Shown: in pieces, positions 1 to 64,000 of the stretch
Position numbering within the stretch: the first letter of the stretch is position 1
Layout of the letters: each line of letters begins with the position of its first letter
From: Melanopsichium pennsylvanicum
Lineage: Eukaryota; Basidiomycota; Ustilaginomycetes; Ustilaginales
Length of the DNA stretch: 64,000 nt
NCBI GenBank assembly: GCA_900208305.1
Contig: OAPG01000014.1
Coordinates: 124,001 to 188,000 of the forward strand
Reading direction: 5' to 3'
Notes under the pieces: model-generated
The model's input: the letters and a program-made list of their open reading frames with translations, nothing else
Database searches by the model: none
What the model was told of the DNA's origin: nothing
Translations under genes and position numbers: made by a program

Positions 1-1004
1 ATTGCCGCAGCGCCATTCGCGTTGCCACTGCCGCCGTAGATCGAGTTGGGAGCGGAAGCCATCATACTCGCGCCCAAGCCTTGGAAGGAGGGAACATGCA
101 CGTGACTGTGCTGCGGCAGAGCGCGCATTTGCGGGGAAGTGCGCATACTTCGGGAGCCGTGGTACGACATGTTGGATCCGCTTGCAATGTAATTAGAATG
201 AGCGGAGGCGCCGTTGAAAAGGGCAGCGGTTTGGGACCGGACGCGGCCGTTGGGCGAAGCCGAATGGCTAGCGCTGGGAGCCGCAGCGGGCCCATGTGCT
301 GCAGCGGGCCCATGTGCTGCAGCGGGCCCATGTGCTGCAGCGGGCCCATGTGCTGCAGGCAGGGGAGCAGATCGGCTGGGCGAGGTCAAAAGTGGAGCTG
401 CATTTGCGCTCATCTGAGCTGGAAGGTACAAGGCAGCGTCGACATGATGAGATTCGGCGGAATGCGGATGCAGCGTAGCATACGCTTGAGCTGGTATCGC
501 CGGAAGACGGGCCGACTCGTTGTGGAAACCGTTGATGGGATGATTCGAGATTGTTTCGTCGAACGTTGCCGATCGCTTGGGAAGAAGGCCAGACTGCGAG
601 TAGGTGCCAGATGTTCTGCGCCCGGGGACGGTGGACGAGGAAGGTGCGGTCTCCTCGTGAGGAGCAGCAGCTCGATGAGCAGATGTCTTGTCGGAAGAAG
701 CGGCAGAGAGAGTGGCCTTCATCTTGGCGGAAGCCTCTGATCTGGCTGCACTAGGGCTACGTGCAGCAGACGAAACGGCGGAAGGCGTCAATCGGTCCAT
801 GTTTTCGGTTGCAGTGTAGCTGCCTGATAGAAAACGGGATGCGGACGCGGCCTCTTCGCCAGTCCACTGTTCTTGACAGGATGGCGATGCTCGTGTGGAG
901 CGGCCCGAGACCGAGGCTATCGAGCGCTGCGGCGACAACGCGGCGTCTTGCGATTGACTGCGCTGGCGAGGATTGCCGCCGGTGACTGTTGAGGACAATG
1001 GCAT
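1..1004 (-). CDS. Low-complexity protein, 3' end beyond the window
   Basis: On the minus strand one frame stays open from an ATG at 1004-1002 to the left edge, at least 334 codons, and the nearest upstream in-frame stop is near 1064. The protein begins MPLSSTVTGGNPRQRSQSQD and is rich in Ser, Ala, Pro and His with scattered basic residues. I see no recognisable domain, signal peptide or membrane segment in the visible part. About residues 216-240 are four copies of the hexapeptide AAAHGP, encoded by an 18-bp DNA repeat. Composition resembles the disordered regulatory proteins common in smut fungi. The start is tentative: an upstream exon is possible, and the C-terminus, where a domain might sit, lies outside the window. 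No function is assigned. Confidence 0.6.
   Translation of the reverse strand, partial: MPLSSTVTGGNPRQRSQSQDAALSPQRSIASVSGRSTRASPSCQEQWTGEEAASASRFLSGSYTATENMDRLTPSAVSSAARSPSAARSEASAKMKATLSAASSDKTSAHRAAAPHEETAPSSSTVPGRRTSGTYSQSGLLPKRSATFDETISNHPINGFHNESARLPAIPAQAYATLHPHSAESHHVDAALYLPAQMSANAAPLLTSPSRSAPLPAAHGPAAAHGPAAAHGPAAAHGPAAAPSASHSASPNGRVRSQTAALFNGASAHSNYIASGSNMSYHGSRSMRTSPQMRALPQHSHVHVPSFQGLGASMMASAPNSIYGGSGNANGAAA
285..358. repeat. 18-bp tandem repeat, about 4 copies
   Basis: The unit cagcgggcccatgtgctg is repeated perfectly about four times. It lies in frame in the minus-strand gene and encodes AAAHGP repeats, so copy-number change would keep the frame. Confidence 0.9.
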
Positions 1005-2119
1005 ATTTGCTGCGGGTTTTGGCTGTTGTGAGAGAGGACAGAAGCCTGTGATACAACCTGCTTATTCTTTTGGCCGCTGGTCCAGCGAAAGTGTTCCCGA
1101 GGGTGAAAGAGTGAGCAAAGTGTCAAAACACGCGCTACGTCGAGATAGAATGCGAGACTAGCAGCCCATGGACGAAGTCGAGCGGCGTCGGCTTTCGTGC
1201 GTGTGTTGATATGTGACTGGATCGAAGGCAGCCGAGGGAAGATATGTCGTTTTGTAAAGCCAAAAAAAAAAATCCCTAAGGAACCGCCGCTTGCGTCGTT
1301 GAACGCAGTAGAATGCTACGATGCACGTTGTTATGAAAAAAGATGCTATTGCGATACGGATTTGACGTCTTTGATATGGTTGAAGATATGTTGATAGTAT
1401 GTCAGGGAACTGAAAAGGTACGAGCGGGGAAACGACGAATGCTGACGATGCAGGAAAAGGGGTTCGATGTGCGGGCAGGAGGTGGGGGTTACGAATCAAG
1501 CCGACCGGCGACTTGGTGAGAAGCTAAGATGCGAAGAAGACACTCTGCTAGTGTTGTGCGACTGCGTCAAGGATGTGGTCGAGGTAGGATGAGTCGAAGA
1601 AAGTGGACAGCGCGAAAGAGGATGTGCGCTCCACTGGGCTGAAAAGCGTGACTGATTGAATGAGCAGGGTGCTGTTCGTAGACAGGAGCGAAGGCTTGAA
1701 GTGCTTAATTTGGTCGGAATGCGTGAGATGTGAAGTGGCGTTCCAATTGATGCTTGCTTACTGCGCCTGTACGAGAAGGCCAAGGGACGACGGGAATTAT
1801 GGTGGAGTGACGGTGACTTTCTTGAAGGGTCAATCCGAGAATGGAAATGAGGCTAGTCTTTTAGAAAGAGCCTGGTACAGTAGCTAGGTTTGACAATGTG
1901 CACTTTGGCATCAAAGTGAGGAGGGAAGCTGTAGACGAGCAGACAGCGCAAGTTTGATTCGGTGATTCCTTGTGGTCTGGTGGAAAGGAGGAGTAAGAAC
2001 ATGGAAGGAGGCCATGGTTGCTGAGCAATTGCAAATAACTGAGCCGCTGTACACTCATCCATGCAACTTCTGACGGCCGACTATGTGACACTGACACTCA
2101 CACCACCATCCGATGACTG

Positions 2120-2121
<2 letters not shown>

Positions 2122-2178
<57 letters not shown>
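2122..2178. repeat. (AC)n microsatellite
   Basis: An uninterrupted AC dinucleotide run of about 57 bases. Confidence 0.97.
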
Positions 2179-2180
<2 letters not shown>

Positions 2181-2301
2181 CAGTTTGTCTACACTTTTTT
2201 CGCTCGAGCCTTATCATTTTGATTCAAGGATTATGGATGATTGAACTCTCTTTTTTTGATTTGGAAGGCCGGCAATTCGTTTGCCATCGCGTGATGGCTT
2301 T

Positions 2302-2333
2302 GGTTGGCTGGTTGGCTGGTTGGCTGGTTGGCT
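2302..2333. repeat. GGTTGGCT x4 minisatellite
   Basis: Four perfect copies of the 8-mer ggttggct in intergenic DNA. Confidence 0.9.
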
Positions 2334-5300
2334 GAGCTGCGGTCAAGCTTTACGCGCGTAAAAGTGCACCTTTCCTTTCCAGTCTTTCCCTTTCACCGAC
2401 CGAGATGGGTTGCAAGGGTCCAACATTGTCTATGAATTTTTTTGGTCCAAGTTGTTAGATTGTTTACCCACAGCTGCCAGGCAACGCGCAAATTTTTAAG
2501 CTTCAACGCTATGCAGTGCAGGCCTGCTTCTGTAAGTGCAGTGTGCTGCCGTTGACTGAATGCAGGGATTATGCGACGGTTACGTGCTCCTGCCCGCAAT
2601 GTTCCCATGCGGCCCACGTCCCTTTGTCATCTACTTGCTCATATATTGCATTTGGGGCTCATTCATGCTTGTCTATGTATCAAGTCAACATTGGCTCAAT
2701 CGGCAGCTTTCTTACCTCCTCAGTGGTGTGATTGGCCTTGCAGAGCTTAATTGAGATTCCTGTTCACAATCAGGAACAAGTAGCGTGGTGTCAGTGGCCA
2801 ATGTGCCTAACTTGGGGTTCCATTTAATGTCCAATGAAACCTGCGGGTTTTGTTGTGTTTCGAAATGAAATCCGCTGGAAGTGCGTGTTCTATCCAGTTT
2901 TGTTCCGAGAGCCGCTGGAACCGTTCCGAGTCGACTAGCCTCTGTGAGCACTCCGTTCAGCGGTAGTGCGGCTTGTCTGAATGTTTGTATGACCTGCGCT
3001 ATACACGAGTGTTCTTGACGCAAGCGCTGGTCGCTGTCTACAACGTCTCCTGGGAACTTAGGAGCCGTGGTCACTGACTGATGAGGCTACGGTGTGGGTT
3101 CCGTCGCCGCGGTTGAGGCAGCGGAGACGAGAAATAGATACTGAGAAACTTATAACATTTATAGGTAAGGTAATGAATAATAGAGTGGATGAGCTCTGCT
3201 CCTCCACAATTGAAACAAATGCCCTTCAAGTCTCCGGACTGATAGAAATCGAACAAGAACTGCCTCTTTTGACTCGCTTCTCACGCTTGCAACATGCATC
3301 CGAGCGTGTTTAGTGTGGGTTGACTATGCACGCTCGAGAGAAGCACTCACAGACTGCGTCCTATCAGAGTGGCCAGCCATCTCCGACCTGCACCCCTCTC
3401 CAGCATCCCTGACCGGAATCAGCTGAGAGAGTTGTGCTCAGTGTGCGGCTTAGCGTGCCATGCTTGGCCCAGATCGCCGTTTCACCCACCGCCCAGCCTC
3501 ACCGCCATCCCTCAATGCTTTATCAGAGCTGACAAGTGTTACGCCTCAAAGTAAAGATGGAATCATCATCTGGAGGCGTTGGCAGCCTTACCTGAAACGC
3601 GTGTATTGCTATTGTGGCAACCTGTCTTGATTTGCCAAGAGACGATTGTCAAATCCACTCTTTGAGACACCAGGACGAGTCCGTACAGCTTCGAGAACGC
3701 TCAACGTCAACACCGTCAATCGCTGACAACCCGCTCGGGCGGTTCTTCCGGACTTTGATTTCTTTGCATTCCCCTTTTCTCACACCAGAGGGAAGCAACC
3801 GCACAAACAAGTCTTTCTCGTTTATCCTCTATCCCACATGACAGCGGTATGGTGAGATTTGGACAAAGATCGAAGCCCGATTCGATTCCAAGCGAAGTTA
3901 CTCACCGCCATTTCACATCACGCTGCACACGCTTCTCATACAAGCAACTTTTTCTCCTCCCTGTGATGATATCTTAACGCCCAAAATGATGATTTTCTCT
4001 TTTCCAAGCGCTAGCTGTAACGATATGTTGAAAGGACCAAACCTCACCGATTCCCTACTCTGGGCTCTTCAATGTGAGATTCACCACTCAGTCTCCTTCT
4101 TCCACTCTGTATCGCCTCTTGGATTGTCGCAAGACGTAGCAATGAGCAGCTTTCAATAACAATGAATGGCATCGCCCAAGGGTCTCCCTTTGGCTACGTA
4201 CTTGCCGCCGCCCCAGCCAAATCCGAGGAAAGACTGCTCGTGGCTGTCAGAAGCGCCGTCCTTCCCCAATGCCGTTTGGGAAAGGTTCGCTGTGCGAGCA
4301 GACTCAAGGACTCAGAGCCTGGCAGCGAGCAAAATGTCAAAGAGTATGGTCTTCTTCTGGCCTCAGCAACACCCGACGCTGCTGCAGTAGACTTTGGTTT
4401 GGTCGTCGAACTCATCCCACCAACATCGTCATCCTCACAGATTCCACATACGTTCGAGGCGCATGGATTGTGGTGGGTGCCAACGAGTGACTAGTTGATG
4501 GATACGCTGACAAGACCAAGCCTCATGATAGCACAGTCAATCGAGGTCGTCGGTTGAACTTGAGATATATATTTTCTGTCCAATCGTTTGAGAGTGTAAA
4601 CGAGCTGCTGCCATTTGGCTCGCGTCCAGTTTAGCGAGCCACGTAGGGTTGCTCCCCTTGCATCCGACCACTGGACTGTGGCTCGAAGTGACCACTTTGA
4701 CCTGCTGTGCTGTACCTGAAGCCTCATCGCTTCCATCATGGCTTTTCCATCCTCGTAGCGAGACCCAAGCGATGCTTCTCTTATATATATATCTGTGGCT
4801 CCATGCTTATGAGAGCATATCATCTGGTCGCTAAGCTTGGTAGCGAATGTCTCAGCTTCGCTTCTTAGATTTGACCGTGCACTCGCGCATCCCTGACAGT
4901 TTCGCGCTCTCACTAAATTAGCCTTCCAGCCCGGTGCTTGTCAGCCCTTCGATGTTTCCCCTTCGTCTATCCTGGTTCTGCCGTCATTCGTCTTCTTCCG
5001 ACTTCAATTGAATCTTAGCGGCAATCACCGTACCTGTCAGATCTTAAGCATGCATGCTACTGCAGCCTTCGCTTGAGACTTGAGTCTTTCAAGCAAACAA
5101 GCTCCTTGTTGCTTGTGGCCTTGCTCCTGTACCAAGCTCACAGCCGAATTTCCGCCCTTTCTGGCTTTTCGATAGCTCGAACCCCGTTTGTCGGCCTTTG
5201 ACGTTTGCTATCGTCAGCAGGTGACGGTGCCAAAGCAAGAATGGATTCTTGAACGATGTCGTACCATTGCGATGTTTCGCTGATTGATCTCAGAGCGCGA

Positions 5301-5448
5301 ACTCCCCAACTTCACTGCTAACGATTCATCTGAGAGCAAATGATCTTCCCCCCACCACCATCTTGAGCAAACGAGTCTCGCTGCTGCTTGCATTGCGAAC
5401 AGCATTCACCATACCTTGATCAGTATCTTGACCGCCAGTGACCTCGCA

Positions 5449-7092
5449 ATGTCAGCGGTCGAACGTCGCTCTCTACCCCAATCGTTTTCAGCGATCGCCT
5501 CTAAAGGCCGTCGACTCTTTGCTCGCGATTCTGACACAATCTCATCGGAATGGTCAAACAGATCACCCATGCCACTCCCAACTTCAGCCCTCAATCTCAA
5601 CGAAGCTCTTGAACAATGCTGGTCTGCAGCCTCCTCTCCATATTGCCTCAGCACCCAGCTCCGGTCACCGCAGCCTTCTGCTTCACTTCAATCCAATAGC
5701 TGGGGCAAGGATTTTGGTCGACGACGGTCTTCGAACACCACCACCACCTCTACCTCTAGCGCTGGCGGCCTCACGCAGGAGAAGTCGCAGCGACGTCGCA
5801 AGTCACTCTTTTCCAAAAAGCCACGCTCTGAGCATCTTTTCGATGCAATGCTCGAAGAAGATGCACAGAAGCTTCAACGTCAGTTCGTCGATCCTTTTGC
5901 TCGAAATACGCAGTACAATCTTGTCGGCACGGTGGTGTCGCTCCAGCAATCCAGTGACCGTGGTGCGGGTAAATCGGACTCTGGTTCGCTGCTTTCCCGA
6001 ACCAGGTCCACTCAGAGACTGTCGGCGCATCAACAAAAGCAACAGCAGCGTCAGTGGCAACAGCAGCAGCTCAAAAAGGAGGCCCTAGACCGAGTCTCTG
6101 ATTTGGTTTGCCTGTCAGTCGAGAATCAGACAGAGATGTCGCGAGGTCACATCGGTGCTTCTTCGCCGACATTCCTGTCGCCGTCTCCGACCACGTGCGA
6201 TAGATACTTTTATCCGGTCGCGGAACCTGCTTCGCCCTCGAGTCCTGGGAATAGCACCGGTAGCAGCACGAGCCTGGTCGCCTTCCCCATGCATGGCAGA
6301 GCAGGGAGGGGTCTCTATCTTACTGTGAACAGCGATGCGGATACCACCGGCGATCTTTCGAGTGTCGCATCTCCGTCGTTATCTACGATCTCGACAAAGG
6401 CCGACTGTCCTCGCGATTCGGAACTTGATGCACCACCAGAAGGGGACGAAGGACCTCAAAGTGCATTTTGGCTCCACGTGCCTTCGCCAGCACAACACAC
6501 TATACTGCTGCCGTCCGCAATGAAGCGGCACCCGAGCAGAACTATGGAGCTCGACACCAGCAAGCGATCCAGCGCATCACTCAGAGCCGAAATTGGGCAC
6601 GGATCAATGTCAAAGCCCGCTTCGACCTTGACGTCCAGATTGTACGCCAACTCTCAGCAACAATCTTTTGATTGGTCTGACTCTGAAGACTCTCGCACCT
6701 CGCTGCATCCACCGCCACCACTACGACCTTCCCGCAATCCACTGCGTAGCCGGTCAAAAAGTCTGAGCGCGGCAACAGCGAGAGCGAGAGGGACGGATCG
6801 CGCAAGCATCCGATCGTCCTCGCCGCCTCCTCCACTCCCTACGCCGCCCACGCCGTTATCGTCATCGTCGTCAGTGGTAGTAGCAAGCGGCCTGGTGGGA
6901 CCTCTTAACTTGACCCCAGTGCAAAGTCAATCTGGGTCCAGAAGAACATCGGAACATGGCCGCCCGCGAGTAGGTAGGTCCGACAGCTGGGCTTCAATTG
7001 CGTCGAACGGCTCGTTCGAGGAGCAGCAGGGACCGCCCTTCCATACTCCCACCTTTGGCACAAGTCAATGGTCCTCGTTGCCTGTATCCTGA
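5449..7092 (+). CDS. Unrecognised Ser-rich protein
   Basis: This is a 547-residue single-exon frame. The start chosen is the first ATG (5449, MSAVERRSLPQ); the frame is open slightly further upstream but without an ATG. The protein is dominated by Ser, Pro, Arg and Gln low-complexity sequence: a basic patch near residue 125 (SQRRRKSLFSKKPR), a poly-Gln stretch near residue 200 and a proline run near residue 460 (SSPPPPLPTPPTPL). A short more ordered segment around residues 140-175 contains DAMLEEDAQKLQRQFVDPF. Many RxxS-type sites suggest a phosphoregulated scaffold, but that is inference. No catalytic motif, transmembrane segment or signal peptide is visible, and I do not recognise the family. 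Confidence 0.7.
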   Translation: MSAVERRSLPQSFSAIASKGRRLFARDSDTISSEWSNRSPMPLPTSALNLNEALEQCWSAASSPYCLSTQLRSPQPSASLQSNSWGKDFGRRRSSNTTTTSTSSAGGLTQEKSQRRRKSLFSKKPRSEHLFDAMLEEDAQKLQRQFVDPFARNTQYNLVGTVVSLQQSSDRGAGKSDSGSLLSRTRSTQRLSAHQQKQQQRQWQQQQLKKEALDRVSDLVCLSVENQTEMSRGHIGASSPTFLSPSPTTCDRYFYPVAEPASPSSPGNSTGSSTSLVAFPMHGRAGRGLYLTVNSDADTTGDLSSVASPSLSTISTKADCPRDSELDAPPEGDEGPQSAFWLHVPSPAQHTILLPSAMKRHPSRTMELDTSKRSSASLRAEIGHGSMSKPASTLTSRLYANSQQQSFDWSDSEDSRTSLHPPPPLRPSRNPLRSRSKSLSAATARARGTDRASIRSSSPPPPLPTPPTPLSSSSSVVVASGLVGPLNLTPVQSQSGSRRTSEHGRPRVGRSDSWASIASNGSFEEQQGPPFHTPTFGTSQWSSLPVS

Positions 7093-7385
7093 AGGGAATA
7101 AATATATATGTATATATATTATAAAAAGGAAAAGAAAAACCCTTGAGCATGTCGATATAATCACAACCCTTTTTCAATTCAATCTTTCATTACGCTACGT
7201 CCTGGAATGTGAAAATTTCGTCCGAGGTGGCGCTAGAGCATAGTTCTGGCTTGAGAAATCTGAGATGGAATGATTTTGAGTAGACACCAACGGAAACAGT
7301 GGTGGATGTGGATAATGCTTATGATTGTCGATACAAGTACAAAAGTTCGAGTTATGGGAAGGTCGAATGAAAAGATAGTGATGAA

Positions 7386-7861
7386 TCATGCCTCGCGGAG
7401 AAGCTTCTTGAGGACATCGCGCTGTGGTTTCGAGACCTAAGGTCACAAGCAACAAAATGTGAGAGTACAGATTTTGTCAGCGTTCGGCAACTCATCTCAG
7501 CAAATGAGTCAAACTTGAATCCTTCCACGCCTTCTACATGACATTTTGACAATGTCTGCTAATGACCACTCCAAGAACTGGGACGTATCGATTCGATTCG
7601 ATGGACAAAGACACTTACCTTCCAGTACAGGTCCTTGTTGGACACATTCTTTGCAATGCGCACATTGCCTCCCAGCTCTTGACCTTTAATGATCTTGTTC
7701 TCGAGCTCAGCGGCTACATCTGCTGTTGTAGGCTTTGGCTTCAAGCTCGATGCGGCGGAAGTTGCTTTGATGGAGGATGCAGATGGAGGAAGGCGGAGGG
7801 AGGGAAATGCGGAAGCTGGGAGCGGCTTCACTTTGAGCGCTCGGACGGCTGTCGACCTCAT
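7386..7861 (-). CDS. Small spliced, probably mitochondrial protein
   Basis: There are two exons on the minus strand. Exon 1 is 7861-7619 (ATG at 7861, ending in ...NKDLYWK), followed by a canonical GTAAGT donor. Exon 2 is 7436-7386 after a TTAG acceptor and encodes VSKPQRDVLKKLLREA then stop. Phases match and the product is 97 residues. The N-terminus is rich in Arg, Ser, Ala and Pro with no acidic residues for about 45 positions, as expected of a mitochondrial presequence. The conserved-looking part (AELENKIIKGQELGGN...) is short and basic at its C-terminus. It may be a mitochondrial ribosomal or respiratory-assembly small protein, but I do not recognise it. It is divergent with the UBA/UIM gene at 8343. 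Confidence 0.65.
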
Positions 7862-8342
7862 TTTGACGATAGACTGTAGAGTCTGACTGGTATCGGCTGA
7901 TGTTTTGTTATACGAGAGGTTCGATATCGTGTCGATAGATGGTGATTGAACGTGCAAGACAGGTTAAGAGATGGTGATAGTGTAGCACAAGAAAGGCGAA
8001 ATGTCAGATAGGGCGGAAGGACAACGTTTCACAAAAATCTGTAAGAAAGTTTATTTCGGCCGGCAAGTATCCGGGCTATGCCAGGGTGCATCGGTTACTC
8101 CACATATCTGTGAGGAAAAGTGTTGGACTGCGCCTTGATCAGTCCGACAGTACTCTGACCTTCGTGTCCCTAGATTTAATGCTCCTCTTACCCACATTTC
8201 GTCCGTTATCATTTCAGCATACGTTTCGAGTCGCAACTAGCGTTGGAGCATAGACGAGACGCTCCCTATCATCAACGCTGAGATCTCTCTCTCTCGGAAG
8301 CCAGTCCCGTCTCAAAGCCTGGCGTTGCGGTCACCGCGAACG
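7862..8342. promoter_or_regulatory. Divergent promoter interval
   Basis: 480 bases between the minus-strand 97-aa gene and the plus-strand UBA/UIM gene. A pyrimidine-rich tract with CTCTCTCTC lies just before the plus-strand ATG. No clear TATA box is seen. Confidence 0.4.
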
Positions 8343-11257
8343 ATGAGCGACCGTTCCTCATTGATACAGCAGATCTGTGTTATCACAGACTGCAATGACT
8401 ATCAAGCATCACTTGTGCTCGAGCGTTCCAACTGGGATGTGGAGAGAGCAATGAACTCATTCTTCGACGATCCGCCACCAAAAGTGAGTATCTACTGGTC
8501 TATTGCCGCTAGCTGCAGAACACTGTCTAGCTCACCTTTGTTGGACGTTCTTTATCGCCGCACATAACAGGAGCCCCTCGCACCCTCAGCAACGCAAATC
8601 TCATCTACCGCCGTTGTCCCATTCCAGGTAGCAGACAACCAAAATGCAGCGTCAGGCTGGGATGTTCCATTCAATCCAGACTTTGCGCCCCCTTCAGGAG
8701 CCCCTCCGGGACCTATTCATGGTTGGGGCCCCGATAAAAACGGTGAGTTGCCATTGCTGTTGTTCTTACGCTCCAGCTCTCAGAAGCTGAAAATTCCGTT
8801 TCCCTCTCTGCACAGATGTGATAGACTTGACAAACGACACAGACGCGGATGATGATCTGCGGCGAGCCATGGAAGCATCTCTGCAAGACCATCAATCTCA
8901 GCATACACACAGACCACCAGCGCCCTCAAGCACAGTTGGCGTAAGTGACCAGGCAGCCACTCATGGATGGAGCAGCAGAAGCAGAAGCCGTCAGACATTC
9001 ATTGGAAAGGGCCCTTTGACCGTTCGGCAGATCGACAACGACGATAATGAATCCGACCTCAAGCCTGTCCGCCTTCCACTTGACGCGCAGCTCAGCGCTA
9101 TCTTTGACGAGGACGAGTGCATGCACAACCGTAAAGCTATTCCGCAACAGAGCGCCGAGGATCATGGATACAGGCTCCGTGATCGACACAAACTTGTCAG
9201 ACCTACCAACACTGTGCAGACGCTTTTCGAGATGGGTCGATGCCCCAAAGTCACGAGGACATATGGTGACCGGGCCTCTCGAGGCAGACGACCAAGAGGG
9301 GCAGGGCAGGGCAGGAGAGGAAGAAACGCGAGAAGAAGTCAACGAGGCTGGTCTACGGTGCGCGCTGATAGCCTCAACCGATCTGCAAAGTCTCTCTTTC
9401 CCGAGAACATCACTAACAATGCTGGCTGTTCTCTTTTTTTATGATTGACAGGATATCGGCATGTCCGAAGACGAACAACTACGGCAGGCCCTAGAAGCCA
9501 GTGTGCAGAGTCATCATGACCTTTTGCTACCAAATGGCTCCGGAGCGCGGACACCCGCTTTGCCTCAGCATCTCGAGACTGATCTACAAAGCCGCCGCTT
9601 GCCAGGAGCGCCCGTGGCCATGGTGGCACCCTTCGCCTCACTTGATGTCGTCGCCGCGCTCCTGCAAGCCTTGTTTGCAGCGCCGCCAGTCCGTAGAGCG
9701 TACCTTGCCGCTAGACCTGCAGACCAACGTGGTCCTGACCTTTCTAGCTACTGGAAAGGCGCTCCACCCACCGAGACAGACCCCGACGCGCCCGCACCAC
9801 TAGCATTAGAAGCACACTTCGAACTTGCTCAGCGCATACAGACACTCTTTGCCTTCTCCCAGCTCTCACAACGCCCAGTTTGCGTCGTTAAAGACGTCAC
9901 CTCACTCACGCCGAGTGAAATATATGCACGAGGTGCTGATTGGTCTCCTCCTATCGAGGCCGCCAGTCTGTTCTACGACTTCTTGGTCGAAAGCTGGACC
10001 AAACACGTCGCTGCAATCAGCGAATTGATCCTGAACAACCCAACCGCTCAGCCAGTGGAAACAGACGCTCTCTGGATGACCGACGCTCTCTTTCTCTCTA
10101 GCGGCGCAGCAGCCTTGACCAGTCCTGCATCGCCACGCGCGAATGGTTCACAAACGCCCAAAATCGAGCAGCAACGAAGCTTTATACAGTTGCGGCATGA
10201 CTCTGTCAACTCGGATACCTACTCGTGTCTGCGCGCGGCTCTCGCATCCGACGGCGAAGGCGCTCTACTCACCCGCACGGCGCACACGATCAGCATGGGT
10301 CTTGATCACGCCCTCTTCACTTCTGACGTTGGAACTCCTCCACCGTTTACCATCAACGAGCGCATCCATCTCGATTCTCTCATGTGGGATCGTCGTCAAG
10401 GAGTGCGATTGGACTCTGAATTGCGAAATCTCGAAATTGTCCGACTCGACGCTCTTCGGCAAGAACTCGAGACGCGAAAGCGTAAACTCATGGGTGATGC
10501 CGGTAGGCCATTATCCGACGTGCTTGCCGGAACTAGACGCTACTTTGAAGAAATTGCCCCTTCTGTGGACGGAGGGTCCGATGCCATCCGCGCATCATCT
10601 CTGGCCGAAGCAGCGCCGCAGATGACCAAAATTGTGGATGCGATCCAAGCCGATATCGTGGGAACCGACAAGTTGATCGCTAGGATTCGAGCGCAGATCG
10701 ATGCAAAGCGAGCCTTGGTTGCCGAAAGAGCGAAGAGAGAAGCGGCAAATCCGGAATGGACACAGCTGGCGTATGATCTAGTCGCCGTCTTATGCCATGA
10801 GGCTGGGAGGTGCGTCAGTCTTGTTAAGCAAGGCGATGGGAGTTGGTGGAAGGTGACTGGAGGCAAAGCGGTGAGGATTGAAAAGGAAAATGTGATTATG
10901 GGTAGGCCACAGGACCCGAGCTTGAGCGTATTCTGGTTAGTATATGTAAGAGTGGAGGATGAACAAGGCACGACGGGAGAGGTGGAAGAGGTGTTGGTAG
11001 GTGAAGCGATGAAGGCTGCGATTGCGGATGACAATCTGACGTACGAATCAGAGCTATTGTCGTTGATCCAATCCGATGCAGCTACGCCCAGTCCAACTGT
11101 GGATGATGAAATTCAGCTCGTTCAAGGTCCAAAGGGTGAGAAGTTGAACGGTATAGCTGCGACCGCGCAAGGTAACCTTGGAGATGTGACGATGTATATT
11201 GACCCTGACATCGAAGTGAGGACCGAGGAAGCGCCAAGATCTCCTCGCGCGACGTGA
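8343..11257 (+). CDS. UBA/UIM protein with inactive USP (peptidase C19) fold
   Basis: Predicted exons are 8343-8483, 8571-8742, 8816-9357 and 9452-11257, giving 886 residues. The first two junctions have clear GTGAGT donors; the third donor (GTGCGC at 9358) is weak, so that boundary is provisional. Residues 1-45 look like a UBA-type ubiquitin-binding domain. Two UIM motifs follow (DDDLRRAMEASLQ and SEDEQLRQALEASVQ). The rest aligns by eye with the USP fold, in the order seen in USP25/USP28. The Cys box ending ALLQALFAAPPVRRAYL has Asp (codon 9644) where the nucleophile Cys belongs. The His box YDLVAVLCHEAGRCVSLVK has Arg (codon 10808) for His, and the third position in WWKVTGGK is Gly. It therefore probably binds ubiquitin chains without cleaving them. 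I recall similar 'ubiquitin interaction motif' proteins in other fungi. Confidence 0.8.
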
Positions 11258-11521
11258 TAGGGCCCAGGCTGTGTTATCACAAAAACGATGGTGCTATTTG
11301 CGAAGCAACACATTTGGTAGCACAGTCTCTATTTTAGTTGCTTAGCAGTGCCGGACTTTGGCACACTGTCGGATTGATGTCAGCATCTGACGGCCTGGAC
11401 AAGAATTTGGTGATGTCCTGATGTACGCTCGATGAAGGTCAACTCTTTTGAAATGCAGTGATGATGAAAGGAATACAAAGATGAGAGAGAGCAAGATTTG
11501 CTCTGAATGAAGTGCTTTTCT

Positions 11522-12904
11522 TTAATTGACCACACGAGCTACTGGCTTGCTGGCATTCTCCCTCCTCGCCTGAGCAGCAGCTAGATGCTTCCTCCAACCA
11601 CTCACCGGTTTTGTTCTACCCCAACCTCTCCTCAATGCACTCCTCTTCTGATCCACATCTTTGGCTCTCTGACTTTGGAATCCATTCCTACCTACTCTTG
11701 CTTCGAGTTTGGTCCTTCTCGCGTCAGCCCTAGTTCTAGGTGCGTTTCGCGTGTAGTGTTCCCACGCCATCGAGTAGAGTTCTCCACCAGCGGGGAAAGG
11801 GGAGGGAAGATCGGTGCGGAAAGTCCAACGGGATTTGTTGGTGGAAGGTTGGTAAGATTTGTAAGGGACAATAGTAGGGTGGCGAACGTAGATGGTCGAG
11901 CAGGTGGTGAAAGAGACTTCGAGGTAGGGTGGGATGAAGAGGAAAGGGGCAGCGTAGTTAGGTAGGGTGAATGGGTGAACTCCAGGTGGAAGAACTTTTT
12001 CTTTTTGCTTGACCTTGTCCCTGCCATTCTCAGCGGCTTTGGGTTCTGTGGTTTCTGAAGAACCGGCCTGGGATGATGGGTTTGCTTCGGAAGCATCAGA
12101 GGCTTCGCCATCATTAACGCCCTCCTTTGCATCCTCCTTGGCCTCTGCAGCTTCGCTAGCATTGGTTTTTTGAACAGCTTCAACAGCGTCTGCTTCACCA
12201 GACACCTCATCGTTTACCTTTTGCGCCTTGGCCTTGGCTGCCAACTGTTTACTCAACATTGGCACTGCACTTGGCTCAACCTGAATCAAATCCCCTGGGT
12301 TCAACAAGGTGTTGGGATTGTTGATCTTGACACCATTGATTTTGACTTTACCCTGTACGACCATACCTCTCGCCTCGTATGCGCTTCTGGCAAAGCAGCT
12401 TCTGAAAACTGCAACATCGAGTCTTCGCTCCACGTCGCGCATGAACAGACTTGCTGTTGGCATGGCATCCATCTCTTCCACCACCTTTTGCTGTGTTACG
12501 CTTGCAAAAGCTGCTTGCTTCTTGGCTGCTTCGGCTTCTTGATTAGCAGATGTGGGGTTGCGACGCGCCTGAAGCGCTTTGTCAAAGAGACCTCCCTTCC
12601 TAGGACCAGAGGTAGAAGCGGATGAAGAGGATGCAGAAACTTGAGGAGGTACGAAAGAGGGGAGCTCGGTAGGCAGAAACCATCGTTTGAACCGCTTTTC
12701 GGGAATCCAATCACCGTGATAAGCTCGAAGAAAACGTTTGGAGCGCCATCGCTGCTGGTACATGGTAAGCGAGGTTTTGGTGAAAGTGGTTTGCGAGGCG
12801 TGGAAGGGTACGGTGGAACGTGCGATGGTGTTGTACAGGTTGCGAGCACTCCATGACATTCGAGGGAGGATCGTCTCGTGGCTAAAGACCTTGGCTTTCC
12901 TCAT
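11522..12904 (-). CDS. NAM9: Mitochondrial small-subunit ribosomal protein uS4m (Nam9)
   Basis: A 460-residue frame starting at the ATG at 12904 (MRKAKVFSHET); an internal Met at 12859 (MSWSARN) is an alternative. An S4-type RNA-binding domain is clear around residues 155-215: RRLDVAVFRSCFARSAYEAR, then GMVVQGKVKINGVKI and LLNPGDLIQVEP. Preceding it is RWRSKRFLRAYHGDWIPEKR, typical of the mitochondrial S4 N-terminal part. A long acidic Ala/Glu/Ser insert (about residues 225-305) separates it from a basic C-terminal region containing LPPGVHPFTLPNYAAPFLFI, SRWTF and a final stretch of Arg-rich sequence. The product is expected in the small mitoribosomal subunit, binding 15S rRNA. It is divergent with the S-adenosylmethionine synthetase gene, 1.3 kb away. 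Confidence 0.88.
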   Translation of the reverse strand: MRKAKVFSHETILPRMSWSARNLYNTIARSTVPFHASQTTFTKTSLTMYQQRWRSKRFLRAYHGDWIPEKRFKRWFLPTELPSFVPPQVSASSSSASTSGPRKGGLFDKALQARRNPTSANQEAEAAKKQAAFASVTQQKVVEEMDAMPTASLFMRDVERRLDVAVFRSCFARSAYEARGMVVQGKVKINGVKINNPNTLLNPGDLIQVEPSAVPMLSKQLAAKAKAQKVNDEVSGEADAVEAVQKTNASEAAEAKEDAKEGVNDGEASDASEANPSSQAGSSETTEPKAAENGRDKVKQKEKVLPPGVHPFTLPNYAAPFLFIPPYLEVSFTTCSTIYVRHPTIVPYKSYQPSTNKSRWTFRTDLPSPFPAGGELYSMAWEHYTRNAPRTRADARRTKLEARVGRNGFQSQRAKDVDQKRSALRRGWGRTKPVSGWRKHLAAAQARRENASKPVARVVN

Positions 12905-14234
12905 ATTGGGCAAGAGTTCTCGGCTGGTCTACCGATGAAGGATGAGGCCGATGTGTGATAATATGGGTGTGTTGGATAATTGCAAGTCGGTGCCGACCTG
13001 GGAAACGATGGAAATGCGATGCGAGAGGTCCAGTGAGGATGGGGCTGTTACTACCACGGCGTGGTACTGTGAGTCGACTCTCTCGGCGACAAAGTGACTG
13101 CCGTCGTCCAAGGTGCTGCAGTTTGCGGTAATTGTTATCGAGCGGCAAGGATATATCTGAGTTGATATGACCTGGTTCGAGTGAATGCGAAGACTTGCTC
13201 TCTCAGCTAACTTTTTCCGAGAAGCAAGAATGAAGAAAAGAGCCCAAATCACGTGGCCGTTGGGTCGTCCCCGATGCATCGTCGATCGGCTAGGACGCAC
13301 GACAAAATTACTTTCTTTTTTATGATCCAGCCCGATGAGGTATCGTCAGATCGGACGGCAATCGAATGTGACGGAAATCTGGATGCGCTGCCTTTGCGTC
13401 TGCATGGTGGGTAAAAGGCTTGAGCACGCCATCGCTGATGCACGGATCTGCCGACAATCACAATCACAGAATGGTGCCACTTTCAGACTTGGCTTGTAAG
13501 TTACGCCAGTCAGTCGATTGATCATGATGCTTTGACACATAGCCTTTGTAAGCATCAATTGAGGTGTTTTCTTGAGGTACTAATACACAATTGTAAAGCT
13601 ACGCAGTAGTCAGAACAAAGGCCAAGGTAAAGAGAGGTGGCTTGTAGTGTCAGGATGGGCACGTTCTTCTCGTCATCTACAAAAGATGTGTTGGCGATAC
13701 CTGGCAGGGTCTGGTGTGAAAAGCGTGTGCGTGGGCACTTTGACGGAGGGCAGAGAAGTTGATGTTCAGTACAGTAATAATTTACTGTTCAGTAAATTTA
13801 CTTTACTTCTTCAAGCGTGTACTGTTGTAATATTCGGATTTTCATCTTCTCGAATCCAATTCTTCTTTCAATTTTTCCTTGGGTTTTTTGCCGGACCCTG
13901 TGACAGTTCAAGTGCCTTGCTTACTTGTCCTTTTGTGTCTTGCTTCGTGTGTCACACGTCCGTGCCCGATCCATCATCATCTTCGTTTTGCTTTTTCCTT
14001 CCTGCTCTTGCTCTTTCTGCCGTTGTCAAAGAGCCACTCTTCCCCCTGGCCTCGTGCCGCCGCAAATCTTGACTTCGCCCTCATCCGCCCCTTCCCTCTC
14101 TCTTCCCGCCGCTAGCGCCGCAAACAGACTTCCAAACCCTTTCAGACTGAATCAGTCGCTCATCGTCTCTTCTCTCCGCCTCACCACATCTTTCCATCAC
14201 CTCTCCACTCAAAACACACCCATCTAGATCCAAA
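12905..14234. promoter_or_regulatory. Divergent intergenic region NAM9 / SAM synthetase
   Basis: 1.33 kb with no supported gene. The last 400 bases before the ATG at 14235 are a long pyrimidine-rich leader typical of highly expressed smut genes. An AT-rich patch at 13769-13806 contains a stem of ACAGTAA/TTACTGT around 13771-13788 and the 12-bp palindrome AGTAAATTTACT at 13791-13802. Confidence 0.5.
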
Positions 14235-15795
14235 ATGGCTCCCGCTATCCGCACTCTTCCCGAGGGTCACTTCCTCTTCACCTCGTAAGTGCTTGTCCGC
14301 TCGCTCCCATCAAGGCGGAATGCACACGCTCCATTCTATGATCAAGAATGTAGGCATTACCAATATCCAGAGCTGACTGTATCGATTCCGTTGCGGTTCT
14401 GCTTTTTTTCTGCTCTTTCACTACACAGCGAGTCCGTCGGTGAGGGTCACCCCGACAAGATCTGTGACCAGGTCTCCGATGCCATCCTTGTAAGTCTCTT
14501 GCAGCCTCGTTTGCAACAATACAAACTCTGTTCTTGTGTCAGAGATTGTGCTTTTGGCCAGAATCTGATGCTGCGCAAATTCGGTCGGATGACACTGTAG
14601 CATTTCGTTTCCGTGGGTCACAGAAATGGTCTTGTCCTCCGAAAGTGACTGTGCGAACATGCGCACAATCAAACTTAGACTGGAAATTTGACCGATCCTT
14701 TCATATCCACTTTCAATGCTTTCCGCTCTCCCACAGGACGCATGTCTCGAGCAGGACCCCAACTCCAAGGTCGCCTGTGAGACCGCCTCCAAGACTGGTA
14801 TGATCATGGTATTTGGTGAGATCTCCACCAAGGCTCAAATCGACTACCAGAAGGTTATCCGTGACACAATCAAGCAGATCGGTTACGACTCTTCCGAGAA
14901 GGGTTTCGACTACAAGACCTGCAACGTACTCGTCGCCATTGAGCAGCAGTCGCCCGATATCGCTCAGGGTCTTGACCACGGTTCTCTCGAGGACCATGGA
15001 GCCGGTGACCAGGGTATCATGTTTGGTTACGCCACCGACGAGACGCCTGAGCTCATGCCTTTGACCCTCATGCTTGCGCACAAGCTCAACCTCGCCATGT
15101 CGGCCGCTCGTCGCAATGGCACCCTCGGATGGCTCCGACCCGACTCCAAGACCCAGGTCACCGTCGAGTATAAGAAGGACGGTGGTGCCACCATCCCCCT
15201 CCGTGTCGACACCATAGTCATCTCCACCCAGCACGCCGAGGAGATCTCGACCGAGAACCTCCGATCCGAGATCATGGAGAAGATCGTCAAGAAGGTCATC
15301 CCCGCCAACCTCCTCGACAACGACACCATCTACCACATTCAGCCCTCGGGCCGTTTCGTTATCGGTGGTCCCCAGGGTGATGCCGGTCTGACTGGCCGAA
15401 AGATCATTGTCGACACTTACGGTGGTTGGGGTGCTCACGGTGGTGGAGCCTTCTCTGGAAAGGATTTCTCCAAGGTTGACCGATCCGCAGCTTACACTGC
15501 CCGTTGGGTGGCCAAGTCGCTCGTTGCCGCCGGTCTCGCCCGTCGTGTGCTCGTTCAGTTCTCTTACGCCATTGGTGTCGCCGACCCTCTTTCCGTCTTT
15601 GTTGACACCTACGGTACCGGTAAGAAGTCGGACGAGGAGCTCGTCAAGATTATCCGTGACAACTTCAACCTTCGTCCCGGTGTGATTGTCAAGGACCTCG
15701 GGCTTCAGAAGCCTCAATACCGCGCCACCGCCGCCGGTGGTCACTTTGGTCGATCCGAATTCTCTTGGGAGCAGCCTAAGCAGCTCAAATTCTAA
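14235..15795 (+). CDS. SAM2: S-adenosylmethionine synthetase
   Basis: Makes S-adenosylmethionine from methionine and ATP, releasing phosphate and diphosphate; cytosolic, normally a homo-oligomer. Three exons: 14235-14284, 14429-14489 and 14737-15795, with GTAAGT donors and CACAG or CCACAG acceptors, giving 389 residues, close to the usual fungal length. Splicing restores the family start [20 protein letters not shown] with the GHPDK methionine/ATP-binding motif. The signature [12 protein letters not shown] and the glycine-rich P-loop-like GGGAFSGKD are intact, and no key residue appears missing. Two short introns very near the 5' end and a CT-rich leader fit strong housekeeping expression. 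The symbol follows yeast usage and does not decide between SAM1 and SAM2 paralogues. Confidence 0.97.
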
Positions 15796-17181
15796 GTCTG
15801 TCGTGTCACGAGACTTCTGAGTTTGAGTGTTGCTAGAGGTTCCTTTTCCATCCCTCTAAACCAAACCAACCAATAACGAAAAGCATTCCTCAATTGTTGT
15901 TGGTCGATTCAACATCGCATTTTCTTCTTTCTCGGCATCTTTCTATCTTTTCTTTCTTCTCCTAATGTGTTACCATCTTACTTTTTTTTTATTTCCTTTC
16001 TTTCGACGTTTTGAACGGTTTCTTCAATCGGTTTTATAGTGTTCCCCCAATCTCTCTTTTGCATAGATTTCGCCTCGACTTTTTCCCCCCCCCCCCACAC
16101 ACACATACACACATGGCAACTTTACACATATCTGTACTACATTCCAAAACTACTCGCACTCTCTCGTCGCACTTTTCACGCATCTCGACCTAGTTATCCC
16201 CCCACAAGAAAAAAACAAACACATATAAAAAAGGGGGTCAACAAACATTGGCTCAAAACGGGACAGCCTAGGTCATCAGCAGAAATATACCACGTCAACC
16301 GTGAAAAAAAAATTAAAAAAAAAAAGATTGTTAGAATTGTTTGTGAAAGATTGTCAGTGGCGGATCTGTGGCAGGAGCACGTTGCAAAAAGAAGGATCGA
16401 GGTTGTGGAAGATAGAAGGTGAGATGAGATTACGGGAGCAGAAAGTGTGTGTGTGAGAGAGAGAGAGAGAGTGGGGTGACTGTTCATGAAGAGATAGGGA
16501 GCGTATTGTGATTTTGAGTTTAGTTTGACACTTCCCTTTGAAGGGGACAAGAAATGGATTCAATAAGTTGTCGTCCTATTCAATGGCAGCTCAAGAACTA
16601 TTTTTCATTAAAAAGAAAAAGAAAAAAATTGCCATTCCATTCTCAGATAAACCCGACGACAAAATGCCTGAGCCAACTCATGACAAATGAACAGCACTAC
16701 TATGCTCGCCAGAGCGCACAAGGCAGGTTCGAAATGATCGACAAGTATTTCTGATATTGCTTTCTCCAAAAGAGAAAAAACAAAAAACAAAAAAGTCCAT
16801 TCAAGTCGGAACTTAAACCGAACAAGGACCATATTAAGTGCTTACAGCGTGCGTTTTTCAGAATCGCCAATTGGCGTGTGGATTTCTTGAGCATGAGAAA
16901 GACTAGAATACATAGAGCACTTTTTTGAGAGAGAGGGTGAGAAATTAGAAGAACAAATCGGCCAAGACAGGTTGACGACGAGCGATAGCAGCATAAACTA
17001 CGGCGCTAGACGTGATGCGATAAAATGGGGTTGCAAGGAGAGAGGGAGAGAGACAGGAAGATTGCGAGACGAGACGAGACTAGAATCGAGCGACACAACA
17101 CGACAGGATCAAAGAACAAGGGTAGAGACAAGGCAATCGACGATGCAAAGAGGGCAGAAAGAGAGAGAGCCATTTGATGCA
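15796..17181. other. Convergent intergenic region
   Basis: 1.4 kb between the 3' ends of the SAM synthetase gene (+) and the 242-aa gene (-). It is T-rich, then A-rich, with a short C run followed by CACACA near 16090, GA-rich repeats near 16460 and 17030, and no coding support. It probably consists of two 3' UTRs and terminators. Confidence 0.5.
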
Positions 17182-17910
17182 TCACCATTCGTCCATCATC
17201 ATTTCGTTCATGCCACCAGCTGCTGCCGCGCGTGCTGCCACCGTATCGCCTTCGACCTGTCCCCACATTGGCTTCCCTGTACCATACTGCTGTGCAAAGT
17301 AACGATTTGAGGCAACACCGTTGCCATCATCCGAAGGCGATGGTGTCGGTGGAAACTCCACCCCATTGGGGTAGCGGAATTCGGTAGGTGGCGAGGAGGG
17401 CACCTCGTTCTGATGGGCTGCGTTCGAAGGTTCGATGACCATCTGAACATCAACGTTGCCTTCGAGTAGGTGAAGTTCGTCAGATTTGATAAAAGTGTAG
17501 CCGTAAGAAGTCACGACCTTGAGCCAGTGCGGGTTGTCTCCGAAGGACGACTCCGTAGAGATGCCCTCTGCGCCTTTGCCCTTGACCGATGCAGAAGAGT
17601 GGATGAACGTGTCACGTTGCAGGTTCTGCTGGTGACCAGTGGTTGTGAGGTCATCGAGAGTCACGTCAGACGAGCTCGCAAAGGTATTCTGGGAGAACTG
17701 CGCCCAAGGTGTCTGGGACAGCTCTTGTTGCTGTAGCTGGAAAGAGCTACCGGACCTGGAGCCTCGGAGCGGCATCATGGGTCTAGCGCGTTTGCCGGAC
17801 AGAGACGAAGTCTCGACGTTGTCTTCCTCGGTCTTTCGCTTAGGCGTAGACGAGGGACTACCAGCCATACTGTTGAGGTAGGACGTCTTGACGGCGGGAG
17901 AGAGCAACAT
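17182..17910 (-). CDS. Unrecognised 242-aa protein with NLS-like segment
   Basis: The first ATG in this frame is at 17910 (MLLSPAVKTSYLNSMAGSP); an alternative is the Met of MAGSPSS. Residues about 22-45 contain two basic clusters (PKRK and GKRARP) about 16 residues apart, resembling a bipartite nuclear localisation signal. A more ordered segment follows near residues 125-165 (HWLKVVTSYGYTFIKSDELH). The C-terminus is acidic and Met-rich (NEMMMDEW). No enzyme motif, signal peptide or membrane helix is seen. It is probably a nuclear protein of unknown function. It converges with the SAM synthetase gene and lies tandem with ILV6. Confidence 0.65.
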   Translation of the reverse strand: MLLSPAVKTSYLNSMAGSPSSTPKRKTEEDNVETSSLSGKRARPMMPLRGSRSGSSFQLQQQELSQTPWAQFSQNTFASSSDVTLDDLTTTGHQQNLQRDTFIHSSASVKGKGAEGISTESSFGDNPHWLKVVTSYGYTFIKSDELHLLEGNVDVQMVIEPSNAAHQNEVPSSPPTEFRYPNGVEFPPTPSPSDDGNGVASNRYFAQQYGTGKPMWGQVEGDTVAARAAAAGGMNEMMMDEW

Positions 17911-19005
17911 TTTTTGAGGACGATAGTTGTGTGAGAGCGCGTATGGTTCGAGAGGCCGAAGTGGAGGAAGGAAGGGGAGCAAGGAGTGAGGAGCAACAAC
18001 GCGGGAAACAGCAAGTGGCCAGCACTTGTTCTGAATGCTGAGATATTGTTATGAGCTTTGTGTATAAGCAGATATGACGATACGAGGTCGATTTGGAGCA
18101 GAGGCAGAATTATGGTGAGAGGTTCATGGTGAGAAGAAGCAAGTCGGGAAGGAAGCCTTTTTTGTGGTTTAGAGATTCTACGCTGTCTAGGTTCGCGTTT
18201 CCAGGCCGGAAGACGGGAATGCAATGAGCCATACGGGCGACAAGGCGGCAGAGCAGTCGCTCCTCCCATTCGAGAAGTCGAAAAAGGCAATTCTCTTCCG
18301 GTAAAAAGTTTTAAAGAATCTATTTTAAATTTGATTTTCTCGATATTTCCAACATCATTCCAGCCGGTCCGCCGCAGATTCTTCTCCGGCTCGGTCAAAG
18401 CGGCATAGAAAGTGATTGAATCTGCAGCGTAGAAACGGCTAAATTGTGCAGCCCAGCCTATTCGTGATTTTTTCATTCACGCTTTCCAATTTGAGGGGTC
18501 GACAGACAGGAAATCCGCGCTGAAACCGGGGAATTCTCCCACCTCGTAAGACTCTTTCATGCGCCAGATCGTAATCGCAGCGAAGCCTTTCCAGTTCGAG
18601 TTGCTTGCTTTGCGCGACGCGGTCCACACGAGCTCGTCACACGGACGGAAGACTGACTCGGACGAGAACGATTCCTTCTAACTACAATCGGAGATCGCAC
18701 AGATCGGTCTGGGAAGCTACCGATCCTCCTCAGTTCGCCTCTGGCTGCATTTCACAGCCCCGCTTCGGGGCCCTTTCTACACGAGGACCGAATGGTCTCT
18801 TACGGCAAGCAAATGCCAACGCCACGAGCAAAGGAACATGACGCTACTGTTCGCAGATGCAAGTGGGATGATATAGAGATGAGATTAACAAAATTTGATT
18901 TGCAGGTTGAGGGCAGATATGACACACAAAGAAGAAAGAAGCCAAAAGGCGGTACTTCAGTGTCGAAGGTGGATACAGTCTGAATATAGCTTTAGAGCTG
19001 CACTC
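17911..19005. other. Intergenic region upstream of the 242-aa gene
   Basis: 1.1 kb between the 3' end of ILV6 (-) and the start of the 242-aa gene (-). The open frame at 17775-18476 minus overlaps this promoter region and the coding region in another frame, without recognisable features. No gene is supported. Confidence 0.45.
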
Positions 19006-20055
19006 TTAACCAGGAGGAAGAGCACCAGCATCGATAGCCTCGACCTCCTCCTCAGTGAGGTCTTCTGTGCCGGCGTACGAGGAAGCGATAGGCGAACGTG
19101 GAAGCACCATAGTACCGGAACGCGCGCATTCGAGGATACCAAAGGGACGAACGAGTTTCAAAAAGGCATCACAACGGCTGCTCTTGCCAGACATCTCGAC
19201 GATCACGCTTGTGGACGAGACGTCAACCACACGACCTCGGAATTGTTCCGCAAGGGCAATGACAGAGCGCATGTTGTCCGACTTGACGCGAAGTGCCTCA
19301 GTAGGAGTGAGAGGGGTCATGTGAGACTGAGCCTGCTGAGCTGCGGCTGAACCGACAGAGGTGACACCAGACCTGTTGGAGTCGGTCTCTCTTTCAGCGA
19401 TAAGTTCGGGCGTGTTGGCAGGGCTGGAAGCCTGTTGCGATTCCTCAAAGTATTCTGGGCCAAGAATGGAGACCTTGACGAGCATGAGCTCGCGCTCGAT
19501 CACCTTGGTGTTGGTGTAGTCGAGCACAGCCCAGACGGGCACAAGGTCTTCGAGCTGTCGGCGAGCCTGCTCGATAACACCATCCTGTCCTCGAAGAACG
19601 ATGCACATGCGCGAAAGGTCGCGAATCTCGGTTCCGCATACTACCAGCGAGTCGATGTTGAACCCTCTTGCTGCCAGGGTACCGGCCACGCGGGAGAGAA
19701 CACCGGGCTCGTTCTGGACAAGACAGTTGAGAGTGTGTCGCTTGAAGGGCGCCTTGGATGGGGGAGGTGTGTTGTACAGAATGTTGGACACGGCCTGAGG
19801 TGCGTCGAGCGACGGGGGCTCGAGCGACGGAAGGGGCGGGAGCTTTCGTAGCTTGTGGGCCAGCTTGTAGTCGAGTGCCGACGTAGAGTCAGACTCGACA
19901 GGCTGTTGTGGCTGCTGACGTTTTTCGGTCGAATTAGGAAGTGCTGTGACAAACGACGAGGAGAAGTGGCGAGCGGCCGCAGGCAGGCGCATCACTGGCT
20001 GCGATGCCGATGATGAGGCCACCCGCATTAGCGAGGAAGCGCCTCTAGAGATCAT
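19006..20055 (-). CDS. ILV6: Acetolactate synthase regulatory subunit
   Basis: Regulatory subunit of acetohydroxyacid synthase, which catalyses the first shared step of valine, leucine and isoleucine synthesis in mitochondria and confers valine feedback control. The ATG at 20055 (MISRGASSLMRVASSSASQP) begins a Ser/Arg-rich presequence; the product is 349 residues. An ACT domain is clear at about residues 105-180: RHTLNCLVQNEPGVLSRVAG, ARGFNIDSLVVCGTE, then the linker ERELMLVKVSILGPEYFEE. The second ACT-like part follows a Ser/Ala/Gln-rich insert and includes ALAEQFRGRVVDVSSTSVIV and FLKLVRPFGILECARSG. Both modules appear intact. The gene is divergent with the PDK1-like kinase gene 1.06 kb away. 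Confidence 0.95.
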   Translation of the reverse strand: MISRGASSLMRVASSSASQPVMRLPAAARHFSSSFVTALPNSTEKRQQPQQPVESDSTSALDYKLAHKLRKLPPLPSLEPPSLDAPQAVSNILYNTPPPSKAPFKRHTLNCLVQNEPGVLSRVAGTLAARGFNIDSLVVCGTEIRDLSRMCIVLRGQDGVIEQARRQLEDLVPVWAVLDYTNTKVIERELMLVKVSILGPEYFEESQQASSPANTPELIAERETDSNRSGVTSVGSAAAQQAQSHMTPLTPTEALRVKSDNMRSVIALAEQFRGRVVDVSSTSVIVEMSGKSSRCDAFLKLVRPFGILECARSGTMVLPRSPIASSYAGTEDLTEEEVEAIDAGALPPG

Positions 20056-21113
20056 CTTGTCTAGTGACGATCTGTTGGCGCAGGCGACGATGCAAGATGG
20101 TAGCAAGAAAGGAGGGAGGCAGGCTCAGATGATCGGTGTCATTCCATTGGGTGTGATTGCTCGGTATTCTAGATCTTCCCATATGCCAGAGTAGCCCGGT
20201 ATGGACTTGGCTGCTATCAAATATGCCTACGATTGGTTGACTGCTCGACTTACGCCGCTCTCTTCCCTCTCTTTCGTAGCGTGACTCGAAGCGAGAGCTT
20301 CTGCAGAGTCTAATCCTTGGGCTGGCTGCCTTTCTTCCCATCGCGCTTTGACTCTTCTGGGGACACCTCTCGTACGATATATCCCTATTTTTGTCCTCTT
20401 TTTTCTCCTCGGTTTTCAAGGCGTTTCGAACTATTTCGTGCGTGCCATAAAATCCAGGTCTTGTGTGGACGCAGCAAGTGCCTGGAACTGGTCAACACAC
20501 AACAGGCGTCAACTGTGCCATGCTGTTGAATCGGCCTTAGATCCCCTCCTGATCTCTTTCTGATGTCAAGACGCTTGCCACGGGCGGACGGACCTCCACG
20601 CGCAACACGCGACAAAAAGAGGACAAAATTCTGTCAGTGTCTGGCTGCTGCAGACCCCTTTGAATCAGCACCTCGGAGCGTGCATGTACCGATTCCAAGA
20701 GCCACTCCAAAATTGCACTCACATACTCACATCTACCTCGAATGAAAGCCGGTCGGACCCTGCCGGTCAAGCCTCGAGGAAAGCGTAGTCGGACCACTCC
20801 ATGCTCACCCCTCTTATGCTCTTAAGTCACATCAAAGCCGCTCAGCCGGCTACAACCATCATCAAGGCGACGCATCTTCCGACACTGCCGCGCCATTTCC
20901 CCGCGTCGACCTCATAGCCCGCGAGAGGTGCTCCTGGGTTAGCATGATCAGCATTTGAACCTTTCGACAACGGAACCGACGCACGTCATGAGGAAGACAA
21001 CACAGCGGCTCGCCTGTTGCCTATAGAGCAGCTTTGAATACATCTTGGCCTAGAGACGGATCCTGCAGCGTCGCCACCGAGAAGAGCCGAACAGCACGCA
21101 AGAGAATAGCAAT
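20056..21113. promoter_or_regulatory. Divergent region ILV6 / PDK1-like kinase
   Basis: 1.06 kb with no supported gene. It presumably holds both promoters and 5' leaders. No obvious TATA box or known operator-like motif was identified by eye. Confidence 0.4.
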
Positions 21114-24100
21114 ATGTCGGATCAACCGACTTCCGCCGTCGATCAGGCGGCCAGCGACCAGCAAGAAAACGGTTTTGCTTCGCCCACACCCATGGATACA
21201 GGCTTCCAGCATCCCAACAGCGATGACAAATACGCTGCAAACGCGCCCGAAGGTCATCCATCAGCTGGACCATCGGCTTCCAATTCTCCCATGAGCGCAC
21301 CCACACCTCTATATGCGCCAGCAGCACCGACATCTATCTCAGCCACCTCGAGCGCCGCTGCCTCGCGCGCAGGCAGCATACGATCCAATGCTCCACCCTC
21401 GTCATCTGCGTCCACCACCCGGATTCGTAAAGGTCTGCTCTCCAGAGCAGGTAGCGAAGCCGAAGACAGGATCTCTCGAGCTGCATCAGCTGTCCACCAG
21501 CTCACGACGGACGATGATGACGATGATCCGATGATCAGTGACTCTGCAATGCCCCGTCGCTTTGCATCCCAGAAACGTGGCCCATCAGGCATCATCAGCA
21601 ACTCGCGCCAGTCATCGCAATCATCGCTTTCGCCTACCACCTGGGGCCAACGGCCAGGTGCAGCCTCACAAAAGCCTCACTCGTCCGCCAGCAGCATTGC
21701 ATCTGGAAACCGAAGCGGGAGTGGGGAGGCGAGCGAAGGTGGCCGCAGCATCGGCAGCGTCAGTCTGGGTCGTGCGATGTCGGTCAGTTCCGTCAGCTCC
21801 GTCAATAGCACCAGCAGTCTTGAGGCCGTTCCTTTCCGGGAGGCACCCCTCGGCAATGTCAGGTTTGGCTTTGGCGGCGGAGCCCTCCGTGCCGGCGGTC
21901 GAACCACGCGCAACCGCCCGTATGGTCCGCTTGCGATGTCAATTCAGCCCCGCGAAGAACAGTCAAATGCGTCACAAGCATGCGGCCAAGATGCTACTCA
22001 CGCCCAAGATGTGTCAGACGGCCTTACACCCAACTCTTATCTCGCTCCTCCAGCTGGAACGGAAGCTCTGACGACCTCACTCAGCGTCTCAGCACCGACA
22101 TCAGATCGGTACAAGGGCGTTCCCAAGCCTGCATCCGACGCTTGGATGTACCGCGTAGGTCCTGGTATGCGCACCAACAAGCCACGTATGGCCCCAGCTG
22201 CTGGACCAGATTCAGGCGAGCAGCTCGTGGAAGATGAATCTTCTTCTCCCGCCAAACGATCACGAGAGGTCCTCCGCCAAAAGTTTGCAAAGGGTGCCGG
22301 ACGGCTCGGTATCAAGACCAACATCGTCACTGGCCTCGGCGCATCGCCGTCGGATCAGTCCGCCGTCTACAATCCCTTAGACAGTTCTGAAGATGAACTC
22401 AACCTAGTACCACCGAGTCGAACCCCTCTACCACGCAACTCGAGCTACTTCAGCTCAGCGCCCCACAGCGCAAGCTCTGCAGCAGGCACGACTCTGCACC
22501 CCAGTCTCACTCCCGTTCCAGCGGATTTCCGTACCAGCTCGGTCACCAACGCACCTCTTTTCGTCCCCAAGTACGGCGAAGACCTGCAGTCATCGAGGCT
22601 CACACCAGATCCGTTAACGCCATCTGCCTCAGCATCCAACTCACAAGACGTCGCATCTCTGCCACCTCTCAGCTACACCGGTGGCACTCGCAGCATCTCT
22701 ACCGATCTCTCCCTGTACCCCGTCAGCGGCGGACCTAATGACCGTGTCGGCCTCAACTATCCACGACGCAGATCCTCAGCCACGCAGAAGCCCCTCTTCC
22801 TGCGTGCGGAGAGCAGCAACGACGCTCTCGATCGCACTGCTTCGCCAGGATTGTTGGTGCACGATTCCAGCGCTGCCGATGCACCTGCCGCTGAGCCTTC
22901 CCTCTTCACTCTGGTTACGTCGGGATCATCGGCCCAACGTACATCTCAAGCCTACGCGAGCCTTGCAGCTGGCAACGGTACGCAAGTATCGCCTCACCTT
23001 ACTCCTGCCGAAGTTGTGCGCATGGAGGCGCAAGCTGGCATCGCATCGCTTCCTGACTCGCCAAGTGAACCGTCTCCCGTTCCTGCTAGCTACTCACCAG
23101 CCCTTGGCGACGAGACTGCGACCAACAGACCTCTGCGCGATTCATCTCAGTGCAGGCTTCGTCGTCCAAGCAGTGGCGCAGGTAGCGAGGCCTCGCCTTC
23201 ACTAGGACCAGCAGCTGGCCCTTCACGCCGACCGGAATCACTGCAGCGCCAGCGACTCTGGTCCAATGCCAAACGGCCTGTGATCTTGCGCGCTCGTACC
23301 AGCGAGAGCTCGATCAGCCGAGGCCGACGCAGTCAAAGCCTGGATCGCAAGGTTTCATCTCCGGCCCCGGCAAGTCCCGTCGAAGGACCGATGCTCGAGG
23401 GAGACTACGACCGTCCAGGCATGCATTCGAAGAACACTTCAAGCAGCACCGTCTCGGGAAATGAGCTCAGCGCACGCCCGCCACCGCATGTAGCTGTAAT
23501 TCCCGAAGATGACGGTGCTGTAGGCGGCTACATCGAATCTCCCGATCGCATTCAAGATTCTCCTCGCCCTCCTTCTGAAGTTGATGCGGATCAGCACATG
23601 GCATTGTCACCTCCCAGCGCAGGCTCACTTTCCTCCCTGGTGCACCCTGCTCCAGGACCGCGCTCAGCCTCGCCCGCATCGCAGCTGGCACGCTCGCCTG
23701 AGACCATCCGCGTCGGCCCTGCACGCATCACCGACTCAATCTACGGACTCAGTCCCGGATCGATCTCCAACCTGCGGAGCCCTCGACTGCAACCATCCTC
23801 AGGGTCGATCGTGCCAGAACGCTCGACTACCCCATCTCGCACCTTACCTAGGGGCCCGAACGATTTCCACTTTGGAGAAACCCTTGGCGAAGGATCTTAC
23901 TCGACGGTACTCGAAGCTTGGGACTTGCTTTCAGGTCCCTCGCCGAAGGAGGCTGGCGTGGTTGATCTGAACGCCACTTCAGCAGCTGCCGCCATGGTGG
24001 GCTCCGACTCGTCCAGGAAACGACGACGAAGAATTGACCTGGTGGGACGAAAGGCGTATGCGATCAAAGTGCTCGACAAGGTGCACATCCTTAAGCAGGG

Positions 24101-26012
24101 CAAGCAAAAATACGTGTCGATCGAGAAAGAGGCCCTCAGTCGAATGATCCGACATCCTGGCGTTGTGACACTCTTCTGGACTTTTCAGGATCGCGAGAGT
24201 CTTTACTTTGTCCTTGAGCTGGCCAGTAAAGGCGAGCTGCTCACCTTCATTCGCAAGCACGGCAGCTTTGATCTAGCATCCGCCCGTTTCTACGCCGCCC
24301 AGCTGGCCGATACGATCGATGGTATGCATCGTGCCGGAGTTGTCCATCGAGATGTCAAGCCCGAAAACATTCTGCTGGACTCCCACAATCGCATCAAGAT
24401 CACCGACTTTGGAAGTGCCAAGATTGTTCATGCAGTCGGGAAAACCGAGACATTGGCCGCTCGTGAACCGCCTGCCGCTAATCAGCCGTCTCGAGCCGCT
24501 AGTTTTGTTGGTACGGCGGAGTACGTCTCACCCGAATTGCTTGTCGAGAAAGCGCAGCCAGCCGGAAAGCCTGCCGACTGGTGGGCGTTCGGATGCGTTC
24601 TATTTCAGATGCTTGCCGGACGACCTCCGTTCAAAGGTGTGAATGAGTATCAAACTTTGCAGAAGGTCAAGAACCGCGAATTTGCTTTTCCTGAGGGCTT
24701 CCCCGTCGATGCACAGGACCTGATCGACAAGGTTCTGGTCCTTGACCCTGTACAGAGACCATCGGCCACCGAGATCAAAGCCCACCGCTTCTTTTCCGAT
24801 ATCGACTTCGATCAGCTATGGGAGATGAACATGCCAGAGATCAAGACGGGTCTTGTGCAGCCTCTGCCTGCACAAAAGCAGCGCGGTTTCGGCGATACGA
24901 GCGAACTCAGCTTCGACGAAGGCTTCGGCAGCTCCGACGAATCACAAGCTTACAACGGCGACACGCAGAGCATCGACTATCAGACTCGGGAGAGGCCCGA
25001 AGACAGCTGTCTGAGTCTAGACGCGGCCTCCTCGACGCAACCCAACGATGCTGACGATTCTGACTTATCAGATGTAGGCTCCAACGATCGTGCAGCCGGC
25101 AGTGGTGACAACAGCTTGCCCAAGCGACAGAGCGGCTTACAGCGCTTGGCAGATGGGTTTCAGAGCAGGTTCACGTCGAACAGCGCTGGACCAACGAGTC
25201 AGGGCGGCAGTGGCCTTGCGACACAGCAAGGTGGCAGTGCAGCTCCCAGGCGCAAGTTTTCAACCATGTCGATCGACGCCGCGAATCAAGTGGTGGCTCC
25301 CGCGGCCTCGGAGAGCAAGACCGATGTTGGAGGTCAAGCAGCTGCTACGGGGTTGCGACCCTTCTCCAGGTCGATGCAGGCCATGAACAGCAGTGCCAGT
25401 GCCAATGCCAGTCCTAGCTCTATCGGTAGAGTCCCACAGCCTGCTGTTTCCAACGGCGGCAGCCTTGCATCCGCATCGCCAGGTGGATTACAGCAGAGCT
25501 GGGCAGCATTGTTGCTTCCCAAGGAGCTGATGCTATACAGTCTTCCTGTAGCGCAAAAGAAGACAGGGACGGGCAAGATGTTCACCAAGCGCCGCCAGCT
25601 CGTGCTTACCGACTTTCCTCGGCTATTGTGCGTCAAAGAGACGGCTGCAGCACTCAAGGTCAAGAGCGAGGTCATTCTCGCCGCCCCTGCCAAATTAGGC
25701 GAGGCTGACGCGACAACAAATCACGATACATCGGGCACAGCGCCGATCAAGGCTGGCGCGTTTGAGATGCTCTCTGGTCGTCAAGTGTCCGGACAATCGG
25801 ACGACGAGGCCGAAGTTGACGAAGTTACCGCTGCCAATGTGAGGTCCTCGCAGCAAACCATCCCCAATCTCGTGACGGGACTCGAGTACCGGGGTGGCAG
25901 GGCATTAACGATTCGTATCGCGAACGGGCGCACCTTTGTGTACGAAACACTGTCCGGCGACGCTTCTGCGCTGGTACGAAGCATCCAGGAAGCCAGAAGA
26001 TCGGCAATATGA
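21114..26012 (+). CDS. PDK1/Pkh-type Ser/Thr kinase with C-terminal PH-like domain
   Basis: A single-exon frame of 1632 residues. Roughly the first 910 are disordered and Ser/Pro/Ala-rich. The AGC kinase domain (about 914-1240) has the glycine loop GEGSYS, Lys in AYAIKVL, HRDVKPENILL, DFGSAKIV and the activation-loop sequence SFVGTAEYVSPELL, which closely matches the autophosphorylated PDK1 loop. The C-terminal 165 residues start LLLPKELMLYSLPV and resemble the PDK1-type PH domain. The family phosphorylates activation loops of other AGC kinases and in yeast controls sphingolipid-responsive cell-wall and eisosome signalling. Oddities are the very long N-terminus and about 45 extra residues, including a basic RKRRRR patch, between the glycine loop and the catalytic lysine. 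Orthology to Pkh1/2 or Ksg1 is strong at kinase level. Confidence 0.92.
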   Translation: MSDQPTSAVDQAASDQQENGFASPTPMDTGFQHPNSDDKYAANAPEGHPSAGPSASNSPMSAPTPLYAPAAPTSISATSSAAASRAGSIRSNAPPSSSASTTRIRKGLLSRAGSEAEDRISRAASAVHQLTTDDDDDDPMISDSAMPRRFASQKRGPSGIISNSRQSSQSSLSPTTWGQRPGAASQKPHSSASSIASGNRSGSGEASEGGRSIGSVSLGRAMSVSSVSSVNSTSSLEAVPFREAPLGNVRFGFGGGALRAGGRTTRNRPYGPLAMSIQPREEQSNASQACGQDATHAQDVSDGLTPNSYLAPPAGTEALTTSLSVSAPTSDRYKGVPKPASDAWMYRVGPGMRTNKPRMAPAAGPDSGEQLVEDESSSPAKRSREVLRQKFAKGAGRLGIKTNIVTGLGASPSDQSAVYNPLDSSEDELNLVPPSRTPLPRNSSYFSSAPHSASSAAGTTLHPSLTPVPADFRTSSVTNAPLFVPKYGEDLQSSRLTPDPLTPSASASNSQDVASLPPLSYTGGTRSISTDLSLYPVSGGPNDRVGLNYPRRRSSATQKPLFLRAESSNDALDRTASPGLLVHDSSAADAPAAEPSLFTLVTSGSSAQRTSQAYASLAAGNGTQVSPHLTPAEVVRMEAQAGIASLPDSPSEPSPVPASYSPALGDETATNRPLRDSSQCRLRRPSSGAGSEASPSLGPAAGPSRRPESLQRQRLWSNAKRPVILRARTSESSISRGRRSQSLDRKVSSPAPASPVEGPMLEGDYDRPGMHSKNTSSSTVSGNELSARPPPHVAVIPEDDGAVGGYIESPDRIQDSPRPPSEVDADQHMALSPPSAGSLSSLVHPAPGPRSASPASQLARSPETIRVGPARITDSIYGLSPGSISNLRSPRLQPSSGSIVPERSTTPSRTLPRGPNDFHFGETLGEGSYSTVLEAWDLLSGPSPKEAGVVDLNATSAAAAMVGSDSSRKRRRRIDLVGRKAYAIKVLDKVHILKQGKQKYVSIEKEALSRMIRHPGVVTLFWTFQDRESLYFVLELASKGELLTFIRKHGSFDLASARFYAAQLADTIDGMHRAGVVHRDVKPENILLDSHNRIKITDFGSAKIVHAVGKTETLAAREPPAANQPSRAASFVGTAEYVSPELLVEKAQPAGKPADWWAFGCVLFQMLAGRPPFKGVNEYQTLQKVKNREFAFPEGFPVDAQDLIDKVLVLDPVQRPSATEIKAHRFFSDIDFDQLWEMNMPEIKTGLVQPLPAQKQRGFGDTSELSFDEGFGSSDESQAYNGDTQSIDYQTRERPEDSCLSLDAASSTQPNDADDSDLSDVGSNDRAAGSGDNSLPKRQSGLQRLADGFQSRFTSNSAGPTSQGGSGLATQQGGSAAPRRKFSTMSIDAANQVVAPAASESKTDVGGQAAATGLRPFSRSMQAMNSSASANASPSSIGRVPQPAVSNGGSLASASPGGLQQSWAALLLPKELMLYSLPVAQKKTGTGKMFTKRRQLVLTDFPRLLCVKETAAALKVKSEVILAAPAKLGEADATTNHDTSGTAPIKAGAFEMLSGRQVSGQSDDEAEVDEVTAANVRSSQQTIPNLVTGLEYRGGRALTIRIANGRTFVYETLSGDASALVRSIQEARRSAI

Positions 26013-26934
26013 TGAGAAGGTGTACATGCACACTCATCTTCACTAGCGTGATACTGTAAATAAAAACACTGATGCTTCCCTAACGCCCTTCACTACACTC
26101 TTCATACACCTGTCAGCAGTTGCAGTTGCAGTCGCACCAAATTTATGATCGAGCTCATGCTAGTGGAACCACGTCTGCGCATCCAGCTGTGAATTGAAAG
26201 GAATAAATGCGGATTTGGCGTGGTGCGTTATCGACGGCAGATCAGTAAGCTTTCGTTCGGGCTCGGAAAGGAGATGTAAGGTCTAGCTTAGCAAGCGAGG
26301 CGTCTGTTAGTGGTTCAGAAGCAATGTTGTCCGCATTACGAGGAGGAGCTCTACAAAGCACTCTCGTTTAGCAAAGCGGACGAAATTCATGCCCTGTGTG
26401 GGGAAAGAGAGGTTATATGCCCGGGTGATGTGGCTCTGTATGTTCCCCACAGGGCGGAGTGAAGATTGCTCAAGAGGCAGAGGCAGAATGAGTGGGGTCC
26501 ACAGTTGTTGGCATGCCGGGTGAGCTGTTCCGAGCCAGACAGCGCTGGGATGTCCAGACCTAAGATCAAGACTAAGTTCGTTACATGTCCAAGGCTCGAC
26601 TTTTGTCGCAATGGATCTATTGTAGACGGATTCTTTTGGATCCAGGGTTGGGGTTGGGGTTTGGTCACTTTGATGGCAAGTGTCGCTCATCTCTTGCCAG
26701 TTTGGACCTTGGGGTGGGTTTTTTTTTTTTTTTTTTTTGGTGGTATCTGATCACGTTGCGATGCAAGCCCCAGTCACAATATTACTACATGAACACACTT
26801 CTTTCTCTTGCCAATGTCAGATCCAGAATCTCAGACAAGCTGGTACGTGCGTGGGGAAAGATGCAACAGGGTATATATATGGCATGAACAGGTGCCGAGG
26901 GGGGAAGGGAGGAAGGGAGCCAGTGCGGGCAGAT

Positions 26935-26962
<28 letters not shown>
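26935..26962. repeat. Poly-A run
   Basis: 28 consecutive A residues in intergenic DNA. It has no associated reverse-transcriptase remnant or target-site duplication that I can see. Confidence 0.95.
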
Positions 26963-26965
<3 letters not shown>

Positions 26966-28841
26966 GGCTAAGCGAATCGGGTGCGGATGATATTCGGACA
27001 AACCCTGGGCATAACGCCCGCTCTGACTCGGAACACAGCGCACATAGCCTTTCAGGCACACACCTTGTCATGCACCTGCTCTCTGCAGCGCTATGTGGCA
27101 CGCACGGGGCAATGCGTAAGTTGATGAAATCGAAGCGGACATCATACAGTTACTCTCAGGGCCAAGGATCCGGAACGTTTCGAGACAAAGCTCAACGCCG
27201 GCTGTCAAAGCATAAGCTTGTTCGAGCAGAGCAGATCGGTCAAGATCAGGCAGCATTTCGGGCCGATTTACGTGTCAGTCTACGATCGCATCTGGTCATC
27301 CGCTGCAATCTGAATGAGGAGTGATCGGGCCAGCCCACTGTGACTCGGGCTTGCTCAAAGTGAGGCCGCATTTTGATCCTCGATTTTGTTGTTCACAAAA
27401 CGGCGAAAAAAACGAGTCAAGGCTGCAACACATGCAACTTTTTTGGCAGAAAGAAATTTAACGACACAGACACCCAGAAATAACAAAATCCTGATTGACG
27501 CACCATGCGACTCGGTTGCAAAGTTCAGCCGAAATCTTATACGGAACAGTAAATTACAATGCAGTAAATTTATCATACCCTATAGTAAATTCACTGTACC
27601 CTACTGACCCGTGAATCTCGACGGCCTTTCTGTCAGCTTTGAAGGGGGTTTTTGCCTTCTTTTTTTTCTTTTTTTTTTTTTCTTGAGGCCATGTTCTGTT
27701 TCCCTCCTGAAATTTCTTTGACACCTAGCACTTTTCTGAGACAGAGGCTGCCGCGAGTTGTCGGTCTCTAGCACCCAAGAGCGGCCTCGCTCGCTCAGCT
27801 GGCGTGAGCTCCATGCTCGAACCATGCCCAGGCATTGTTGACCTCCAATATCGGTGCCGTGATTTTATTCGGTGAGATTGAGCTGCTACAAGCTAGCCTG
27901 CCGGTATTGATTGGGTTCGCAGTAGTCTCCATGCAGTAAGAAGCAAAGAAAGAAAGGCCGCAAGGGCAACCAGAAGGGGGTCGTAATGTTTCGAACCCTG
28001 ACTTCAGGCACGGGAGAGGATCGTGGCTCGAGACACGCGTGAATATATTTGCCGAGGCTAATCTTTCTAGGAGCAACCCACAACACCTTAGCCGGGACTG
28101 CCACGCGGCACAGAGAGGAAAAAAAAAAGGTCAAGATCAAATTAAAATCGCACGTCTGGACCGAGCCAAGATTCTACAATCACTTCTGCCAAGGCTCAAT
28201 TGTGTCTTGGGACAATCGCCAAGCTGAATCTGATTCGAGCTAAAATCGAACAAACCCAGGTTGAGAATATTGCGGTTTGAGCAAGCCTGCTAGAGAGCAG
28301 CAAAAACATTGTCAACACCCCGGACAACTCGAGCAACAGCACAGACAGAGACAGTTGTATGCACCATTCAAACTGTCGGGCGAATTTTTGAATTTACGCG
28401 GTCAGCTGCATCTGATTTCTCCGGAAATTTCTCCTTTTCTGTTGCACGCATGCAGGTAGAATTCAGACTGATCTAGATAGATTCAACACAGTCGAAATTA
28501 CACGATGAAGTGCAAAGTATATTCAGCATAAAATGGATGGAAGCAACGGAAGGAGAGCTGGCTTGCAAAAGACACATACGATGGGCGTGAGCTGGCGACA
28601 GGATCGGATTATCAAATTTCTCCAAGTTTGAGGAGTCCGAACTGTCTCATTGATGAGCTTGGATTTCAAACTTCAGCTGATTGGGTCAAAATTACACAAC
28701 AAAATAGTGTATGCAAGGCTGCAGTCATAACGGAGAAATTTCGTTGAAACTTCGCTGTTTCCTCGTTCGCATTTGTCAGTACCCAAATCAGATGTGCACC
28801 AGCGCGTAAGCTCTCATCGTTTCGACCTCTCTTCACAATTG

Positions 28842-28885
28842 TTTTTTTTTTTTTTTTTTTTTTTTTTTGTTTTTTTTTTTTTTTT
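28842..28885. repeat. Interrupted poly-T run
   Basis: 27 T, one G, then 16 T. Intergenic. Confidence 0.95.
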
Positions 28886-31800
28886 GATCGCGATGCTTTC
28901 TTCCCGCGCTAAGGGCTGACGATCGGACGATCGGACAACCTCCCCGTAGCGTGTCTCTTGTTCTGGCTCGTTGAGACGGGCTCACTTGTGTCTTGCCGGT
29001 CGAACTCAAGCCAATTTTGACGGTATGACTCCTCCTCCTCGCAGGTTGGTTTGTGTTGCATTTCATCCACCTCGATGCCGACTTGGAATCCCTCTCACGC
29101 GATTATACACCCAAGATTATCAACGCCGCAACGCTATCCCGTTAGCTGCACTGCACATCAACGCTTATCCAAGGCTGGGCACAGCATTTCGGTGCAACTC
29201 AGCATGGTCATGGCGCGGGGAAGATTGAGCCCCGAATATGTACAAAAGGGAAACTGGTGGACTTTGTTTGCATTCTTGTCAATGGTGGCAGCTTGCATCC
29301 ATCAACCGGCAACCAAGTTTCGTACCTGCATCGCGATCTGAACCATTCCTACGCGGCCTTGCTGACGCCGCTGTAGCTTCTTTGCCATCTTCTTGACACC
29401 ATCAGCCGTAACATCCAGCATTTCCTCTCGAAGAGCGCTTTTGACGGGGTTAAGACGCCAGCTGCCAATTGGTCGAACTGACATGAACTGATCTGTCAAA
29501 TTTAGCGTCAACGGCCACGCGATTATACCTTTTTTGAAACACTGGAACCGTGTACCTGAATCTGCAACTAGCACCGATTTCCAACAGTAGCCTTGAGGAC
29601 AATGAAGAGCGAACGCAGCTAAAGAACTCTCCGTCCTTGTTGCTCGGCCGACGAATAAATGCTCCGGATTTCGCCGGAGTGTACTGTGATAGTATGGCAA
29701 CTTGGCCGGCAAAAGGGATGACAGCCGTCGACCATGAATCGGAGAGCAACACCTCAGAAGGCTCCATCAATGCCCCAAAGTTTCTATCCACTCAACTTGA
29801 CCATAGCCAAGATTCTTGTGAGCGCTACACAACATCGATCAGTACCGCCCAATTTGACAATGGCACTCCAAGAAAAGGCTGACATGCGAGATCTCGCTCT
29901 GCTGAAATTCGGCGATAAGTCGCACTCTGGTTCGTTCATTTCGTCGAAATTCAGACCACATGTTTTGTCTTGGCCCAATTTTCTGGCCCTCTTTGCTGCT
30001 TAGCACTTTAGCAGGCATTTGGGATGGACTAGAGTCGATGTTGACTGCAGGGATGCGGAGGAATTTCGAAAGCCGTCCACGCATTTCCCCCTCCTTTCAT
30101 TTTTTTTCTCTTTTCATTAGGGCTTGAAACTGCACAACCCAGACTCATCGACCGATGCTGGACCTAGCAGTTTTCGTCCAAGATACCTGGGTATTGCATT
30201 CGACCTTGAGCTCTGGAGCCAGTGACACAGCGTCGTCGTTGCGATTCTGTCATCTAAGCGAGGTCACTTCACTCCCCCGCTCCATGAATTGCTGGCTGCT
30301 CCAGGGATCTCGAAGCAGGCACGATATCGAGCGGGCCGTGTCACGACGCTGGTCTGTCCGACGGAAAGCCTGAGCTCTTCTACGTTCTACCGCTGGTCAC
30401 AAAACCGAAAGTCAAGTTGTTACATCCTGCAGCTCTTGAAGTTTAGATGACCTTTCTCGGACTCAGGAATAGCCCATCGATCATAGAAGCGTTGCTCAAG
30501 CTTGGCAGTGAGAGAAGCGATCGTATCTAGCGGTAGCTGCTGAAGGGACAACAAGGTTGGCCGATGTAAGCACGAGAAGGGGAACTTTCAGGAAAGAGTG
30601 GCGTTGCGCGGGCAAGCGATTTCCCGCTTCTGTCATGGCTTTTTGGGCTCCAACAGTCACCGACGGTCGCGCTTGACGACTTCCGACACTGCCTTGCACA
30701 ACGTAGCATCGCTCCGTGTTGACCTTGATCGAGACCACAGTTCTGAGTGTTGAACCGCATCAACGAGCGGAATGAACAAGATGACGAATAAAAGAGAGAG
30801 GTAAGCAGGGAACTTGCAACAAGGATGTGGGGCGAATGAGCAGAATTCATGAAATGCCCCGGGCTTGACGCGTGTTCGAGCTTGACTCCAGAGAAAGAGA
30901 AAGCCACGCAGAGCTGTAATAACTACTTGTTCGCATCACAAGGCAGTGTGAAAATAGAGCCAGCGCGGGGAGACCCCGAATTGTGCTTTGAACGGTGTGG
31001 CAAAGGAGCATGCAGGCGTACTTGTCACAATAATTTAGCCAAGAACCATGACTTAGACACAGCTATACGTAATTGTAATACTGGAATGAAATGGCCAGGT
31101 CAGGGAGGAGGCGGACAATTCGAAAGCTGAAGTTACAAAGCAAAGAGGGTCCTGCTTTCGCGCGCGACATTGCTTTGAACAAGTGCTAGCATTGGCATAC
31201 ACAGTGCATTCAATATCGACCCACGTATCAATCTTGTTGCTCTCACACCGTGACCTTCATCACAATAATAATTAGAGGGCCCGGCAGTGCATACAGCTGA
31301 AGATGCTCGCAGTAAGCGAATGCGAGATTGGATTGCCACCTCTCAAGGTGGGACGATTGGAAATCCTTAGACAACAATGATTACAGTAATAGAAATTTAC
31401 TTGGCATACGAGGCCACCTGCGTTTTGGTGGGTGCTGGGAATATGGATGAGCAACAACCGAATGCGAGGGCTGCCTCACCACATACGTTTAAGTGTCTGG
31501 CGCGAACTCGGCCAGCGCTGTATTGATGTGGCCCTTGATACACAGTGTGGGTTTGCGCAGTCACAAGACGGATGAACCACCCCTCGAGAGCAAATCAGAA
31601 TGCTAAGCGAGCGGGCGAGGTCGAGCTCCAGTCGTAAATGGACGGACCCTGGAATCGGCGTGTTGTGCGAAAGACGAAAGACAAAGGAGGCTCGAACCAA
31701 TAAAATCAAGAGGGGAGCAAGCCATCGGAGACTGAACAACCTAGACCTCAAGTCGACGCGGTCAAGTCTGTCGTCAAATCTGGGTAATCTGGGTCCCCGC

Positions 31801-32598
31801 TTCTAGCCTGAGATGAGGCAAAGTGCCTCATAGTCTCATCCCCACCTACGTATTGCTTTGACCAAGGCTCCTCAACAGTCTTCTTTCGTCTGAACCTGTG
31901 GCTGGCCACGCTTATAGTACCCTCCGAATTTCATTCGTTGCATTTTTTTGACCGTCCTCTTGCTCAACTACACTGCTCGATTGAGAAGCTGGACCACCGG
32001 AATTTTCTTACAATTGTTTTTGTTTTTATTTTTATTTTTTTTCCCTTCCTCTTCCTTCCTGCTTTTTTGCCCCGCCTGTCGTTGATCTCCCCGCTGCGTT
32101 CTACCCTGCAGTTTTCCTCTCATAACCGGGGTTCTCTTGCCTCCTTTCCCTTCAGACCACAGGGTCAGGCCAGGGTTTCTCCAGATTTGCCCTCTCGCGT
32201 GAGGAGTTTGGGGTCCCCATGTGTATTGATTGGATATTTGGCTAACTGGGCAATTGTTCCCGCCATGGTGCCCCATGCTGTCGTCTCCTGCCTGAATTAC
32301 GACACAAAGAGTGTGACTTCTGCTACCCATCTAGTAGTCGATTCTAGCCAGCCAGCAACGCCTACATTGGAGAGAACCCGACAACTTCTTTCCCCCTCTC
32401 TGTTTGTTTCTTTTTCTTTTTCTTTTCTTTTTTTTTTTTTTTTTTCCATCCCTTCTTTTCTCTTTCGCCTCCCTCCCGGCTACTGCAGTGCCGTGCTCTA
32501 CTACGACACCATGCTATGCTACACCGCGCCGAACGCCTAGCCTCGCCCCTACACCCACCTACTCGTCACAACAACCCCCCCCTCGTTGCCTACATAAA

Positions 32599-32619
32599 CC
32601 CCCCCCCCCCCCCCCCCCC
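32599..32619. repeat. Poly-C run in transporter leader
   Basis: 21 consecutive C residues about 140 bases upstream of the transporter ATG, within a long pyrimidine-rich leader that also has a T run at 32428-32445. Exact length may be uncertain because homopolymers are error-prone. Confidence 0.85.
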
Positions 32620-32756
32620 TCCGACTTCTTCTTCATCCCCTCCATCCTTTACCATCCCATCAAGCTTCGTGGCTCTCCTTTCCTCTTCAAGACAAGCTTG
32701 TCTCCGCATCCTATTACTCTCTCTACACCACTCTCCCACCCTTCAATCGCTTCAAT

Positions 32757-34391
32757 ATGGCTGGAGGTGCTGTTGCCGATGTCGGCTATGCCTCAACAGG
32801 CCCTGTGGCCCGCCCCGCCAGCGTTAGGCAGTCGCTCCCCGCGATCCTTGTCGCTGCTGCCTCGGCCTTCGGTGGTGTCCTCTACGGATACGACACCGGT
32901 ACAATTTCCGGTCTTCTTGCCATGGACAACTTCAAGCAGACATTTGGTCGGTTTTACGAGAACGTTCCTTCCAACACCAGTGCTACCGCCAAGCCAGGTT
33001 TCGACCTGAGCACCAACGACACTTCGCTCGTCGTCTCAATTCTTTCCGCTGGTACCTTTGCTGGCGCCCTTGCCGGTGCTCCCATTTCTGATATCTGCGG
33101 TCGACGATGGGGTATGCAAGTTGCTCTCGTCGTTTTCTGTGCCGGTGTCATCATGCAGATGGCCACCACTGACCTCAACGTCTTCATTGGTGGTCGTGTC
33201 GTTGCTGGCATCGGTGTCGGTATCCTTTCCACTATTGTCCCCATGTACCAGTCCGAGACTGCTCCCCGTTGGATCCGTGGTGCCGTTGTTTCCGGTTACC
33301 AGTGGGCCATCACCATCGGTCTCCTCTGCGCTTCCCTTGCCACTAACGGTACCAAGAATCGCGACAACACCAGCGCATGGCGCATCCCTATCGGTATCCA
33401 ATTCGCTTTCGCTCTCGTCCTTTGCGCTTTCTTCTTGATCCTTCCCGAATCGCCTCGTTGGCTCGTCAAGAGGGGCAACAGCGAGGGCGCTTGCAAGTCG
33501 CTCGCTCGCCTCAACTCCACCGATGTCGACGACCCGCTCGTTCGCTCCGAGCTCTCGGTCATCCAGACTAACCTCGACATCGAGCTCACCCACTCCACTG
33601 GCTCTTACCTTGACTGCTTCAAATTCAACGACCGAAAGTACTCCCTCCGTGCTTTCACTGGTATCTTCATCCAAGCCTTCCAACAGCTCACTGGTATCAA
33701 CTTCATCTTCTACTTTGGCACCCGTTTCTTCCAGTCTGCTCTCCCCAATTCCGACCCCTTCATCTTCTCGGTCATCTCCAATGTCGTCAACGTCGTCACC
33801 ACCCTTCCAGGCATGTACATGATGGAGCGTGTCGGTCGCCGAAACCTTCTCATTTGGGGCGCCGTCTGGATGTGCGTTTGCGAGCTCATTGTCGCCGTCG
33901 TCGGTACCACTGTTCCCACTAGTAACACTGCCGGTGGTAAGACTCTTGTTGCTTTCGTCTGCATCTACATTGCCGGTTTCGCCGCGACCTGGGGCCCCGC
34001 CGCTTGGGTGGTTTGCGGTGAGATCTTCCCTCTTGCCATCCGTGCCAAGGCTCTCTCGCTCTGCACTGCCTCAAACTGGCTCTGGAACTTTGGTATTGGT
34101 TACGCCACTCCCTACCTTGTCGACTCTGGTGCCGGCCACGCTGGTCTCGGTACGAAGGTCTTCTTTATCTGGACCGGTACTTGCGCTGGCTGTGTCGTGT
34201 TCGCCTACCTCTTTGTCTACGAGACCCGTCTCCTTTCGCTTGAGGAGGTCGACGAGCTGTACTCGCAGTGCACTGCCAGCACCTCGATCCGTGCCAACAA
34301 CGAGATGCGCGCTCGCCGCTCCGACCTTGAGGGTGCCGTTGCTCCTCCCAAGGACGACGAGCTCGCCACCCACGATGAGAAAAAGTACTAA
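32757..34391 (+). CDS. HXT1: Hexose transporter, MFS sugar-porter family
   Basis: A 544-residue single-exon protein with about 12 hydrophobic segments. Sugar-porter signatures are intact: FGGVLYGYDTGTISGLL in TM1, DICGRRWGM in the loop after TM2, GRVVAGIGVG, PESPRWLVKRG after TM6, QQLTGINFIFYFGTRFF in TM7, MERVGRR, and ETRLLSLEEVDELY after TM12, a variant of the usual PETKG..LEE. It should import hexoses by proton symport or facilitation at the plasma membrane. It resembles the smut Hxt1 type; the symbol is by similarity only. The cytosolic tail is short and charged, not the long tail of Snf3/Rgt2 sensors. Codons are strongly C-ending, which suggests high expression. Confidence 0.88.
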   Translation: MAGGAVADVGYASTGPVARPASVRQSLPAILVAAASAFGGVLYGYDTGTISGLLAMDNFKQTFGRFYENVPSNTSATAKPGFDLSTNDTSLVVSILSAGTFAGALAGAPISDICGRRWGMQVALVVFCAGVIMQMATTDLNVFIGGRVVAGIGVGILSTIVPMYQSETAPRWIRGAVVSGYQWAITIGLLCASLATNGTKNRDNTSAWRIPIGIQFAFALVLCAFFLILPESPRWLVKRGNSEGACKSLARLNSTDVDDPLVRSELSVIQTNLDIELTHSTGSYLDCFKFNDRKYSLRAFTGIFIQAFQQLTGINFIFYFGTRFFQSALPNSDPFIFSVISNVVNVVTTLPGMYMMERVGRRNLLIWGAVWMCVCELIVAVVGTTVPTSNTAGGKTLVAFVCIYIAGFAATWGPAAWVVCGEIFPLAIRAKALSLCTASNWLWNFGIGYATPYLVDSGAGHAGLGTKVFFIWTGTCAGCVVFAYLFVYETRLLSLEEVDELYSQCTASTSIRANNEMRARRSDLEGAVAPPKDDELATHDEKKY

Positions 34392-35041
34392 GCAACACGT
34401 TGCTCTATCTTCTTTCTTCCACCCTTTTCTTTACAAACACGTCTGCTCGATCTCTAGCCTTCGCGCTGCTTGATCAAATTATGTACTCTTGATGACAGAA
34501 TATGTCTTTCTTCCTTCCATATTGTCACGGATTCCCGAACTGTAACTCATGTCTTCTCACCTCACTAAAACGTGCCTACCTGCAAAGGGCTGTACGCTTC
34601 ACATTGTTTATCATAGCAATCTCATACCCCATATCTCGGTCCTCGTTTCCTCCGCCTGTCTCTTGAATGCTGTGCTTAGTTTCGAGTTCCGTATATTTCA
34701 TGTCGGTCTCGGGCTGCGTTGTCCAGGGAACAACTGGCAGATGTGTCCAGAACCGCGATCATCGATTTCATTAAGCTTTGCCTGTTTGAATCCTGAACTT
34801 GTCCCCACGCCAGCAGCGTTTTGGCTCAACGCAGCGGCCGTTTCGCGTCATCAGACCTGACACACATCGGAACCGAGGATCGTAGCCACGACAAGCCACG
34901 TGGTAAATGTGGTTAAGCTCAGTCCAACACAGATTCTTTCTAACTAGGTTGTCGTCCTTCCAATTGCTGCAGAGCGAAGACCTATGAATAAGGCTCTTGC
35001 AACAAGCTCACTTGTCCTCGCCTTCCTATGTACATCCAGAT
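34392..35041. other. Intergenic region
   Basis: 650 bases between two plus-strand genes: the transporter 3' UTR and the promoter of the dehydrogenase. No gene or distinctive repeat is seen. Confidence 0.45.
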
Positions 35042-36208
35042 ATGGCAATCGCCCATCCTCCATCAAGTCAAGGAAGCGACGATGCGACCCGAGCTGTTCC
35101 CAAGATCGTGTCCATCTTTGAACGGCTGCCATCCAAGTTGCTCGACCGATTTTCAGCCGAAGGCCGAATCGAGCTCGTCAATGCCCCTCCTGGTCTGTCT
35201 TTTGCGGAACTCGACGAATGGCTGTTGACCAACCTGACTGGAGCAAGTGCAGCCATCGTGTGCCCTATGGCTGGCAAGTTTGGAATGCCTCACATTGCAG
35301 CTGCTCAAGCTGGCGGGGTTTTTGATCGATTCAAGATCGTCTCGACGTACTCGGTTGGAACTGAAACCGTGGACAAGCTTGCGTGTAAGCAAGCTGGGAT
35401 CAAAGTTGGCTATACACCGTATGTTGGTGATGACTGTATTGCAGAGTATACGATTGCAATGTTGTTGCATTTCTGTCGAAAGATGGCCTTTTTGACAGAT
35501 ACAGTTATGAAAAACCAATTCCCCCAAGCTATGAAAGATAATGTAAAGGATCCGACGATCAATTGTGGTTTCAGTCCATCTGGCAAAACAGTGTGTTTCT
35601 TTGGATTCGGTAGGATTGCTCAAAAGACTGCAGAGAAGCTGCTAGCATTCGGCGTTAGAAAGATCCTCTATACCACTTCCAAACCGCATCCTTTCAATGC
35701 CCATAGTTTTCCACGATTACACGCTTTACAACAAGCATTTTATCCAGAATCAACCATCGAAAATGAACCCGACCTCCCCACCCTAACTTCACAAGCAGAT
35801 ATACTCGTCATTCTCTGTCCCGGTAACCCTTCAACCAACGGTGTCATCAATTCGAGCATCTTTCAAAAGATGAAATCCACATCGGTGCTGATTAACGTTG
35901 CTCGCGGAACCGTCGTCGTCAACGATGATCTAGTCACTGCACTGAAAGAAAACCGAATAGCAGCAGCATTACTAGACGTGGTACAAGGAGAACCAAACAT
36001 CTATACGGATCACCCTTTACTAGCTCCAGAATTGAAGGACAAGGTGCTGATATTGCCACACGCAGCTTCAGCAGTGGTAGAAACAAGGAGCATCATGTGC
36101 GACATCACAGCTCGCAACATTCTCACTACGCTCGGATTCGACAATGATTTGTTGGGTGACAAGGTGAGGTTGATGCAACAACAAGCTTGGACTCATTTTG
36201 TAGAATGA
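35042..36208 (+). CDS. D-isomer-specific 2-hydroxyacid dehydrogenase
   Basis: A 388-residue protein; the ATG at 35042 (MAIAHPPSSQG) is the first Met in the frame. It is an NAD(P)-dependent reductase of 2-oxoacids, most like the glyoxylate/hydroxypyruvate reductase branch. The substrate-domain signature is IVSTYSVGTETVDKLACKQ, and TPYVGDDCIAEYTIAMLLHF follows. The Rossmann loop is GFGRIAQKTAEKL, with Ala in place of the last Gly. The catalytic Arg is in INVARGTVV, the Glu in the GEPNIY segment and the His in LPHAASAV; all three are present. An insert of about 20 residues follows the coenzyme strand (TTSKPHPFNAHSF). Exact substrate cannot be read from sequence. Codon use is less C-ending than in the transporter, suggesting lower expression. 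Confidence 0.85.
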   Translation: MAIAHPPSSQGSDDATRAVPKIVSIFERLPSKLLDRFSAEGRIELVNAPPGLSFAELDEWLLTNLTGASAAIVCPMAGKFGMPHIAAAQAGGVFDRFKIVSTYSVGTETVDKLACKQAGIKVGYTPYVGDDCIAEYTIAMLLHFCRKMAFLTDTVMKNQFPQAMKDNVKDPTINCGFSPSGKTVCFFGFGRIAQKTAEKLLAFGVRKILYTTSKPHPFNAHSFPRLHALQQAFYPESTIENEPDLPTLTSQADILVILCPGNPSTNGVINSSIFQKMKSTSVLINVARGTVVVNDDLVTALKENRIAAALLDVVQGEPNIYTDHPLLAPELKDKVLILPHAASAVVETRSIMCDITARNILTTLGFDNDLLGDKVRLMQQQAWTHFVE

Positions 36209-36354
36209 CGTCAAAGGGAAGTACTCTGTAGTCAATTCACACACAGCACACTTCCATTCCAGACACAAAGCCAAAAGCAAAGGAGGGAGGGTCTTGTGTG
36301 CACAGTGTATGTAATAATAAAAAAATTGGTCGTCGTCTCTACATTGCCGCAATT

Positions 36355-38469
36355 TCACTTTGCCTCTTCATCCTCATTCGCTTTCTTCTTGTCAGCATCT
36401 GCGTCACCAAATTTGATCGCTTGGCTGCCGAAAGAAAACGCACCCGGTCTTGCGGCGGTGCTTGCTGAAAAATTGGCAAAATTGCTTGGGGAAGAAGAAG
36501 AGGTGGAGCCGCCAAAAGTGAATGTTGGGGAAGCGTTCGACGAAGATATGGGTCCAAAAGATGAGCCAAATGCTCCAGATTGAGACTTGCCTCCAAAAGA
36601 GAATGCTGGAGTGGCCCCCGATGTTGACGACGATGAAGTAGATGTGTTGGTCGATGATCCGAATTCACCAGATGCAAATACAGGTTCCCCACCCTTGTTA
36701 CTGCTAGTAGTGTTGGTGCTGTTCGTTGTGCTGCTACCGAAAGAGAATGTCGGTGCGATCTTGGAAGTAGCGGATGATGCTTCAGCTGGTTTATCAAAGG
36801 AGAACGGCGACGATAATGACGATGAAGACGAAGACGAGGATGGTGCAGCAGGCGCCGAGGGAGACGCAGCGGCAGACTTGTTAGCAACAGAGAAGTTGAC
36901 CGGCTTACCACCAAATGAGAAGGCCCCAGTGCTGGGCAAATCAAGTTTCGGCGCACCTGGCATATTGCGAGTCGCCTCCGACTTTGTTTTGTCTTCCTCA
37001 GTCACGTTGTTACTAACAGGCTTACCACCGAAGGAAAACCCGCCTGTTGGAAGCGAGAAAAACGGTGGCTGGACAGTCGAGGTCGAAGATGAGGCTGACT
37101 TGGAATCGGTCACAACAATGTCCTCGTCGTCATCATCATCGTCCTCTCCATCTTGGTCGATCTCATCCTCGTCATCTTCCTCGTCGTCTTGATCATCTTC
37201 CTCTTCATCATCCTCATCCTCATTCTCGTCGTCTTGATCATCCTCTTCCTCGTCATCTTGTGCAGTGTCTTGGTCATCTCGGCCATCGGCATCAGCCTGT
37301 GCAGCTTCACTAGGCTTTGCGCTAGAGGATCCAAAAGCAGACGAGGTCGCACAAGCTTTTCCATCGGCACCAGAATTTACGCTGCTGGAAGAACCAAAAG
37401 CAAAGGATGTGGCTGGAGCGGACGAGATGACCTTGTTCTCTGCGCTGTCTCGATGCTTGCGATACTGTTCCCGAAAAGACTCGATGAGCTTTGTAAGGTC
37501 TGAGAAAGGATCCGCTTCCAGCTGCGCCTTGAAAGCCTCAGTGAGCTTTGACTGGAATGAAACATTGATGCCACGAAGCGAACGAAGCTTCTCCTTCTCG
37601 CCAGACGATGAAGCATTGTGACCGTAGGTAAAGGAGGGAACAGATGAGTTTGACGAGGCAGGCGCAGCTTGCGACGACATGCCGCCAAGAACGCCAGAGG
37701 CAAAGCTAGAAGTCTTGGATGGTGTCGAGTTCGAGGCGGTCGAAGTGGATGGTGATGCAGAGGTGGTTCCGAAAGAGAATGACGGCAGGTTGGTGCTCGA
37801 AGATATGGCGGATGAGCTTGCAGCAGGTGCGGTGGGGACCGTAGGCTTGGTCGAGCCAAAGCCTCCGAAATCACCGAAAGATTTAGATTTTGCTCCTGAT
37901 TGAGAGGCAGAGCCAGTGCAGGGAGCGGTGGAAGATGCATTGAAGCTGAAGCTTGGCGTTGAAGTCGCCGGAGCTGGAGAGGAAGAGGTTGTGGCGGAAG
38001 AATTCGTCGAAGGTGCATCAGAAGTTGCAGGTTTGGCGGCGCCAAAGCCTGTGAAGCCGCCGAATGGATTGGCTTTAGCGGGTTGTTGCGAAGCGGAACT
38101 TATGCTAGGTGTGACATTCGATTCACCGAAGCCGAACGTAGGCGTAGACGTTGCTGAAGCTGGAGAAAAAGAGGCAGAGGCACCACCCAATCCCCCACTG
38201 CCACCTAAGCTGGCGAACGGATTGGATCCTCCAGGTGCACCAAAGGAAGGCGATGATGATAGTGCCGTTGAGGCAGCAGCGCCGAAGGAGATTGGGCTGG
38301 GTGCAGCTGCTCCTACAATGATCCCAGGTGTACCTCGTCGTTTTGGTAGCCCACGGATGACTCTGCCAGCAGCAGGTGTGGCGGGCATGGAGCCCTGTGA
38401 TGGAGACTCGTCATCCGATCCATCGTCGCCATCTTCTCTTCGGATCTGTTTCTCTGCTTGACGCTTCAT
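36355..38469 (-). CDS. NUP2: Nup50/Nup2-like FG nucleoporin
   Basis: 704 residues from the first ATG at 38469. The N-terminus MKRQAEKQIRREDGDDGSDD followed by GRVIRGLPKRRG matches the Nup50/Nup2 N-terminal importin-alpha-binding region. Many SFG, FSFG and FGG repeats follow, typical of nuclear-pore basket nucleoporins. A helical segment near residues 300-350 (EKLRSLRGINVSFQSKLTEA) matches the conserved Nup50-type block. An extreme acidic run of about 60 Asp/Glu/Gln residues lies near residues 410-470. The FG region continues to a short charged C-terminus. No Ran-binding domain is recognisable, although yeast Nup2 and human Nup50 have one. Expected role is displacing cargo from importin alpha at the nuclear basket. 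It is tandem with the DCAF7-like gene, 360 bases apart. Confidence 0.78.
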   Translation of the reverse strand: MKRQAEKQIRREDGDDGSDDESPSQGSMPATPAAGRVIRGLPKRRGTPGIIVGAAAPSPISFGAAASTALSSSPSFGAPGGSNPFASLGGSGGLGGASASFSPASATSTPTFGFGESNVTPSISSASQQPAKANPFGGFTGFGAAKPATSDAPSTNSSATTSSSPAPATSTPSFSFNASSTAPCTGSASQSGAKSKSFGDFGGFGSTKPTVPTAPAASSSAISSSTNLPSFSFGTTSASPSTSTASNSTPSKTSSFASGVLGGMSSQAAPASSNSSVPSFTYGHNASSSGEKEKLRSLRGINVSFQSKLTEAFKAQLEADPFSDLTKLIESFREQYRKHRDSAENKVISSAPATSFAFGSSSSVNSGADGKACATSSAFGSSSAKPSEAAQADADGRDDQDTAQDDEEEDDQDDENEDEDDEEEDDQDDEEDDEDEIDQDGEDDDDDDEDIVVTDSKSASSSTSTVQPPFFSLPTGGFSFGGKPVSNNVTEEDKTKSEATRNMPGAPKLDLPSTGAFSFGGKPVNFSVANKSAAASPSAPAAPSSSSSSSSLSSPFSFDKPAEASSATSKIAPTFSFGSSTTNSTNTTSSNKGGEPVFASGEFGSSTNTSTSSSSTSGATPAFSFGGKSQSGAFGSSFGPISSSNASPTFTFGGSTSSSSPSNFANFSASTAARPGAFSFGSQAIKFGDADADKKKANEDEEAK

Positions 38470-38829
38470 GACAATCTTTAGAAATGTGTGAGATTGAGAA
38501 AGGGATGAGGTGGACTGAACCAATGTTTCATACTCTCATCAAATTTTGGATGATGGATCGAAATCGACCAAAGCACGGACAACAGCGCGGAATCGCGCTC
38601 GAAATTCTTTCCTAGGTCCTGGGTGGTGCAAAATAGCTACACAGATCTGGTGCCCGATTCAGTTGGATCCCGATCTATTTGCACCTCTTACAGCGACAAT
38701 CATTTCGCACGGACCAGCCCTTCTTTTGGCTCGTTGGTGATGTTGTCATGAACAAGAATGAGGGTATCAGACAAGTCTATTCGCTAGATAGGAAGGCCTC
38801 AATTCAATCGCAATCGTGAAGAATGAGCT

Positions 38830-40584
38830 TTATACCTTCAGAGTACGCACGGAGTTACCCGCTGCCAAAGCGATCCAATCCGAATCGTGCGGTGCAAATC
38901 CTGATGACGAACTTGCGCTTCCAGCTGTAAATTCATTCCATTCTTGCACTACGCTCTTGTTGGAGTTGGAGCCGATTCCGCCGCCGAATCCCCCCACGCC
39001 TGGCGGCAGACCTCCTCCACCTGCGCGAAGCCAAGAGACGTTGTTGACCATGTCCTGATTTGGCGTTGTGTAGGCAAGGAACGGGATCTCAGCGCCAATG
39101 CTGATGCTCCCAGCGATACTTGCAGTCGGGGCAGGGCTAGCTGAACCACCGAAGGATGAGGTTGAGTGCGAATATCCCAAAGAGCCTGGTGCTGGCGATG
39201 CCGCGTGACCGTTTCTACTACGTCTGCCTTGTGCGGAAGCGGTTCGAAGGGTTGTCGAAGCAAGGTCGTATACGAGGACTTGCGCATCATCAGCTGCGGA
39301 GCAGACCATTCCTTTACTGGGACCCAGTACGCCAGCTCCTACAGACGGTGGGCCCCATGCGATAGCATTGACAGCGGCTGAATGACCTCGAAGCTCGAGA
39401 ATCGGTGAGCCTGGTGCCCTGACGTCGAGGATCTGCACAGAGTCGGACTCTAGATGGAAGGTGGCCAGGTAGTTTGCATCCCATGGATTGAAGGCGATGC
39501 GAAGCAATGGCGCAGCTGGTGAGCTACGGGTAGATGTCGCTCTGGACGATGTAGACATGCTGGTGCCTGGACGCGATTCGGTAGCCCCAGGCGCTGTGCC
39601 TGTCTCGTAGATGATGGTGGAATGCTCCAAGCTGCGCAGGTCAAAGACACGGACACTGCCATCCGCGCCAACACTGGCAAAGACGTCGGCAGAGCCTGGA
39701 CACCAGTCGACATCATACACTTCGCGGTCGTGCGCGATGAGTTGGGTCAAGGCGGTGCGTGTCGGAAGATCCCAGATAGTACATGTTGTATCGATACTCG
39801 AAGTGACGATGAGGTTTGGAGATGGCGTATTCCAGGAGAAGGAAGTGAGAGGCGCTGGTGGACTTTTTGTATTCTTGGAGTGGGCTAGCACACTTTTCTC
39901 TCGTAACGAGAACGGCAACTGCGATCCTTCAGGTTGTGATGCTCCCCCGTTCCCACCGACGTACCCAGACTGATACGGATCAGAGTACTCGTTGCGATAG
40001 ACCTCCCATATACGTAGGCAGTCGGCGGTGCTTGCTAGAAGTTCTCTATCTGGGTAGTGATCTGAAAGCTCGGATACTTCGCCTGAAAGCGAGGAGCGGA
40101 CCTTTGCTCCCCAGCTGCCGCGTTTTGCAAGCTTGGTAGTAGGCGAGGCATATCCGCGCTCGCCTGTACTTCTTTCTCTTTCTAAGGAAGCGTCTCGCCG
40201 TTCGCTTGAGGAGGCATCGAAGAGAGTAGATGGCTGGAAACCGAGCTTGGTGGGCGGATATGGATGGGATGCATCTGCGAGGAGGGTGAGAGAGGATGAG
40301 TCACGGGGGTTAAAGCCGAGAATCTGGATGCGATTTGTGTATTGTTCCACGAAAGAGCCCACAGCTATTCTGGCACTATCTGGCGGTCCAGGTGTTGTTG
40401 ATGGAGGAGGTCCACCGAACTCATCTTGCCGCCCGAGTGGGGATGGAGATGGAGGTACATATCTTGCGGATCTGGATGGATTTCGAGGGTGATAAGAGGA
40501 CGAAGAAGAGGATGTGGATGGATGATTCGACCATGCTAACGCGAACACCGGCCAAGGGGCCTTGTATTCTGCTGTTGGCGGCAT
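38830..40584 (-). CDS. DCAF7/AN11-type WD40 protein
   Basis: 584 residues from the ATG at 40584. It matches the DCAF7 (HAN11, plant TTG1/AN11) family through its length: [13 protein letters not shown] at the N-terminus, [98 protein letters not shown] and [26 protein letters not shown], and [15 protein letters not shown] at the end. Family members are WD40 adaptors for DYRK/HIPK kinases and CUL4-DDB1 ligases. It is longer than animal DCAF7 (about 340 aa) because of Ser/Pro/Gly-rich inserts in loops near residues 25-70, 130-175 and 430-500. It is divergent with the MED1-TRM9 gene, with 499 bases between starts. Confidence 0.92.
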
Positions 40585-41083
40585 CCTCGATCCCTCTTTG
40601 ACGATCGATAACGCCAGGTAGCTGATTGACGGTGAGGACGATGGTGAGACGATAGAGTGCCACTGCTCGGACGCGGCGACAGCGTCGTATCGCTGGGTCG
40701 GCGTGGTGCTCTGTCGGGATGAGCAATGGTTTCGCCCGCTGTGCGGCGATATAATTGCGAAGCCGAAGCTCTCTTATGCTGTCTCTGGCAAGGTATCCGT
40801 GCCGATCAGTGTGATGAGACTGTGATCGTGTGATGGTATCGGCTAGCGAGGCAGTGTCTGAGGGTGTCTGTGTTGTTCTCGCGATTCGGCCAAGCTGCTT
40901 CACGCACGGACACGACTCAGAACGCAATTGCGGAGGGGCTGCATTTTCTTTCCGCATACGCACAACCAAAGATGCTTCGCGAAAAAAGGAATAGTGCCAA
41001 ATTCGGCTTTCTTGTTCCTGTCCTTACACTTTCTCTCATCATCATTGAACCGCTCTCGGATCAGCTCAGCGGCCACAGTGGAG
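40585..41083. promoter_or_regulatory. Divergent promoter DCAF7-like / MED1-TRM9
   Basis: 499 bases between two divergent start codons. The MED1 frame is open back to about 40928 without an ATG, so the leader overlaps an open frame. No TATA box is obvious. Confidence 0.45.
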
Positions 41084-43510
41084 ATGAATGCCGCCGACAT
41101 GGCCACAGAAGCGACAGGAAGCTTGCCTGTTGAAGTGAAAAGCTCAGCAAACTCGTCCACTTCGGCGCCCCCGATGACCTCAGCGACAGTTACGGATGAG
41201 CCGACTTCGGGTCGTTCGCTCTTTGATCCACTCGATGAGGCCAAGCACAGCCTGCTTGAACAATCGGATGTATCCGCTCAACTTCATCCTCTCAACTCTT
41301 CACTTCAATCACTATACTCAGCTTCCAGTTGTGATGGGAGGCTGTCTCGGGAACAGTATCGTCAACTCATTTCTCAGATTCGTCATTCGGTCTCGCAGTT
41401 TGCGGCCAATACTCCTGCTCTCAAATCACAGTTACTTAACTCTGCAACAACCTCTGCAGAGCAACCTGACAATGTGGCCACTGCAAATCAATTGCGTCGA
41501 TACATCTCGTTGTTGACCGAGACCTCAACTCATACCGCCGCCCTTGCTCACTCGATTGCTCCTATCACCTCGGCCGATCGACAGCGCAGTCATGATAATG
41601 CACAGCAAGGCTCTGCACCACCTTTCCCGCAACGACTGCAAGCGGGAGCTTTCCGTCGGGGCTCCTTTAAACAGCCAACAAGTAGCTGGGACTGCGCTCT
41701 TGAAACACTAGGAGCTCTTTGCGAGACATTAGAGACTACGTCTAAGTCTCTTGGCCTCGAAACGTTCTCAGAGCCCTCTGAAGATGCAACAGTAGTACCA
41801 TCCGATACAACCTCCACCGACGTTCTCACTCACACTTTGACACTCGGGGCAAAGATTCTCGTCATCGATGTAGAGTTCCTCATCGTCAAGCACTGCGAAA
41901 TGCAAAGCTTCCGTCCTAAATCCAAGTTGAAGATCTCGTACGCAATCGATTCCGCCGAATCACAGCAGGTCCGTGACCCTCGTCTTGCCGCCGTCCTCGA
42001 ACGCGACATCCAAACCATAGCAGACAAGCTCTTTGGTCCTGCTGGCGCCTATCAGCAGGACAGATCCCTGGTCGCAGCAGCCCTGGCCAACTGGACCAAC
42101 AACCTGAAAGAGCTGCTCATTCTAGACAACCTCGAAGCAAAGGCCACCGAGGCGGCACCGGAAGTAACGAGACCAATGGACCTATTCGCTGCTATGCAAG
42201 AGCTCTGCTCTGCTGCTGCGCGTATTTCTGATGCAGAGGCTTCTTCTTCCACCTCTGCCGTTCTGTTCGATCGCGGTCATGGCATTCATAAGTTGCATGA
42301 ATCACAGCCCTTCCTTCGGTCTGTCTTTGCTCAAGATCCTACCTCAAAGCAAGTCTATACCTTGTCATTAAACATCCAAGCACTGGACCTTCCTGTGCAG
42401 CCTGCTGTCGACATGATCGCACCGTCATTCCCGCTGTCTCAGGCTGCACAAGATCTCCTAGCCTCCTCGACATTAGATCCTGCCAAATCTCTTGGCTCTG
42501 TACCGTCATCCACAGACAGCAAGAAGCGCGTGCCCTTATACTTTGTGGCCAGGCTTTCACCGCCTGTCGTTGTGACTCGTCCCACAGCTGCAAAACTCGC
42601 CTCAATCTGCAACCTCAGGCACACCGCTTCTCACAACACCACTGCGACTGGATCTGGCCTTGCACCGGCCGTTGCGACTTGGTTTGAAGATGTTCTGGCT
42701 TCTTCGTGGTCTCGACGACCGCAGCAGCCTGTGGACGACTCCTGCAAGCCGAGTCGCTGCACCTTCGTCCTCGCACAGACCGTCGAGAGCGTTCGCAGCA
42801 CAGAATCCCAAGGGCTTATCGTCGACTCGCTGCCATTGCTTAGCGCTTCGACATCTTCAGGCGACACCCTGGACGAGAGCGACGCGCCACGCACCGAGCC
42901 TTCGACTCTAGCGAGGCTCTTTGCGGCGATCGAGATCTTGCGAGACGAGATCAAGATCACCGAGCTCATGCATTCGGCCATCTCTTCCAGCGAGAAGGCT
43001 CATTCTGCAGAGGGAGGTCAGATCGCCGCCGACGAGCTTTCCCTGGACGACGTGCTTTCTTCGGCAAAAGACGAGCCCTCCGGCAAGATTCCCGTCACAC
43101 TCGCATTCCGAATGCCCATACGTGGTGCAACTGACGAAGCGCGCCAGTCGCTCAGCTTGGAACTCGGCTTCCGCGTGGCCGCAGAGAGTGGCGCCGATAT
43201 TGTGTTTGATGCTTCCATCTCGCTCTCAAAACGTACTCCTGAGGTCGGCTGGTCGCTCTCAGCAGAAGCCAAGTCAACATCGTTGGCGGGCACCACAAGC
43301 AAAACGGCTCGTTTGGACAGCTCGTCCTCGCAAGCTCAGTCGATTGTGGCCAAGCTTTCCAACCTGGACTCGCTGGAAGATGTAGTGCTTGACTTGGTTG
43401 ACTGGGCCAAGAAGGATCTTGACTTGCACCAAAAGAAGCCGTCAGCCTCTCAGAGCAGTCAAGCCTTGTTTGATCCGCTCTCGTACGAGCAACAGAATGT
43501 TCACGCGTAA
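41084..43510 (+). CDS. MED1: Mediator subunit 1 (Med1), continuous with Trm9 exon
   Basis: 808 residues if translated to the TAA at 43508-43510. The first ATG is 41084 (MNAADMATEATG). A Med1-type core is visible at about residues 190-420: LETLGALCETLETTSKSLGL, then VLTHTLTLGAKILVIDVEFL, KLKISYAIDSAE, and ALANWTNNLKELLILDNLEA, the pattern of the Med1 domain (hydrophobic strand, SY motif, 'L..nL..L..LD'). It would act in the Mediator middle module, bridging regulators and RNA polymerase II. The notable feature is the end: the stop lies inside a perfect splice donor (GC|GTAAGT at 43507), and the last residues YEQQNVHA are the start of the Trm9 conserved domain. Splicing the 114-base intron therefore continues the frame into Trm9. 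Confidence 0.78.
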   Translation: MNAADMATEATGSLPVEVKSSANSSTSAPPMTSATVTDEPTSGRSLFDPLDEAKHSLLEQSDVSAQLHPLNSSLQSLYSASSCDGRLSREQYRQLISQIRHSVSQFAANTPALKSQLLNSATTSAEQPDNVATANQLRRYISLLTETSTHTAALAHSIAPITSADRQRSHDNAQQGSAPPFPQRLQAGAFRRGSFKQPTSSWDCALETLGALCETLETTSKSLGLETFSEPSEDATVVPSDTTSTDVLTHTLTLGAKILVIDVEFLIVKHCEMQSFRPKSKLKISYAIDSAESQQVRDPRLAAVLERDIQTIADKLFGPAGAYQQDRSLVAAALANWTNNLKELLILDNLEAKATEAAPEVTRPMDLFAAMQELCSAAARISDAEASSSTSAVLFDRGHGIHKLHESQPFLRSVFAQDPTSKQVYTLSLNIQALDLPVQPAVDMIAPSFPLSQAAQDLLASSTLDPAKSLGSVPSSTDSKKRVPLYFVARLSPPVVVTRPTAAKLASICNLRHTASHNTTATGSGLAPAVATWFEDVLASSWSRRPQQPVDDSCKPSRCTFVLAQTVESVRSTESQGLIVDSLPLLSASTSSGDTLDESDAPRTEPSTLARLFAAIEILRDEIKITELMHSAISSSEKAHSAEGGQIAADELSLDDVLSSAKDEPSGKIPVTLAFRMPIRGATDEARQSLSLELGFRVAAESGADIVFDASISLSKRTPEVGWSLSAEAKSTSLAGTTSKTARLDSSSSQAQSIVAKLSNLDSLEDVVLDLVDWAKKDLDLHQKKPSASQSSQALFDPLSYEQQNVHA

Positions 43511-43620
43511 GTGCGTAGCCATGCAGCCCCGAAGGAGCGTGCCGCAAGCCATTCATGCTTGACTGACTGAATCATCACGTACTGAATTTGCTTCGATTGA
43601 TCCATTGCTTTGCACTGCAG
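43507..43620 (+). other. Intron joining the Med1 and Trm9 frames
   Basis: 114 bases with donor GTAAGT and acceptor CACTGCAG. Exon 1 ends with GC and exon 2 supplies A, so the Ala codon is preserved and YEQQNVHA joins IYETIAPHFS. Retention of the intron gives an immediate TAA. The interior holds TGACTGACTGA, with branch-point-like CTGAC/CTGAA sequence. Confidence 0.85.
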
Positions 43621-44809
43621 AATCTACGAGACGATCGCACCTCACTTCTCCAGCACAAGATATAAGCCGTGGCCGTTGATACCCGCCTTCCTGAGCACCA
43701 TTCCAGCAGGCAGCTTTGGCGCCGATCTCGGCTGCGGCAACGGGAAGTACCTTCCGATCCGGTCGACTCTTGCCTTTCAACGAAATGCACCTGATATAGA
43801 GGAACAAGATCTGGCGGCCAAGCATCAAAATAGTCTGCTGACCGTAGGTGTTGATCGCTCATCGAATCTGATCAGTCTAGCAAGGGACAATTTTGGCATG
43901 TTAGACAACAGCGACGCAACCAAGACTAAGTCCAATAGCGAGGTTAATGAAGGAGAGCTGAAGAGACGTCAGGAAGTAGCGGTCGGAGACGCTATTCAGT
44001 CTTCCCTCCGCACGGGCCTTTTTGACTACGCGATTAGTATCGCTACCATCCATCACTTTTCGACTTGGGAGAGGAGACGTGCTTCCGTGCAAGAGCTGAT
44101 CCGCATTGTCGCACCCACCGAAGCCGACTCGACACTTCGGAACAATGTCAGCGAGGCGTCGACGGACCCTCGACTTGAAGGCAGTTTCGGACGAGGGAGG
44201 TTCATGATCTTCGTTTGGGCGCTCGAGCAGAAGGATGAAGGAAAGCGGCAATTCGAAGCGTCGAATCCGGAACTGCTCAAATGCCAACCCGAGATAGAGG
44301 ACCCGAATCACGTCAAGAGTAAAGATCGCCTTGTCTCGTACAGTGGATTGCAAGCAACAGGACAGGCAGGCAAAAAGGAAACAAAGGTAACCGACGACCA
44401 AGACGTGTTAGTTCCTTGGGTGCTGACCGCCTCATCGAACAAAAAGGCGAAAGCGTCGAAGCCTCCAAATGCTTCAAAGGGCAAGAATAAGAAAATAAAA
44501 GGGGGAGATGCGGATACACAGGGGCTCGAAACCGACATGGCGCAGATGAAGGTAAAGCCACCCCAAGCTGAAGAGCCGAAGAAAACGGACGGGGAAGGGG
44601 CGGGAGAAGAAGCGAGACCGGTGTACAATCGATATTATCACATGTTCCGAGCAGGAGAGCTTGAGTCGCTCGTTGCTGATGCAGGGGCGATGATGCCTGC
44701 AGTCCATCGCAGAAACGGCAGGCTCGAACAGATCGATGTAGTGAGAGAAGCGAGTGGTTGGGAACGAGGTAATTGGTGGGGTGTTTGGCGGGTTCAATGG
44801 CGTCACTGA
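43621..44809 (+). CDS. TRM9: tRNA wobble-uridine methyltransferase Trm9 module
   Basis: About 396 residues as the 3' exon of the MED1 locus. Trm9 with Trm112 methylates carboxymethyluridine at the wobble position of tRNA-Arg and tRNA-Glu. The diagnostic block YEQQNVHA|IYETIAPHFS.TRYKPWP spans the intron. The SAM-binding motif I is ADLGCGNGKYLPI, motif II is VGVDRSSNLISLAR, then VAVGDAIQSSL, LFDYAISIATIHHFSTWERR and ELIRIVAPT. Late family motifs VPWVL and YNRYYHMFRAGELESLV are present. A Lys-rich insert (about 44440-44600) lies between them, as in other fungal Trm9. No ATG lies in frame between 43112 and the donor, so a stand-alone Trm9 would need an alternative first exon, a non-AUG start, or fusion to Med1. 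It converges with the F-box gene. Confidence 0.9.
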
Positions 44810-45243
44810 GTTCGAGTGAGTTGACGCGATTGGATGCTGTTGTATGTAATGGACAAGATATTCGACGCTCGATACGCTGGGTTTGCATCGCTCTGTCTCT
44901 TTGCTCCATGCTTGTGCGACATAGTGCGAGTTTCGAGTGAACTCAATGACGTTGTTTCTGGACTTTGGCTGTGCGAGACCGTTGTGAAGGTGAGGAGACT
45001 TTGTGCAAGTGCATCTGGGTGTGTGTATGTGTGGTCAAATCGATGTGGGGCGGGAATGAGTTGTAGCATGCTGTGTCGCACAAAGCTTGTCAATCTGAAT
45101 CATGAGAGACGATATCCACTTTTCACAACACTCGTATGATATTTCTGCTGTTACACCTGCTTTGTGTACAGTAACAGCGCTCGTGCAGATGCGATTGACC
45201 TTTTATTGTGTACGAAAGCTTACAATGATTGATCCACCAACAT
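44810..45243. other. Convergent intergenic region
   Basis: 434 bases between the 3' ends of TRM9 (+) and the F-box/WD40 gene (-). No coding support; presumed 3' UTRs. Confidence 0.5.
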
Positions 45244-48200
45244 TCATGTTTCGGACCGACTCCTTTGCTCAGCCAAACTCAACTGGATCGCAAATTTCAA
45301 GTCTTCATCCATCATATCCTCCTTCTCCTTCTCTCTCTCCTCGTGATTTGGCTCTGTTGCCATCCCATCGTCATCGATGGTGGTGGTATTCGACATTGAC
45401 ACACTACTGCATCCCCTCGCTGTCTGTGACTGAGCAGGACGCCGGGTTCCCTTTCCTTTTCCCTTCCCCTTTCCCTTTCCTTCATCGTCTGGAATGTCGG
45501 CTGACCTTAACGAAGCAGCAAGTAGACTCGACTGGTGATTCATACTCGTCGTAGCCGTAGCGGGGCTGTACGAAGGCTGACGCGAGGTCCATGCATATCG
45601 TCGTTGCTGAGAAGGATGCGTCTGAGAAGCGGGAGATGTAAGCGGGCCAAAGTTCGGACTCTTCCCCCATTTGCCCAATGGACCCACACTGACTCCGCCT
45701 GGAGAGGCAAAGGTGCTCGGACTCCTGCTTCCACCAATCCCAGTCCCAGCTACAGCGTTACCGGCGTTGAAGCTCGAGCTGGATCTTCGGAAAACTGGCG
45801 ACTGGTATCCGGGCGAATCGCGATGATTAGGCGAGGCCGACATGGAACCCGGAATGCTGGATCCCATCGACGGAAAATCGTGTGGGGAACTCAGTTCAGG
45901 TGGTGACAAAACTCCACCGCCCGCCAAGCTGCTGCTCAGGCTAGAAGAGATGCTACGAGCTGCAGCAGCCTCGGCCGGCGTTGGAGAGCCAAGCGTCCAT
46001 CGCGCGCTGCGTGGAACATTGACCGTTCTCACCTTGCTATTCTTTCCCCAGCGGTCCGCTCCTCCAGCTGGGGTGGTGGCATCGTTCCCAGCTGCATTGA
46101 GGATGGTCCAAGCCCGACTGGATGGGGGCGAACTCACGCCAGACAGGTAGGGTGAGGCCGACGGGGAAGGCGAGGGTGAGGGTCGAAGGTAGGGCTCTGT
46201 GTCTGGATCCAAGTCTAGGTCGTCTAGGTCGTCCGAGGCGAAAGAAGGGTCCTCAAGAAGTCGGTATTTGATGCGGCTATGGTTGCTGTCTGTGGTTTTG
46301 TTGCTTGAGGCTGAGGACGACGCACGTCTACTCCCTCGAGGTCTGTCGTAAAACGATGGTGGACGTTCGCATGCAGCCCAGTAGGCGACTTCTGCTTCTG
46401 CCTTGGATTCAGCAAGTGCGATCTGCTCCAGTGCATCTGCCAGTTCCGGATCCTCAATCGCGGCTTCGGGCACCTCAATCTGCTTCCGACTACTGGAAGC
46501 GTGGCTGCCTGGAGCGTATCCACTTCCACCCATCACCCTCGCCTTGTTGCTTGCTGTTGCCGCTTCCTCGTCTCGACTCAGCATCAATGCATACTCTAGC
46601 GCTTCCTGCTCACTCAAACCCTCAAGTTCGAACCCACGTCTATTCCTTATCTTCCTGTACTCGCTCTGCCTCTCTTCATTCTCTGCCTCTAGTTCGGCCT
46701 CGGTGTCTCTCAGATCCCTCTTCAGCTCAACCTGAAGCGCAAACTTGGTTTCGCCGACCACCCCCTTCTTGCCCGCCCCTCTCTCCTTTGTCTTCAGGTA
46801 CCCCGCAGCAGCGGCAGCCCTCTTACTCATGACCGGCTCGGCCTTGAACGCCAATACCTGATGCCCAATTGCCGCCACCAAGCACTCGTTGTCCGCGATA
46901 ATCTGGGTCACCCTGAACCTCGCCGCCTCCGCTTGTGTTAGCTCCCCATTTGCAAGCATTCGGGCAGGGTGTTTCGTAGCTGTTCGATCGTTGATGGTTC
47001 GAATGAGATCCCCGGCAAGGGAGTCAAACACCTTGATAGTGCCATCAGAGGTCCCGACGAAGATGTGAAGAGGGGTGAGTTCGAGAGTGGTGATGGCCGT
47101 GTGGTGAGCCGTAAATGCTATTGATGGGAGGAGTTGGGAGGTGCCGATAAAGCGGGGCGGAGTGATGCCTTGCCACTCCGATTGGGTCGTCGACGAGAAG
47201 GGTGTTCCAGTGGAGGAATAGTCGAACAAGAACAGGGAGCCCGATATGGTTCCAACACAGACGAATTTTCGTTCGGGATACTGTGACGAAGTGGCGTCGT
47301 AAGACTCTGAGACGCTTTGACCGAGAACGAGTGTCGGGGGTCGATTTGATAGGGTGGTGCTGGAAAGGATGGGTGAGGCGTAAACGGATGTGAGCGGGGT
47401 TTGCGAGGATGACGATCGAGGATCAGGTTTGGGTAGGCGTGGTTCGAAGTCGGGTCTGATGGCTGTGATCTCATCCATGATCGCAGCGCCGAGGATGGTG
47501 GTCTCGACCGGAAGGTTGGGATCTGCAAAGATGCGGTGGCGAAGTAAGACTCTTGCGCCTGAATGGTGGACGAGGAGTGAGCAATCTTCCCCGTCCGGGG
47601 TTGCGGTGTTGCCTTTGGGAGTGAGTGATGAGAAGGGATCGATAAAGATCGAGGCAACTGCTACTTCCAAGCCATCGCCAGGGGCCATGTCGATGGTTGT
47701 GGTGCGAATCGATCGTGAAAGGCGGAGGAAGACTGAATGTGCTTCGAGGGTTTCTGGCTCTGGTGAGTCATTGGCAAGATGATCCGGATCGGTAGCCTCG
47801 GGTGGGATGCAGAGCAAGGCAGCAACGTCAATGTTGGTCCAGACAAAGATCTTGCCGGCGGTGCTTCCGGCTGCAACAATGCCCGTGTTAGCGTCATAAG
47901 CAAGTGCGCTGATAGGCGCGGAAGCAGCGGCGTTGTTCCGAGATAGGGTGCCGGACGAGATGGCATTGGACACAGAAGTTTTTGTGGATGAAGACGCAGT
48001 CCACAGCGGCCAGGAGCGGTTGGATGACCACATGCGCACGGTACCGTCGAAACCAGCTGTAACAAAAGTCGATGCGACCTCGCCCATCGCGGCGATGGCC
48101 TGTCGCAGGCGCTCGGGGCTGCGGCCGGGTCCATGGGCACCGTCGCTGTCACTCGCGAAGGGAACGGCGATCGAAGTTACTGGCCCTGCGTGAGAAGCAC

Positions 48201-49152
48201 GCGGTGTGAAACGCAGGCTTCTGATAGCACCGCGCGCATTAGTACCTTGCTTGGACATGGTGGTCATGCCCACTTCTCCCGAGCGAAAACCCCAAAAGAT
48301 CTCGCTTGCATCTGAGCTCATGTTGAGTGTAGTTACGTTCGGACTGAATTCGACGTTTGGATTGCCATTACCAGCACCGTTGGCGGTGCCCTCGGCATCA
48401 AGGTAGCCCTTGACCACCTTGCCTGTCCACGGGTTGGAGCGCGAGGCGACGCCGTAGGTATCCGTTGCAGAGATGAGCACTTTATGCTGCTTGGACAACG
48501 AGATCTTCTTGATGAGATCCACTCTGGGTGTCGAAAGCACAGTAGGAGTGCGTGACCTGCGCCACTGCCTCAACAGATCAACACGCTGTTGAAACTCTTG
48601 CCGCCAAGACAGGTTGGTGAGGCGGCGCAGTGCGGGTGTGGCGGATGCTTCGATCGATTGTGCGCGATGCGCTTGGGCAGCTTCGAGACTGAAATATGTG
48701 GCAAATGCTGCACGCCAGGTTGCGTCGTCGCGCGCGACCATGGCCCATGATCGACACACTGCAGCAGCGCGGGAGAGGGCGATCGGGTCGAGGTATGCAA
48801 AGATGCGCATGAGTATCTCTGGAGCTAGCTCAGAGGCATTCATAGCAGCCATGAGCGTTTTAATAGGTACATCATGAGTCGAAATAGCAGCTTCGATGGT
48901 GGAGGCATCGGTGACGCGCACTACGGTCGAGTCGATGGAGTTGTTGAGATGAGTATGCTCCCCGCGAGCTTTGGCCTTGTCGCGCGTTGGCTGACGCGCA
49001 TTCGACGCCTTGGTGGAGTCGCGAGAGGGACCACCTGATGGATGTTCAATAGATCCTTCATGCTGAGCAGAGAGCGATAGGGATTGTGGAGCGTGTGGAT
49101 TGCTAGCGTGGACGTCTTGTGGTTTGATTGCTGTATTGGGGTCTAGAGACAT
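45244..49152 (-). CDS. UFO1: F-box/WD40/UIM protein, Ufo1-like
   Basis: 1302 residues from the ATG at 49152. An F-box is at about residues 105-150 (ASELAPEILMRIFAYLDPIA then AAVCRSWAMVARDDATWR). WD40-type repeats follow to about residue 720, for example TSIAVPFASDSD, TFVTAGFDGTVRMWSSNRSW, ISALAYDANTGIVAAGSTAG and LTPLHIFVGTSDGTIKVFDS. UIM-like helices come next (LSEQEALEYALMLSRDEEAA and EDPELADALEQIALAES), then a long Ser/Pro-rich disordered part, and a canonical terminal UIM, DEDLKFAIQLSLAEQ. F-box, WD40 propeller and C-terminal UIMs in that order match yeast Ufo1, an SCF substrate receptor. It probably recruits phosphoproteins for ubiquitination. A (GK)5-type repeat from a GGGAAAGGGAAA-like tract lies near the C-terminus. 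Confidence 0.85.
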   Translation of the reverse strand: MSLDPNTAIKPQDVHASNPHAPQSLSLSAQHEGSIEHPSGGPSRDSTKASNARQPTRDKAKARGEHTHLNNSIDSTVVRVTDASTIEAAISTHDVPIKTLMAAMNASELAPEILMRIFAYLDPIALSRAAAVCRSWAMVARDDATWRAAFATYFSLEAAQAHRAQSIEASATPALRRLTNLSWRQEFQQRVDLLRQWRRSRTPTVLSTPRVDLIKKISLSKQHKVLISATDTYGVASRSNPWTGKVVKGYLDAEGTANGAGNGNPNVEFSPNVTTLNMSSDASEIFWGFRSGEVGMTTMSKQGTNARGAIRSLRFTPRASHAGPVTSIAVPFASDSDGAHGPGRSPERLRQAIAAMGEVASTFVTAGFDGTVRMWSSNRSWPLWTASSSTKTSVSNAISSGTLSRNNAAASAPISALAYDANTGIVAAGSTAGKIFVWTNIDVAALLCIPPEATDPDHLANDSPEPETLEAHSVFLRLSRSIRTTTIDMAPGDGLEVAVASIFIDPFSSLTPKGNTATPDGEDCSLLVHHSGARVLLRHRIFADPNLPVETTILGAAIMDEITAIRPDFEPRLPKPDPRSSSSQTPLTSVYASPILSSTTLSNRPPTLVLGQSVSESYDATSSQYPERKFVCVGTISGSLFLFDYSSTGTPFSSTTQSEWQGITPPRFIGTSQLLPSIAFTAHHTAITTLELTPLHIFVGTSDGTIKVFDSLAGDLIRTINDRTATKHPARMLANGELTQAEAARFRVTQIIADNECLVAAIGHQVLAFKAEPVMSKRAAAAAGYLKTKERGAGKKGVVGETKFALQVELKRDLRDTEAELEAENEERQSEYRKIRNRRGFELEGLSEQEALEYALMLSRDEEAATASNKARVMGGSGYAPGSHASSSRKQIEVPEAAIEDPELADALEQIALAESKAEAEVAYWAACERPPSFYDRPRGSRRASSSASSNKTTDSNHSRIKYRLLEDPSFASDDLDDLDLDPDTEPYLRPSPSPSPSASPYLSGVSSPPSSRAWTILNAAGNDATTPAGGADRWGKNSKVRTVNVPRSARWTLGSPTPAEAAAARSISSSLSSSLAGGGVLSPPELSSPHDFPSMGSSIPGSMSASPNHRDSPGYQSPVFRRSSSSFNAGNAVAGTGIGGSRSPSTFASPGGVSVGPLGKWGKSPNFGPLTSPASQTHPSQQRRYAWTSRQPSYSPATATTSMNHQSSLLAASLRSADIPDDEGKGKGKGKGKGTRRPAQSQTARGCSSVSMSNTTTIDDDGMATEPNHEEREKEKEDMMDEDLKFAIQLSLAEQRSRSET

Positions 49153-50060
49153 AAACTGGATGGGGGAAGTCGAGTGCTCTTAGCTCGACGACGAATACGT
49201 TTAGGTCGATGAAGCAATGTCACTGACAATGTTTGGATGAATTGGATATGGCCAAAGTCTGAACGTGCGTGTTCGATGCGGTGGGATGTTGTGGTATGTT
49301 ATGGTGGTACACAGAAGTTAAAGCTTGGTGTGGCTTTGTATGATGTTGGCCAATGCTCAGGGCCTTTGTACTCTCGTATGCATCTCAATCTTGTAAGCAG
49401 AGTGATTAACCGCCGAATCAACGCGTCGAGCGTGAATCAGAGCAATGCAGTCGCACCTCACTCTGCAGCTCGCCACGTGCCTTCCAGTCGATCGCCCGAT
49501 CCCTTTCCTTCTTGTGCCGAAATGGCTCTGTCGGGTCATTCACTATTCGACCGAAACCGCTCCCGTATCATTACCATCATTTACCATGTTTGACTCAAAG
49601 GAGCTACAGTTCTTTCACTGCGTGTGACCTCCCTGCATCCATCTCATCATTCGACGACATTGCAGGTGTCAAGGTTATGTGATTTGCACTGTTTCCTGCT
49701 CGTCGACCAGCGGTCTCACACAAGCGAATTCTGATTATTTATGGTCTTATTTATGATCTACCTGGAAAAGAAAAGCGCAAATTATGGCAACAAATATTGA
49801 AGGGGTTTGGCTTACCACTCTCGTTATCTGCGGTCAAATGTCCTCGCTTGTGGTACCAAGTCACTCAAAGTAGTATTCGAGAATCCATCGTCGATCTCAG
49901 ACAGCAATTGAAACCGAACAAAATAAAGATGGCCAGCCCGGCATATAATGGCAGGACGGGACATCGGGGTCACATCAAAGATCGGGGACTAGCTGCCTGA
50001 TCTCCGTAAGTCGAGCTCGGCCGAAGTTCTCAAACAGTTCGGAACCGAATCACAATGCTG
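49153..50060. other. Intergenic region upstream of the F-box gene
   Basis: 900 bases with normal CpG density and no supported gene. It ends where CpG becomes rare at about 50060. Confidence 0.45.
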
Positions 50061-50772
50061 CAGTGACACTGCATTGAGCTCGGATTGACAAGATTGGGAG
50101 CTATGTTGGACATGCTGGTTGGAGCATTGCACAGGCTTGGCCAATCTGTCCCTCCTGCTTGCAAAGAAGTTGGGACTACGGCCAAGATCTGCCCGTCAGC
50201 ATCATCAATTTTGGCTCAGGGCTCTGAAACACCATCATATCAACACCATGGGCATTTCAACTTGACAAAATGACTTCCCAGGATCTCCAGTGGCATCTTG
50301 TCCATAACAACTCCAGCTTCATTGTCAAGCAGAAGGGACTTGGCCGCATCTTCTTCTGCAAGCCTCACAACCTGACCCAGCTCCACTCCTACAGGGTAAG
50401 ATCACATCAGCATACACACAAACAACATGGCCAAGCCTGCAGCTCTTGGGGACAGTCACTGGCCTCATGTTTGACACTATTGCGGCTGACCGTAGCATCA
50501 GATCAGGGACACCACACACATCTACAAATACGGTTCTGCCAGGCTGTGGTCACATCACCTTATGCACATTCTGCAATACAACCAAAAACATTTTGTTTCA
50601 GCTACCAGTCAAGCTGCCATGCAACTTGACAGCAGAGCAGATCATGGTACAAATGCCCACGCTGCATCACACATCTTCCAACAGACAGCATTGGCTAAGC
50701 AACTGGCCACATCCATCTGGCTGACAGTAATAATGCTTTGTCATGCATCCACCATGGCTTGTGCACCACTAA
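50061..50772. other. CpG-depleted host segment
   Basis: By direct count only about 8 CpG occur in roughly 715 bases, while CA and TG are abundant. Neighbouring genes and the inserted elements carry several CpG per 60 bases. It contains the RPL28e exon described separately. The same composition resumes at 51788-51859 (no CpG) and 60540-61200 (about 6 CpG in 660 bases), so these three pieces were one segment before the insertions. Confidence 0.8.
50270..50395 (+). pseudogene. RPL28: RPL28e exon 1 remnant
   Basis: 42 codons starting with ATG match the N-terminus of large-subunit ribosomal protein eL28. The pattern is LQW..V.N.SSF..K, then a basic linker, then P.NL.....S, here DLQWHLVHNNSSF, IVKQKGLGRIF and KPHNLTQLHSYR. 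It is followed by a plausible donor GTAAGA at 50396. I could not find a matching second exon in the next 380 bases, and the segment is CpG-depleted and interrupted by transposable elements, so I call it a relic or partial duplicate. It could still be a living gene with a diverged rest, but that seems unlikely for a ribosomal protein. Confidence 0.6.
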
Positions 50773-50777
50773 CTAAC
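50773..50777. repeat. Target-site duplication, left copy (CTAAC)
   Basis: CTAAC directly precedes the solo LTR and is repeated at 51788-51792. Confidence 0.85.
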
Positions 50778-51787
50778 TGTCACGGGAGTGGGTCCCAAGG
50801 AAAAGGCTGCGCAGACCAGAGATGTTGAATCGGCTGAGATCCGGTGGGAGAGCATGTCTCGACGGATCTCAGGGAGATCTGGTGGATATTGGTGGGCTCA
50901 TGGGATTTAAGGTTAGCGCAGAACCGAGAAGTTGAATCGGACAAAATCCGGTGAGAGAGCAGGTCTCAACGGATCTCACGGAAATTCGGCGAGTGACAGT
51001 GACTCGCCGGATATCGAAGGTATCGACGGCAAGGGGAGCATCTGCGATGGCGGCAACCAACGCCACGCCGGAATGACACGTGGGCCAATCGACGCCCAGG
51101 GGGCAACGGAGAGGGAGCACGCGGGCGTGCTCGGAAGCACCCTGCCGAAGGACTAGGGGGCAGTCTTATCGTGCGGGGGTCCAAGCTCGACGCACGCAGG
51201 TTGTACAGTACCGATGGACCTCGCACACGATACATATATATAAATACTCTGTTCCCCGCTATCGGATGAGCGGAAGCTCATCCACTCTATCTTATATCTC
51301 AGTCACACATAGTTATCAGTACGTCGTACTTACCATACTCTTCACACGTCGCACATCGCAATACCATTTATTGCGATCCATATAGTCTGTGTCCCCGTCG
51401 GTGAACGGAGAACAACGTATAGACGTCGTCGACACCACAATCGACGCTGTAGCACCTCCACTACAGGCGGAACCTCAACCGCGGGCCTGGCACCACAACC
51501 AGTCCCTCATAACTCCACCGACAACGACGGCTGAGGTCTAACCCAGCCATCAGCAGTATCCCGTCGACGTTGTGACACTCGCGTCGACCGAATACCCCGT
51601 CCGAGCTTGCCGCGTTACCTCTGTACGGAGTGTCACCAGCGGTCAGCCGATATCCGTCGAGAGATCGCCACTTGCGGGATTCTCTTCGATATCCGTTGAG
51701 GCCAAGCTTAACCGCCGGAATTCACTGAAATCCGGCGAGTCGCGCTTTCTCACGGGAATTCGGATCTCTGGCACGCGACCGCTGACA
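50778..51787 (+). mobile_element. Solo LTR, Ty3/gypsy-like, 1010 bp
   Basis: It starts TGTCACGGGA and ends CCGCTGACA, flanked by the 5-bp duplication CTAAC. It is CpG-rich, in contrast to its flanks. A TATA-like TATATATAAA is at 51234-51243. Downstream of it the sequence CTCATCCACTCTA (51277-51289) and the later GCGGAACCTCAACCGCGG match the LTRs of the full element at 52423-60534, so it belongs to a sister family. No coding sequence remains between LTRs, which indicates LTR-LTR recombination. Confidence 0.88.
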
Positions 51788-51792
51788 CTAAC
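51788..51792. repeat. Target-site duplication, right copy (CTAAC)
   Basis: Matches 50773-50777. Confidence 0.85.
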
Positions 51793-51859
51793 CACCCCCC
51801 CCAAATAGCTCCAGGTCAACCACCATCTTTGTCCATGAACAACATAATAGTACACTTCA

Positions 51860-52419
51860 TGTTAGTGCCCCACCAACTGTAGTCCAAAGAGTGGGCGCTT
51901 GGCCCCCCCTCCCGATTGAGCAACCGTCACGATCAAGCCACGACTGACCCTCTCCGGATCCCTCGCAGAGGAGCGGTTGGCCTAACACAACCCTCCTACC
52001 GTCCAACCACGGCTGGCCCCTCTGTAAGCAGAATACGGCCATCAGCAATCTAACATTGTAGCGCCGCGGTGGGAGGTAGTTACCGCAGTTGGCAAGGGAG
52101 GTGGTCAATAGTTCTTGGACCTTACCACCCCACCCCCGCCTGACACGAGGTTGCCTCCGGACCTTGTTGCATGTATTACTTAGTTAGCTCTATAGCAACT
52201 CAGTAGTGTGCTCTGACCCCAACTGCCTGTGTCGCCTACGCCTACAACCCCTCCGTACCCGTAGACCCTACTCCGGCTGTAGCCGCCCAGCGGTACCTAG
52301 ACCCTACAGCCTTAACAGTACGGGATCAAGGGACACCAGTGAGCTTTTGATGTTGTGTGGTGGGGTTGTTGTGTGATGGGGTTGTTAGGTTTTGGGGTTG
52401 TCTGTCTTGTACAAGACAC
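51860..52419 (+). mobile_element. Probable solo LTR or LTR-like insertion, 560 bp
   Basis: The sequence begins TGTTAGTGCC immediately after CTTCA (51855-51859). It ends ...ACAAGACAC, after which CTTCA recurs once the younger Ty3 element and its duplication are removed (CTT at 52420-52422 continues with CA at 60540-60541). CpG is frequent inside and absent just outside, supporting an insertion. The TGTTAG start resembles copia-type LTRs, but the end is AC rather than the usual CA, so the class is uncertain. Confidence 0.5.
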
Positions 52420-52422
52420 CTT
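52418..52422. repeat. Target-site duplication, left copy (ACCTT)
   Basis: Matches 60535-60539 exactly. Confidence 0.9.
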
Positions 52423-52585
52423 TGTTACCGGAGGTGGATTTCAAACCCGGTGAAACACTGTGTTCTATCGGGTTTCAGGTTGACATCCGCTAGAACACGT
52501 GGTTTCATCCGATATCAGTGCAACGCCCTCTGACAGCCTCCGTCTGGTACAGGAGGCCTGATGGAAGGGTGCAACATGATGTAGG

Positions 52586-52974
52586 ACCGTCCGCTGTGTG
52601 TGTCATGGTTGCTGACAGCCAGCACTGGTTAGCACGGGGCCCAAGCTACCGTCCGCTGTGTGTGTCATGGTTGCTGACAGCCAGCACTGGTTAGCACGGG
52701 GCCCAAGCTCAAGGGCGACATGGTTGCTGGCAGTTGGTATTGTTTAACACGGGGCCCAAGCTCGTGGTTGTCATAGTTGAGGGCAGTCAGCATTGTTTAA
52801 CACAGGGCCCAAGCTCGTGGTTGTCATAGTTGATGACAGTCGGCATTGATTAGCACGGGGCCCAAGCTCGTGGTTGTCATAGTTGATGACAGTCGGCATT
52901 GATTAGCACGGGGCCCAAGCTCGTGGTTGTCATAGTTGATGACAGTCGGCATTGATTAGCACGGGGCCCAAGCT
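52586..52974. repeat. LTR-internal tandem array, 7 units
   Basis: Two 62-bp units followed by five 53-bp units, all ending GGGCCCAAGCT. The last three are identical. The 3' LTR has only five units (59604-59877), and the missing 62 + 53 bases explain the whole 115-bp LTR length difference. Confidence 0.92.
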
Positions 52975-53062
52975 CGCGGACACGTCGAAACTCTGGTGGC
53001 CATTGATACTCTGGTGTACCAGGGTCATAGCGGACAAAGGGGAGCCCCTGGAGGGCCATAGG

Positions 53063-53069
53063 TATATAA
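53063..53069 (+). promoter_or_regulatory. LTR TATA box
   Basis: TATATAA, followed 43 bases later by the motif ATCCACTCTA that pairs with the primer-binding site. The equivalent box in the 3' LTR is at 59966-59972. Confidence 0.7.
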
Positions 53070-53632
53070 GAACACAGTCTTTACAGCCGTGGAGGAGCGG
53101 GACTCATCCACTCTACTTTATATTAACCCAGTCTTTACTTTACAAGTCGTTATCAGTTACTCAGTATATAGTTCTCGTCAGCAGCTGCAATCATACGGTA
53201 TTGCAGCTATCCAGTGTCTGTGTTCTCCTCAGTATAAGGAGACAAGCTTCACCGACGATTGTCAGCACCATCACTGACACTACAGCACCTCAACTGTAGG
53301 CGGAACCTCAACCGCGGTCACGGAACCTCCACCGTAGCCAATTCATTATCACGACAGCTTCAAGACCATCCGAAGCAGTCCCTGACGGTGACCAACACTT
53401 GCATCAAGAGCACTCGTGCATCGTGAAGGTCTTACAACACACAGACGAGCCGCATTACCTCTGAACGGAGTGTTCACAGTGGTCAGTCAGCTCAAGAGTT
53501 GCGCAGCAGGTCTCATAGCGAAACACAATAGAACCAGCCTGCTTATCAGGTCTCAATCTCAAACACGCTAAAACAGACGGTTTCAGCGGATCTCGGCGCG
53601 AAGCTTGAGTTTGGCACAACGCCCCCTGACAT

Positions 53633-53642
53633 TAGAGTGGAT
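53633..53642 (+). promoter_or_regulatory. Self-priming primer-binding site
   Basis: TAGAGTGGAT, one base after the 5' LTR, is the exact reverse complement of ATCCACTCTA at 53106-53115, just downstream of the LTR TATA box. No match to common tRNA 3' ends was seen. This is the arrangement of Tf1-type self-primed elements. Confidence 0.65.
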
Positions 53643-53667
53643 CGTTCAAGTAGTGCCCCTCGCCAAT

Positions 53668-55146
53668 ATGACAGACGAATCCCAACCCCGGACTCCGGAG
53701 CAGACGGGACGACCCCTGTTCCAGACGCTCTATGACACCACGGGTCAATTACTGACAAAGATGAAAGACTTCAAGAATCACATCGAGGAAGTTGAAGCCC
53801 GACAGAAGAGGACGGACCAGAGCATCGACAGACTCCAGTCGTTGGTGGAACGTGTGCTTGTCCGCCTGGAGGTATCATACCGCCCAGAGCCGGAGACACC
53901 GACGCCTACGGCCCGAAACTGGCCAGACGACGACAAGGGCAACAGAGCTCGCTTGTACGAGCTCTACTCTACCCCAACCGGGGCTAGACAACAGGTCGCG
54001 CCCACGGAACTCCCCCCGGCCTTAGGATTGGCCACCGAAGCAGTGGTAAGTAGGCCGCCTGGAGAGTCAGCCCCGCAGTCGAAAGACGACGAGGAGGCCA
54101 AGTGGCCAACGGAACTCAAGACCCCGTTCCCGAAGATGGACCTCAAGGATATGGACATGTTCTTCATCGAGGCTGAGTGGTGGTTCAGAATGAAGGGTAT
54201 CCGGGACCATGGTAAGATGGTCGCTTACACCAGTCAGTTCCTCGAGGGCAGTGCTCGAGAATGGTGGAAGTCTAAGCTAAGGGCCAACCGCCAACAGCAA
54301 GGCATCCTCTTCAACGACTGGAATATGTTCACACAGAGACTCAAGGAACAATATGGACAGCGAGACCTGAGGCTTGAGGCCATCACGGAGCTTCAGAAGC
54401 TGCGTATGCAGGACGACCGTCCTGGCACGGCCACCAGGTACCTTGAACGGTTTAGGGACCTTGAAGGCCGAGCCAACATTGGCGACCAGGAGCTCGCAAA
54501 GTACTACTTCCGCTCAGGACTCTCTCGCAGCCTGCAGGAGAAGTTCGAGCGAAGCCCACCCCCATCGCTTTGGGAGTGGTACGCCGAGGTTGAAGCCATC
54601 GACCGGCAGCGGGTGGTAAACCAGCAAGCCCAACGATGGCACTCGATTCCACCAACGGAGTCGTCCAGGCCGGCGTACATGCCATCTGGCCCACCGATGG
54701 CCGTTAACAGACCCGTTGGAGGACTCCAGGCCACGCCCAAGCCAGCCCAGCAAGCTCCAAGGGCCAGCTATACCCCTCAGGGTATCCCAATTGCCAATCG
54801 GGCGCCGCCTCCCCACCTGGCTCCACGCACCCCTGCTCGAGCTGGACCCACAACCGTGGGGAGTGACACTTGCTACATCTGCAAGAAGCCAGGCCACTGG
54901 TCCAACAACTGTCCTCAAAAGACAACTCATGCGGTCGTCAGGCCATCAGGACCCCGTGTGGGAGCGAACGTTGTCATCGCAGATGAGGAAGGCAGGGAGG
55001 ATATACAGCAGGAACCTCAGGAGGCCAATTACGAGGGCGAGCCCCAGCTGGACCTAGAAGCCGCAGTCTATGACGACGAAGGCACGAGTAACCCCAAAGG
55101 AGATCCTGACGACAGGCAGGGAAACGAGCGTGGGGCAGCACACTGA
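53668..55146 (+). CDS. gag: Gag polyprotein
   Basis: 492 residues from the ATG at 53668; the frame is open further upstream but without ATG. It has an N-terminal coiled-coil-like segment ([19 protein letters not shown]), a retrotransposon gag core with [38 protein letters not shown] and [15 protein letters not shown], then a Pro/Ala-rich linker. A CCHC zinc knuckle, [14 protein letters not shown] (54871-54912), is complete. The acidic C-terminus ends at a TGA that overlaps the pol start codon (TGATG). No frameshift or internal stop. It would form the virus-like particle and bind element RNA. Confidence 0.92.
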
Positions 55147-58100
55147 TGGCGTGTCTTGCCCTACAACCACCTATGCCATCGCAATGCATTGCTCAAGACT
55201 GCCAATTCTGTTTCACAGCCACATCGGGTTCCTCGGTACTCGAACTCAAGGGCACCGTTGAGGGCCATGGAGCTCGCATACTCGCAGATACCGGTGCTGG
55301 CTTGTCTATACTTTCACAAGCATTTGTTTCGGACCACAAGATAACCACAAAACCTACAAAAACAAGATCGATTCACGGCGTAACGGGTCACAAGATGTAC
55401 ATAGACCATACCGCCGTTGTACAGGTAAGTATCGACCACTATTCACTGGGACAGGTGGAAGTAGCGGTCGCCAAGGCGGCGGATTATGACCTTATCATAG
55501 GCTATGATCAGCTGCGTAAGCTCCGACCCTCAATCAATTGGGAGGAAGGTCGAGTGGAGTTTGGGATGACAACGAACGCCGAACCCTGCAAATTTACTCC
55601 ACAAACCGGGGCCCCACACAAAACCCAATTAAACAACGCGTTTTATCGGATTTCAAACGAGACCCGACAGGACGGGTCAGTTCAGCGGATTTCAACCAAA
55701 ACCCGCCAGAACAGGGTGCCGGTTCTGGACTTCAAACTCCACGGTCACGAGTTTGTATTGGCCAAGCAGCTTCTAAGGGCTGCCGTTGAAGATGGACCCA
55801 TTGGGTTCATGCTTCTCGACGTTCCGGCAACGTCGTTGCCAGCCTTTGGGTTTGTCCCTACCGGGGCAGACAAAGGGGTTGACATGGAAGTTGAGAAGGA
55901 CAAGCCCCCGGAGCAGGTACCGGAGCCTTACCAGGACCTTGCCGAGGTCTTTAACGAGGTCGAAGCAGACAAGCTACCCCACCGGACCGAACACGACCTC
56001 AAGATAGAGCTCGAATCGGGAGCAAAACCTCCTCAAGGCCCGCTCTATCTGAAGGGTCCTAAGGAGATGGAGGAACTGCGCAAGTACCTTGACGAGAACC
56101 TCGCAAAGGGATTCATTCGACTGTCGAAGAGCCCTGCACGCTCGCCAGTCCTGTTTGTGCCCAAGAAGGACGGGAGCCTACGTCTCTGCGTCGATTACCG
56201 TGGTCTCAATGAGATCACAATTAAGAATAGAGCGCCGCTGCCCCTCATTGAGGAGCAACTATTCTTACTCCGTAATGCAAAGGTATATACTAAGCTGGAC
56301 CTTAAGGCTGCATATAACCTGGTTCGCATCGCAGACGGCGATGAATGGAAAACAGCTTTTGGTACTCAGCTCGGATTGTACGAGTACTTGGTGATGCCGT
56401 TCGGGTTGGCCAACGCACCATCGCATTTCCAGTCTCTGATCAACAGTATCTATAGAGACATCATTGGCGTGTTTGTTGTCGTATATCTGGATGACTTCCT
56501 CATCTTCAGCAACAATGAGGAGGAGCACATCGATCACGTCCGGGAGGTCTTGGAGAGGCTTTGAGCCAACCGGCTCTTTGCCAAGCTCTCAAAATGCACT
56601 TTCCATACAGATCAGGTCGAGTTCCTGGGGTACATCATTAAGCCAGGAGGGATTGAAATGGACCCCGAGAAGGTACAAACCATTCAGGAGTGGCCGATGC
56701 CAGCCTCTATACACGATATCCAGCGATTCCTAGGGTTTGCCAACTTCTATAGGAGGTTCATTGCTCATTTTGCACGAATTGCAAGGCCTCTCACCTCGTT
56801 GGTCAAGCCGACGGAGAGGTTCAAGAAGTTTGAGCTGCCAGAGGATGCCCAACACGCTTTCCACAAGCTCATTGAGGCCTTCACAACGGCCGGAGTACTC
56901 AAGCATTTTGATTACCATCTGCCGACTCGCCTAGAGACTGACGCTAGCAATTTTGCCATAGCAGGAGTCTTGAAGCAGGAGCACAAGAAACGTTGGCACC
57001 CTGTGGCCTATTACTCAAGAAAGATGCAACCAGCCAAAAGGAACTATGAGATCCATGATAAGGAACTCCTCGCCGTCGTGGCGTGCCTGCAGCAATGGCG
57101 ACATATGCTGGCAGGATTGCCAAGTCAGCTGGTCATCTACACGGATCATGAAGCCCTCAAATACTTCAAGTCACAGAGGCGTATAAACGGGCGACAAGCT
57201 CGCTGGGCGGTAGTGCTCGCCGACTACAACTTCGTGCTCCATTACAGGCCTGGCAACAAAGGTGGAGAGCCTGATGCACTCACTCGGCGATCGGACATGC
57301 AACCGGCAGGAATGGAGAAAGAGCACAACATGCGGCAGCTGCTGCCGGCAAGCGTGTTTGAATCGCCGGAAGGAAATCCAAATCAGCATGAAAGCGTGGT
57401 AGCTTACCCGATTTTGACGCAAAATTGGATAAAACATGGTACAACCACCGGATCTCAACTTGAGACCCGGTTAAGGACGACGATACCAACCATGGAGGAG
57501 ATAGCCACGGGAGGCTTGATGAGTCTCATCCGGACATTCCAACCACTGGACAAGCAGCTTAAGGAAATACACCAACACACCCCGTTTGAAATTAAGGATG
57601 GGTTATGGTATAAGAATGGGCGCATCGTGGTACCAAGAGTCACCCTCGGCGGCCGTAAGGGCAAAGCAAGGCCACAGGTAGCCAAACAATCGCTATCTGT
57701 GGAACATTTAAGGTACATGGTAATGACACAGTGCCACGATGGGATCAATGCGGGCCACGTTGGGCGAGACGCTACCTTAGACCTTGCCCGCAGACACTAC
57801 TGGTGGCCAGGCATGGCCGCTTGGGTGGCAGACTATGTGGCAAGCTGCCCTGTGTGTGCGAGATACAAGACGCCGCGCCACAAACCATATGGCTTGTTGC
57901 AGCCGCTATCGACACCAGAGAGACCTTGGGGGTCGATATCCCTCGATTTCATCGAAGGCTTGCCGAGCTCAAGTGGTTTTGATTCCATACTGGTTGTGGT
58001 TGACCGGCTTTCAAAACTTGCAGTCGTAATGCCAACGCATAAGACAGCAACGTCGAAGGACACGGTCGAGCTACTGCAGGCACATGTATTTAAGAGGTTC

Positions 58101-58985
58101 GGGGTGCCTGAACATATTGTATCGGACCGAGGACGACAATTCATCTCTGCGATCTGGAAGGATTTTGCTCAACAGCACAACATCAAACACTCTTTGAGCA
58201 CCGCATATCATCCTCAGACAGACGGTCAAACGGAACGGGTGAATCAAGTTGTCGAGCAGTACTTGCGTATCTATTGCAACTACGAGCAAGATAACTGGGC
58301 AAGCTTGTTGCCAATGGCGGAGTTTGTGTATAACAACACCGTCCATAGCAGCATTGGGGTGTCCCCGTTCTTTGCATGCTATGGGTGGAACCCTAAAATG
58401 CACCCAGAGCTACCAGAACAAGTGGGAATACTGGACCCCAAGCGCCAAGAATTTGCCAAAACCAACAAAGAGCTAGTACGATACCTTCAAGAACAAGCCA
58501 GGCAAGCACAGTCGCGGGCAGTCGAACAATACAACCGGAAACGAAAGGACATAGAGTTCAAGGTCGGTGACAGGGTTTACGTCAGTACCAAGAACTGGGC
58601 CACTCGGCGACCTACAGCAAAGCTCAACACTAGGTTTGCTGGACCATTCCCGGTGATTGAGCGAATTGGCCGCAGGGCGTACCGAATTCAATTACCAAGT
58701 TCAGTCAGGGTTCACAACGTCTTCCATGTCTCAATGCTCGAGCGTACAAAGGATAGCAAACTAGAAGGACGCTCAACGATACAACCATATCCGACATTGC
58801 ATGATGAGGACTTGGAATTCGAAGTGGAAGCCATTGTTGACATACGTCGGCGACAAGGCCGGGTGGAATACTTGGTCCAGTGGAAAGGGTATCCCGAGGA
58901 AGCAGCTTCATGGGAACCAGCAGAGGCGGTCAACGCCCCCCAGCTCATCCAGGAGTATGAGCGATTGGAGGGGGGGACGGCGTAG
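55146..58985 (+). pseudogene. pol: Pol polyprotein with one in-frame stop
   Basis: The frame starts at the ATG overlapping the gag stop (55146) and runs to TAG at 58985, interrupted only by TGA at 56562-56564. Order: retropepsin with DTG (codon 55287) in [13 protein letters not shown]; reverse transcriptase with [20 protein letters not shown] and catalytic YLDD (56484-56495); RNase H with LETDASNFAIAGVL and NYEIHDKELLAVV; integrase zinc region HDGINAGHVG...CPVC and the D, D, E residues in SLDFIEG, VSDRGRQF and PQTDGQTERVN; and a C-terminal chromodomain (about 58808-58970) with VEYLVQWKGYPEEAASWEPA. Because the stop falls just after the catalytic part of reverse transcriptase, this copy should not make full Pol without readthrough. 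Confidence 0.93.
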
Positions 58986-59428
58986 AAGTACCATAAAACC
59001 GCCCCGGATTGCCTTGGGACAAAGCATCGCGAAAGCTAGGTTTGAATCTCAGACCCGGTAAAACGCGCTGTTTTATCCAAATTCAGTTGAAATCCGATAA
59101 AACAAACCTCTGCAGCCGATCTCAGTTGAAACCCGCTTAAAGTGGTAATTCTATCGGATCTCATACACCGGGGCTGAAAGTGGAAGGCGACGGTTGGCGA
59201 CGTCACAGGCTTTTCAACACAAACATGGTAAGAAGGAACAAGACATTGCAATTACAACATGATACAGGCGAGTCTGTTGCATTAAGATTGCACAGGAGGA
59301 TCGTGGTGATATAGGAATAGATGATGAAGACCATTGCAAAAGAAGAGTTGTACACCGAGGATAAGGGCTGGTAGAAGCTAAGTTCTCTGCGCCGCCGGAC
59401 TTCATTACCTCGCAGGAGCTCGGTTCTT

Positions 59429-59440
59429 GGAAGGGGGTAG
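59429..59440 (+). promoter_or_regulatory. Polypurine tract
   Basis: GGAAGGGGGTAG lies directly before the 3' LTR, the expected plus-strand primer position. Confidence 0.85.
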
Positions 59441-60534
59441 TGTTACCGGAGGTGGATTTCAAACCCGGTGAAACACTGTGTTCTATCGGGTTTCAGGTTG
59501 ACATCCGCTAGAACACGTGGTTTCATCCGATATCAGTGCAACGCCCTCTGACAGCCTCCGTCTGGTACAGGAGGCCTGATGGAAGGGTGCAACATGATGT
59601 AGGACCGTCCGCTGTGTGTGTCATGGTTGCTGACAGCCAGCACTGGTTAGCATGGGGCCCAAGCTCAAGGGCGACATGGTTGCTGGCAGTTGGTATTGTT
59701 TAACACGGGGCCCAAGCTCGTGGTTGTCATAGTTGAGGGCAGTCAGCATTGTTTAACACAGGGCCCAAGCTCGTGGTTGTCATAGTTGATGACAGTCGGC
59801 ATTGATTAGCACGGGGCCCAAGCTCGTGGTTGTCATAGTTGATGACAGTCGGCATTGATTAGCACGGGGCCCAAGCTCGCGGACACGTCGAAACTCTGGT
59901 GGCCATTGATACTCTGGTGTACCAGGGTCATAGCGGACAAAGGGGAGCCCCTGGAGGGCCATAGGTATATAAGAACACAGTCTTTACAGCCGTGGAGGAG
60001 CAGGACTCATCCACTCTACTTTATATTAACCCAGTCTTTACTTTACAAGTCGTTATCAGTTACTCAGTATATAGTTCTCGTCAGCAGCTGCAATCATACG
60101 GTATTGCAGCTATCCAGTGTCTGTGTTCTCCTCAGTATAAGGAGACAAGCTTCACCGACGATTGTCAGCACCATCACTGACACTACAGCACCTCAACTGT
60201 AGGCGGAACCTCAACCGCGGTCACGGAACCTCCACCGTAGCCAATTCATTATCACGACAGCTTCAAGACCATCCAAAGCAGTCCCTGACGGTGACCAACA
60301 CTTGCATCAAGAGCACTCGTGCATCGTGAAGGTCTTACAACACACAGACGAGCCGCATTACCTCTGAACGGAGTGTTCACAGTGGTCAGTCAGCTCAAGA
60401 GTTGCGCAGCAGGTCTCATAGCGAAACACAATAGAACCAGCCTGCTTATCAGGTCTCAATCTCAAACACGCTAAAACAGACGGTTTCAGCGGATCTCGGC
60501 GCGAAGCTTGAGTTTGGCACAACGCCCCCTGACA
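59441..60534 (+). repeat. 3' LTR of the chromovirus
   Basis: 1094 bp. It differs from the 5' LTR at 59653 (T for C), 60002 (A for G) and 60275 (A for G), each at a CpG, and has five rather than seven tandem units. Confidence 0.95.
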
Positions 60535-60539
60535 ACCTT
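60535..60539. repeat. Target-site duplication, right copy (ACCTT)
   Basis: Matches 52418-52422. Confidence 0.9.
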
Positions 60540-61205
60540 CACAAAGAACTAGCTGCAGATTGGGAGAGATCCCAGGCTGCACGTGCAACCATTGCAGTGA
60601 TTTCTGGGACTCACATTTGCGCCTCTGTTCACCAGAGTAGCTTTGACAAGGCTCAAGCAACACTCATGCCAGCAACAGAGCAAGACAAGAGATGAACAGT
60701 ATCATGTTGGTCACATTGGGAAGGGCAAAATGGCTTGTCTGAAACACACTTTGGCATGTTGATTTAAAGGCAAGCAGCAGGGTGCATGCATCATGCCTTG
60801 TGCAGAACTGTACATGTACAGCACACAGCCTACAACCTTACCTCCTTAGTCATCCCATTGGACAGAAACCAAACTCAAAGCCTCAAATGACTCCTGCTTC
60901 TACTCCTTGATGCTTCACATGCAGCCAACCGCAATAAGGGGACATGACAACATTGTAGATGTGGGCAATGACGTGCAGAAAACATTGGAAATAGGAGCAC
61001 TGCATGCAGGAAGGCTGCACTGGAAGGAGGATTTGCTAAGTGCAGGAACACTGTGATTCCTGGAATTCTGGAGTAGCAAAACAAAAAGCGGTAGCAACAA
61101 TGACAGTAGAAGAATGGATGATCCCAATCAACAAACAGGGGTCTATCGCAGAGATCATTACAAGGGCTGTGGCTCACATTCCAAGCATCAAAATTTAAAA
61201 TTTCA
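60540..61205. other. CpG-depleted host segment, right part
   Basis: About 6 CpG in 660 bases, with frequent CA and TG. CpG returns abruptly after about 61215 (GCGAAGTGGGCGAATTTGCG). No gene is recognised. Confidence 0.75.
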
Positions 61206-63832
61206 TCCCCTTGTGACAGCACAGCAGCGAAGTGGGCGAATTTGCGGACGAAAGCCGGGAGAGGGCGGCTAGCGGGGTTTGAACTTCAGACTCGCGCACG
61301 GAGTGCAGATTTTGACGTGTGGCCGAGATGCACCCTCACCACTACTCACCCATTGACCAACTCGCTTAAACCTCGAGAATTGAGCTCAACATCAGTCTGG
61401 TCTACCCGTTCCAGATTCATCGATTCTTAAAAGTAGCTCACATTCCTCTACTTTCCTCTCCTGTAGGCAGAGTCTCTTCGAAGGAGCGGCCTCTATCGGC
61501 AGTTTGGACGGCTTTATCAAGACCTCTAGCTCCTCGGTGCAGCCGTTCAATCCAAAGGTGCAGTCCAACCCTAATGCTACATTTTTCCCGAGGGCATTCA
61601 AGTCTTGGCTGCAGCCTCCCTAATGGCCATAATCGCTCGTACGCCCCCTTGTCCTTTCACCTTAACGCTCGTTCGTCGCCGATCTCATATTCCCAAGAAA
61701 TTTCAAGCAGCAGAAAAATGACGCTTTCCACCAGCACAAGCGAAACATCGTATACTTGCTGGATATGACAGGTCCACATTTGTGTCGAGGAAATTGATTC
61801 GTTCGATCGATACAGTGGAACGTTTCTCGTTTGTGCGCCGTTCAGGAATGTAATAATCTCTCATTCACGCATTGTTTAATGCGCAAGATCCTTCTTTTGT
61901 TCACGATCGACGTAAGCTCTATCTGTGATCGAAACATGTCTCTACCCAAAAGCCAAGGAATGCTGCGACCTAACTCTCAGCTCGTGCTGTGTCAATCTTT
62001 GTATCGTCCAATGTGATCGCACGCGAACTTGATGTTTGCCATGGTTCAAGACACGCTTTTATCTGCGCCAGTCCCTGGTGATCTTTCCGAGTCATCATTG
62101 CGCCTCTTCTTGGAGAACATCAGAGGCTTGTCTCGGTCATATACCTGCTCAGACCACTTATACAGGTACATCTTTGAGCGGGATGATGATCGAACACTCA
62201 ATTGACCGCATCCGTAAGCCATCTTGGTTCCGATCCGAGAATATAGAGTTGTATTAGTTTCCTCGAGCCGTCCATGCTGACTCTTCGGACCGATGTTTAG
62301 CTTCGAACTTAGACGAAACGCACATAATCGATCGTTGACTAATGCATTCCGCGTCTGTCATGTCCAAGCTCTCATCGTGCTTGCCCTCGCATGGCATCCG
62401 AACTTCATCTTTGAGACGGCTTTCAAATACGCCAAAATCTTCCTCAGCCGTGGTCTTTGCGGCGATTGTAGTGACTACGTACATTTCAGTCACTGTATAG
62501 GGGGACACCAAGCGCGTGCAGGGCTGAAGCTATTGTGGAGTGCATTGCATTAGTCTGCTGTCAAACGTGCATGTTCCATACAGCCCGAGAACAGGCTGGG
62601 CATCGTCGCTACAGAGCTACGATCCTTGTTTCTGGCTTGCTGGATCGCCGCTTTTCCAAGGTCTTTGTTTTGCTCGTTCGCTTCAGAAATTACCTTGAAA
62701 TCGCAGGCAGGTGGGACTACACTCACTTTTCTCCCAAAAAATTCTTATGTGGAGCCTGTCAACAAAGGGCAGGGGCAGCAGCAGGCGGTAAGGGATTTTG
62801 AGGCAGCAACCCTATTGAAAATGATATGCGCGTGCTTGTGCTCGTGCTTGTGCTTGTGCATGCACCGCCTCGTACACGGCGCAAACAAGAATCCCAGCAG
62901 CAGACTACGTTCCTCGAAAGCGTCTGTCAATGCTGAGGATCGGATACGCAACTGTACACTTCATATCGAAATTGTGTTGCTGTCAGACTATGTGCAGTGT
63001 TGTTGTTCGGTCCATGTCCCGTCGGGAATTTGAGTTGAGTCCAAGCAATCAGGACAAACGGGACACAATCCCTAGAGATGGTTTGCCTCTTGTCCTGTCG
63101 CAGACATCAAGCCACTTTTTGAGGCGTCTTGTGCATGATCATCCCACCCTCACTCATCGCTTCAGCTTTGCTCCTTTCGTCACTTGACAAAATTTTTGAC
63201 ATGTCCATCTTGCCGCCCCTCGCCACCGCCGTTGTTGATGCACACCTCGCTCCCGATTAGGTTTGCAGAAACGTAACGTATCCGGTGAGCTGCATCAATA
63301 CCTTGCCTAGCCATCATTCTCGCTTATGCGACGGATTCTACATCAGCACCTTTCACTCGCGCTTCATTCCTTGCTTCTCAGATGCCCGCTGCCCCTCGTT
63401 GTCTGCATCTCAAACCCGTCCACCGCAGCATCCGGGCCTGTTTATCCCTCGCTTGCTCTTGTTGATGGCCGCGATGCTGTCAGCATACTCTCGCTTGGCA
63501 CCTTTGTTTTTGCGAGCATGCCTGTCGTTTTTCGCCGAAAACGGCGCTTTGTTTTGGCCAAACAACGAAAGCACACTCACCACGAATGTTGCTGGATGAT
63601 GGTTCCTTCTGATGCCGTGTTTTGGATCCGTCGCAATGTGCTTGTCCAGTCTCATGCCTGATTCGTTGCTGTTGTGACCGAAACGCTGCTCAACACCGAG
63701 GGTTTCAGTTGCTGGACGGCCAGGTGCATCTACCTTGCCTGCTGTAACACGCCTTCTCAGAGATTTGCAGGAGCGCTCTCCCCAGACTACTCTACAGATC
63801 ATTGTCCGGCTCTCTCAGGTCAACTCGAAAGG
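61206..63832. other. 2.6-kb gene-free stretch
   Basis: CpG density is normal again. Only short overlapping open frames are present, none with a recognisable domain or convincing splice sites. It presumably includes the upstream region of the gene at 63974. Confidence 0.45.
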
Positions 63833-63840
63833 TATATAGA
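63833..63840 (+). promoter_or_regulatory. TATA box of right-edge gene
   Basis: TATATAGA lies 141 bases before the ATG at 63974 and is followed by a CT/CA-rich leader with repeated CCACTCT motifs. Confidence 0.6.
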
Positions 63841-63973
63841 GCGAGACAAATGTCGTCTTCTCCATCTATTTTTCATCATCAAACCACTCTTCCACTCCAC
63901 TCTACTCCACTCTTCCACACTACTCTTCCACACTCTCTTTAGCTTTTCAGCTTAAACAATTAAATCTTTCAAA

Positions 63974-64000
63974 ATGCAGTTCAAGACCATCTTCGCCGCT
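63974..64000 (+). CDS. Start of a probable secreted-protein gene (truncated)
   Basis: Only nine codons are inside the window: MQFKTIFAA. A short basic start followed by hydrophobic residues is typical of a signal peptide, as in fungal secreted proteins and hydrophobins. A TATA box and pyrimidine-rich leader precede it, and AAAATG gives a good initiation context. Identity cannot be determined. Confidence 0.55.

Follow-up and report, generated by a model that had tools for sequence, protein, structure and literature searches.

A conserved continuous reading frame joins the Mediator subunit Med1 to a Trm9-type methyltransferase in smut fungi

Introduction

Gene fusion is a well-known kind of event, and a Trm9-type domain is already known from another fusion. 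In human ALKBH8 (ABH8), a Trm9-type wobble-uridine methyltransferase domain is naturally fused to other domains and needs TRMT112 (PMC5372719). Its partners, an RRM and an AlkB-like domain, act on the same tRNA, whereas the partner at the smut locus described here is a Mediator subunit, Med1. We know of no tRNA role for Med1. Human MED1 carries a long, disordered, metazoan-specific C-terminal region (PMC4770211), where the smut protein carries a methyltransferase.

Stand-alone Trm9 proteins of other Ustilaginomycotina (Tilletia, Tilletiaria, Acaromyces, Meira, Exobasidium and Malassezia) belong to the same family and share a YEQxNVH-type block. In contrast to the smut protein, their annotated Trm9 begins at a Met of its own, and the named records that were inspected carry no attached Med1. 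A different kind of precedent is fungal SKI7/HBS1, in which a single gene gives rise to two different proteins through alternative splicing or the choice of start; for Ustilago maydis, the authors suggest that an annotated intron left unspliced gives a truncated Ski7-like protein, by a mechanism described as not entirely clear (PMC3597508). RNA and complementation data stand behind SKI7/HBS1, whereas two products at the Med1–Trm9 locus are a possibility. A Med1–Trm9 fusion is not named in the literature searched, at the level of titles and abstract openings.

Locus structure and spliced reading frame

The locus lies within a window of 64,000 nucleotides of Melanopsichium pennsylvanicum DNA. 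Exon 1 (41084..43506, + strand) encodes Med1, a linker and the first Trm9 residues (FDPLSYEQQNVH plus two bases). It is followed by a phase-2 intron (43507..43620, +; GTAAGT...CAG) and by exon 2 (43621..44809, +), which encodes the remainder of Trm9, a class I SAM methyltransferase, and closes with a TGA stop at 44807-44809. The intron is 114 bases long, a multiple of 3; its donor, GC|GTAAGT, fits the consensus in full, and its 3' end is CAG. Joining 41084-43506 to 43621-44809 gives 3612 bases, that is, 1203 codons plus the stop with zero internal stops, with NVHA|IYETIAPHFS across the junction. Our frame opens at 41084; in the public gene model P0001 (MEPE_05123, 1198 aa), translation begins at the second ATG, 41099.

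Within the 1203-residue frame the order of parts is Med1, a short disordered linker and Trm9. The Med1 region (41684..43432, +; approximately residues 196-778 of P0001) contains the Pfam PF10744 match. The linker (43436..43465, +) comprises about 10 residues (780-789) with pLDDT <50, and the Trm9 start (43469..43506, +) is the block FDPLSYEQQNVHA, whose final codon is completed by exon 2. The last in-frame ATG upstream of the junction lies at 43112..43114 (+). The original prediction had placed the end of the Med1 frame in a TAA inside the donor at 43507, had joined Med1 in frame to Trm9 by excision of the 114-base intron, and had found no in-frame ATG between 43112 and the junction; the coordinates, the junction and a scan of the ATGs bear all of this out. 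A short ATG start belonging to Trm9 itself was considered and rejected: the ATGs at 43209, 43380, 43497, 43521 and 43555 are all out of frame with Med1–Trm9 and lead nowhere.

Codon usage was scored in 90-base windows, with training on 1888 codons from two neighbouring ORFs. From 42900 to the donor, the Med1–Trm9 frame scored highest in every scoring window except for a near-tie at 43080-43170. All three frames were negative in the single scoring window fully within the intron, and in exon 2 the fused frame was again the best, but weakly positive. Upstream, the intergenic region 40585-41083 is common to the fused gene and a WD40-repeat gene that runs divergently from it (minus strand), and this 5' region (40585..41083, +) is the presumed promoter of the fused gene.

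The TAA at the end of the unspliced Med1 frame (43508..43510, +) lies within the GTAAGT donor, and it had been read as a pointer to a Med1 protein made by intron retention. This part of the original prediction is not supported, as the stop follows from the intron phase. In a phase-2 intron opening with GTAAG or GTGAG, the first base of the intron completes a codon and the next three are TAA or TGA; the first complete codon is therefore always a stop, which is thus expected here whether or not intron retention matters. GTRAG is the usual, predominant donor in these fungi. We accordingly rejected the donor stop as evidence for a Med1 isoform.

Identity of the Med1 and Trm9 parts

The Med1 part matched PF10744 with 37.8 bits against a cut-off of 25, and the same profile matched 11/11 members of alignment A2 at E 0.001 or better. 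Human Mediator chains occupied Foldseek ranks 2-4 for the predicted Med1 fold (7emf_A, E 1.1e-5, prob 1.00); this likeness is loose (TMt 0.40, rmsd 17.5), and the chains are taken as MED1 from the entry title and chain letter. A PDB sequence search with an 11-sequence Med1 profile returned a single, irrelevant match.

The Trm9 part matched Yarrowia Trm9 in both predicted fold and sequence, although in the structure comparison another methyltransferase, 3e23, equalled 5cm2 in Z. P0001 carries all four motifs matched to yeast Trm9 residues (TRYKPWP, TIHHF, RYYH.F and GNWWG); the yeast residue numbers that we take to correspond to these motifs are our own assignment, with the 5cm2 alignment as support. 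Among the 14 fused records from smuts, the motifs were present in 13, 14, 13 and 12, respectively. The residues reported to affect tRNA affinity or activity in yeast Trm9 are R29, H115, R241, Y243 and N271 (PMC5372719).

The AlphaFold model is only fair (mean pLDDT 62.7, pTM 0.46). One predicted helix crosses the junction between the Med1 exon and exon 2, with pLDDT values of 65, 61 and 50 for the blocks that cover it.

Conservation across smut fungi

A comparison of the locus in other smuts had been proposed, and it returned the same fused, continuous frame in 14/15 named smut records found, from Ustilaginales and Urocystidales. The fused taxa are Melanopsichium pennsylvanicum (identical to the window), Ustilago trichophora, U. 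loliicola, U. nuda, U. hordei, Ustilago sp. UG-2017a, Sporisorium reilianum, S. graminicola, Pseudozyma hubeiensis SY62, P. flocculosa, Moesziomyces antarcticus, Kalmanozyma brasiliensis, Testicularia cyperi and Thecaphora frezii. In the NCBI taxonomy, Thecaphora frezii belongs to Urocystidales; Testicularia and P. flocculosa belong to Ustilaginales. The fused public records are gene models, many of them titled uncharacterized or hypothetical, and they contain local errors: P0022 is without the two N-terminal motifs, and P0011 and P0008 are without the C-terminal motifs. No named Ustilago maydis record was among the matches listed (the fused-protein list, the best 120 of 2103 Trm9 matches, and the Med1 profile).

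A P. hubeiensis record (P0019, 804 aa) is annotated as Med1 only and terminates at NVHA, the intron position. Nine further Med1-only frames were found, seven beside the named records and two from the Med1 profile search, and all ten stop at the residue just before this donor (nine NVHA, one NVHE). Relatives were compared as proteins, so that donors and stops there are deduced from protein ends; the lgn/ena entries likewise appear, from their end points, to be translations of unspliced DNA. The endings NVHA and NVHE would fit a last codon NNG, with G as the first intron base, followed by an immediate stop. That the ten frames share their end residue is expected from the intron phase and the donor consensus.

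The linker and the Trm9 block behave very differently among these proteins. Mean pairwise identity over 22 sequences was 19% for linker residues 784-790, which also vary in length, versus 87% for the 13-residue block FDPLSYEQQNVHA. Past the last conserved helix of Med1, the linker was free of Met in 24/24 sequences; P0002 and P0018 have a Met, but inside the region of that helix. In the window and in the ten unspliced frames of relatives, Med1 continues into the Trm9 block with no intervening stop, and the named gene models likewise have none, though such models could hide an intron.

In the stand-alone Trm9 proteins of Tilletia, Tilletiaria, Acaromyces, Meira, Exobasidium and Malassezia, a block of the same type begins about 16-41 residues after the annotated Met. 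Because these proteins carry it near their own start, the block that closes the Med1 exon is, on protein comparison, the start of Trm9 itself. Relatives thus make much stronger both the claim that Trm9 begins within the last part of the Med1 exon and the predicted fusion frame of about 1203 residues. On the evidence of these frames, the arrangement is more than chance, because 14/15 named records share it and the ten Med1-only frames have a common end residue. Once the intron is removed, the sequences show one continuous conserved frame with neither an upstream stop nor a downstream start.

Age of the intron and history of the fusion

We surveyed the junction in the 120 listed Trm9 matches (of 2103): 95 run through it, 10 break at it and 15 fall in neither group. 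The last set consists of eight smut-like frames starting further in and of P0055, P0056, P0057, P0060, P0063, P0092 and P0143, among which P0057, P0060 and P0063 open with a start codon precisely at the acceptor and are not part of the break count. The 10 breaking frames lose all similarity directly before I/VYE. Four of them are smut-like and six are not (P0053, P0054, P0059, P0064, P0066 and P0067; identity 36-52%); from their lower identity and their likeness to named relatives, these six probably represent Ustilaginomycotina outside the smuts. R or S precedes I/VYE in 10/10 breaking frames, as a phase-2 AG acceptor requires. As R and S make up 21/150 leader residues in these ten frames, a simple estimate puts the chance of 6/6 at ~8e-6.

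The six lower-identity frames thus seem to break at the same place and in the same phase, and for this reason the intron appears to be TRM9's own and older than the fusion. Other stand-alone Trm9 frames (e.g. P0039, P0041 and P0043) are continuous, without the intron. On the simplest history, the intron would be an old feature of TRM9 that some lineages have lost, and MED1 would have been joined at a later stage to TRM9's short first exon. No stand-alone Med1 was found in Exobasidiomycetes or Malassezia with the 11-sequence profile (24 matches among 7997 candidates sharing words with the query), so Trm9 is the only partner whose separate ancestral state is shown.

We favour an ancient MED1–TRM9 gene fusion that would normally be spliced, giving one mRNA and one protein, and we assign this reading a probability of roughly three in four. 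MED1 and TRM9 would have been fused in an ancestor of the class Ustilaginomycetes: MED1 may have lost its stop codon and been extended into TRM9, lying downstream, at its short first exon, and TRM9 may have lost its start codon, leaving a frame common to both, and the intron of the fused gene would be the old first intron of TRM9. A single promoter within 40585-41083 would drive a single mRNA. With the intron normally removed, a protein of about 1200 residues is predicted, consisting of Med1, a flexible tether and an intact Trm9. Its Med1 part would belong to Mediator, and its Trm9 part, together with Trm112, would methylate the wobble uridine, converting cm5U to mcm5U.

Alternative products of the locus

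A single fused product is awkward biologically, since Mediator is nuclear whereas wobble-uridine modification is generally regarded as largely cytoplasmic. A free Trm9 made from the same locus through an internal start, on a shorter transcript, at the in-frame ATG (43112) or at a non-AUG codon close to the Trm9 block, would solve this localisation problem and is compatible with the fusion; we consider it unlikely. An in-frame Met is present in 22/22 sequences, the nearest lying 23-181 residues before the end of exon 1, but its place is not common to the relatives, and the Met-free linker (24/24) offers no start closer to Trm9. Non-AUG starts have been reported in fungal genes, with U. maydis also named (PMC7214817). 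At this locus, the residue before the block varies (L, T, K, S, A, G, N and others, by eye), and the species therefore have no near-cognate codon in common there.

Two products might alternatively arise through the intron, with splicing giving the fusion, and so Trm9, and regulated retention giving Med1 alone ending at NVHA. This too is compatible with the fusion, and we regard it as rather doubtful. Retention would produce a clean Med1 without an intron-coded tail, the ten Med1-only frames of relatives would likewise end cleanly, P0019 is annotated as Med1 alone, and the unspliced intron suggested for U. maydis SKI7/HBS1 is a precedent (PMC3597508). A phase-2 GTRAG donor, however, brings the stop automatically; the intron seems to predate the fusion, the full-consensus donor favours splicing, and the resulting Med1 would end in half of the predicted first helix of Trm9. 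A conserved sequence sign for either an internal Trm9 start or intron retention was not found in the window or in the proteins of relatives.

That gene finders merged separate, overlapping MED1 and TRM9 genes is very improbable: the named records are predictions, many of them uncharacterized or hypothetical, and P0019 is unmerged, but the linker holds no TRM9 start in 24/24 sequences, the window and the ten unspliced frames are free of a MED1 stop ahead of the TRM9 block, the Med1 frame includes the very N-terminus of Trm9, and the gene models of 14 taxa agree.

Genome copies and implications

If the fusion protein is made, a transcription coactivator is permanently linked to the sole Trm9 that the genome search found, and smuts of two orders share this link. 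Such a protein may couple transcription with translation control, as the original prediction proposed, and would put to the test how well Mediator accommodates an enzyme joined to it. It would also raise the question of where wobble-uridine methylation happens, because Elongator, whose step precedes that of Trm9, was itself first identified as RNA polymerase II-associated (PMC8594718). In the boldest version, which we think quite improbable, the wobble-uridine methyltransferase would be the tail of Med1 in Mediator throughout the class, a single polypeptide would serve both transcription initiation and the decoding of certain codons, and the balance of intron retention and splicing would set the dose of enzyme on Mediator.

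The genome gave one match each for Trm9, Med1 and Trm112. The Trm112 candidate is a PF03966 match on C7 (25.4 bits versus 22), covering profile positions 19-40 of 40. We rejected a further copy of either Trm9 or Med1: in a six-frame search that could miss divergent or heavily split copies, this locus was the only match both to P0037, a stand-alone Trm9, and to the Med1 profile. The Methyltransf_11 profile matched 24 other places in the genome, and not the Med1–Trm9 locus, at E 0.001; as expected, distant methyltransferases thus exist elsewhere in the genome.

Structural order of the Trm9 part and neighbouring genes

The solved Yarrowia chain, at 205 residues, has roughly half the length of the Trm9 part of the fused protein, which is encoded by positions 43621–44809. 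The structure prediction assigns pLDDT values below 50 to several stretches of this Trm9 part, located between model residues 841–928 and 1007–1134. On its upstream side, MED1-TRM9 is divergent from a minus-strand gene encoding a WD40-repeat protein of 584 aa (38830–40584), with the starts of the two genes lying about 500 bases apart. Downstream, a minus-strand ORF of 1302 aa with matches to F-box and WD40 (45244–49152) is convergent with the fused gene.

Public Med1 and Trm9 records

The public fused models P0022, P0011, and P0008 contain apparent local errors, with N-terminal Trm9 motifs absent or C-termini damaged. Annotation also differs between the two records filed under Pseudozyma hubeiensis: P0008 is fused (1168 aa), while P0019 comprises Med1 only (804 aa). 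Because the two are identical at 707 of 804 aligned columns, sequence comparison suggests that they may represent different species despite the common name. Among the Trm9 matches, P0045, filed under the fern Adiantum nelumboides, closely resembles the Trm9 of the fungus Meira and is probably a contaminant.
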